NCBI GenBank assembly: GCA_017430145.1
Contig: JAFRNP010000171.1
Coordinates: forward strand, 1-34,882
Direction: 5' to 3'
DNA from: Clostridia bacterium
GTDB lineage: Bacteria > Bacillota > Clostridia > Oscillospirales > Acutalibacteraceae
DNA: 34,882 nucleotides
The first letter of the stretch is position 1; each line of letters opens with the position of its first letter. A program made the position numbers and the translations under genes. Shown here in pieces: positions 1 through 34,882 of this stretch. The notes under the pieces were generated by a model. That model worked only from the letters and a program-made list of their open reading frames with translations, had not been told where the DNA came from and ran no database searches.

Positions 1-84
1 CGCCCTCCGCTCCGTGTGCCCCTATGTCGAATGTGCTAACTTTAAGCTTTTTGATATTTAACCAAAGTTTTTTGGGAGAATATA

Positions 85-113
85 TTGACAAATTTCAAAA
101 ATTGAGATAGGAG
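85..113 (+). promoter_or_regulatory. possible promoter of the beta-helix gene
   Basis: A perfect -35 hexamer TTGACA lies at 85-90 in an AT-rich stretch. The hexamer 17 bases on (TAGGAG, 108-113) is a poor -10, and TAAAAT at 115-120 is better but too far away. The -35 is clear and the -10 is uncertain. A strong ribosome site (AGAGGAG, about 133-139) follows before the ATG at 146. Confidence 0.4.
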
Positions 114-145
114 TAAAATATCATTCTACAGAAGAGGAGAAAAAA

Positions 146-2827
146 ATGCAAGTCTGCAATAGAATGATCCGTACCTTTCTGGCGCTGGTAATGCTCGCCG
201 TATTCCTGTTCCCGGCGGGTTTGCTGCAGGCATCTGCCGAGTCCGCCGCGGCGCTGTACGTCTCCCCCGACGGCGACGATGCGGCGGCGGGGACGATTGA
301 CGCGCCGCTGAAAACGCCGGAGGGCGCAAAGGCGCACCTGCGGGCGCACAGAGAGGATTTTACCGGCGGCGCGACCGTATATTTCCGGGAGGGCGTTTAT
401 ACGGTTCAATCAGGGAACCGTCCCCTGATTGATTTTACCGGAGAGGACCTTCCGAACGTAAAGTTTTGCGCCTATGAGAACGAAAGCGTGACCTTTTCCG
501 CCGCCGCGCCGCTTGAAGGCTTTACCGAGACCGAGGTCAACGGCGTAAAGGCGTTTACCTTAAAACCCGACCTGCGCTTCAACGCCCTGTACCACCCGGA
601 CCGGGTGATCAAAACGCCCCGTTACCCGGAGATGGGCAACTTTACCGTAAAGGGCGTGGAACGCGAGGACGAGCTGTTCCCGGATAACCGGGGCTGGTGG
701 GAGGCCTCCAACGGCTGCACCGCCTTTCTCGCTGACAGGGAGGAGATCGGCGTCGTCTTTTCGCAGCCGGAAGAAGTCTATTGCCGCATCACCCACGCGT
801 GGCTCGATGAGATCGCCCGCATCCGCTTCTATGCCGAAGAGACCGGCAAGGTGGGGCTGGGCCGCCCCGCCACTTATGAAGTGAAGCCAGGCGACGTGTA
901 CTGGTTTGAAAACGTGTTTGAGGCGCTGGACGCCCCGGGCGAATGGTATCTGAACGAGAACGGCGGGACGCTGTACTATATCCCCTTTGAAGGCGAGACG
1001 GCGGCGGACCTGACGCTGTACGCGCCGGTTTCGCAGTACCTGATGGAGATCGACGGCTGCAGCTCCCTTACCTTTGAAAACATCCGTTTTTCCGGCACCG
1101 AGTGGACCCTCTCCGTACCGCCGGCAGACGGCGGCACGATGGCCCAGTACGACATCGACGCCTATCAGGCGTCCACCTTCTGCGACGCCGCCGTGAACGT
1201 ACAGAACGCGGACGGGATCGTCTTCAGAAACTGCGAGTTTACCGATATCTGCAACACGGCGGTGAAGTTCATCAAAAACTGCCATGACTGCACCGTCGAA
1301 AACTGCCTGTTCCGGCAGATCGGCTCCACGGCGATCGCGGTCTACGGCGAAAACGTGGAACCGGACGCGGAAAACGCAAACGAAGCCATGAGCGGCTTTT
1401 CGATCAAAAACAACCTGATCGAGGCCTACGGGCGCAACACCTACGAGTCCACTGGCGTACACCTGATGTACGTCAAAGACAGCGAGGTGCGCCATAACGA
1501 GATCCGCGACGGCTTCTACACCGGGCTCTCCTGCGGCTGGATCTGGGGCCACGAATATCAGGTGACGAAGAACGTGCAGATCACCGACAACCTGATCTGC
1601 GATATCGGACAGGGGTGGCTATCAGACCTCGGCGGCATGTACCTGCTGGGCGAACAGGCGGGCACCCTGATCGCCCGCAACGTGATTTACAATGTGACCC
1701 GGGGCCTCGGCGTCAACGATTACGGCGGCAACGGGATCTATACGGACGCCGGTTCCTCCTATTTCACGATCGAGCAGAACCTGATCTACGACTGCGCAGC
1801 CAACGGGCTGAACATCGGCGGGTACAACCGGGACCATACCGTGCGCAGCAATATCGTCGCGTTCTGTAAGCTCTCGGCGTTCGACCCCGGCCTTGGGGAC
1901 GGCAGAGACGACGACCACACCTGCGACTGTACGGGCAACGTCTTCTACGCCGAAAACGCACCCGTTCTGCTGAACGTGAGCGAAAACGCAAAGTATACGG
2001 AGCACGGCAACCTGCTGTGGGACGCAGGCAACGGCGGCAAAGTGTTCGGTTCGGACGGTTATTCGGGCAACTACGCCCGCAAGGTGAAGATCTCGCGCTT
2101 TTTTGCGGAAAGAAACGGCTTTATGAGCGGGGATACCGTTGCGGACCCGCTGTTTACGGACCCTGAAAACCGGGATTTCACGCTGTCCGCCGCGTCCCCG
2201 GCGCTGGACCCTGCTTTTGGGTTTACCCCCTGGGACTATACGGCCGCCGGGCTGCTTTCGGATACCGCGGTCGGCTGCGGCAGCAGCTATGAACGCGGAA
2301 GCTGCAGCCGCGTCTCGGACCTCTCCGCCTACCCCAACGCCTGCTCCGAACCCGGCGTCCCGTATATGCTGAAATACGCGCTGAAGCTCGCATCTGTCGT
2401 TCTGCTTCTGCTGGGCGCTGGTTTCGCTGTTTATACAGCCCTTCCTGCCGCCAAGAAGAAGGATACCAAACTTCTGATAAAAACGCTGACACCCGCCGTC
2501 GCGTGTCTGGCGGCGCTGGCGCTGCTGCCGCTTTTGAAACGGTTCTTCGTTGCCAGCTGGACGGCGTGGGCGTACGGGCTCTGCCTGGCGCTGTTCATGG
2601 CGGCGGCTTCCCTGCCCGCGTTTTACGGGTTCAGAAACAAGATCCTGCGCATACTTTTGATCGTCGTATGTATCGGCGTTTCTCTCGGCGCGACGTTTTT
2701 GATCAATAACGTGCTGCACGCAGGCGAAGAGCTGGCGCTGAACGCCGGCACGACCGTCATGGCGGCGTTCGCGTGCCTGGGTTCGGCAAAACCGGTCAGA
2801 CAAAACAGGAAACAAAGCGGCGGCTGA
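146..2827 (+). CDS. secreted right-handed parallel beta-helix protein with C-terminal multi-pass membrane domain
   Basis: This 893-residue protein starts at ATG 146, 6-7 bases after AGAGGAG. An N-terminal signal peptide (hydrophobic core about residues 8-28, ending near ASAES) precedes a 'LYVSPDGDD...GT..APL' entry motif, which is typical of right-handed parallel beta-helix (DUF1565/pectate-lyase-like) carbohydrate-active proteins. Repeated rungs of the type 'NC.F..I', 'NNLI' and 'RNVIYN' run through about residues 300-620. From about residue 740 to 880 there are four or five strongly hydrophobic segments and then a basic tail, so the helix should sit outside the cell, tethered by a small membrane domain. 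Multi-pass tethering is odd, because such proteins usually end in a single anchor or a dockerin. The substrate cannot be read from the sequence; a polysaccharide lyase or glycosidase role is possible. It stands alone, with no close neighbour upstream in the window. Confidence 0.8.
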   Translation: MQVCNRMIRTFLALVMLAVFLFPAGLLQASAESAAALYVSPDGDDAAAGTIDAPLKTPEGAKAHLRAHREDFTGGATVYFREGVYTVQSGNRPLIDFTGEDLPNVKFCAYENESVTFSAAAPLEGFTETEVNGVKAFTLKPDLRFNALYHPDRVIKTPRYPEMGNFTVKGVEREDELFPDNRGWWEASNGCTAFLADREEIGVVFSQPEEVYCRITHAWLDEIARIRFYAEETGKVGLGRPATYEVKPGDVYWFENVFEALDAPGEWYLNENGGTLYYIPFEGETAADLTLYAPVSQYLMEIDGCSSLTFENIRFSGTEWTLSVPPADGGTMAQYDIDAYQASTFCDAAVNVQNADGIVFRNCEFTDICNTAVKFIKNCHDCTVENCLFRQIGSTAIAVYGENVEPDAENANEAMSGFSIKNNLIEAYGRNTYESTGVHLMYVKDSEVRHNEIRDGFYTGLSCGWIWGHEYQVTKNVQITDNLICDIGQGWLSDLGGMYLLGEQAGTLIARNVIYNVTRGLGVNDYGGNGIYTDAGSSYFTIEQNLIYDCAANGLNIGGYNRDHTVRSNIVAFCKLSAFDPGLGDGRDDDHTCDCTGNVFYAENAPVLLNVSENAKYTEHGNLLWDAGNGGKVFGSDGYSGNYARKVKISRFFAERNGFMSGDTVADPLFTDPENRDFTLSAASPALDPAFGFTPWDYTAAGLLSDTAVGCGSSYERGSCSRVSDLSAYPNACSEPGVPYMLKYALKLASVVLLLLGAGFAVYTALPAAKKKDTKLLIKTLTPAVACLAALALLPLLKRFFVASWTAWAYGLCLALFMAAASLPAFYGFRNKILRILLIVVCIGVSLGATFLINNVLHAGEELALNAGTTVMAAFACLGSAKPVRQNRKQSGG

Positions 2828-2868
2828 GCGGACCGAAATACCGTGCGCGGCCATATCGAAATATTTGC

Positions 2869-2896
2869 TTTACAAAATCTTTCAACATGGTATTAT
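2869..2896 (+). promoter_or_regulatory. upstream promoter of the T-box operon
   Basis: TTTACA (2869-2874), a 16-base spacer and TATTAT (2891-2896) form a good sigma-A-type promoter. It lies about 100 bases upstream of a second promoter and points at the T-box leader. It could give a longer leader transcript. Inferred from the hexamers only. Confidence 0.45.
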
Positions 2897-2965
2897 GAAA
2901 GACAGTACGCAAGACAATATTAGAATTTTTAATAACACATTTTTCAACGGTTTATCTTTTTAATA

Positions 2966-2994
2966 TTGACAATCCCCGGATTTTGTGATTTAAT
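2966..2994 (+). promoter_or_regulatory. main promoter of the T-box operon
   Basis: A perfect TTGACA (2966-2971), a 17-base spacer and TTTAAT (2989-2994) place the transcription start near 3001. That is just before the first bases of T-box stem I. Confidence 0.7.
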
Positions 2995-3000
2995 AGTCAC

Positions 3001-3263
3001 AATAAAAACGATGACGGAACTATGCTTCTTCGGGATCAGCTTCAGAGAGCCGGCGGTCGCTGCGAGCCGGTGCGTGAAGAGGAAGCAGTCTCCTTCCCGA
3101 GTTTGCCCTGTGAACCGACAGTAGCGGGGCACGGCAGCCCCGTTACCGGCAAAGGGCTTGATTGAGTCCGAAGAGTGTTCACCGGCCAGGTGAGAATCAG
3201 GGTGGTACCGCGGAAAAGTTTTTTCGTCCCTGCAGCCGTACGGCAGCAGGGGCTGTTTTGTTG
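3001..3263 (+). promoter_or_regulatory. T-box leader (tRNA-sensing riboswitch), probably leucine-specific
   Basis: The conserved T-box core GGGTGGTACCGCGG is at 3200-3213. Stem I can be folded from AAAC/GTTT at its base, a GATGAC/CGAG kink-turn, a GGAA/TTCC helix, and TGCTTC paired with GAAGCA above it. Aligned to well-known T-boxes, the three bases one position before the lower-stem TTCC are CTC (3090-3092), a leucine codon. The tRNA-end-binding UGGN has N = U, which pairs with discriminator A. That suits tRNA-Leu and tRNA-Val and argues against a Ser reading of the overlapping TCC. The base after CTC is C, where A is usual, so the specifier assignment is tentative. Uncharged tRNA should favour the antiterminator and expression of the two genes downstream. 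Confidence 0.88.
3228..3263 (+). terminator. T-box intrinsic terminator
   Basis: CCCTGC and GCAGGG (3228-3233 and 3246-3251) enclose an inner GCC/GGC stem around GTAC, followed by the T-rich tract GCTGTTTTGTTG. The 5' part overlaps the region needed for the T-box antiterminator, as expected for the alternative fold. Confidence 0.8.
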
Positions 3264-3301
3264 CCGCCGGGCAAAAAACGTGTAAAGAAGGAACGAACGA
3301 C

Positions 3302-4720
3302 ATGAACAGAGAGATCAGGATCAGCGACGTGACCATGCGGCAGTTGGAGACAACCGCCGATTTCAGCCTCAGCTTCCGGGAGAAGATCGAGCTTGCAAAG
3401 CTCCTCGACAAGCTGGGCGTTTGGGTGATCGAGCTGGAGGGCATCCGGCAGACGAAAGCGGACAGCCTGCGCGTAAAATCTATCGCCTCCGCCGTAAAGG
3501 ACAGCGAGGTGGCGGTGCCGGTGGCGCTGACCCGCGAGAGCGTGGAGACGGCGTGGAACGCGCTGAAGGACGCAAAGGCCCCCCGCCTGCAGGTGGCGGC
3601 GGCGGTGAGCCCCGTACAGATGGAATACATCTACCACAAAAAGCCGGACGCCATGCTGCAGGCGATCCGCGATACGGTGGCGGCGTGCCGCGAAAAGACC
3701 GAAAACGTGGAATTCATCGCCGAGGACGCGACCCGCAGCGACGAGGCGTTTCTGTATGCGGCGATCGGCGCCGCCGTGGAGGCGGGGGCTTCCACGGTGA
3801 CGCTGTGCGACGCGGCGGGCGCGATCTTGCCCGACGAATTTACGGCTTTTCTCCAGAAGACCCGCGCGGGCGCGCCTGCGCTGTCGGGCGTTAAGCTTGC
3901 CGTAAAATGCGCCGACGACCTGTCGATGGCGGACGCCTGTTCCATTGCGGCGGCGGGCGCCGGGGCGGACGAGATCAAGGCTGCCGCCTACCCTGTGGGC
4001 AGCGCGAATCTGAAAAACGTGGCGCGGGTGATCGCCCAGCGGGGCGAAAGCTTCGGCGCGGAAACCCGCGTGCGCACCGTCGCCATGGGACGCACCGTGC
4101 GGCAGATCGAGTGGCTTTGCCGCAATAACGGGAGCGCGCAGGGCAAGGGCTATATGGACGCCGACGGCACGGGCGAGCTGATCTTATCCGTCCACGACGA
4201 CGCCGAGGCGGTGGCGGCAGCCGCCGCGAAGCTGGGCTACGATTTAAGCGAAGAGGACTGCGCCGCCGTGTACGAGGCGTTTTGCCGCTTCGCGCAGGGC
4301 AAGGAGAAGATCGACGCCAGAGAACTGAACGTGATCGTGGCCACCGCCGCCATGCAGGTGCCGCCCACCTATACGGTGCGGCAGTATCTGGTCAGCGCCG
4401 GCAACCTGACCCACGCCATGGCGACGGTGGAGCTGAATAAGGGCGATGCGACGATCCGGGGCCTCGCGCCCGGCGACGGCCCCATCGACGCCGCGTTCCG
4501 CGCCGTGGAAAACGCCACCGGCTGCCGGTACGAGCTGGACGATTTTCAGGTCCGCGCCGTCACCGAGGGCCAGGAGGCGCTGGGCGAGTGCGTGGTGCGC
4601 CTGAGCGCGGACGGTAAGCTTTACTCCGGGCGCGGCATCTCCACCGACGTCGTGGAGGCGGCGGTGCACGCGTACCTGAACGCCATCAACAAGATCGTTT
4701 ATGAGGAGGCCGAGGCATGA
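3302..4720 (+). CDS. 2-isopropylmalate synthase-like protein with degenerate active site and intact LeuA regulatory domain
   Basis: This 472-residue protein follows the T-box. Residues about 4-270 are an HMGL-like TIM barrel and about 335-465 are the LeuA allosteric (leucine-binding) domain, with clear 'GDGPIDAAFRAV' and 'YSGRGISTDVVEA' motifs. In true isopropylmalate synthases the barrel starts DTTLRDGEQ and the metal is held by the Asp of RDG and by HxH. Here the first motif reads DVTMRQLET (Asp replaced by Q14) and the HCHND position reads KCADD (K202, A204), so all three metal ligands are gone. Catalysis of the acetyl-CoA condensation is therefore unlikely. A leucine-sensing or scaffold role is my inference. 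I recall similar degenerate paralogues in other Clostridia but could not search. Its stop overlaps the next start (ATGA), which implies translational coupling. Confidence 0.82.
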   Translation: MNREIRISDVTMRQLETTADFSLSFREKIELAKLLDKLGVWVIELEGIRQTKADSLRVKSIASAVKDSEVAVPVALTRESVETAWNALKDAKAPRLQVAAAVSPVQMEYIYHKKPDAMLQAIRDTVAACREKTENVEFIAEDATRSDEAFLYAAIGAAVEAGASTVTLCDAAGAILPDEFTAFLQKTRAGAPALSGVKLAVKCADDLSMADACSIAAAGAGADEIKAAAYPVGSANLKNVARVIAQRGESFGAETRVRTVAMGRTVRQIEWLCRNNGSAQGKGYMDADGTGELILSVHDDAEAVAAAAAKLGYDLSEEDCAAVYEAFCRFAQGKEKIDARELNVIVATAAMQVPPTYTVRQYLVSAGNLTHAMATVELNKGDATIRGLAPGDGPIDAAFRAVENATGCRYELDDFQVRAVTEGQEALGECVVRLSADGKLYSGRGISTDVVEAAVHAYLNAINKIVYEEAEA

Positions 4721-7191
4721 AGCTTTCCTATTCGACCCGCGGCTGGGAAGCCCTTTCCTGGGAGGAGCTGACCGATACCGCCGAAGAGATGCGGTTTGCC
4801 GGGATAGAGGTCTACAACGTCGGTAAAAACAGCGCGTTCACCCGCCGGGGCGGCGCGTTCCACAAATATAACGCGGCGGCGACCAGGCGGGACCTGAAGG
4901 AGAAGAAGCTCACGATCCCCTGCTTTGACACCTCCTTTGACGTCTCCGCCCCGGAGGCAGACCTGCAGCCGCTTTGGGACGTGATGGAGATCGCCGGGGA
5001 CGTGGGCTGCCCTTACGTGGCCGTGATCGCCCACACGCCCGGGGACGCCATCGCCGAAAACCTGGCGCGGATCCTGCCGGAGGCGGAAAAGCGGGAGATG
5101 TGCGTGCTGATCAAGACCACCGAGGCGTTTTCGGACACCGCGGCGCTCAGAGCGCTGTTAGACAGCTTTGCCAGCGACTACGCGGGCGCGCTGTGGGATA
5201 TGCACCACCCCTACCGGGACTGCAATGAGAGCGCCGATACCACCATCAAAAACCTCGGCGCGTACGTCAGGCACGTCCACCTCCGGGACTCCGACGACAA
5301 GGACACCTACAACCTGATCGGCGAGGGCACGCTGCCTGTTCCGGACATGATGCGCGCGCTCTCGTCCATCGACTACGACGGCTTCATTTCGCTGGAATGG
5401 AAGCCGGAGTGGATGGAGGACCTGCAGGACCGGGAGATCATCTTCCCGTATTTCGTCAACTACATGAACCGCTTCGAGAACACGCGGGGCAAAAAGAAAT
5501 CGCTGTATTTCAACCACGACGGTTCCGGGCAGTACGTCTGGAAAAAGGACGAGCTGATCAACCTGACCTTCCCGCAGGTGCTGGACCGCATGGTGGAGGA
5601 GTTCCCGGACCAGTACGCGTTCAAATACACGACCCTCGACTACACCCGCACCTACGAGGAGTTCCGGGAGGACGTGGACAACTTCGCCCGCGCCCTGGTC
5701 TCCATGGGCGTGAAGGCGGGCAGCAAAGTCTCCATCTGGGCCACCAACGTCCCCGCCTGGTACATCACCTTCTGGGCGGCGACCAAGATCGGCGCGGTTC
5801 TGGTGACGGTGAACACCGCCTACAAGATCCATGAGGCGGAGTATCTGTTCCGGCAGTCAGACACGCATACGCTCGTGATGATCGAGAGCTGCCTTGATTC
5901 CGATTACCGGAAGATCATCAACGAGCTGTGCCCCGAGATCGCCAAAAGCCGCCCGGGCGAGCCGCTGCACTGCAAGCGTCTGCCGTTTTTGCGCAACGTG
6001 ATCACCGTGGGCTTCCGCATGCCCGGCTGCCTGACCTTTGAGGAGGCCATGGACCGCGCGGATATGGTCCCGCCCGACCATATCAACCGGATGGCTTCGC
6101 GCGTGCGGCCCGACGACGTATGCAATATGCAGTACACCTCCGGCACCACGGGCTTCCCGAAGGGCGTGATGCTCACCCATTATAACGTAGTCAACAACGG
6201 CAAGTGCATCGGCGACCGCATGGGGCTGTCCACTGCGGACCGGATGATGATCCAGGTACCCATGTTCCACTGCTTCGGCATGGTGCTGAGCATGACCGCT
6301 TCTCTCACCCACGGCACAACGGTCAGTCCCCTGCCGTATTTCTCCGCCAAATCCTCCCTCGCCTGCATTGACAAGGAGCGCATCACCTGCTTCAACGGCG
6401 TGCCCACCATGTTCATCGCCATGTTCAACCATGCGGATTACCGCAAAACGGATTTCTCGCACATGCGCACCGGCATCATGGCGGGCGCAGGCTGCCCGCC
6501 GGAGCTGATGCGCCGCGCCGCCGAGGAAAACGAGATGCACATGACCGGCATCGTCAGCGTCTACGGGCAGACGGAATCCTCCCCGGGCTCCACCATGAGC
6601 GCATGGACGGACCCGCTGGACCTCCGGTGCGATACGGTGGGCTACGATTTTCCGCACGTACAGTGCAAGATCATCGACCCCGCCACCGGCGAGGAGCTGC
6701 CGGACGACGTGGACGGCGAGTTCTGCTCCCGCGGGTACAACACGATGAAGGGCTACTACAAAATGCCCGACGCCACCCGCGACACCGTGGACGCCGAGGG
6801 CTGGCTGCACTCCGGCGACCTTGCCCGCCGCGACAAAGACGGAAACTACCGGATCACCGGCAGGCTCAAGGATATGATCATCCGGGGCGGCGAGAACATT
6901 TACCCCAAGGAGATCGAGGAGTTCATCTACACCCACCCGGAGGTCCAGGACGTACAGGTCATCGGCGTGCCGGACAAACGCTACGGCGAGGAGGCGATGG
7001 CGTGCGTCATCCTGAAAACGCCGGGCGCCGTCACCGAGGAGGAGATGCGCGGGTTTATCGCCGCCAGCATGGCGCGGCACAAGGTACCCCGGTATATCCG
7101 GTTCGTCGAAAGCTTCCCGATGAACGCCGCCGGCAAGGTCCTGAAATACAAAATGCGGGAAGAAGCCGCAAAGGAACTGGGACTGACGTAA
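4717..7191 (+). CDS. fusion of sugar-phosphate isomerase/epimerase-type TIM barrel and AMP-forming acyl-CoA ligase
   Basis: This 824-residue protein has two parts. Residues 1 to about 255 resemble the xylose-isomerase-like TIM barrel (AP endonuclease 2 superfamily), with candidate metal ligands in WDMHHP, HVHLRDSDD and SLEW; the usual strand-5 Glu appears to be Thr (IKTT). Residues about 270-824 are an adenylate-forming ligase with complete motifs: YTSGTTGFPKG (phosphate loop), YGQTESSPG, GWLHSGDLA, GRLKDMIIRGGENIYPKE and a C-terminal catalytic Lys in AAGKVLK. The ligase should convert a carboxylic acid, ATP and CoA to acyl-CoA, AMP and pyrophosphate in the cytoplasm. Motif spacing is close to medium- or branched-chain fatty acyl-CoA synthetases, but the substrate is not readable. 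The start at 4717 overlaps the stop of the LeuA-like gene by four bases. Control is by the upstream T-box, so the substrate may be linked to leucine metabolism. Confidence 0.88.
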   Translation: MKLSYSTRGWEALSWEELTDTAEEMRFAGIEVYNVGKNSAFTRRGGAFHKYNAAATRRDLKEKKLTIPCFDTSFDVSAPEADLQPLWDVMEIAGDVGCPYVAVIAHTPGDAIAENLARILPEAEKREMCVLIKTTEAFSDTAALRALLDSFASDYAGALWDMHHPYRDCNESADTTIKNLGAYVRHVHLRDSDDKDTYNLIGEGTLPVPDMMRALSSIDYDGFISLEWKPEWMEDLQDREIIFPYFVNYMNRFENTRGKKKSLYFNHDGSGQYVWKKDELINLTFPQVLDRMVEEFPDQYAFKYTTLDYTRTYEEFREDVDNFARALVSMGVKAGSKVSIWATNVPAWYITFWAATKIGAVLVTVNTAYKIHEAEYLFRQSDTHTLVMIESCLDSDYRKIINELCPEIAKSRPGEPLHCKRLPFLRNVITVGFRMPGCLTFEEAMDRADMVPPDHINRMASRVRPDDVCNMQYTSGTTGFPKGVMLTHYNVVNNGKCIGDRMGLSTADRMMIQVPMFHCFGMVLSMTASLTHGTTVSPLPYFSAKSSLACIDKERITCFNGVPTMFIAMFNHADYRKTDFSHMRTGIMAGAGCPPELMRRAAEENEMHMTGIVSVYGQTESSPGSTMSAWTDPLDLRCDTVGYDFPHVQCKIIDPATGEELPDDVDGEFCSRGYNTMKGYYKMPDATRDTVDAEGWLHSGDLARRDKDGNYRITGRLKDMIIRGGENIYPKEIEEFIYTHPEVQDVQVIGVPDKRYGEEAMACVILKTPGAVTEEEMRGFIAASMARHKVPRYIRFVESFPMNAAGKVLKYKMREEAAKELGLT

Positions 7192-7194
7192 GAA

Positions 7195-7222
7195 CAGCGG
7201 GCTGTCGTGAGACAGCCCGCTG
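7195..7222 (+). terminator. strong hairpin at the end of the T-box operon
   Basis: A perfect 12-bp stem (CAGCGGGCTGTC with its complement) closes a GTGA loop four bases after the stop. Only a weak T-rich run (CTCTTATG) follows, so it may act as a terminator or as a 3'-end stabiliser. It also lies between convergent genes. Confidence 0.7.
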
Positions 7223-7232
7223 CTCTTATGCA

Positions 7233-7268
7233 AAAGTAAGAAAGATACAAAGTATCAAAGTAACAAAT
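7233..7268 (+). repeat. 8-bp periodic array, copy 1
   Basis: Four exact-length units run AAAGTAAG, AAAGATAC, AAAGTATC, AAAGTAAC and then AAAT. The array follows the terminator hairpin of the ligase gene and is in the sense orientation of that gene. The same unit recurs at 26421-26444 and, on the minus strand, at 26994-27039. Confidence 0.8.
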
Positions 7269-7362
7269 CAGGAACGCCTGCCGGCGTTGATTATATCTGT
7301 CTGTACGCTGTACCCTTTATAATCGTCCGCCGATCGATACGAAAACAAAGGGAGAGCGGGAT

Positions 7363-8784
7363 TTACGGGGCGGCGTATGCGCCGTCCCGGATCACGGCCA
7401 TCTGCGGGATTTTGGAGACGGCGCCGTTTTCGTCCCAGCGCATATCCTGACCGGTCAGGCCGTCATAGCCAAGGCTGCCCATCTGCGCCCGCAGGGCTTC
7501 GCAGATCTGAGAAGCGGACATATCGGCCGTACAACCGGCTTTCGTCAGCGCCGCGTACAGGATATATACCGCGTCGTACCCGTATGCGGAAAACATACCC
7601 GGCGTTTCACCGCCGTACGCCTGACGGTAGGCGGAAACGAACGCCTGCGCCCCCGGCGCGTCCTCAATGAAGGGAAATAGGATCATGACCCCCTCGGCAA
7701 GCGCGGGATCAAAACCTTCCGCCGTCAGGATACCGTCCATGCCGTCGACCCCGATACAGACGGGCGAATAGTTCATTTCGTGCGCCTGCCGGAGGATAAC
7801 GGCGGCTTCGGTATAGAATATCGGCAAAAACAGCACGTTGGCGCCTGCGGCTTTCGCATCGGAGAGCTGAACGGAAAAGTCGTTTGCGGTCTCGTTTGTA
7901 AAGGTCCCCTCGTAAGCGATATCGAGCCCCTTCGCCGCCGCCTCACGCACGAACGTATCGCGTATCGACATGGAATACGCGTCGGTATTATTATAGACCA
8001 CGGCGATCCGGCTGTCCGAAAAACGCCCGGGATCCGCCGCTAAATAATCGGCGCAGGCGGCGCCCTGTCCGGAATCGGTAAAGCAGACCTGATACATGTT
8101 TTCCGACCGGTCGATCACAGACGCATCGGAAGCGGTCGGCGTCAGGCAGAACAGCCCGTCTTCGTCCGCCCGTTCCGCCACGGCGATCGCGGGCCTGGTC
8201 GTCACGGGGCCGATCAGCGCCTGCATCCCCCACCCGGAGAGTCGCGCATAGGCGTCCGTCGCCTTTTCGGCGTCGTGCGAATCATCCAACGCCTGCAGCG
8301 CAAGCTGCACGCCGCCCAGAGCGTTCAGCTCCCGGATCGCAAGCTCCGCGCCCTTTCTGACGGCATTTCCGTAGATCGCCGCCGCGCCGGTCATCGGGCC
8401 GATCAGCCCGATTTTGAATGCGTCGGCCTGCGCCGGCTGCCGGGCGGACGCCCAGGTATACGGATCCTCCAGATCCACGCTCGCGCGCAATATCCGCCGC
8501 GCGTCCATCGCGGAGATCTCGCCGTCCGCGTCGGTATCCGCCGCCAGAAACGCGGCGGAACCGGCGGCATAGTTTTCCAGATCCACCGAGGCGCGCAGCG
8601 CCAAGCGCGCGTCCATGGCGGTAACATCGCCTCTCCCGTCCACGTCGCCGGGGCTCCACCAATCGCCCGCAGCGGCGGCAGGGCCGGGAACGGCGTCAAC
8701 GGACGCCGCGTTCCCCGTAAAGCAGAACAGAGTCAGACAAAAAACCGCCAGCAGGAACCGCGCGCGTGTTTTTGGTTTACACAT
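7363..8784 (-). CDS. periplasmic-binding protein (branched-chain amino acid/LivJ type) with N-terminal dockerin-type repeats
   Basis: This 473-residue protein starts at ATG 8784, eight bases after GGGGGGAGAA; an ATG 21 codons upstream lacks a ribosome site and would hide the signal peptide. A signal peptide (about 1-27) is followed by two dockerin-type repeats (about 46-106). Each repeat has a calcium-loop motif (GDVDGRGDV, ADTDADGEI) and the helix signature MDAR..LRASVDLE. From about 123 comes a type I periplasmic-binding fold with 'IGLIGPMTGAAAIYGN', the LivJ/receptor ligand-binding family signature, continuing to the end. I see no clear lipobox. No ABC permease or ATPase genes are near, so it may be a shared ligand-binding subunit or a surface-docked binder rather than part of a local transporter. 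A dockerin-type pair in this family is unusual. Confidence 0.85.
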   Translation of the reverse strand: MCKPKTRARFLLAVFCLTLFCFTGNAASVDAVPGPAAAAGDWWSPGDVDGRGDVTAMDARLALRASVDLENYAAGSAAFLAADTDADGEISAMDARRILRASVDLEDPYTWASARQPAQADAFKIGLIGPMTGAAAIYGNAVRKGAELAIRELNALGGVQLALQALDDSHDAEKATDAYARLSGWGMQALIGPVTTRPAIAVAERADEDGLFCLTPTASDASVIDRSENMYQVCFTDSGQGAACADYLAADPGRFSDSRIAVVYNNTDAYSMSIRDTFVREAAAKGLDIAYEGTFTNETANDFSVQLSDAKAAGANVLFLPIFYTEAAVILRQAHEMNYSPVCIGVDGMDGILTAEGFDPALAEGVMILFPFIEDAPGAQAFVSAYRQAYGGETPGMFSAYGYDAVYILYAALTKAGCTADMSASQICEALRAQMGSLGYDGLTGQDMRWDENGAVSKIPQMAVIRDGAYAAP

Positions 8785-8815
8785 ACAGTTTTCTCCCCCC
8801 TTTTTTACTGTTTTT

Positions 8816-8844
8816 ATACTAACACATATCAGACAAAAAAGCAA
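8816..8844 (-). promoter_or_regulatory. promoter of the dockerin/binding-protein gene
   Basis: Read on the minus strand, TTGCTT (8839-8844), a 17-base spacer and TAGTAT (8816-8821) form the promoter. The -35 and spacer lie within a tandem duplication. Confidence 0.6.
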
Positions 8845-8864
8845 CACATATCAGACAAAAAAGC
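8821..8864 (+). repeat. perfect 22-bp tandem duplication in a promoter
   Basis: Two identical adjacent 22-base copies (8821-8842 and 8843-8864) each begin AACACATATC and end AAAAAAGC. The downstream promoter of the minus-strand gene uses the junction of the copies, so the duplication repeats most of the -35/spacer region. Confidence 0.95.
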
Positions 8865-8873
8865 AATATGTTC

Positions 8874-8902
8874 TTGCTTTTTCAATAAAATTCTGTTAAA
8901 AT
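8874..8902 (+). promoter_or_regulatory. promoter of the zinc-ribbon/GPH/phosphoesterase operon
   Basis: TTGCTT (8874-8879), a 17-base spacer and TAAAAT (8897-8902) predict a start near 8909. That leaves about 23 bases of leader with an AAAGGGGAG ribosome site at 8917-8925. Confidence 0.7.
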
Positions 8903-8931
8903 TGAACAAGACACAGAAAGGGGAGATTTTT

Positions 8932-9747
8932 ATAGCGCAATGTCCCAAATGCGGCGTTACGCTGCGCCTGACCCAGTGGCGGCAGGAATGTCCGGCGTGC
9001 GGCGTCAATATGATCTACTATAAATCCAACGACCGGCTGCTGGCGGAGACCGAGGCAGCCGAGATCGAACACGCAAAATTCCAGCCCTCCATCGACCGGG
9101 CGAAGGCGGCGTTTTTCGGTTCGCCCCCGGCGATCGCGCGGGTGGTGCTTTCCGTACTTCCTCTGGGCGCGCTGTTTTTGCCGCTGGGGGCGCCGCCGGG
9201 CGCCGACGTCTCCCCCACAGGCGCCGTCGGCTTATACAACCTGATCAGCGAAACGGGGTTCGGCGGCATTTTGCAGGAGGCGCTTGCCGGCAAACCGTTG
9301 CCGATCGCGCTGTTCTGCCTGCTGTTTTCGGTATTGATGGTCCTGGTGTGCCTGATCTGTCTGCCCATGTCCCTGGGGCCCCACGGAAAACTGCGCAACC
9401 TGATCGTGAATCTGCTGCTCACCTGCCCCGCCGTCGCCGCGGCGGCGCTGACCGTATCGGGCGGCGGAACGCTCGGCTTCGGCGCGTATATCTATATCGG
9501 GCTTTGTATCGCGATCACCGTATACAATCTGATTTTGGCAAAAAAAGGTTTGCCGGTCAAGCATACGCTCTGCCTGATCGGCGGGCTGCCCAGCGACGAA
9601 TACTTTGCCATGGTGGAAGCGGGCGTCCCGGACCTGGAGATCCGCAAAAAAATGGTGGACGCGCTGACCGTCATGCAGGCAGAGGTCCGAAAGAAAGCGG
9701 CGGAAGAAGAGGCAAAGGCGCAGGCCGAGCGCGAGGCCAGAAAGTGA
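8932..9747 (+). CDS. zinc-ribbon membrane protein of unknown function, apparent AUA start
   Basis: This 271-residue protein reads AQCPKCG...ECPACG at its very N-terminus, a CxxC/CxxC zinc ribbon. Four hydrophobic segments follow (roughly residues 62-85, 120-148, 155-180 and 182-205), then a charged, Ala/Glu/Lys-rich C-terminal helix. No ATG, GTG or usable TTG lies in frame between the predicted transcription start (about 8909) and the ribbon. The only codon at good spacing (six bases) from AAAGGGGAG is ATA at 8932. The next in-frame ATG (9009) would remove the ribbon. I therefore call an AUA start. It is the first gene of an operon, ten bases before the symporter. The function is not recognised; ribbon-plus-helices proteins of this sort are common unassigned membrane proteins. 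Confidence 0.72.
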   Translation: MAQCPKCGVTLRLTQWRQECPACGVNMIYYKSNDRLLAETEAAEIEHAKFQPSIDRAKAAFFGSPPAIARVVLSVLPLGALFLPLGAPPGADVSPTGAVGLYNLISETGFGGILQEALAGKPLPIALFCLLFSVLMVLVCLICLPMSLGPHGKLRNLIVNLLLTCPAVAAAALTVSGGGTLGFGAYIYIGLCIAITVYNLILAKKGLPVKHTLCLIGGLPSDEYFAMVEAGVPDLEIRKKMVDALTVMQAEVRKKAAEEEAKAQAEREARK

Positions 9748-9757
9748 GGCGGCGGAT

Positions 9758-11326
9758 ATGAAGGACGTAAACACTGTTTTCAGCGAAGCTGAAGAGCTGC
9801 AGTATGTCAACAGCCGGCTGCATACGCTCGTGGACGTGGACCGCCGGGTGCTCAACCGCCGGCAGACGCTGAGCTACATGCTTTTTGACGGCAGCCGCGA
9901 GTTCAATATCGACAAGCACAAGGACCTGTTCAACGACGGCGTACTGAAGATCGACCTCGACCTGCAGGCGCAGTACAATATTTTTGCCGGCGTCTGGGAT
10001 ATCGTGGACGACTTTATCGTGGGCGCGATGGTCGAAAAGACCCGTACCCGCTGGGGCAAATTTATCCCCTGGTTCGGCGTGGCAGGCGTGGCGCTGGCGA
10101 TCGTCTCGTCGCTGTACTGGCTGCTGCCCGTGCTGTTCTCCCCCGAACACGTAGACAATTTCAAATTCCTGCCCAAATTTTTCGCCTTTGCGGCGCTGGA
10201 TATGCTGCTGGAATTCTGGAACAACACCCGCAACGTCTCCATTGAGGGCTACCTGTCCACCGTCACCCCCTACCCCTCCGACCGGCGGCGGCTGCTGGCG
10301 ATCTCCAGCTACTTCCGCATCATCTACTCCCGTCTGCCGGACCTGACCGTGGAATTCATGCTGGACGGCATCAAGCACGGGATCGTAAAATCCGCAAAAT
10401 ACACCACCGACGAAATGATCAACCGGCTGCTGATCGCCATGGGGCCCGTTACGGCGGTTTTTTCGGGGCTGATCTGCCTGTGGTACGCCCGTATCGCAAG
10501 GGAACGCGTGCACCAGAAGATCGAGCGTCCGCGGATCCGGGACAGCCTTCGCATCGTATTTTCCCACCGGCCGGTGCTGATCTATATGATCTCGAACGCC
10601 CTGGGCTCCTTCGGCACGGGCATGAGCAACAACGACTATTACCGGCAGGTGCTGGACTGGACCACCTTTGATTTCTTCTCCGGCATCCCCTCGTTCTTTT
10701 TCCAGCCCATCGGCTTTGCCAATTACAACCGCCTGGCTTCGCGCTTCTCCACGCGGTCCCTGTATATGATCGGCCAGGTGTTCGCCAAAACCTATTATAT
10801 CCCGCTGTTTGCCTACGGCATGCTGTTCAAGGACAAAAAAGGCGCGTATTTCTTCCAGAACGCCTACGCCATGCTGCCCGCCGCCGCGCTGTACGAGATA
10901 CTGTACGCCACCTTCTGGGGCGTACGCACCATATCCATCGACGAGATGCGCAACGAGTGCAACGACTATCTCGAGTGGAAATGCGGCTGCCGCAACGAGG
11001 CGACGCTGGCCGCCGCCGGCGCGTTTCTGTGCAAGATCCCGGCGCGCATCAACGGCGTGATGCAGCCGCTGTACAAAAAATGGATCGGCTACGACCAGAC
11101 CGCCTATAAGCAGCAGGGGGGCAAACAGACGCTGCACGCACAGAAATGGATCTTTGCTATGGCGACGCTGATCCCGGCGTTTCTGGTACTGGGCAGCATG
11201 GTGCCCATGTTCTGGTTCAACATCGACAAACCCATGCGCGACAAAATGTACCGCGAGCTCAACGAGCGCCGCGCCGCCACCGCGGAACGGATCCGGCAGG
11301 AAGCGGACGCGGAAGACCAAAGATAA
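9758..11326 (+). CDS. GPH-family (MelB/XylP-like) sugar:cation symporter, MFS superfamily
   Basis: This 522-residue polytopic membrane protein starts at ATG 9758 behind GAGGCGG. The stretch DIVDDFIVGAMVEKTRTRWG followed by KFIPWF matches the loop of glycoside-pentoside-hexuronide symporters (typically D-A-x-x-D-P-x-x-G ... R-T-x-x-R-W-G-K-x-R-P). Several further hydrophobic helices fit a 12-helix carrier, although the middle third has long polar loops. Family members move sugars or glycosides with Na+ or H+. The substrate is unknown; it is not next to the rhamnose genes, yet no other sugar carrier is in the window. The C-terminus is charged (ERRAATAERIRQEADAEDQR). It lies between the zinc-ribbon gene and the phosphoesterase in one operon. 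Confidence 0.8.
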   Translation: MKDVNTVFSEAEELQYVNSRLHTLVDVDRRVLNRRQTLSYMLFDGSREFNIDKHKDLFNDGVLKIDLDLQAQYNIFAGVWDIVDDFIVGAMVEKTRTRWGKFIPWFGVAGVALAIVSSLYWLLPVLFSPEHVDNFKFLPKFFAFAALDMLLEFWNNTRNVSIEGYLSTVTPYPSDRRRLLAISSYFRIIYSRLPDLTVEFMLDGIKHGIVKSAKYTTDEMINRLLIAMGPVTAVFSGLICLWYARIARERVHQKIERPRIRDSLRIVFSHRPVLIYMISNALGSFGTGMSNNDYYRQVLDWTTFDFFSGIPSFFFQPIGFANYNRLASRFSTRSLYMIGQVFAKTYYIPLFAYGMLFKDKKGAYFFQNAYAMLPAAALYEILYATFWGVRTISIDEMRNECNDYLEWKCGCRNEATLAAAGAFLCKIPARINGVMQPLYKKWIGYDQTAYKQQGGKQTLHAQKWIFAMATLIPAFLVLGSMVPMFWFNIDKPMRDKMYRELNERRAATAERIRQEADAEDQR

Positions 11327-11336
11327 AAGAGAAAAG

Positions 11337-12518
11337 ATGAATGATAAAATGAATCTTCAATCAGGGGACAGCCCGCTGACCGGCAACGCCCTTCCATTCG
11401 GAGCAGACGGGACGTTTCGCATCCTGCAGGTCAGCGACCCGCAGGATATGGTGCACCCGCGCCGCGCGATGCTGAAAATGCTTGACCGGGCGTACGACAC
11501 GCTGCATCCGGATCTGATCCTGTTTACCGGGGACAATACGCTGGGCAACCATCTGCTGGACTTCGGGCCGCTGCGCATTGAAACGCTGCACCGCCCCGCG
11601 TTCACCCTGCGGCAGATGCGCCGCTCCCTGAAGCATATCCTGATGCCTGCCCAGAAGCGGGGGATCCCCTTCGGCATGATCTACGGCAACCACGACGATA
11701 TGAACGACGTGACGAAGGCGGAGCAGTTTGCCCTGTACCGCGCCTACAGCCGCTGTCTGCCGATGAACGGGACCGACGAAACGGTGGACTGCGACACCTA
11801 CGCCATACCGGTCTGCGGCAGGACCGGGAAGCCGGTCTGGAACCTCTATATGCTCGATTCCGCATGGAACGACGAAAACGGGCAGTTCTGGCGCATCAAA
11901 AAAGAGACCGTTGAATGGTACAAACGGACAGGCGCCGCCCTGGCGGAACAAAACGGCGGAAAAAGGGTCCCCTCGCTGATGTTCCTGCACGTGCCGCTGC
12001 CCCAAACGAAGGATCTTTGCGTCCCCTGTTCGGAAAACGACCCGGGGGCGGTGAAGGACGGCGACGGCTGGGTCCGGCTGGATACGGAAAAGGCGCAGGG
12101 CGTTCTGGGCGAACCCGTCAGCGCCGGGGAGGATCCCTACGGGCTGTTCGGCGCGATCAAAGAAAACGGGGACGTAAAAGCCGTGGTAACGGGGCACGAC
12201 CATCTGAACTGTTTTGACGGCGAGACCGACGGCGTGCGGCTGATCCAGAGCGGCGCCGCCTCCTTCCGCTGTTACGGCGGCAGGATCCGCGGCGTGCGGC
12301 TGTTTACCCTTTACGAAAAAGAACCGGAGCGGTTTGATACGTCGTATTACACCTACGACATGCTGTGCGGGCGCGGCCCCGCCGCCGCGGCGCGCTACTA
12401 TTGGGACGCGGACGAATGGACCGCAACGAAATATAAGGCGCTGGGGGGCACGGTGCTGGGCGCTGCGGCGCTGGGGACGGCAATCAGGATACTGAAACGA
12501 AAAAAGAAAGGCGGATGA
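11337..12518 (+). CDS. calcineurin-like metallophosphoesterase with C-terminal membrane segment
   Basis: This 393-residue protein starts at ATG 11337, ten bases after the symporter stop. Metallophosphoesterase motifs appear in order: ILQVSDPQ (motif I, with Gln where His is usual), LFTGDNT, YGNHDD, MFLHVPLP and GHDHLN. Together these give the two-metal phosphoesterase site. The arrangement resembles the purple-acid-phosphatase-29-like branch. There is no signal peptide, but a short hydrophobic stretch (LGAAALGTAIRIL) before a lysine-rich end suggests a C-terminal membrane anchor. Substrates in this family range from nucleotides to phosphodiesters and cannot be assigned here. The ribosome site is weak (AAAAGAGAAAAG), so expression may depend on coupling. 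Confidence 0.87.
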   Translation: MNDKMNLQSGDSPLTGNALPFGADGTFRILQVSDPQDMVHPRRAMLKMLDRAYDTLHPDLILFTGDNTLGNHLLDFGPLRIETLHRPAFTLRQMRRSLKHILMPAQKRGIPFGMIYGNHDDMNDVTKAEQFALYRAYSRCLPMNGTDETVDCDTYAIPVCGRTGKPVWNLYMLDSAWNDENGQFWRIKKETVEWYKRTGAALAEQNGGKRVPSLMFLHVPLPQTKDLCVPCSENDPGAVKDGDGWVRLDTEKAQGVLGEPVSAGEDPYGLFGAIKENGDVKAVVTGHDHLNCFDGETDGVRLIQSGAASFRCYGGRIRGVRLFTLYEKEPERFDTSYYTYDMLCGRGPAAAARYYWDADEWTATKYKALGGTVLGAAALGTAIRILKRKKKGG

Positions 12519-12652
12519 ACCGTCCGGGTAATTGCCCTTACTGATCTGCCATCAGTTGTTGACGCCGTCTGAAAAAGATCGTGTTTTCCAATGGCAATGC
12601 CTTTTGCCTGCAGGGCAGCGCGAAGCACGAATGATCAAAAAACTGCACAAAT

Positions 12653-12691
12653 AACCGCCTGTATTTTTGTACACTATTCAGGCGGTTTTTT
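12653..12691 (+). terminator. intrinsic terminator after the phosphoesterase operon
   Basis: AACCGCCTG (12653-12661) pairs with CAGGCGGTT (12679-12687) around a 17-base AT-rich loop and runs into six Ts. It faces the plus strand. Confidence 0.85.
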
Positions 12692-12728
12692 GCCGGTATT
12701 TTGCCTCTGTGTCTTGCGTTGATCGCCT

Positions 12729-12738
12729 CTGTTATGAT
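12729..12738 (+). promoter_or_regulatory. extended -10 promoter of the serine hydrolase gene
   Basis: TGT directly before TATGAT (12733-12738) gives an extended -10 element. The best -35 candidate 17 bases upstream (TGTCTT) is poor, as is usual for extended -10 promoters. Confidence 0.55.
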
Positions 12739-12805
12739 AGAATATAAAATAGTATTATTGGAATTTTTTTATACCTTGTGATGTAAAAAGGAGGTCATAC
12801 AGACA

Positions 12806-14527
12806 GTGGACGTAAGACAGACGGACCCGAGGCCTTTTCCGTTTGCGGAGCCGGAGCCGAGCCTGGTCGTTTTTGTGACCGGGATCGGGCAGTCGTTTTC
12901 CTATCACTTTGACGCCTCCTTTCTGCATCCGGACGCCTTTGAAGAGGGCACGCTGCAGGACCATGCGAATTATGCCCCCCTGATCGCCCACGGCAAACAC
13001 AAAAAAAGCTGGAACCTGTTTGCGGAAAATATCGGCGAGCAGTTCCGGGACCGGGCAGGAAAACTGCTGCTGCTTCGCGCCGGCGCAGGGGTGGCGGCGT
13101 CCTTGGTCACCCGGCGCTGCATGGTCTCGCAGAAAACGGCGGACAAGCTTGCGCGCAGGGCGTTCCGGGCAAACCTGACCGACGAGGAGAACCGCGGCGG
13201 CGACCCGCAGGTGGTCACGCCCCGCTACACCTGCCCGCTGTCGGAATATCCCGGTTACACGGATGAAAACGGGGTATTCCACAGCCACGCGAAGGACCGG
13301 TTTTACCGCTGTGTGCCCTGTAAGGATATCGCGCACAGGTATCTCGGCGACGCGTTTGAAGACTATTTATACTGTTTCAATTTCCCGCCCTGCTCCTTTA
13401 CCTCCCGCAACGTATCGGACCTGCACAAATACATCGAGACCGTACTGAAAACGAACCGGGTGGGCGCAAAACAGGTCGTGCTGATCCCCATGAGCATGGG
13501 CGCTTCGGTGGTCAGCGCCTACCTTGCGCGTTACCCTGCCCCGGCTCAAAACCACGTGCGGCGGGTGGTGAGCGTGGTGGGCTGCTGGCGCGGCAGCAAA
13601 GTGATGGGCGACCTGTTGCTGAAACGTTTTGCCGCCGACCCTGTGGAGGCGGTCCTTCGTGCGCTTTCGGAAAACGAAAAGGCCCGGCGGCTGCGGCGGA
13701 TCCTCGGTCTTTTTTCCAAGCGTTCGCTGCACGGGCTTTTTGATACTGCGCTCAACGCCTTCGCCGGGGAGATCATCTGCGGCGCGCCCTCGCTTCTGGC
13801 GCTGGTACCGGACGAGGATTACCCGGCGGTTCGCCCGCTGCTCAGATACCCCGCCGTGTTACGGGAGGCAGACGCGTATTACGAGGTCCAGCGGACCCTT
13901 TTCCGGCGGCTGCAAGCGCTCGCTGCCGACGGCGTTACCTTCGGGTTCATCGCGGGATACGGACTGCCGCTCGGCAACATCGACCCCGCATACGACATAA
14001 GCCCGCTGCTGGAAAGCGCCGAAAACGCCAACAGCGACGAGATCATCCAGATCGAATCCACGGCGCCGGGGGCCGCATCGGTTTCTTACGGCGCGCAGTT
14101 TCCGGACGACGAGGGCAGGCGCCTCTCGCCCGAAAAAAGCGTGGACCTTGCAAAAGCGGTGTTCCCCGACGCCTGCTGGCTGTTTTACCGGCAGAAACAC
14201 GAACTGGAATACAACAACACGGCGTTGCGCCTTGCGATCCTGCTGGCGCTGGGATGGATCCGGACCGTTTCGGACAGGTATGCGGAAGCCGGGGAGACCG
14301 TCAGCTTCCCGCAGTTCAACGCCATGCGGGATACCCAGCGGCTGATACAGAAGTCCGCGCCGCAGCTGTACGCGTTTCTGGCACAGGGCGGAAAGCTGAA
14401 CGAAAAACAGCAGGCGGTATACGAAGAGACCCTCGCCATGCTGGAGCGCACCGTCAACGACCCGGACAGGGACAACGACGTGATGGCGCGGTTTGACGAC
14501 ATGATCAAAGAAATCGCATCTGATTAA
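12806..14527 (+). CDS. putative alpha/beta-hydrolase (lipase-like serine hydrolase), cytoplasmic
   Basis: This 573-residue protein uses a GTG start at 12806 behind a strong AAGGAGG (12788-12794, about 11 bases). LVVFVTGIGQSFSYHF near the N-terminus resembles the first strand and oxyanion turn of lipases. VVLIPMSMGASVVSAYLARY holds a nucleophile elbow with Ser230 (M-S-M-G, a variant of GxSxG). A candidate acid/His pair cannot be placed with confidence. There is no signal peptide and no obvious membrane helix. I do not recognise a named family; lecithin:cholesterol-acyltransferase-like or Mbeg1-like hydrolases are the nearest in appearance. It opens a plus-strand group with a lysoplasmalogenase-like protein and a lipid kinase, which supports lipid or ester hydrolysis as a working guess. 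Confidence 0.65.
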   Translation: MDVRQTDPRPFPFAEPEPSLVVFVTGIGQSFSYHFDASFLHPDAFEEGTLQDHANYAPLIAHGKHKKSWNLFAENIGEQFRDRAGKLLLLRAGAGVAASLVTRRCMVSQKTADKLARRAFRANLTDEENRGGDPQVVTPRYTCPLSEYPGYTDENGVFHSHAKDRFYRCVPCKDIAHRYLGDAFEDYLYCFNFPPCSFTSRNVSDLHKYIETVLKTNRVGAKQVVLIPMSMGASVVSAYLARYPAPAQNHVRRVVSVVGCWRGSKVMGDLLLKRFAADPVEAVLRALSENEKARRLRRILGLFSKRSLHGLFDTALNAFAGEIICGAPSLLALVPDEDYPAVRPLLRYPAVLREADAYYEVQRTLFRRLQALAADGVTFGFIAGYGLPLGNIDPAYDISPLLESAENANSDEIIQIESTAPGAASVSYGAQFPDDEGRRLSPEKSVDLAKAVFPDACWLFYRQKHELEYNNTALRLAILLALGWIRTVSDRYAEAGETVSFPQFNAMRDTQRLIQKSAPQLYAFLAQGGKLNEKQQAVYEETLAMLERTVNDPDRDNDVMARFDDMIKEIASD

Positions 14528-14598
14528 CAGCGGACCGGCGGCAGCAGAAACCGTTTTCCGGTACCCGGTCCCCTTTGACGGAAAGGAGCAATCTTGTT

Positions 14599-15276
14599 AT
14601 GAAAACCCTCGGAATCATTTTTATCATCCTGTTCTGCACGGCGTCTGCCGTCCATCTGTTTGACAGCGCCCGCGACAGCAAACGCCGCGGGATCACCAAG
14701 CCGATGCTGCTGGTCTTTTTGCTGATCTGGTACCTGTTTGCCGCAAAAGACGCGGGCAAGGAATGGAATATCTGGCTGATCGCAGCGATCGCCACAAGCT
14801 GGCTGGGCGACGTACTGCTGATGCCGAAGGGCAACAAATGGTTCGTCATCGGCGGGATCAGTTTTCTGATCAGCCATCTGCTGTTCATTGCGGTCTACGT
14901 GCCGCAGGTCGATTTCGCGGCGGTCAACCTGTGGGTGATCATCCCGGTGGCGTTCGTCTACGGGCTGATCTCCTTCTCCATCATGTACGCCGTACGCAAA
15001 AACACCCCGAAGCCGATGTTTGCCCCCATGCTGCTGTACCTGGCGGCAAATTCCTCCATGAACCTGTTTGCGCTGATGCAGTTCATGACGCTGAAAAACG
15101 TATGGGCGGCGGTCGCATACGCCGGCGCGGTGCTGTTCTTTACCTCTGACTGCACGCTGTTTCTGGTGCGCTACCACGAAAACAAAGACCTTATCTTCAA
15201 AAAACATTTCACGGTCATGTTCACGTACATTGCGGGTGAGTTTCTGATCACCCTCGGTATATTATTCTTAACCTGA
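14599..15276 (+). CDS. YhhN/TMEM86 family membrane protein (lysoplasmalogenase-like)
   Basis: This 225-residue protein starts at ATG 14599, ten bases after GAAAGGAG; an upstream TTG lies before the ribosome site and is rejected. It is almost wholly hydrophobic, with about seven or eight helices. It has the family pattern ATSWLGDVLLM..GNKWF.IGGISFLISHLLFI and ends with FTSDCTLFLVRY and an AGEFLI-like last helix. Characterised members hydrolyse the vinyl-ether bond of lysoplasmalogens in the membrane. Plasmalogens are common in anaerobic Clostridia, so the role is plausible. The next gene, a lipid kinase, starts 14 bases downstream. Confidence 0.85.
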   Translation: MKTLGIIFIILFCTASAVHLFDSARDSKRRGITKPMLLVFLLIWYLFAAKDAGKEWNIWLIAAIATSWLGDVLLMPKGNKWFVIGGISFLISHLLFIAVYVPQVDFAAVNLWVIIPVAFVYGLISFSIMYAVRKNTPKPMFAPMLLYLAANSSMNLFALMQFMTLKNVWAAVAYAGAVLFFTSDCTLFLVRYHENKDLIFKKHFTVMFTYIAGEFLITLGILFLT

Positions 15277-15290
15277 GAGGAGAAAGCACG

Positions 15291-16199
15291 ATGAAGTACG
15301 TATTCGTCATCAACCCCCATGCCGGCGCCGAGGACAGCACCGACAGGATCCGCGCCGCCCTGAAGGGCAGCGACAAGGAAGCCGACTGCGAATTCTACGC
15401 CACAAAGGCCGTAGGCGACGCGATCCGGTTCGTAAAGGAACGCTGCGCCGAGACCCCCGGCGAGGAGCTCCGCTTTATCGCCTGCGGCGGCGACGGCACC
15501 ATCAACGAGGTGTTCAACGGCGCCGTCGGGCAGGAAAACGTCAGCGTGACCTGCTACCCCTGCGGCAGCGGCAACGACTTTGTGAAGGTCTTCGGCGGCG
15601 CGGAATGCTTTTCGGACGTCAAAAAGCTGCTGGACGCGCCGACGCAGAAGCTGGACCTGCTGAAGGTGGGCGACCGCTATGCCAATAACGTGATCAACTT
15701 CGGCTTTGATACCACGGTCGCCATCACGATCAACAAGGAGCGGGAAAAGACCGGCCACGGCAATAAAAACGCCTACACCAAGGGCATCGTGACGGCGCTG
15801 ATCAAGAGCATGAAAAACACGGTCACCGTCACCGCAGACGGCGAGACCATCAATCCGGCGGGGAAAGCCCTGCTGTGCACGCTTGCGAACGGCAAGTACG
15901 TGGGCGGCTCCTTCTGCTGCGCGCCGCGGGCGAAGACCGACGACGGTCTGATCGAGGTGTGCCTGATCCGTCCCATCTCCCGTTTGCGTTTTGTGAAAAT
16001 TCTCGGCCCCTACACCGAGGGCAAGCACCTGGACGACCCGAAAATGAAGGATATCGTCGTGTACCGCCAGGCAAAAAAGGTGGAGATCGACGCGCCCGCA
16101 GGCTTTGCCTACTCTCTGGACGGCGAGATCATTTACGACAACCGCTTCACCGTGGAGATCGCCCCCGCGGCGCTGGATTTTGCCTGCCCGGCGGAATAA
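15291..16199 (+). CDS. diacylglycerol kinase-family lipid kinase (DagK/YegS/BmrU type)
   Basis: This 302-residue protein starts at ATG 15291 behind AGAGGAG. INPHAG near residue 7, the nucleotide-binding GGDGT at 66-70 and CGSGNDFVK near 95 are the defining motifs of the DAGK catalytic domain. The C-terminal half carries the usual beta-sandwich with YANNVINFGFD and the 'SLDGE' loop. It should transfer phosphate from ATP to diacylglycerol or a related lipid at the inner membrane face. It is close to the usual family length and in tight operon spacing (14 bases) with the lysoplasmalogenase-like gene. Confidence 0.92.
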   Translation: MKYVFVINPHAGAEDSTDRIRAALKGSDKEADCEFYATKAVGDAIRFVKERCAETPGEELRFIACGGDGTINEVFNGAVGQENVSVTCYPCGSGNDFVKVFGGAECFSDVKKLLDAPTQKLDLLKVGDRYANNVINFGFDTTVAITINKEREKTGHGNKNAYTKGIVTALIKSMKNTVTVTADGETINPAGKALLCTLANGKYVGGSFCCAPRAKTDDGLIEVCLIRPISRLRFVKILGPYTEGKHLDDPKMKDIVVYRQAKKVEIDAPAGFAYSLDGEIIYDNRFTVEIAPAALDFACPAE

Positions 16200-16242
16200 A
16201 CGAACGCAGAAAACGCGAAAAATAAAGAAAGGAAGGTCCGTT

Positions 16243-17775
16243 ATGAAGACAAAAAAACTGCTCGCCGTACTGCTTGCTGCGCTTTTGACTCTCCTGTGCC
16301 TCCCCTTTGCCGGGTCGGCGAAAGTATCCCCCGCTGACGATATTTCCGCCCCCGCGAACCAGATCGACATGGTGTTTAATTTCTACACCGCTTTCCTGAA
16401 TTATCAGGAGCTCTTCCCGGACGGAACGCTGTACTTCTATTTCAATCTGGATGACGACGATCTGCCCGAAGCCATCTTCCTGGATTACGAAACCTGTCTG
16501 TTCTGGGTATACGATTACCAGGCCGGCTATTCGGAAAACTATTCCTTCAGATGCCTCGGCGATTACTGGAACATGTACGACGTGGGTGATCTGCTGTACG
16601 AATACACCTATGTGGACGATGAAGGCGCGGACCTGTCAACGATCCGCATCAAGGACGGGAAACTGGTTTTTACCCCCTATTCGCCGACGGACGGTTCTTA
16701 TCAGGACGCGTGGTTCGAGTTCTATGATACTTCCGAGGGCTTCCGTTTCCCGGATCTGAACGACACGCAGAAGCTTATCCTGCATAAGATGATGGGGCTG
16801 TGCAGCAACGTGCGTATCTCATCCGACGACATCGCAGTGACAGCCGTGGATATGGACAGGGACGGGATCCCGGAGCTGATCGTCAGGGATACGCCGATCG
16901 TTGCCGGGGATATGGCGGATATCGTCAGCACCTATTCGTTCTACCGTTTCCAGGACGGAGACTTTGAAAAGGTCGGATCCGCCAAAAAAAAGCAAAGCTA
17001 TGCGGGGATCCCCGTTGAATACCGCGCGCCGGACGGCGACGGGCTGATCTGGACCGAAGGCAACAAGCAGGGCCTGTGGCTGATACAGAACGGCAAACTC
17101 AAAGAGACCGTCTTCAGCGGCCCCATAGAGGATCCGGAGAATCTGCCGCTTCTCTCCTTTATGGACAGCGACGTGTTCTTCTCCGACGAGCTTTTCCGCC
17201 TTCCGCTGGAAAACCAGCTTGCCTCGTCCTTATGGGATTACGAGCCCGGCGACGTGATCGCCGATATGGCTGTCGGCGCTGACGACGCACGGTTCATCCT
17301 GCGGGCATCCGTGGGGTTGGAGGACATCAGCCCCCTGTTTACGGCGCACGCTGACGTGGACCACGACGGCTCCGTCTCCGCGGCGGACGCGCGGCTTGTG
17401 CTGCGGGCGTCTGTGGGACTCGAGCAGCTGGACTTTTCGCCGAGACAATTTATCGGGCAGTTCGTTTCCGACAATGAAGGCGAGGTCCACAATATCATCC
17501 GGAGCTTCTCTTCCAACGGCGTGGACTACTCCGTGGATATCTTCCTGATGCGCCCGCGCATGCACCTGGACGCCAAAGGCAAGCTCAACAAGGACGGCAC
17601 CATGACGATCACCGCGCGGGAGACCTATTTCACCGCCTCCGGTCAGCCGACGGAATACTCGCTTCGTTACGACCCGAACAGCGGCAGCCTGATCCTGAAG
17701 GTCACTGCCAACCCCGGCGAGTATATGAAAACCGGCGAGACCTTTACGTTTTACCGGGCGTTCAGCGCCAGATGA
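16243..17775 (+). CDS. secreted protein of unknown function with internal dockerin-type repeats
   Basis: This 510-residue protein starts at ATG 16243 behind GAAAGGAAGG; the frame is open further upstream only as a shadow of the lipid kinase. A signal peptide (about 1-26, ending GSAKV) is followed by an acidic, Tyr/Phe-rich region with three FG-GAP- or calcium-like acidic turns (NLDDDDLPEAIF, DMDRDGIPELIV). At about residues 334-396 lie two dockerin-type repeats. The first has lost its calcium loop (GDVIADMAVGADDARFILRASVGLE) and the second is complete (ADVDHDGSVSAADARLVLRASVGLE). A 115-residue C-terminal domain of unknown type follows. The dockerin is internal rather than terminal. It is the last gene of the lipid-related group, 43 bases after the kinase. 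Confidence 0.8.
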   Translation: MKTKKLLAVLLAALLTLLCLPFAGSAKVSPADDISAPANQIDMVFNFYTAFLNYQELFPDGTLYFYFNLDDDDLPEAIFLDYETCLFWVYDYQAGYSENYSFRCLGDYWNMYDVGDLLYEYTYVDDEGADLSTIRIKDGKLVFTPYSPTDGSYQDAWFEFYDTSEGFRFPDLNDTQKLILHKMMGLCSNVRISSDDIAVTAVDMDRDGIPELIVRDTPIVAGDMADIVSTYSFYRFQDGDFEKVGSAKKKQSYAGIPVEYRAPDGDGLIWTEGNKQGLWLIQNGKLKETVFSGPIEDPENLPLLSFMDSDVFFSDELFRLPLENQLASSLWDYEPGDVIADMAVGADDARFILRASVGLEDISPLFTAHADVDHDGSVSAADARLVLRASVGLEQLDFSPRQFIGQFVSDNEGEVHNIIRSFSSNGVDYSVDIFLMRPRMHLDAKGKLNKDGTMTITARETYFTASGQPTEYSLRYDPNSGSLILKVTANPGEYMKTGETFTFYRAFSAR

Positions 17776-17843
17776 CCGGCTAAACGGCCGCCGACCGTTT
17801 TGTTTGATCACATATAGACTGAATAATAGCAAAAAAACAGGCA

Positions 17844-17875
17844 GCCCGCCGCATCTGTCACAGACTGCGGCGGGC
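17844..17875 (-). terminator. terminator of the Mbeg1-like lipase gene
   Basis: GCCCGCCGCA (17844-17853) pairs with TGCGGCGGGC (17866-17875). On the minus strand the stem is followed by TGCCTGTTTTTTTGC. A second short GCCGCC/GGCGGC hairpin lies at 17885-17901. Confidence 0.75.
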
Positions 17876-17925
17876 AAAGAAAATGCCGCCGGAAAGGCGG
17901 CAACAAATAGTATTCCCTGAGCTGT

Positions 17926-17952
17926 ACCGCCCGAAGGCGGCGCGGTTTTTTT
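17926..17952 (+). terminator. terminator of the 12.8-17.8 kb plus-strand group
   Basis: CCGCC-CGAA-GGCGG (17927-17940), or alternatively ACCGC paired with GCGGT, runs into seven Ts at 17946-17952. The convergent gene ends seven bases further on. Confidence 0.65.
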
Positions 17953-17958
17953 ATATCG

Positions 17959-19374
17959 TCAGACCGTTGCGGGGGCTGCGTCTGCAGGCAGCGCCTCCAT
18001 CTCATCTTCGGGGGCGTCCTGTTCGTTTTTCGTCAGGTTCTTCACGGTCCCGACGATGGTCTCACGGGTCCCCTCCGCGAAGCTTTTGACGGTCTTCTGG
18101 GTGCCTTCGGCAAAGCTGCGCACGTTTTCGCGGGTCTCTTCTCTGAGCGTCCGGACGTTTTCCAGGGTCTCTTCGGCAATGGTCCGCACGTTTTCGCGGG
18201 TCTCCTTCACCGTGCCGGAAATGTTTTCGCGCGCTTCCTCCGCCAGGGTCTTGAATTCCTCGCGCGCCTCCTCCGACAGGTCCTTGACGGTGTCGGAAAG
18301 CACGTCGCCCATATCGGGCAGGCTCTCTCTGAGCGCCGCCTTTTTTTCCGCCGCCAGCCGTTTCCAGGCGCTTTTGGCATTTCGGAACGCGACCGGCGCA
18401 TTGGCGGCAAGGCCGCTCAGATACAGCTCCCCTACGCCCTCCAGCAGCTCGTTTGCAAGGTTATCGAAGAACTCGTATTTTTCCTGCGGCAGCAGCGTCT
18501 GGAACTTGCGGAAAAACAGGTCGTAAAACCTGCCCTGAGGGGTCAGCCTTTTACGGTACACGGCTTTGGCGCCGTTGACGTGCCAGAAAGAAAGGTCATG
18601 CTGCGAAGCGCCGAGAAGCTTACCGCTTTCGATGACCGTATAGTCGTTGTCGTGGGCCAGCATCATGCCGATAAACGCCGCCTGCGGCACGAAATGACGG
18701 TAGCGGGGCAGCAGCTCTTTGTATGCTTCCGTGCTGTAATGGTGGTCGTCCGCAAAACCGGGGCCCTCGTTGTTGTACAGGGTGCGGATGCGGTCGCGGG
18801 TCTCTTTTTTGCAGTGCAGCGCGGCATAAAGCGCCACGTTGCCGCCCTTGGAGTGTCCGCAGATAACGATCTCCCCGGGATGCCGGGAAGCGGCGCGATC
18901 CAGATAATCCACCGCCAGCCGGTGGGACGGGATCGACCCGCGGACGAGGATATCCATATCCTCTTTCCAGCCGACGATGGAATCGTCGGTGCCGCGGAAC
19001 ACGATGACGACGGTACCGTCGTCCAGGAGGAAGGTCGCCGCGTCGAACTGCACGGCGGGACGGGTGCTGAAAACGTCCACGCAATCGGTAACAAGGATGT
19101 TGCCGAAGCGTTTGGTGTCCGCCATCTCCATCAGACGGTAACTGATCTCTTTGGACAGCACGAGCCCCACCCGGCGGTGTTTATACCCCCGCTGGGCAAA
19201 GGCGCGTTTTGCGATCTCCGAAAACAACACGGTCTTGCCTCCGCGGGTGTCCGCCGCTTTTTCGATCGGCATATAAAACGCCTGGCAAAGCGCGAAATTA
19301 TCCGCTTCATTGAAGGGCATCTCCGAAAACGGAACGTCGGCAAAAGCTTGAATATACTGTGCGGTACTTGCCAT
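17959..19374 (-). CDS. Mbeg1-like (DUF2974) lipase-fold protein with 11-residue-repeat amphipathic tail
   Basis: This 471-residue protein starts at ATG 19374 behind AAAAAGGAG. The first two thirds is an alpha/beta-hydrolase with VIVFRGTDDSIVGWKED (oxyanion strand) and ICGHSKGGNVALYAAL (nucleophile Ser175), matching the Mbeg1-like/DUF2974 family. LLAHDNDYTVIES and SFWHVNG are typical of the later part and probably supply Asp and His. From about residue 370 the chain becomes a long charged helix with a regular 11-residue repeat of the form ETRENVRTxAE (about 390-445), then an acidic tail. No signal peptide is present, so the enzyme is expected in the cytoplasm, perhaps at the membrane face. It is monocistronic with its own promoter and terminator. 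Confidence 0.85.
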   Translation of the reverse strand: MASTAQYIQAFADVPFSEMPFNEADNFALCQAFYMPIEKAADTRGGKTVLFSEIAKRAFAQRGYKHRRVGLVLSKEISYRLMEMADTKRFGNILVTDCVDVFSTRPAVQFDAATFLLDDGTVVIVFRGTDDSIVGWKEDMDILVRGSIPSHRLAVDYLDRAASRHPGEIVICGHSKGGNVALYAALHCKKETRDRIRTLYNNEGPGFADDHHYSTEAYKELLPRYRHFVPQAAFIGMMLAHDNDYTVIESGKLLGASQHDLSFWHVNGAKAVYRKRLTPQGRFYDLFFRKFQTLLPQEKYEFFDNLANELLEGVGELYLSGLAANAPVAFRNAKSAWKRLAAEKKAALRESLPDMGDVLSDTVKDLSEEAREEFKTLAEEARENISGTVKETRENVRTIAEETLENVRTLREETRENVRSFAEGTQKTVKSFAEGTRETIVGTVKNLTKNEQDAPEDEMEALPADAAPATV

Positions 19375-19411
19375 GACTATCTGCTCCTTTTTCCTGATCT
19401 TTCAACTTAGT

Positions 19412-19440
19412 ATCATATCATGCAAAAAACGAATCGTCAA
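19412..19440 (-). promoter_or_regulatory. promoter of the Mbeg1-like lipase gene
   Basis: On the minus strand TTGACG (19435-19440), a 17-base spacer and TATGAT (19412-19417) make a strong sigma-A promoter about 40 bases before the start codon. Confidence 0.8.
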
Positions 19441-19487
19441 TTCCCCGGACAGGATTTTTACATTTTCGCAAAAAACATACAGCAATT

Positions 19488-19509
19488 CCGTCAGAATTCT
19501 GTCTGACGG
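19488..19509 (-). terminator. possible terminator of the rhamnose operon
   Basis: CCGTCAGA and TCTGACGG form an 8-bp stem with a 6-base loop across the last codons of the Lgt-like gene. On the minus strand a T run (TTTTTT) comes about 12 bases later, which is further than ideal. Confidence 0.4.
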
Positions 19510-20234
19510 GACTTCTCCCCGTGGTTTTTTCCGCGCATGAGCGTCCATATCAGCACCGCCAGACCGCAAACGACCGCGACCAAGGATATCCACTGCCAGA
19601 AATCCAGCCCCAGCGGCAGCGCCGCCTCCGCCGCGACGGGGTGCGCCCGCAGGAACTGGAAAAAGAACCTGCCGACGCCGTAGACCGTCAGCCCCAACGG
19701 ATAGACCGCTCCCCGGGGCAGACGGCTCTTTTTCAGTGCCAGAGACAGCGCCCCCGCCAACAGAAACGTAAACGCCGCCTCCGCAAGCTGCACCGGAAAG
19801 CGCGTGCCATCGGCAAAGGGCGTATGCACACCAAAAGAACAGGCGATCCCGTAGCAGCAGCCGTAAACCGTACAGCCGATCTTGCCGGAACCGAGAAGCA
19901 CATATACGCCCGGCGCAACGATATCCATCACGTCGGCGTACGTCCGCTTTTGCAGACGCAGGAATACCCACATCAGCCCCGGCATAAACAGCAGCCCGCC
20001 GTAAAGACTCACGCGGCTGTGTTCAAAAGGCGCGCCGTCCGAGACAAGCGTGATCACGGCGTTATAGATCGCCGCCATCGCCATGGCGCCCAAAACACCC
20101 GAAAAAAAACCGGCCAGACTGAACCGGAACGCTTCTGATTTTGTAAGGCCGCGGGTCCCCGCAAGCGCGGCTGCCGACAGGGCGGCCGCCAGGCCGCCGA
20201 GGACCAGCATCCCATAATAAACGAATTGCGTCAT
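19491..20234 (-). CDS. Lgt-like (prolipoprotein diacylglyceryl transferase family) membrane protein, atypical
   Basis: This 247-residue polytopic protein starts at ATG 20234 behind GGGAGGGGAAGG. The overall plan of Lgt is visible: a GG turn after a helix (SLYGGLLF), a glycine/cysteine-rich loop (GSGKIGCTVYGCCYG), a FPVQLAEA segment and a final arginine helix (GRFFFQFLRAHP). Key residues of true Lgt are not kept. The His of the 'HGG' motif is Tyr, and the R..N loop of the Lgt signature is K..C here. The GCCYG loop marks a known but uncharacterised Lgt-like branch. I therefore do not call it lgt. It is 24 bases after the beta-propeller gene at the end of the rhamnose operon. Confidence 0.75.
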   Translation of the reverse strand: MTQFVYYGMLVLGGLAAALSAAALAGTRGLTKSEAFRFSLAGFFSGVLGAMAMAAIYNAVITLVSDGAPFEHSRVSLYGGLLFMPGLMWVFLRLQKRTYADVMDIVAPGVYVLLGSGKIGCTVYGCCYGIACSFGVHTPFADGTRFPVQLAEAAFTFLLAGALSLALKKSRLPRGAVYPLGLTVYGVGRFFFQFLRAHPVAAEAALPLGLDFWQWISLVAVVCGLAVLIWTLMRGKNHGEKSRQTEF

Positions 20235-20258
20235 GGCGAACCTTCCCCTCCCAAAGTA

Positions 20259-21350
20259 TCAGTCTTCCGGAACGCCGCAGCGCTCAAGCTGCAGAAGCCG
20301 CAGCCGGCTCCGGTTGCGGCAGTCGCCGTCCTCCACGCCGCCGCAGCTGACCGAAAGCAGCATCGTATCCGCCGAAGGAAAGCAGAAAGCCGGCGACGTA
20401 AAACCGTGGACCGGGTCGGTCTCGATCAGGACCGGATCGGAAAAATTCACGCCGTCCGAACTGTACGCAAGCGCCAGCGGCGTTCTGCCGCCGGTAATAA
20501 AACGGCGCTGCCGTTCGCACCGCGTATTCAGCAGCGGCACGGGGTTATAGACCGCCCAGAAGATCCCCGTAAAGGGATCGCGCCGGATCCGCATGGGAGA
20601 GACCGGCGACGAAAATGCAGAGGGGGCCGGTGAAGACCAGCTTTTTCCGCCGTTAAAAGAGAAGCTGACGTACTGAAAATGCCGTCCCGTTGCAAAATAA
20701 GCGCAAAGCCTTCCGTCGGGCAGTTCGACCACGCCGGGAGCCGTCAGCCCCCCGCTGCGCCCCAAACGCCCGAAGGCGACCGATCCCGCGGTCTCCGCAA
20801 ACGACGTCCCCGCTTCGTCCCCTTTGTAAAAACAAATCCGCCCCGCCGGCGCGTCAATGGGCGCGGCGGCGGCAAACCTGCGGGCCGGGTACTTTGCGGC
20901 AGGGATCAGGATACTGCCGTTTGTCAGGCGCGTGACCGCACCGTTTTCGACCGTATAGGCAGTTCCCTTCTTTTCCGGGATACATACCCGTTTTCCGCCG
21001 GCGGAAAGCGTATCGCCGTCAAAAGACAGCCGATAGGAGACGAACGCCCCGTCCTCGGTGCACAACAGCAAAAGCCCGCCGTCGGGACCGGAGAGCAGCG
21101 TCGGCTGCCGCCGGGCGGCCGTATCCGTAAACGGCGACTCCAGCGGCGAAAAGGCGGCGCCCCCGTTCTCGCTGTAATAGAACCGGAGCCCGTCGCGTTT
21201 CAAGCCGTCCCCGCGCGCGGAGACGCCGCAGACGTACAAAACCCCGCCGCCGGCAAGGAGGGAAAAATCCCCCTCGCCGCAGCGCGGGACGTCTGCGGTC
21301 GGCGGCAGCTCCAGAACGCAGGTTGTGCTGATGACGCGTGGCTCTTGCAA
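20259..21350 (-). CDS. sialidase-like BNR/Asp-box beta-propeller protein
   Basis: I place the start at TTG 21350, eight bases after AAAGGA and 19 bases after the rhaD stop, giving 363 residues; an ATG at 21404 would overlap rhaD and lacks a ribosome site. Three Asp-box-like turns can be seen (YSENGGAAF, FNGGKSW, YSSDGVNF), as in six-bladed sialidase/BNR propellers. There is no signal peptide, so it should be cytoplasmic. The catalytic Arg triad and Tyr/Glu pair of sialidases cannot be assigned with certainty, so 'sialidase' describes the fold only. Its position after rhaD suggests it acts on a rhamnose-containing sugar, which is inference. Confidence 0.7.
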   Translation of the reverse strand: MQEPRVISTTCVLELPPTADVPRCGEGDFSLLAGGGVLYVCGVSARGDGLKRDGLRFYYSENGGAAFSPLESPFTDTAARRQPTLLSGPDGGLLLLCTEDGAFVSYRLSFDGDTLSAGGKRVCIPEKKGTAYTVENGAVTRLTNGSILIPAAKYPARRFAAAAPIDAPAGRICFYKGDEAGTSFAETAGSVAFGRLGRSGGLTAPGVVELPDGRLCAYFATGRHFQYVSFSFNGGKSWSSPAPSAFSSPVSPMRIRRDPFTGIFWAVYNPVPLLNTRCERQRRFITGGRTPLALAYSSDGVNFSDPVLIETDPVHGFTSPAFCFPSADTMLLSVSCGGVEDGDCRNRSRLRLLQLERCGVPED

Positions 21351-21369
21351 ACGGATCGGTCCTTTCTGC

Positions 21370-22182
21370 TCAATCCAGGAATTCTTTCCTGTAATCGAGG
21401 GCAAAGCGTTTTGCCAGCGCTTTGAGCTGGTCGTCGCTGATCTTGTTGATAATGGGCAGGTGGGACGCCAGCAGATAAGTCATGGCGGTTTTTTCCACGG
21501 TCTCGATCAGCCCGAACGCCTCATCCATCGTTCTGCCGGCGCCGTAGATGCCGTGGACCGGCCAGACCACCAGACGGAACTCCTTCATCTTTTCGGCGGT
21601 GGCTTCGCCGATCTCATTGGTGCCGCACACCATCCAGGGCAGCACGCCCACACCGTCCGGGAACACCACGATGCATTCGGTGTTCAGCTGCCAGAGCGTA
21701 CGCGTAAAGGCGCGCTCGCTCAGATCGTGCACATAGGTCATGGCCAGCGTATTGGTGGGGTGGCTGTGCATGATCACGCGGTTTTCGGGATCTACGGAGA
21801 GCCTCGCGATATGGCTCATCAGGTGCGCCGGCAATTCAGACGTAAATCTGCTGCCGTCCGCAAACCCCCAGAGCAGCTCGGCGGTCACGCCGTCTTCGGC
21901 GATCCGGATGATACCGAGGTTGTTTTCGGGATCGGGCGTTACGTTCTTGAAATACTTGCCGGTACCGGTGACGATAAAGATCTTCCCTGCCAGCGCCTTC
22001 GCCTCAAAGCCCGTCGGGATCGTACGGACCACACGGGTAAGGTCCAGGTATTCGGCGACCTCCCTTGCATCCAGCAGCATGCTGATATTGCCGCCGTTGC
22101 GCTCGTCCCAGCCGAGGCGGTACATATTGGCGGTGGTCTGTTTCATTTCCTCCACAAAGGGAGCGGTAAATATATCTTTCAT
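21370..22182 (-). CDS. rhaD: rhamnulose-1-phosphate aldolase
   Basis: This 270-residue class II aldolase (family length about 274) splits L-rhamnulose-1-phosphate to dihydroxyacetone phosphate and L-lactaldehyde in the cytoplasm. Visible motifs are the phosphate-binding NGGNIS near residue 29, the zinc ligands MHSHPTN and WPVHGIYGAG, and DERNGGN, all as in RhaD rather than fuculose-phosphate aldolase. It is preceded by GGAGGAAATTG on its own strand. It lies 40 bases after rhaA in the operon rhaB-rhaA-rhaD. Confidence 0.95.
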   Translation of the reverse strand: MKDIFTAPFVEEMKQTTANMYRLGWDERNGGNISMLLDAREVAEYLDLTRVVRTIPTGFEAKALAGKIFIVTGTGKYFKNVTPDPENNLGIIRIAEDGVTAELLWGFADGSRFTSELPAHLMSHIARLSVDPENRVIMHSHPTNTLAMTYVHDLSERAFTRTLWQLNTECIVVFPDGVGVLPWMVCGTNEIGEATAEKMKEFRLVVWPVHGIYGAGRTMDEAFGLIETVEKTAMTYLLASHLPIINKISDDQLKALAKRFALDYRKEFLD

Positions 22183-22222
22183 TTTTCAATTTCCTCCGCA
22201 AAACGATCGGGATGGTTTTTTG

Positions 22223-23464
22223 TCAGATCCTCTTTTTCAAAACTTCATTCTCATAGGCTTCGATCGCGCCGAAAACGTCGGCCTCGACGCCTGTCCGCCG
22301 CAGGTATTCCGCCCATACGTCGCCGAACGGCGCGGTCTTCAGTGTCTCCTGCAGCACCATGAGCTCGGTCAGGCGGTCGGCGTCCTGCAGGGCCTTCAGT
22401 TTATCATTCGGCTGCAGCAGGGCGAAAAGAAGCGCCTTTTTGACGTTGTTGACGCCCGTGACCCAGGCGGCGATGCGGTTGATGGACGCGTCGAAATAGT
22501 CGGTGGCGATAAATACGCGGTCCAGCGCGTCGTTGCGCACGATCTCTTTGGCGATCTCCCTTGTCTCGTCGTCAAACAGCACCACATGGTCGGAGTCCCA
22601 GCGGACCGGACGCGTAACGTGCAGGGCGATCTTTTCGTTGAACAGCAGAAGCGAAGAGATCTTGTCGCTGACCACCTCGGTGGGATGGTAGTGGCCGTTA
22701 TCCATCAGGGGCGTGATGCCCGCTTTTGTCGAATAGCTCAGACAGAACTCCGCCGAGCCGACGGTGTAGCTCTCCAGCCCGATGCCGAAGACCTTGGACT
22801 CCAGCGTAACGTATACCTTTTCTTTATCGTAGGGCTCCGCCAGGATCTTATCCAGCGAATCCCTGAAACGGGCGCGGGGGCCCAGCCTGTCGCCGGGGAT
22901 ATCCTTGTAGCCGTCCGGGATCCAGATGTTCATGACGCAGGGAATGCCCGTCTCTTCGGCAAAATACTGCGAAATGCGGATGCACGCCCTGCCGTGTTCG
23001 ATCCAGAAATCGCGGGTCGCCTTGTCCGGAGACGAAAGCGTCAGGTTCTCGCGCACCATCGGGTGGGAGAAAAAGGTGGGGTTAAAGTCGATCCCCATAC
23101 CGCGTTCTTTGGCAAACGCGACCCATTTTGCGAAATGCTTCGGTTCAAGGGCGTCCCGGTCCGCAAATTCGCCGTCTTCAAAAATCGCGTAGCAGGCGTG
23201 CAGGTTCAGCTTCTTTTTGCCGGGGATCAGCGAGAAGGCCTTGTCGATATCCGCCATCAGCTCGTCGGGCGTGCGCGCCTTGCCGGGATAGTTGCCGGTG
23301 GTCTGGATGCCGCCCGAGAGCGCCTCCTTGGAATCAAAGCCCGTCACGTCGTCGCCCTGCCAGCAGTGGACCGACACCGTGACGCCGTCCAGGGCGGTCA
23401 GCGCCGCTTCGGCGTCCACGCCGAGAGAAGCATACAATTCTTTTGCGCTTTCATATCTTGTCAT
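22223..23464 (-). CDS. rhaA: L-rhamnose isomerase
   Basis: This 413-residue protein (family about 419) converts L-rhamnose to L-rhamnulose with a divalent metal. Typical blocks include VHCWQGDDVTGF, GGIQTTGNYPGKA, LNLHACYA, GIDFNPTFFSHP, MNIWIPDGYKDIPGDR, LMDNGHYHPTEVV and RPVRWDSDHVV, which carry the metal ligands. Its ATG overlaps the rhaB stop by four bases (ATGA), so translation is coupled. Confidence 0.97.
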   Translation of the reverse strand: MTRYESAKELYASLGVDAEAALTALDGVTVSVHCWQGDDVTGFDSKEALSGGIQTTGNYPGKARTPDELMADIDKAFSLIPGKKKLNLHACYAIFEDGEFADRDALEPKHFAKWVAFAKERGMGIDFNPTFFSHPMVRENLTLSSPDKATRDFWIEHGRACIRISQYFAEETGIPCVMNIWIPDGYKDIPGDRLGPRARFRDSLDKILAEPYDKEKVYVTLESKVFGIGLESYTVGSAEFCLSYSTKAGITPLMDNGHYHPTEVVSDKISSLLLFNEKIALHVTRPVRWDSDHVVLFDDETREIAKEIVRNDALDRVFIATDYFDASINRIAAWVTGVNNVKKALLFALLQPNDKLKALQDADRLTELMVLQETLKTAPFGDVWAEYLRRTGVEADVFGAIEAYENEVLKKRI

Positions 23465-24834
23465 ACCGTTGTCTCCTTGATATCAAATGATTTTTTGATC
23501 AGCTTCCGGGTATCGTCGAGGGACAGCCCGGCTGCCGCCGCATACTGGCTCATCAGGTTACCGAGCGCCGTGGCCTCCGTGAGGCCCGTAAAGACGCGCT
23601 TGCCGGTGATCTCAGCGGTCAGGCTGTTCAGATAAACGTCCTTGCTGCCGCCGCCGAGGATCAGGATATTTTCTATGGTTTTGCCGGTGATCGTCTCGAT
23701 CTGCCGCACCGTTTCATCGTAGGATCTTGCAAGGGACAGATACACGCTTTTCAGCGCGTCGGCAAGCTCCAGCGCCGGGTCGCCGAGATACTGCCGGATC
23801 GCAGCAAGCATATCGTCGGGGGCGACGAACGCCGAAGCGTTTGGATCGATCAGCCGGTCGCAGTCGCTGCTCTTCGCCATCTCCATCATCTCGTCGTAGG
23901 TATACCGTTTGTTGACGCTGCGCCGTATCCCCTGCAGCAGCCACATCCCCATAATGTTTTTCAAAAAACGGAAACGGTATTCCACGCCGCCCTCGTTGGT
24001 AAAACCGGCGATGCGCGCTTCTTCGGAAAGTACCGGCACACTGTTTTCTGTCCCGAACAGGCTCCATGTACCGGAAGAGATATAGACGCTGCGGTCATCA
24101 ATGGGGCATGCCGCCACCGCAGAGGCGGTGTCGTGGCTCGGGGCAAAACGCACCGTCGCCGTAAAGCCGACGTCGGCGGCGATCTTGTCCGACAACGGCC
24201 CGATCACGTCGCCCGGGACCGAAAGGTCCCCGAAAAGATCCAAAGGATAACCGAGCGTTTCGAGCAGCTCTTTGTCCCAGGTCTTTTGCGCTGCGTTCAG
24301 AAGTCCCGTGGTGGAGGCGTTCGTGTACTCGTTTTTGACAACGCCCGTCAGCCGGTAGCTGAGATATTCCGGCATCAGCAGGAAGTACTTCGCCTTTGCA
24401 AGCTTGCCGCTCTGTTTGTCGCACCACAGCTGATAGACCGTGTTGAAGGTCTGCCGCTGGATGCCGGTGCGGCTGTAGAGAGACGGGATATCCACCGGAA
24501 AGTCTTTGCTCTCCGGCAGGTCCGCCGTGCGGTCGTTGCGGTAGGCGACGGCTGGCAGCAGCTCCTTTTTGTTTTCGTCCAGCAAAACGTAGTCCACGCC
24601 CCAGGTATCGATGGCAATGCTCGCGGGGATCTTCCCGATCTCAGCACAGCGGCGGATACCGGCAAGCACGTTACCGAACAGGGCTTCGATATCCCATTCA
24701 AGGCCCTCGGCCCCCATTCGCATCCCGTTTTCAAACCGGTAGATCTCTTCGGTCCCGATCCGGCCGTTTTCGACCCATCCGAGGATGTGTCTGCCGCTGG
24801 AAGCGCCGATATCGACGGCAAGATAATATTCCAT
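23461..24834 (-). CDS. rhaB: rhamnulokinase
   Basis: This 457-residue FGGY-family kinase phosphorylates L-rhamnulose on O1 with ATP. It begins with the ATPase-fold phosphate motif AVDIGASSGRH, followed by IDTWGVDYVLLD, PSHDTASAV and SSGTWSLFGTE, and ends with LGGGSKDVYLNSLTAEITGK and the TEATALGN block, all diagnostic of RhaB. It starts at ATG 24834 behind AAGAAGG and is the first gene of the operon. No regulator or rhamnose transporter lies beside it in this window. Confidence 0.96.
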   Translation of the reverse strand: MEYYLAVDIGASSGRHILGWVENGRIGTEEIYRFENGMRMGAEGLEWDIEALFGNVLAGIRRCAEIGKIPASIAIDTWGVDYVLLDENKKELLPAVAYRNDRTADLPESKDFPVDIPSLYSRTGIQRQTFNTVYQLWCDKQSGKLAKAKYFLLMPEYLSYRLTGVVKNEYTNASTTGLLNAAQKTWDKELLETLGYPLDLFGDLSVPGDVIGPLSDKIAADVGFTATVRFAPSHDTASAVAACPIDDRSVYISSGTWSLFGTENSVPVLSEEARIAGFTNEGGVEYRFRFLKNIMGMWLLQGIRRSVNKRYTYDEMMEMAKSSDCDRLIDPNASAFVAPDDMLAAIRQYLGDPALELADALKSVYLSLARSYDETVRQIETITGKTIENILILGGGSKDVYLNSLTAEITGKRVFTGLTEATALGNLMSQYAAAAGLSLDDTRKLIKKSFDIKETTV

Positions 24835-24881
24835 AGTGTCCTTCTTCTCTTCCTTTTTCTTTTTTTCCGGAATATAGTATC

Positions 24882-24910
24882 ATATTACTCTATTTCGCCC
24901 CGAAAAGCAA
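24882..24910 (-). promoter_or_regulatory. promoter of the rhamnose operon
   Basis: On the minus strand TTGCTT (24905-24910), a 17-base spacer and TAATAT (24882-24887) lie about 50 bases before rhaB. I see no clear operator palindrome over it. Confidence 0.65.
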
Positions 24911-24965
24911 CAGTCTGTTTTTATTTTTCTGAAAAAAAACAGCGAAAAAACGGAATACGAACAGC

Positions 24966-24994
24966 TTGCCAAGGCGGAAAAAATATGATAAGAT
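24966..24994 (+). promoter_or_regulatory. promoter of the MATE exporter gene
   Basis: TTGCCA (24966-24971), a 17-base spacer and TAAGAT (24989-24994) are divergent from the rha promoter. The predicted leader is about 25 bases with GAGGGA before ATG 25028. Confidence 0.7.
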
Positions 24995-25027
24995 AGAAAA
25001 CCGGAAAACACACGAACAGAGGGACCT

Positions 25028-26440
25028 ATGAAGCGGCGTTCTATTTTTTCGTGGGCGCTGGCGCCGGCGATCCTCGCCCTTGCCTGGCCTACCATGCTTG
25101 AACAGTTTTTGCAGACGGCGGTGCAGTATATCGACACCGCTATGGTAGGGTCTCTCGGTACCGCGGCGACCGCTGCGGTGGGCGCGACCACCACGGTCAA
25201 CTGGCTGATCGGCAGCACGGTCTCGGCGCTGGGCGTCGGTTTTTTAGCGATCATCGCGCAGGCGCACGGCGCAGGGGACCTGCAGCGCATGCGGCGTACC
25301 GCCGCCCAAAGCGTATTTATGACGCTGATATGCGGGACGTTTTTCACCGTGCTCACCCTGTCGCTGAGCCCTTTTATCCCGGCGTGGATGCAGGTGGACC
25401 CGGCGCTGCGGGAGACGGCGTCGCGCTACTTTTTCATACTGTACCTGCCCATGCTGTTCCGTACCGCCTCCATCCTGTTCGGCACGGTGCTCCGGGCGGC
25501 GGGCGAAACGAAGGCGCCCATGCGCGTGGGACTGCTGGTAAACGCCGTCAACGTGGTTTTGAACTTCTTTCTGATCTACCCCACCCGGCAGGCGTCCGTT
25601 TTCGGGCTGCAGATGCAGATCCCCGGCGCAGGGCTCGGGGTCACAGGCGCAGCGATCGCAAGCGCCGCCGCTTTTACCGTGGGCGGCGTAGGGCTGACCG
25701 TAAAGCTGTTCCGGCATGAATCGGTCTCCCCCGTGGGACAGTCGATCAAACCGGATGGGACCATTTTGCTGCCTTGTCTGAAAATCGCGTTTCCAAACGC
25801 GCTGCAGCGCTTCGGCACGTCGCTGGGCTACGTGTTTTTCGCCTCCATGGTCAACGCCCTCGGCGAGACAGCCACCGCGGCGCATACGCTGGCGAATACG
25901 GTGGAATCGGCGTTTTACGTGCCCGGCTACGGGATGATGACAGCGGCGGCGACGCTGGCGGGGCGCGCGTACGGCGCAGACGACAAAGAAAAGATCCTTT
26001 CGCTTGCGCGCATGATCATCCTGATCGAGACCGGCATGATGCTGGTTTCGGGAGCGCTGCTGTTCGCCTTTGCGCCGCAGCTATTAACGCTGTTTTCCAA
26101 AGACGCAAAAGTGATCGCGCTCGGCGCCGCGGTCCTGCGCATGGTGTCGGTCAGCGAGCCGTTTTACGGGGTCTCCATTGTGATCGAGGGGATGATGCAG
26201 GGCATGGGGAACACAAGGCTGCCGTTTGTGTGCAGTATCTCGACCATGTGGGGCGTGCGGATCGTGGGCACGTTTTTGTGCACGGCGGTCTTCGGCATGG
26301 GGCTTACGGCGGCATGGGGCTGCATGATCGCGCACAATCTCTGCCTGTTCGTGCTGTTTACGGGCTTCTATTTACACAGGCGATACTTTTTCGGGGAAAA
26401 GATGAGAAAAACAAAACAGGAAAGTATGAAAGTATCATAG
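25028..26440 (+). CDS. MATE-family multidrug/cation exporter
   Basis: This 470-residue, 12-helix membrane protein shows the MATE pattern twice. The N-terminal half has WPTMLEQFLQTAVQYIDTAMVGSLGT, and VNWLIGSTVSALGVGFLAIIAQAHGAG continues the first repeat. The second half has MVNALGETATAAHTLANTVES and the QGMGNTRLP loop. These proteins expel drugs or metabolites by Na+ or H+ antiport. The gene has its own promoter. Its last codons (M-K-V-S-stop) are made of the AAAGTATC repeat array that starts at 26421, so the array seems to have formed or extended the 3' end of the gene. Confidence 0.93.
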   Translation: MKRRSIFSWALAPAILALAWPTMLEQFLQTAVQYIDTAMVGSLGTAATAAVGATTTVNWLIGSTVSALGVGFLAIIAQAHGAGDLQRMRRTAAQSVFMTLICGTFFTVLTLSLSPFIPAWMQVDPALRETASRYFFILYLPMLFRTASILFGTVLRAAGETKAPMRVGLLVNAVNVVLNFFLIYPTRQASVFGLQMQIPGAGLGVTGAAIASAAAFTVGGVGLTVKLFRHESVSPVGQSIKPDGTILLPCLKIAFPNALQRFGTSLGYVFFASMVNALGETATAAHTLANTVESAFYVPGYGMMTAAATLAGRAYGADDKEKILSLARMIILIETGMMLVSGALLFAFAPQLLTLFSKDAKVIALGAAVLRMVSVSEPFYGVSIVIEGMMQGMGNTRLPFVCSISTMWGVRIVGTFLCTAVFGMGLTAAWGCMIAHNLCLFVLFTGFYLHRRYFFGEKMRKTKQESMKVS

Positions 26441-26444
26441 TAAC
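26421..26444 (+). repeat. 8-bp periodic array, copy 2
   Basis: Three units, AAAGTATG, AAAGTATC and ATAGTAAC, straddle the MATE stop codon (TAG 26438-26440) in sense orientation. Confidence 0.75.
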
Positions 26445-26544
26445 AGATGCAAAACGCCGCTTATGAGTCGTTGTTCACAGGTCCTGGCCGAAAACGACCG
26501 CGCCTGAAACTGTTTGTGAATTCATAAATCGCGTTTTTACACAG

Positions 26545-26588
26545 AAAAAAAACCGGCGCCCGGAACGTGACATCTGTTCCGGGCGCCG
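26545..26588 (-). terminator. strong terminator of the MIF-like gene
   Basis: A perfect 13-bp stem (26554-26566 with 26576-26588; CGGCGCCCGGAAC and its complement) is followed on the minus strand by eight Ts. It lies just 3' of the tautomerase gene. Confidence 0.9.
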
Positions 26589-26605
26589 ATATGCAAATTA
26601 CCTTA

Positions 26606-26950
26606 TCAGAAATTCCCGCCGTTCCAGCCCCAGTCGCTGAAACCGGTATACTTGACGTAGACGCGGTCCGGGGAGATCCCGAGCTCCGCGCGCAGGATTT
26701 CGCACAAAGCGGCGGTCATTTTCTCGCTGGCGCCGCGGGAAATACTGCCAAGCAAGTCCACGTCCACCATGGCGGTGTCGGCGGAATTGTCCCCCCGGAA
26801 CCACATATTCTGTTCGGGGGCGATGTTGACCATCAGCCACTGCTCCGTTTTGCCCGGGAAGCTTTCAATGGCTTTCCCGAACTCTGTTTTCAGGGCGTCC
26901 GCTTTCGCGTCGTCCACCTTTGCGGTCGTTGCAAGCTTGATATACGGCAT
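26606..26950 (-). CDS. MIF-like tautomerase (macrophage migration inhibitory factor family)
   Basis: This 114-residue protein matches MIF in length and plan. It has MPYIKL with Pro2, which becomes the catalytic N-terminal proline after Met removal. Lys34 sits in the FPGKTEQW block (MIF Lys32 position), and the C-terminus reads SPDRVYVKYTGFSDWGWNGGNF-like, matching the MIF end 'SPDRVY...GWN..TF'. It should have phenylpyruvate/dopachrome-type tautomerase activity as a trimer; the physiological substrate in bacteria is unknown. It follows the aminotransferase by about 90 bases on the same strand, behind AAAAGGAG, and may be co-transcribed with it. No signal peptide is present. Confidence 0.9.
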   Translation of the reverse strand: MPYIKLATTAKVDDAKADALKTEFGKAIESFPGKTEQWLMVNIAPEQNMWFRGDNSADTAMVDVDLLGSISRGASEKMTAALCEILRAELGISPDRVYVKYTGFSDWGWNGGNF

Positions 26951-26993
26951 GATCCTCCGTCTCCTTTTCTGTAATCAAGGGCGCAGCCCTTCC

Positions 26994-27039
26994 TTATTTC
27001 TTACTTTGTTACTTTGTTACTTTCTTACTTTAATACTTT
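26994..27039 (-). repeat. 8-bp periodic array, copy 3
   Basis: On the minus strand five units, AAAGTATT, AAAGTAAG, AAAGTAAC, AAAGTAAC and AAAGTAAG, then AAATAA, begin two bases after the aminotransferase stop codon. Confidence 0.85.
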
Positions 27040-27041
27040 GT

Positions 27042-28256
27042 TTACTGCCTGTACGTCGCAAGAAAATCTTCCAGTTTTCCCATCGCGACCTTCAGGTCCG
27101 CAACACGCGGCAGGTAGACGATGCGGAAGTGGTCGGGCTCCGGCCAGTTGAAGCCGGTGCCGGGCACGAAGAGCACCTTTTTCGCCTTCAGGAAATCGAG
27201 GGCGAACTGCACGTCGTTGGTGATGTTGAAACGCTTGACGTCGACCTTCGGGAAGATATAAAACGCTGCCTTCGGCCGTACCGCCGAGACGCCGGGAATG
27301 GAATTGAGCGCCTCATAAATATATTCGCGCTGGTCGTAGATCCGTCCGCCGGGAACAATATACTCGTTGACGCTCTGATAGCCCCACAGCGCCGTCTGAA
27401 TGATCTGCTGCCCGGGCACGTTGGAGCACAGGCGCATATTGGAAAGCATGTTTACGCCGTCAATATAGTCCTTTGCAATGGCCTTGTTGCCGCTGAAAAT
27501 CATCCATCCCACGCGGAACCCGCACACCATGTGCGATTTGGACAGCCCGGAAAAGGTGACGCAAAACAGGTCGGGGGCAAGGGAGGCGATGGAGACGTGC
27601 TCCTCGCCGTCCATGACCAGCCGGTCGTAGATTTCATCCGAGAAAACGATCAGCTCGTGCCGTCTTGCGATATCGGCGATCCGCTCCAGCAGCTCTTTCG
27701 GATAGAGCGCGCCGGTGGGGTTGTTGGGGTTGATAATAACGATCGCCTTGGTTTTGTCGGTGATTTTGCTCTCGATATCGTCCGGGTCCGGGTACCAGTC
27801 CGCCGACTCGTCGCAGATGTAGTGCACCGCCTTGCCGCCCGCCAGGTTCGCGCAGGCGGTCCACAGCGGATAATCGGGCGCCGGGATCAGGATCTCGTCG
27901 CCGTTGTTGAGCAGCGCGTGCATGGAAAGCTGGATCAGCTCGCTGGCGCCGTTGCCGGTGTAAATATCCTTCATCGTGACGTTCGGGATATGCTTGATCT
28001 GCGCGTACTGCATAATCGCCTTGCGGGCGGAAAACAGCCCCCGGGAATCGGAATAGCCCTCGGAGCGGACGATGGAATCGCGCATGTCGATAACGACTTC
28101 GTCGGGCGCCGTAAAGCCGAAGGGCGCGGGGTTGCCGATGTTGAGCTTGAGGATCTTCATCCCCATCTCCTCCATACGGGCAGCCTCGTCTACAACAGGT
28201 CCGCGCACGTCGTACAACACGTGGTCCAGTTTTGTGGATTTCTGAAAGGTTCTCAT
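27042..28256 (-). CDS. alaA: alanine (glutamate-pyruvate) aminotransferase, AlaA type
   Basis: This 404-residue class I PLP aminotransferase aligns by eye along its whole length with E. coli AlaA. Shared blocks include YDVRGPV, LKLNIGNPAPFGF, IPAPDYPLWTA, VHYICDESADWYPD, IVIINPNNPTGALY, FSDEIYD, the catalytic Lys240 in SGLSKSH, and LCSNVPGQQIIQTALWGYQS. It should move the amino group between glutamate and pyruvate to make alanine, in the cytoplasm. The start at ATG 28256 follows AAAGGAAG. It has its own promoter, divergent from the EctB-like gene, and may share a transcript with the MIF-like gene. Confidence 0.92.
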   Translation of the reverse strand: MRTFQKSTKLDHVLYDVRGPVVDEAARMEEMGMKILKLNIGNPAPFGFTAPDEVVIDMRDSIVRSEGYSDSRGLFSARKAIMQYAQIKHIPNVTMKDIYTGNGASELIQLSMHALLNNGDEILIPAPDYPLWTACANLAGGKAVHYICDESADWYPDPDDIESKITDKTKAIVIINPNNPTGALYPKELLERIADIARRHELIVFSDEIYDRLVMDGEEHVSIASLAPDLFCVTFSGLSKSHMVCGFRVGWMIFSGNKAIAKDYIDGVNMLSNMRLCSNVPGQQIIQTALWGYQSVNEYIVPGGRIYDQREYIYEALNSIPGVSAVRPKAAFYIFPKVDVKRFNITNDVQFALDFLKAKKVLFVPGTGFNWPEPDHFRIVYLPRVADLKVAMGKLEDFLATYRQ

Positions 28257-28298
28257 AATCGGAACTTCCTTTTTTATGGAATGGTATATTTAAATAAT

Positions 28299-28326
28299 AT
28301 TATAACCCTTTTTTCGGTAAAATCAA
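28299..28326 (-). promoter_or_regulatory. promoter of the alaA-like gene
   Basis: On the minus strand TTGATT (28321-28326), a 16-base spacer and a perfect TATAAT (28299-28304). Confidence 0.8.
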
Positions 28327-28337
28327 CCGTTTTTTTG

Positions 28338-28366
28338 TTGACAAACGCATTTCTTTTTGATAAGAT
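28338..28366 (+). promoter_or_regulatory. promoter of the EctB-like gene
   Basis: A perfect TTGACA (28338-28343), a 17-base spacer and TAAGAT (28361-28366), back to back with the alaA promoter. Confidence 0.82.
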
Positions 28367-28392
28367 ACAATTGCGTTAATATTTGTATTATA

Positions 28393-28413
28393 AACCGCAT
28401 TTTTCATGCGGTT
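28393..28413 (+). promoter_or_regulatory. leader hairpin before the EctB-like gene
   Basis: AACCGCAT and ATGCGGTT form a perfect 8-bp stem with a TTTTC loop inside the 5' untranslated region, about 10 bases before the ribosome site. The role is unknown; it has no T run and does not mask the ribosome site. Confidence 0.5.
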
Positions 28414-28435
28414 GGAAATAACAGAGGCGAGAAAT

Positions 28436-29695
28436 ATGAGCATTTTTGAAGAACTGGAATCCGAAGTAAGGTCGTATTGCCGCAGCTTTCCCGCGGTGTT
28501 CGACAAGGCCGTGGGCTCGCATATGTACGACTCCGACGGCAAAGAGTACATTGATTTCTTCGACGGCGCCGGCGCGCTGAACTACGGCCACAACAACCCC
28601 TACATCATGGGCAAGGTAGTGGAGTACATTCAGAGCCAGGGCATCACCCACGCGCTGGACCTGAGCACCCGCGCCAAGGAGGAATTCCTGACCACGTTCC
28701 GGGAGAAGATCCTGATCCCGAGAGGCATGCCCCACCGCGTCATGTTCTGCGGCTCCACCGGCACCAACGCCGTGGAGGCGGCGCTGAAGATCGCCCGCAA
28801 GGCCACCGGCAGAGATACGGTATTCGCCTTCCAGGGCGCGTTCCACGGCATGACGGCGGGCGCCCTTGCCGTGACCAGCGACGCCACCGACCGGAAGCGT
28901 CTGCAGGGCAACCTGAGCGACGTGGTGTTCATGCCCTTCCCCTACGGCTTCAACACCTCCTTTGACACCATCGGCTATATCCGCAACGTGCTCACGGACG
29001 ACCACTCCGGCGTTTCGCTGCCGGCGGCGATCATCCTTGAGACCGTGCAGGCGGAGGGCGGCGTGATCGTTGCGCCCGTCGAATGGCTGCAGCAGCTGCG
29101 CGCCCTGTGCGACGAATTCGGCATCCTGCTGATCTGCGATGAGATCCAGATCGGCTGCGGACGCACCGGCACCTTCTTCTCCTTTGAGCGCGCGGGCATC
29201 ATGCCCGACCTTGTCACGCTCTCCAAATCCATCGGCGGCGCGGGGCTTCCCATGTCGCTGCTGCTGTTAAAGCCCGAGATCGACAAGTGGCTGCCCGGCG
29301 AGCACAACGGCACCTTCCGCGGCAACCAGCTCGCGTTTGTCGCAGGCAAGGCGGCGCTGGAATTTCTGGAGGACAACGACCTGCTCAGCGAAGTCAAACG
29401 CAAGGAAGCGATCGTGAAAAACTATCTCGAAACAAAGATCCTGCCCATGGACGACAGACTGGAGCTGCGCGGCATCGGGCTTATCTGGGGGATCGAATTC
29501 AAAAACCTGCCCGACGGCAGCGCACTGTCGAAGGCCGTCTCCAGAAAATGCTTCGACAACGGGCTGGTCATTGAGCGCGCCGGCCGCGGCGACTCGGTCG
29601 TAAAACCGCTGCCCGCCCTGACCATTCCGGACGAGGACCTTACGAAGGGCCTTCGGATCCTGAAGGACGCGGTCGCCGAGGTTCTGCAGGGCTGA
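28436..29695 (+). CDS. ectB: diaminobutyrate-2-oxoglutarate aminotransferase (EctB-like)
   Basis: I choose ATG 28436 behind GAGGCGA, giving 419 residues; an ATG at 28406 lies inside the leader hairpin. This is a class III PLP aminotransferase with DGAGALNYGHNNP, GSTGTNAVEAALKIAR, FQGAFHGMTAGALA, CDEIQIGCGRTGTFFSFE and the catalytic Lys264 in TLSKSIGG, matching EctB/diaminobutyrate aminotransferases. It interconverts aspartate semialdehyde plus glutamate with 2,4-diaminobutyrate plus 2-oxoglutarate. No ectA or ectC lies in the window, so ectoine synthesis is not indicated here; diaminobutyrate for another product is possible. Confidence 0.9.
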   Translation: MSIFEELESEVRSYCRSFPAVFDKAVGSHMYDSDGKEYIDFFDGAGALNYGHNNPYIMGKVVEYIQSQGITHALDLSTRAKEEFLTTFREKILIPRGMPHRVMFCGSTGTNAVEAALKIARKATGRDTVFAFQGAFHGMTAGALAVTSDATDRKRLQGNLSDVVFMPFPYGFNTSFDTIGYIRNVLTDDHSGVSLPAAIILETVQAEGGVIVAPVEWLQQLRALCDEFGILLICDEIQIGCGRTGTFFSFERAGIMPDLVTLSKSIGGAGLPMSLLLLKPEIDKWLPGEHNGTFRGNQLAFVAGKAALEFLEDNDLLSEVKRKEAIVKNYLETKILPMDDRLELRGIGLIWGIEFKNLPDGSALSKAVSRKCFDNGLVIERAGRGDSVVKPLPALTIPDEDLTKGLRILKDAVAEVLQG

Positions 29696-29732
29696 TACAG
29701 GCAAACAAAATAAACCGCCTCATACGGTTTCA

Positions 29733-29771
29733 GCGCGCCGGCGTTTCGCCTATACGCCGGCGCGCTTTTTT
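29733..29771 (+). terminator. terminator of the EctB-like gene
   Basis: A perfect 12-bp stem (GCGCGCCGGCGT with its complement, 29733-29744 and 29754-29765) runs into six Ts. Confidence 0.93.
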
Positions 29772-29805
29772 ATGTGCGGGAACCTTTCTGCGACGGGACC
29801 GTTCT

Positions 29806-29833
29806 GCGCCGTCTGACAGCGGCGCTTTTTTTT
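29806..29833 (+). terminator. second, tandem terminator
   Basis: GCGCCG (29806-29811) pairs with CGGCGC (29820-29825), followed by eight Ts. It lies about 35 bases after the first terminator, with no gene between. Confidence 0.8.
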
Positions 29834-29982
29834 ACGGACGGAGCTGCGCGCCCCGTATGTGACGTTTTTTTCACGTTGCCGTCACTTTCTTTTCACTTTA
29901 CAGAAGTATACTGAAAATGTCATCACGGAACGGATCGTCATTTGCAAAACATCATAAAACTACACATTTTTTGTTAGAAACA
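29834..29982. other. gap between tandem terminators and protease promoter
   Basis: This AT-rich stretch is part of the 344-base gap 29696-30039. I see no gene, RNA motif or strong repeat in it. The frame of the protease is open upstream to 29917 but has no ribosome site there. Confidence 0.5.
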
Positions 29983-30011
29983 TTGATATTTTTTGTGAAT
30001 GATGATACAAT
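29983..30011 (+). promoter_or_regulatory. promoter of the C1A protease gene
   Basis: TTGATA (29983-29988), a 17-base spacer and TACAAT (30006-30011). This excludes the upstream ATG at 29917 as the start. Confidence 0.75.
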
Positions 30012-30039
30012 GACAGTACAACAGAAAAGGAGTTTGCTT

Positions 30040-33000
30040 ATGAAACGAACCAGACGTTTGCTTGCCCTTGTGCTCGGCGTTCTGCTGCTGATCCCGGGAA
30101 CGCCGCTGATCCTGCCGACTGGGGCGGCCGCCGCGACCGCCGCGTCGGATACGCCCGTCCCGCCCGCCGGGTACCATCTGACCGGCCGCACTTTTGACGA
30201 CGAAACCTACGGCACGCTGTATTACGTGTCGACAGAATCCTCGCCCGAAGGATGGGTGGACGGATACTGGATGACCGCCGACGGCAAACGCGCGGACAAA
30301 CGCGCCCTGCCGACGGATTTTGACGAGGAGACGGCAAACGCCAGGTCCGCCGACCTGCCCGCAGCATACGACGCGCGAGGCGACGGGCTGATCACGCCGG
30401 TGGAGAACCAGATCGGCGGGACCTGCTGGGCGCACGCCGCCGTCGCCTGCATGGAAGCGAATGCGATCAAGCAGGGGCTTGCGGATGCGAACGGGATCGA
30501 CTTTTCCGAATACCATATGCCGTGGTTCATCCGCAACGGACGGTATGAGAATGAGAGCAGTTCCGCCAACGACGGGGTGAACCAGGACCGCGACGAAATC
30601 CTTTCGGGCGGCAACTACGACGACGTGGAGCGGGCGGTCTATAACTTCAACGGCCCGGTTTACGAGGCAAGATTCCCGTTTGTCTCCACCGAAGAAGAAG
30701 ACCTGCTGGACGAGATGGAGAGCACCTTTACCTTCGCGGACAGATATTTATACGATTACGTCTGTACGCACGTCGTGCTGGTCGGCGATACCGTTGAGGC
30801 GATCAAGGCGGGCGTGCTGAAATACGGCGCGGTGCAGACCTCCTACTGGAACGACTATAATTACAGCTTCCCGACGGATACGGAGACCGGGGAACGGCTT
30901 TGCACGTTCTTTAAGCCGAACTCCGACCATACCACCCACGCAGTGACCGTTGTGGGGTGGGACGACAATTTCTCAAGGGACTACTTTACGTTGGCAAACC
31001 GGAAGCCTTCCGCCGACGGCGCGTTCCTGATCAAGAACTCCTGGGGCTCCGACTGGGGCTATATGGGCGGCTATTTCTGGCTGTCCTATGAAAATATCCA
31101 CGCTTCCAGCGTCGCCTATGAGGTCGCGCCCCGCGCCGATTTCGAAAACGTCTACCTTTACGACGGGCTCGGCTGCTCCGCCAATACGGGCGGCACAGGC
31201 TCCGCCAATATCTTTACGGCCGGCGGCGACGAATACCTGACGAAGGTCTCCCTCGGGAAGGCGACGAACGAATATACCTTCAGCATTTACAGGGACCTGC
31301 CCGAAAACGCCGCCTCCCCCGTCGAAGGCACGCTGGTGTACACGCAGAGCGGCAACGCGCACGGCGAACGCTGGATCGATGTGACCGGCGACGTGCCGTT
31401 TGCCTCCGGCGACCGCTTTTCAGTCGTGTTCACAGGGCTCAGCCGGGTCTATGTGGAATCCATCAACGGAAGCGCCGCATACCAGAGCAATCCCGGCGAA
31501 AGCTTTTACTGTACGGGGACCGTCTGGCACGACGCCCACGCAGGCGGGTATCACAACGTTGCCGTCCGCGCCGCGACGAAATCCGTTTCCGAAGGCCCCT
31601 ATACCGTTACGTATACCTGCCCCGGGTTCTATTCACAGCGCGTTAAGGCCGTCAACGGGACCGCGGCGCTGCCGCAGACGGAAGGCCATACCTGGGTGCT
31701 GACCTACAACGGCGCGCCCTTTAACGGGACGGGCATCAACCGGGATATGACGGTGGAGGCGCATTGTTACCCCACCGCCGGGCAGATCTCAAACGAAAAC
31801 CCCTGCACCACGGAATACCGCTGCATCTACTGCGGCGAAGAAAAGGCACCGGCAGCGGTCGAACACAGTTTTACCGACAGCCTGACCGCGCCCACGGCCA
31901 CCTGCCCCGGATACCGCACCCGCGTGTGCGGCGTCTGCGGCGAGACCGTATGGGACGAATATACGTTTGACGCCGGCGCCTCGGCGAGCGGGACCTTCGG
32001 TGGCTTCGGCTGGCAGATCGTAAACGGTGTGCTCGGCGTCGTCGGTCGCGGGGCGCTGCCGGATCTGGAAGCAAACGAAGCGGCGCCCTGGGCGGCATAC
32101 GCCGGGGAGATCACCGCGCTTGTTGTCAACGACGGTGTCACCGCCGTCGGCGCGCACGATTTTGCGGGTCTCACCGCCATGATGGAAATGGACCTGTGTG
32201 CAACGCTGACCGCCATCGGGCAGTACGCGTTTGACGGCGATACCGCGCTGACGGCATTCACGGCGCCGGTCAATCTGGTCAGCATCGGCAGCTACGCCTT
32301 TCGCAACACCACCTCCCTTGCCAGCGTCGATTTCGTCGGGCAGGTCAGGGATTTCGGCAAACAGGTCTTTTCAAACTGTGCGCTGACCGAAGCGGTGATC
32401 CCGGGCTCCTTCGTAACGGGCTCGGAGGAATACATATACTACAACTGCAGCCAGCTCAGAAAACTGACGGTCGAAGAGGGCGTTACACGGATCAACAACC
32501 GTCTGTGCCTGTGCAACAACCTGGAGGAGCTGAACCTGCCCGCCTCCATGACGTACATCCGGCCCTATGTGTATTCATACGGCATGCTGGAACTCAAGCG
32601 GGTGAACGTTGCGCCGGAGAACGCGGATTACTGCAGCGTGGACGGCGTGATGTACAACAAAGCAATGACGACGCTCTGCTTCCACCCGGCGGGCAACCCG
32701 GGCGACATGTTCACCGTCGGGGAAAACGTGACGGCGCTGACCAGTTACGCCTTTTCCAACTGCTGGTCGGTAGAGTATCTGGATATGTCCGCCTGCGGCG
32801 TCACAACGCTTACTTCCAGCGCGCTGTACTATATGCAGTGGCTGAAATACATCAATCTTCCGGTGGGGCTGACGAGCATCGGCAGCAACGCGCTGTACGG
32901 CAGCAACGCGGCAAAGATCTATATCCCCTCCACCGTCACGACGATCCAGGAAAGCGCTTTCAATAACCCCAGAGTCACGCCGACCTTCTACACCGACAGT

Positions 33001-34668
33001 GAGACCTCCGCCGCAAAGGCCTACGCCGACGCGCACGGTTACCCCTGCGTCGTACTGGAAGGGCACACGCACGACTATTCGACCGCCCTGAATACGGTGG
33101 CGCCCTCCTGCGCCGCCCCCGGCGCGGAGCTTGCCGTCTGCGAGTGCGGCTGTTTCCGGACGACGATCCTGCCGAAAAACGAAAACCACCAGAAAAACAG
33201 CAGTATCACCGTTGCGCCTACCTGCACAGACGACGGGCGCGTCTATTACGTCTGCACGGTCTGCGGCCGGGAGATCACCGAGCAGGTCCTGCCCGCATCG
33301 GGCCACACCTGGGAGTGGGTCGTCGATACCCCCGCGACCTGCGAACAGACGGGCGTACGGCATGAGGAATGTACCGTCTGTCACGAAAAACGCAATACCG
33401 GCGACGTGATCCCGCAGGGCGAACACAGTTTCACCGCCCAGACCGTCTCCGAAGACGCGCTGAGATCCGCCGCCACCTGTTCCGCCCCCGCCGTCTACTA
33501 CTACTCCTGCGCCGTCTGCGGCGCCGTGGAGCACAACGACGCGCATCTCTTTACCGTCGGCAGCGTAGCCGGCCACACCTGGGAATGGGTCGTCGACACC
33601 CCCGCCGACTGCGGGAACGCGGGCGTAAAGCACGAGGAGTGCGCCGTCTGCCATGTAAAACGCAATGAGAACACGCAGATCCCGGCGTCCGGCGAACACA
33701 GCTTCACCGCCCAAACCGTCTCCGAAGACACGCTGAGATCCGCCGCCACCTGTTCCGCCCCCGCCGCCTACTACTACTCCTGCGCCGTCTGCGGCGCCGT
33801 AGAACATAACGACGCGCATCTCTTTACCGTCGGCAGCGTAGCCGGCCACACCTGGGAATGGGTCGTCGACACCCCCGCCGACTGCGGGAACGCGGGCGTA
33901 AAACACGAGGAGTGCGCCGTCTGCCATGTAAAACGCAATGAGAACACACAGATCCCGGCGTCCGGCGAACACAGCTGGACCTGGGTCATCGACAGGCAGG
34001 CGACCTGCACGAGCGTCGGACAGAAGCATGAGGCATGCACCGTATGCAGAATGTCGAAGCGCGGCGTGGAGATCCCGATGGCGGACCATGCGCTGCAGAC
34101 CGTCCCGGCGAAGGCGGCGACCTGCACGGCGGCCGGCAACAGCGCCTACCGCGTCTGCGGGACCTGCGGCGGCTTCTTTGCGGCGGATTTCCTGACGCCG
34201 ATCGAAAAAGACAGCTGGGTCATCCCGGCAGCCGGACACCGCACTTCATACGTTGCGGCAAAATCGCCGACCTGTACGGCCGCCGGCAACACCGCGTACT
34301 GGCAGTGCGCCGACTGCGGCGCCCGCTTTGCGGAGGAAACCGCGCAAACGGCCCTGCGCGCAGCAGACGTCACGCTGGAAAAACTGCCCCATTCCTTTAC
34401 GGAAAGCGGCAGACAGGCGCCCACCTGCACGGCGGAGGGCTGGGTCGAATACACCTGCCAGAACGGCTGCGGCGAGGTCAAGCGGGAGAAGCTTGCGAAA
34501 ACCGCCCACACCGACGCCAACGGCGACGGCATCTGCGACGACTGCAAAACGGACCTGACTCCCAACAGGTGCAAATACTGCAACGAAGTCCACACGGGCT
34601 TCTTAGGCAAGATCATACAGATCTTCCACAATCTCCTGTATCTTTTGAAGAACCTATTCAAAAAATAA
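30040..34668 (+). CDS. secreted papain-family (C1A) protease with lectin-like, BspA leucine-rich and CxxC repeat domains
   Basis: Start ATG 30040 follows GAAAAGGAG, giving 1542 residues. A signal peptide spans about 1-31. The C1A protease domain (about 105-365) has Cys129 in IGGTCWAH, His300 in TTHAVTVVGWDD and Asn333 in IKNSWGSDWGY, so the triad is intact. A lectin-like domain of the type often joined to C1A proteases follows (about 366-510). Next come a first CxxC pair (about 590-640), BspA-type leucine-rich repeats (about 647-1005; 'LTAIGQYAFDG', 'LTSIGSNALYG') and a long run of CxxC ribbon-like repeats with HTWEWVVDTPA motifs (about 1006-1505). Two of these are near-identical 91-residue copies. 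The protein ends in CKYCNEVHTGFLGKI and a hydrophobic, lysine-ended tail (FHNLLYLLKNLFKK). No LPxTG is present. It is probably a cell-surface protease that binds host or food polymers. Confidence 0.9.
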   Translation: MKRTRRLLALVLGVLLLIPGTPLILPTGAAAATAASDTPVPPAGYHLTGRTFDDETYGTLYYVSTESSPEGWVDGYWMTADGKRADKRALPTDFDEETANARSADLPAAYDARGDGLITPVENQIGGTCWAHAAVACMEANAIKQGLADANGIDFSEYHMPWFIRNGRYENESSSANDGVNQDRDEILSGGNYDDVERAVYNFNGPVYEARFPFVSTEEEDLLDEMESTFTFADRYLYDYVCTHVVLVGDTVEAIKAGVLKYGAVQTSYWNDYNYSFPTDTETGERLCTFFKPNSDHTTHAVTVVGWDDNFSRDYFTLANRKPSADGAFLIKNSWGSDWGYMGGYFWLSYENIHASSVAYEVAPRADFENVYLYDGLGCSANTGGTGSANIFTAGGDEYLTKVSLGKATNEYTFSIYRDLPENAASPVEGTLVYTQSGNAHGERWIDVTGDVPFASGDRFSVVFTGLSRVYVESINGSAAYQSNPGESFYCTGTVWHDAHAGGYHNVAVRAATKSVSEGPYTVTYTCPGFYSQRVKAVNGTAALPQTEGHTWVLTYNGAPFNGTGINRDMTVEAHCYPTAGQISNENPCTTEYRCIYCGEEKAPAAVEHSFTDSLTAPTATCPGYRTRVCGVCGETVWDEYTFDAGASASGTFGGFGWQIVNGVLGVVGRGALPDLEANEAAPWAAYAGEITALVVNDGVTAVGAHDFAGLTAMMEMDLCATLTAIGQYAFDGDTALTAFTAPVNLVSIGSYAFRNTTSLASVDFVGQVRDFGKQVFSNCALTEAVIPGSFVTGSEEYIYYNCSQLRKLTVEEGVTRINNRLCLCNNLEELNLPASMTYIRPYVYSYGMLELKRVNVAPENADYCSVDGVMYNKAMTTLCFHPAGNPGDMFTVGENVTALTSYAFSNCWSVEYLDMSACGVTTLTSSALYYMQWLKYINLPVGLTSIGSNALYGSNAAKIYIPSTVTTIQESAFNNPRVTPTFYTDSETSAAKAYADAHGYPCVVLEGHTHDYSTALNTVAPSCAAPGAELAVCECGCFRTTILPKNENHQKNSSITVAPTCTDDGRVYYVCTVCGREITEQVLPASGHTWEWVVDTPATCEQTGVRHEECTVCHEKRNTGDVIPQGEHSFTAQTVSEDALRSAATCSAPAVYYYSCAVCGAVEHNDAHLFTVGSVAGHTWEWVVDTPADCGNAGVKHEECAVCHVKRNENTQIPASGEHSFTAQTVSEDTLRSAATCSAPAAYYYSCAVCGAVEHNDAHLFTVGSVAGHTWEWVVDTPADCGNAGVKHEECAVCHVKRNENTQIPASGEHSWTWVIDRQATCTSVGQKHEACTVCRMSKRGVEIPMADHALQTVPAKAATCTAAGNSAYRVCGTCGGFFAADFLTPIEKDSWVIPAAGHRTSYVAAKSPTCTAAGNTAYWQCADCGARFAEETAQTALRAADVTLEKLPHSFTESGRQAPTCTAEGWVEYTCQNGCGEVKREKLAKTAHTDANGDGICDDCKTDLTPNRCKYCNEVHTGFLGKIIQIFHNLLYLLKNLFKK
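33418..33963 (+). repeat. tandem 273-bp duplication inside the protease gene
   Basis: Copies at 33418-33690 and 33691-33963 are nearly identical in DNA, with a few mostly silent changes, and each encodes 91 residues starting GEHSFTAQTVSED. A third, diverged start of the unit follows at 33964 (GEHSWTWVID). Confidence 0.95.
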
Positions 34669-34699
34669 CCGCGCCGGCCAACCGGCGTAAAAAGCACGT

Positions 34700-34735
34700 C
34701 GCTGCCGACCGGGCCGTATGGCCCCGTCGGCAGCG
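34700..34735 (+). terminator. probable terminator of the protease gene
   Basis: CGCTGCCGAC pairs with GTCGGCAGCG, extended inside by GGGCC/GGCCC around GTAT. Only a weak T-containing tail (GCGTTGTTAAGG) follows. Confidence 0.6.
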
Positions 34736-34792
34736 GCGTTGTTAAGGCAACACCGCACAATTCGCGGCGCACGCCTTGCTTGATATTTATTC

Positions 34793-34859
34793 CGTCATCC
34801 TGCACAGATTTTCCTTGCCAACCGCCAGGTTGACGGCGTCAAATCTGTACAATCTGACG
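34793..34859. repeat. imperfect inverted repeat at the window end
   Basis: CGTCATCCTGCACAGATTT (34793-34811) is mirrored by AAATCTGTACAATCTGACG (34841-34859), matching at 14 of 19 positions. A nested CAACC/GGTTG pair lies in the middle. The 214-base stretch 34669-34882 holds no gene that I can support. Confidence 0.6.
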
Positions 34860-34882
34860 AAAAAATCTACTGCGCAATCCGC

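Follow-up and report, generated by a model that had tools for sequence, protein, structure and literature searches.

The window analysed here, a stretch of 34,882 nucleotides from a Clostridia bacterium (contig JAFRNP010000171.1), carries a T-box leader followed by two overlapping genes, here called A and B, with the following features.

2966-2994, + strand: candidate promoter, TTGACA - 17 nt - TTTAAT (direct reading of the sequence)
3002-3234, + strand: T-box leader (Rfam RF00230, 111.8 bits, E 3.7e-24)
3090-3092, + strand: specifier codon CTC (Leu), register set by the pheS, asnS and thrS T-boxes
3203-3206, + strand: antiterminator UGGN, here TGGT (Rfam match and direct reading)
3228-3259, + strand: candidate terminator hairpin CCCTGC...GCAGGG, then a short T run (direct reading)
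3302-4720, + strand: gene A, LeuA-like pseudoenzyme of 472 aa, metal ligands (Asp and two His) missing
4313-4696, + strand: LeuA_dimer (leucine regulatory) domain of A (Pfam PF08502, residues 338-465)
4717-7191, + strand: gene B, TIM-barrel/acyl-CoA ligase fusion of 824 aa, ATGA overlap with A
4717-5481, + strand: xylose-isomerase-like TIM domain of B (Pfam PF01261, residues 22-231)
5584-7137, + strand: acyl-CoA ligase domains of B, AMP-binding and AMP-binding_C (domain search and motifs)

The score of the leader is above the RF00230 gathering score of 93 bits, which places it among the T-boxes. To calibrate the specifier register, three other T-boxes in this genome were used, upstream of pheS (UUC), asnS (AAC) and thrS (ACC), genes that all score above their NCBIfam cut-offs, while two of these three T-boxes are themselves below the Rfam gathering score with 83.9 and 57.4 bits. 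The CTC specifier is followed by a C, at a position where a purine is usual in T-boxes. The UGGN sequence pairs by rule with the discriminator base of the tRNA, and TGGT suits a tRNA whose discriminator is A, so that the leader has both elements of the leucine class. T-boxes switch genes on when the cognate tRNA is uncharged, and the A-B pair is apparently switched on when leucine-charged tRNA is short. A consensus scan whose second hexamer must have A as its second base omits the promoter candidate at 2966-2994 and gives two other candidates further upstream. A stem search gave an overlapping stem at 3240-3256 for the candidate terminator, no better than shuffles (1 found versus 0.6 expected).

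Homologous leaders were read by a rule requiring the core of the antiterminator as well as the first GAG that pairs in a stem, and 79 of them gave a specifier, 76 Leu and 3 Gly, with 27 giving none and 4 being short. This stricter rule was adopted after inspection of the printed leaders and of the output of a first, looser rule, by which 84 leaders had been assigned, 71 as Leu and 13 otherwise, in many cases starting at the wrong AGAGA or GAG. The three Gly readings (L044, L045 and L109) begin at a wrong AGAGA and were CTG, CTG and CTC under the first rule, and four leaders with no reading under the stricter rule (L008, L033, L035 and L067) were CTC under the first. In the ten loci of Coriobacteriaceae or Eggerthellaceae the motif rule detected no T-box. 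The CTC leucine T-box proposed upstream of A in the earlier note is thereby confirmed, and its leucine specificity extends to the homologous leaders, contrary to the response to a non-branched-chain tRNA that had been named there as a refutation.

Gene A consists of an HMGL-like domain and a LeuA_dimer domain (101.1 bits in the Pfam search), the barrel and regulatory domain that it has in common with LeuA (TIGR00973, NF002086; PDB 3ewb, 3rmj). Unlike LeuA, it scores below the cut-off of every isopropylmalate synthase model listed (best 306.5 versus 532; TIGR00973 277 versus 598.7), whereas the control LeuA L153 passes its family cut-off with 833.5. Gln14, Lys202 and Ala204 stand where L153 has Asp, His and His, and alignments to PDB structures also show the metal ligands missing. 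Across the family the Asp is kept in 0 of 107 rows with a residue at that column, the first His in 0 of 109 and the second in 1 of 109, with gaps at the Asp column in three rows and at the histidine columns in one (contigs cut short or ORF extraction, L026). The former catalytic positions vary freely. The C-terminal leucine domain is the best-conserved part of A, with 43 of 132 columns conserved at 95% or more in 65 rows versus 33 of 290 in the barrel. It is scarcely credible that A still works as an isopropylmalate synthase through an unusual metal site: the fold and leucine domain are kept and no other LeuA-domain protein was found in the window's genome (86.6% complete), but activity is unlikely because the metal ligands are lost, and isopropylmalate would be useless since most A-bearing relatives lack leuC. 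A working synthase was rejected as an identity for A on the family cut-offs and the missing ligands.

Gene B comprises AP_endonuc_2 (residues 22-231), AMP-binding (290-681) and AMP-binding_C (732-807) domains, and all ligase motif stretches sought are present, as in an AMP-forming acyl-CoA ligase of the ANL superfamily. The ligase is nearest to subfamily PRK12583 (664.8 bits versus a cut-off of 832), and the MbcS model NF047394 (cut-off 850 bits) is absent from the best 25 families of B, the 25th of which scores 237.2 bits. An E-D-H-E metal quartet is the pattern of xylose-isomerase-like metal-dependent isomerases. The putative quartet of the TIM domain in the window is instead K133 D161 H188 E227, the positions being assigned by alignment with homologues from loci without A; E136 had been considered as the metal glutamate and was rejected, as this alignment gives K133. 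The quartet is complete in only 24 of 109 TIM domains paired with A versus 9 of 9 unpaired ones. The earlier description of the two genes, a LeuA paralogue lacking three metal ligands with its leucine-binding domain retained, coupled by ATGA overlap to a two-domain protein with a complete acyl-CoA ligase, holds in all these parts.

B was found immediately downstream of A on the same strand in all 110 A loci examined, and chance linkage was rejected on this ground; absence of a conserved linkage had been named beforehand as a possible refutation. The architecture recurs in 99 loci after clustering the 110 at 95% identity, and the gap between A and B is within 30 nt in 101 of the 110 by longest-ORF starts. 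Most genomes surveyed are incomplete metagenome assemblies. No description of the pair was found in the open-access literature, as covered by titles and abstract openings among the matches listed. The best reading of A, from its leucine-domain conservation, its linkage to B and its loss of catalysis, on which the proposed role of sensor or partner is based, is a leucine-binding pseudoenzyme that would control B. Such a role resembles that of HisZ, a dead histidyl-tRNA-synthetase paralogue that regulates HisG, in that the regulatory partner is a pseudoenzyme from the metabolism of the amino acid concerned, although the proteins and pathway are unrelated to those here.

Of 59 relatives, 12 carry B or its ligase but not A, in six cases directly behind a Leu T-box, and A is therefore not required in every version. 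In L149 a Leu T-box heads a same-strand run in which leuS precedes the ligase and TIM genes, a point in favour of the isovalerate entry proposed below. The relatives with B or its ligase but no A fit a rather unlikely alternative in which B is a leucine-controlled isovalerate ligase and A a scaffold or chaperone, or a protein whose old barrel binds the acyl group or CoA. Distances of the TIM domain and the A barrel correlate beyond those of the ligase (partial rho 0.62, with weak co-variation), as would be expected of any physical partner. That the leucine domain is the part best kept would however be odd for a mere scaffold, and the free variation of the old catalytic positions also argues against this alternative. 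Control of B through leucine binding by A remains the preferred reading.

The leucine pathway genes of 59 relatives were compared, and an ORF of leuC length was missing from 29 of the 30 bearing A (present in 1) versus present in 17 of 29 lacking A, whereas the VorB model was matched above cut-off in 30 of 30 and 17 of 29, respectively. In L117, L118 and L124 the pair closes a same-strand cluster of HTH-cupin-ligase, P-loop ATPase, korA, korB, korC, ilvE, A and B, which is also found in L034, L093, L099 and L152, the korA and ilvE of L093 being above NCBIfam cut-offs. KOR or nifJ genes were near the pair in only 15 of 72 non-redundant loci, and PaaK-like and/or ACT genes in 6 of 72 (one of each checked). 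The window's genome shows no ORF of leuC length at 86.6% completeness and no oxidoreductase beside the pair; a vorB-type korA and an ilvE, both above cut-offs, lie on another contig, in an oxidoreductase cluster behind an Ile T-box of 67.5 bits, below the Rfam gathering score. The pair is more than a replacement, since leuC was kept in 11 of 38 genomes with A in another collection. Hugonella massiliensis AT8 and Acetivibrio sp. MSJd-27 are cultured bacteria with the pair, and leuC is present in both.

Bacteria of the rumen make isoleucine from 2-methylbutyrate and valine from isobutyrate, and 2-oxoacid oxidoreductases run in either direction. Leucine formation from isovalerate by rumen bacteria has been known since the 1960s, its carboxylation being credited to Allison 1962 and 1966 in PMC7356843, with the same reaction sequence as proposed here; the passages of that paper and the literature matches listed give no gene or leucine sensor for the activating step. 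The pair, carried by gut bacteria, is probably the isovalerate entry to leucine, with B activating this waste acid for reductive carboxylation and A reporting leucine. Support for isovalerate and reductive carboxylation, short of proof, comes from the neighbourhood, from the scarcity of leuC among relatives that carry A and from the companion ligases with Ile or Val T-boxes described below. Uncharged tRNA-Leu would act on the T-box, with the Leu specifier seen there, and permit transcription of A and B. The ligase would convert isovalerate, ATP and CoA to isovaleryl-CoA, which the VorB-type 2-oxoacid:ferredoxin oxidoreductase could carboxylate to 2-ketoisocaproate, and the branched-chain aminotransferase could then form leucine, both of the latter being proteins whose genes are seen and whose direction is proposed. 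A, an isopropylmalate synthase in origin with its metal site lost and its leucine-binding domain conserved, probably binds B, most likely via the TIM domain, and its leucine signal would stop the ATP-consuming ligase step when leucine is plentiful. Points against this proposal are the occurrence of B without A, the lack of an adjoining oxidoreductase in the window, the small share of loci with KOR or nifJ genes nearby, the A-bearing genomes that keep leuC, the ten loci with no T-box by the motif rule and VorB in 17 of 29 A-less relatives.

Some Eggerthellaceae pairs are near leuC, leuD and leuB, with leuC and/or leuD near the pair in five loci and directly 3' of B in L046, which counts for the isovalerate reading as well; in two such genomes the contig with the pair has another LeuA-domain ORF. 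This would suit a pair feeding a different step, in which the ligase activates another leucine-related acid, e.g. 2-ketoisocaproate, 2-isopropylmalate or 3-methylcrotonate, a reading made improbable by the korABC and ilvE clusters, by VorB in every A-bearing relative and by the near absence of leuC from them. Service in leucine breakdown or branched-chain lipid synthesis is more improbable still. The reversibility of the oxidoreductases would allow it and, according to PMC10026030, MbcS of Staphylococcus aureus feeds lipids, but a T-box that switches on at uncharged tRNA is the wrong logic for breakdown and the 29 relatives lacking leuC again speak for synthesis. An isovalerate entry to leucine stays the favoured function. 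The aryl-acid reductive carboxylation set of Methanococcus maripaludis, reportedly an indolepyruvate oxidoreductase, PaaK and an ACT protein, is alike in using a CoA ligase and a ferredoxin-linked oxidoreductase to make an amino acid from the one-carbon-shorter acid, and differs in its aromatic acids and in having neither a LeuA-like subunit nor a TIM fusion.

In related genomes, MbcS-like companion ligases are fused to HTH and cupin domains, and their T-box specifiers, read by nearly the same rule as the leaders of the pair, were 27 Ile and 11 Val, together 38 of 43. The Val-specified companions are split off by one 100/100 branch. The only companion scanned, that of L099, has MbcS (NF047394) as best NCBIfam match with 447.7 bits versus a cut-off of 850. 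Like B, MbcS is an AMP-forming ligase, and it acts on short branched-chain acids, as B would; according to PMC10026030 the enzyme of S. aureus uses 2-methylbutyrate and isobutyrate and isovalerate only poorly, which leaves isovalerate to another ligase, and B is nearest to a different subfamily. The companions presumably serve 2-methylbutyrate and isobutyrate, and the pair would be the leucine member of the ligase set. In its widest form, on which our opinion is evenly balanced, a dead enzyme of leucine biosynthesis would have become the allosteric subunit that senses leucine for an enzyme of another, unrelated leucine route, and would dock on the degenerate TIM domain to which the isovalerate-CoA ligase is fused, as one arm of a three-armed system with each branched-chain acid ligase under the T-box of its amino acid. 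The locus family proposes ligase-acid assignments, the regulation of each and a pseudoenzyme as leucine gauge; if true, a rumen pathway familiar since the 1960s would gain genes and leucine prototrophy would be predictable in genomes without leuABCD. An initial count of 54 HTH-cupin ligases was discarded, being inflated by cross-matching of the ligase part to B. One odd companion specifier, TCC, was read in L116.

The locus comprises a T-box leader and two reading frames, A, a LeuA-like protein, and B, a fusion of a TIM barrel with an acyl-CoA ligase:

3002-3234, plus strand: T-box leader (RF00230, 111.8 bits)
3302-4720, plus strand: ORF A, 472 aa, HMGL-like barrel and LeuA_dimer domain
4717-7191, plus strand: ORF B, 824 aa, xylose-isomerase-like TIM domain, then AMP-binding and AMP-binding_C

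The finding is real and conserved, and it is well explained as a leucine-controlled module for activation of an acid, presumably isovalerate. The earlier note had described A as a LeuA paralogue without the three metal ligands, coupled to B by an ATGA overlap, and both descriptions hold. A scored under every cut-off among the isopropylmalate synthase models listed, the alignment places Gln, Lys and Ala at the columns holding Asp, His and His in a control canonical LeuA, and the ATGA shared by the two frames is present in the window sequence. The ligase motifs of B are intact. The neighbour of the pair on the opposite strand (7363-8847, minus) is a Peripla_BP_6 binding protein, part of whose N-terminal region resembles a dockerin by eye. 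A 1583-aa protein at 29917-34668 has BspA-type leucine-rich repeats in addition to papain-type peptidase and lectin-like domains.

Five T-box matches were found in the window's own genome, two of them above the Rfam gathering score. One fixed register gave UUC for pheS, AAC for asnS and ACC for thrS, genes identified over their cut-offs, and the same register reads the window specifier as CUC, leucine, with UGGU as the UGGN sequence. Applied by script to the leaders of 110 A loci, the register was read in 79 (73 CUC, 3 CUG and 3 Gly), while 27 gave none and 4 were too short. The three Gly specifiers were rejected, since the script had begun at the wrong motif and an earlier version of it gives Leu for all three. 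Clustering at 95% identity left 71 leaders, 67 with CUC, 2 with CUG and 2 of the misread kind, and the variable UGGN base was U in 75 of 84 leaders, the other 9 being unresolved. The CTC leucine specifier, previously called probable, is thereby confirmed. A T-box survey states that specifiers agreed with function for every verified gene (PMC2494555).

The 110 A loci are the window locus, 29 from relatives and the best 80 of 159 relatives of A found in a contig collection of 84,980 species. The TIM domain of B lies downstream of A on the same strand in 110/110, bearing out the proposed linkage in other genomes, and the ligase part is absent in only two loci, both at a contig end. With longest-ORF starts, the A stop is at most 30 nt from the B start in 101 of the 110, the maximum gap being 606. 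Going by record titles, carriers among the loci collected are mostly Clostridia metagenome assemblies, many of which come from the gut of a ruminant or another herbivore; further carriers belong to Coriobacteriaceae, Eggerthellaceae and one record labelled Bacteroidales. At E 1e-80 the A profile had matches in 30 of the 196 genomes scanned from the class. The matches in G216, where L153 scores 833.5 as LeuA, and in G047, only a 31-34% match to the window protein, were set aside, being judged canonical LeuA. The other 28 genomes are spread over 13 families, and in the three opened (L152, L154, L155) A is paired with B and lacks a complete metal site.

Throughout the A family, the metal-site Asp occurs in 0/107 rows with a residue (one has Glu), the first His in 0/109 and the second in 1/109. 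Columns conserved at 95% or more in 65 non-redundant rows number 33/290 in the barrel of A, 7/50 in its linker and 43/132 in its leucine domain, and 273/518 in the ligase and 31/255 in the TIM domain of B. A putative TIM metal quartet, KDHE in the window, was complete in 9/9 A-less homologues versus 24/109 A-paired ones. These counts show that the metal site is gone from practically all A and often from the TIM domain, while the leucine domain of A is conserved, and column conservation indicates that the ligase of B remained under strong selection.

With B as query at E 1e-150 across 59 relatives, seven lacking A hold the full fusion and five more hold the ligase without a fused TIM domain. 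A Leu T-box lies directly 5′ of the A-less gene in 6 of these 12, as read by script at L140, L141, L142, L146 and L147 and by Rfam alignment at L145, which the script missed; at L149:285-7190 it heads a same-strand run of leuS, unfused ligase and separate TIM gene. No Leu T-box was assigned at the remaining five A-less loci. The B fragment of G018, a relative without A, stands at a contig end, so A may simply be missing there. The likely order of events is ligase, ligase with TIM, fusion, and fusion with dead LeuA, with a leucine tie throughout. The A-less loci and this history support a leucine role of B and suggest that A is a layer added onto it.

The distribution test covered the 59 relatives, own genome included, 30 with A and 29 without. 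The VorB model was over cut-off in 30/30 A-bearing relatives versus 17/29 others. A LeuC-length ORF, judged by length, with the fragments at contig edges in G012, G015 and G020 assigned to aconitase, occurred in 1/30 versus 17/29 (Fisher p 2.6e-6; 0.003 to 0.014 counting genera). Since ilvD was over cut-off in just 10/30, several pair-bearing genomes at least 95% complete are without both ilvD and leuC. The own genome has two ilvD; a second LeuA-domain protein and a leuC-length ORF were sought there and neither was found. In 11 of 38 other A-bearing genomes leuC was over cut-off, which counts against simple replacement.

Formation of leucine from isovalerate through carboxylation is established rumen physiology, according to PMC7356843, citing Allison 1962 and 1966. 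B would take isovalerate as substrate, and the oxidoreductase step would run in the carboxylation direction. A would bind leucine and give feedback on B; of the whole reading, this use of the dead LeuA as a sensor is of most interest and is also the least proven. A search of titles and abstract starts of open-access papers found no description of the gene pair among the matches listed.

Several relatives share the one-strand order HTH-cupin-ligase, P-loop ATPase, korA, korB, korC, ilvE, A, B, amidohydrolase (L117, L118, L124, L034, L093, L099 and L152). At L093, korA exceeds the '3-methyl-2-oxobutanoate dehydrogenase subunit VorB' cut-off, and ilvE exceeds that of branched-chain aminotransferase. 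In Parasporobacterium (L043-L045) an ilvE-cluster gene lies upstream together with acetolactate synthase, ilvC and ilvD (L043 served to check ilvB and ilvD, L045 to check ilvC), and a gene from the L033 pyruvate:ferredoxin oxidoreductase cluster lies downstream. Five Eggerthellaceae loci (L039, L041, L042, L046, L047) have leuC and/or leuD near the pair, at L046 immediately after B. The fetched flanks of 72 non-redundant loci contained KOR or nifJ in 15, ilvE in 9, leuC or leuD in 3 and PaaK or ACT in 6, so the majority of loci, the window among them, are without such genes nearby. A 480-aa ACT and metallo-beta-lactamase protein, checked at L066:14579-16024, recurs near the pair (L066, L076, L080, L086, L095, L098). 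In 11 loci B is followed by an Amidohydro_2 protein (cluster c3 at +2; L093:11861-12673 and similar), which is present in 14 overall and whose substrate might be a related acid.

The 43 HTH-cupin-ligase genes from fetched loci, near-copies included, had leaders reading AUC (Ile) in 27, GUA or GUC (Val) in 11 and TCC in 1, with 1 giving none and 3 too short. The one such ligase scanned was nearest to MbcS, under the MbcS cut-off. S. aureus MbcS is reported to accept 2-methylbutyrate and isobutyrate and to have poor activity with isovalerate (PMC10026030). Cells with such MbcS-like companions would need a distinct isovalerate ligase, and it is the pair that bears a leucine T-box. In a tree of 41 companion genes a single branch with 100/100 support separates the Val set from the rest.

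G000:C75 (L138:6018-13542), minus strand: Ile-T-box cluster of the own genome; the T-box, fifth in that genome, at G000:C75:47627-47872 (AUC, isoleucine, 67.5 bits, below gathering score)
L034, L079, L080, L088, L093, L094, L097, L099, L109, L125, L128: Val-T-box HTH-cupin-ligase genes (second clade; GUA or GUC)

The Ile T-box at L138 is followed by an HTH-cupin-acyl-CoA-ligase fusion, ilvE, a P-loop ATPase, korA, korB and korC, with ilvE and korA over their cut-offs, and this cluster is the probable counterpart of the pair, leading from 2-methylbutyrate to isoleucine. The Val T-boxes of the second clade suggest a ligase for the route from isobutyrate to valine.
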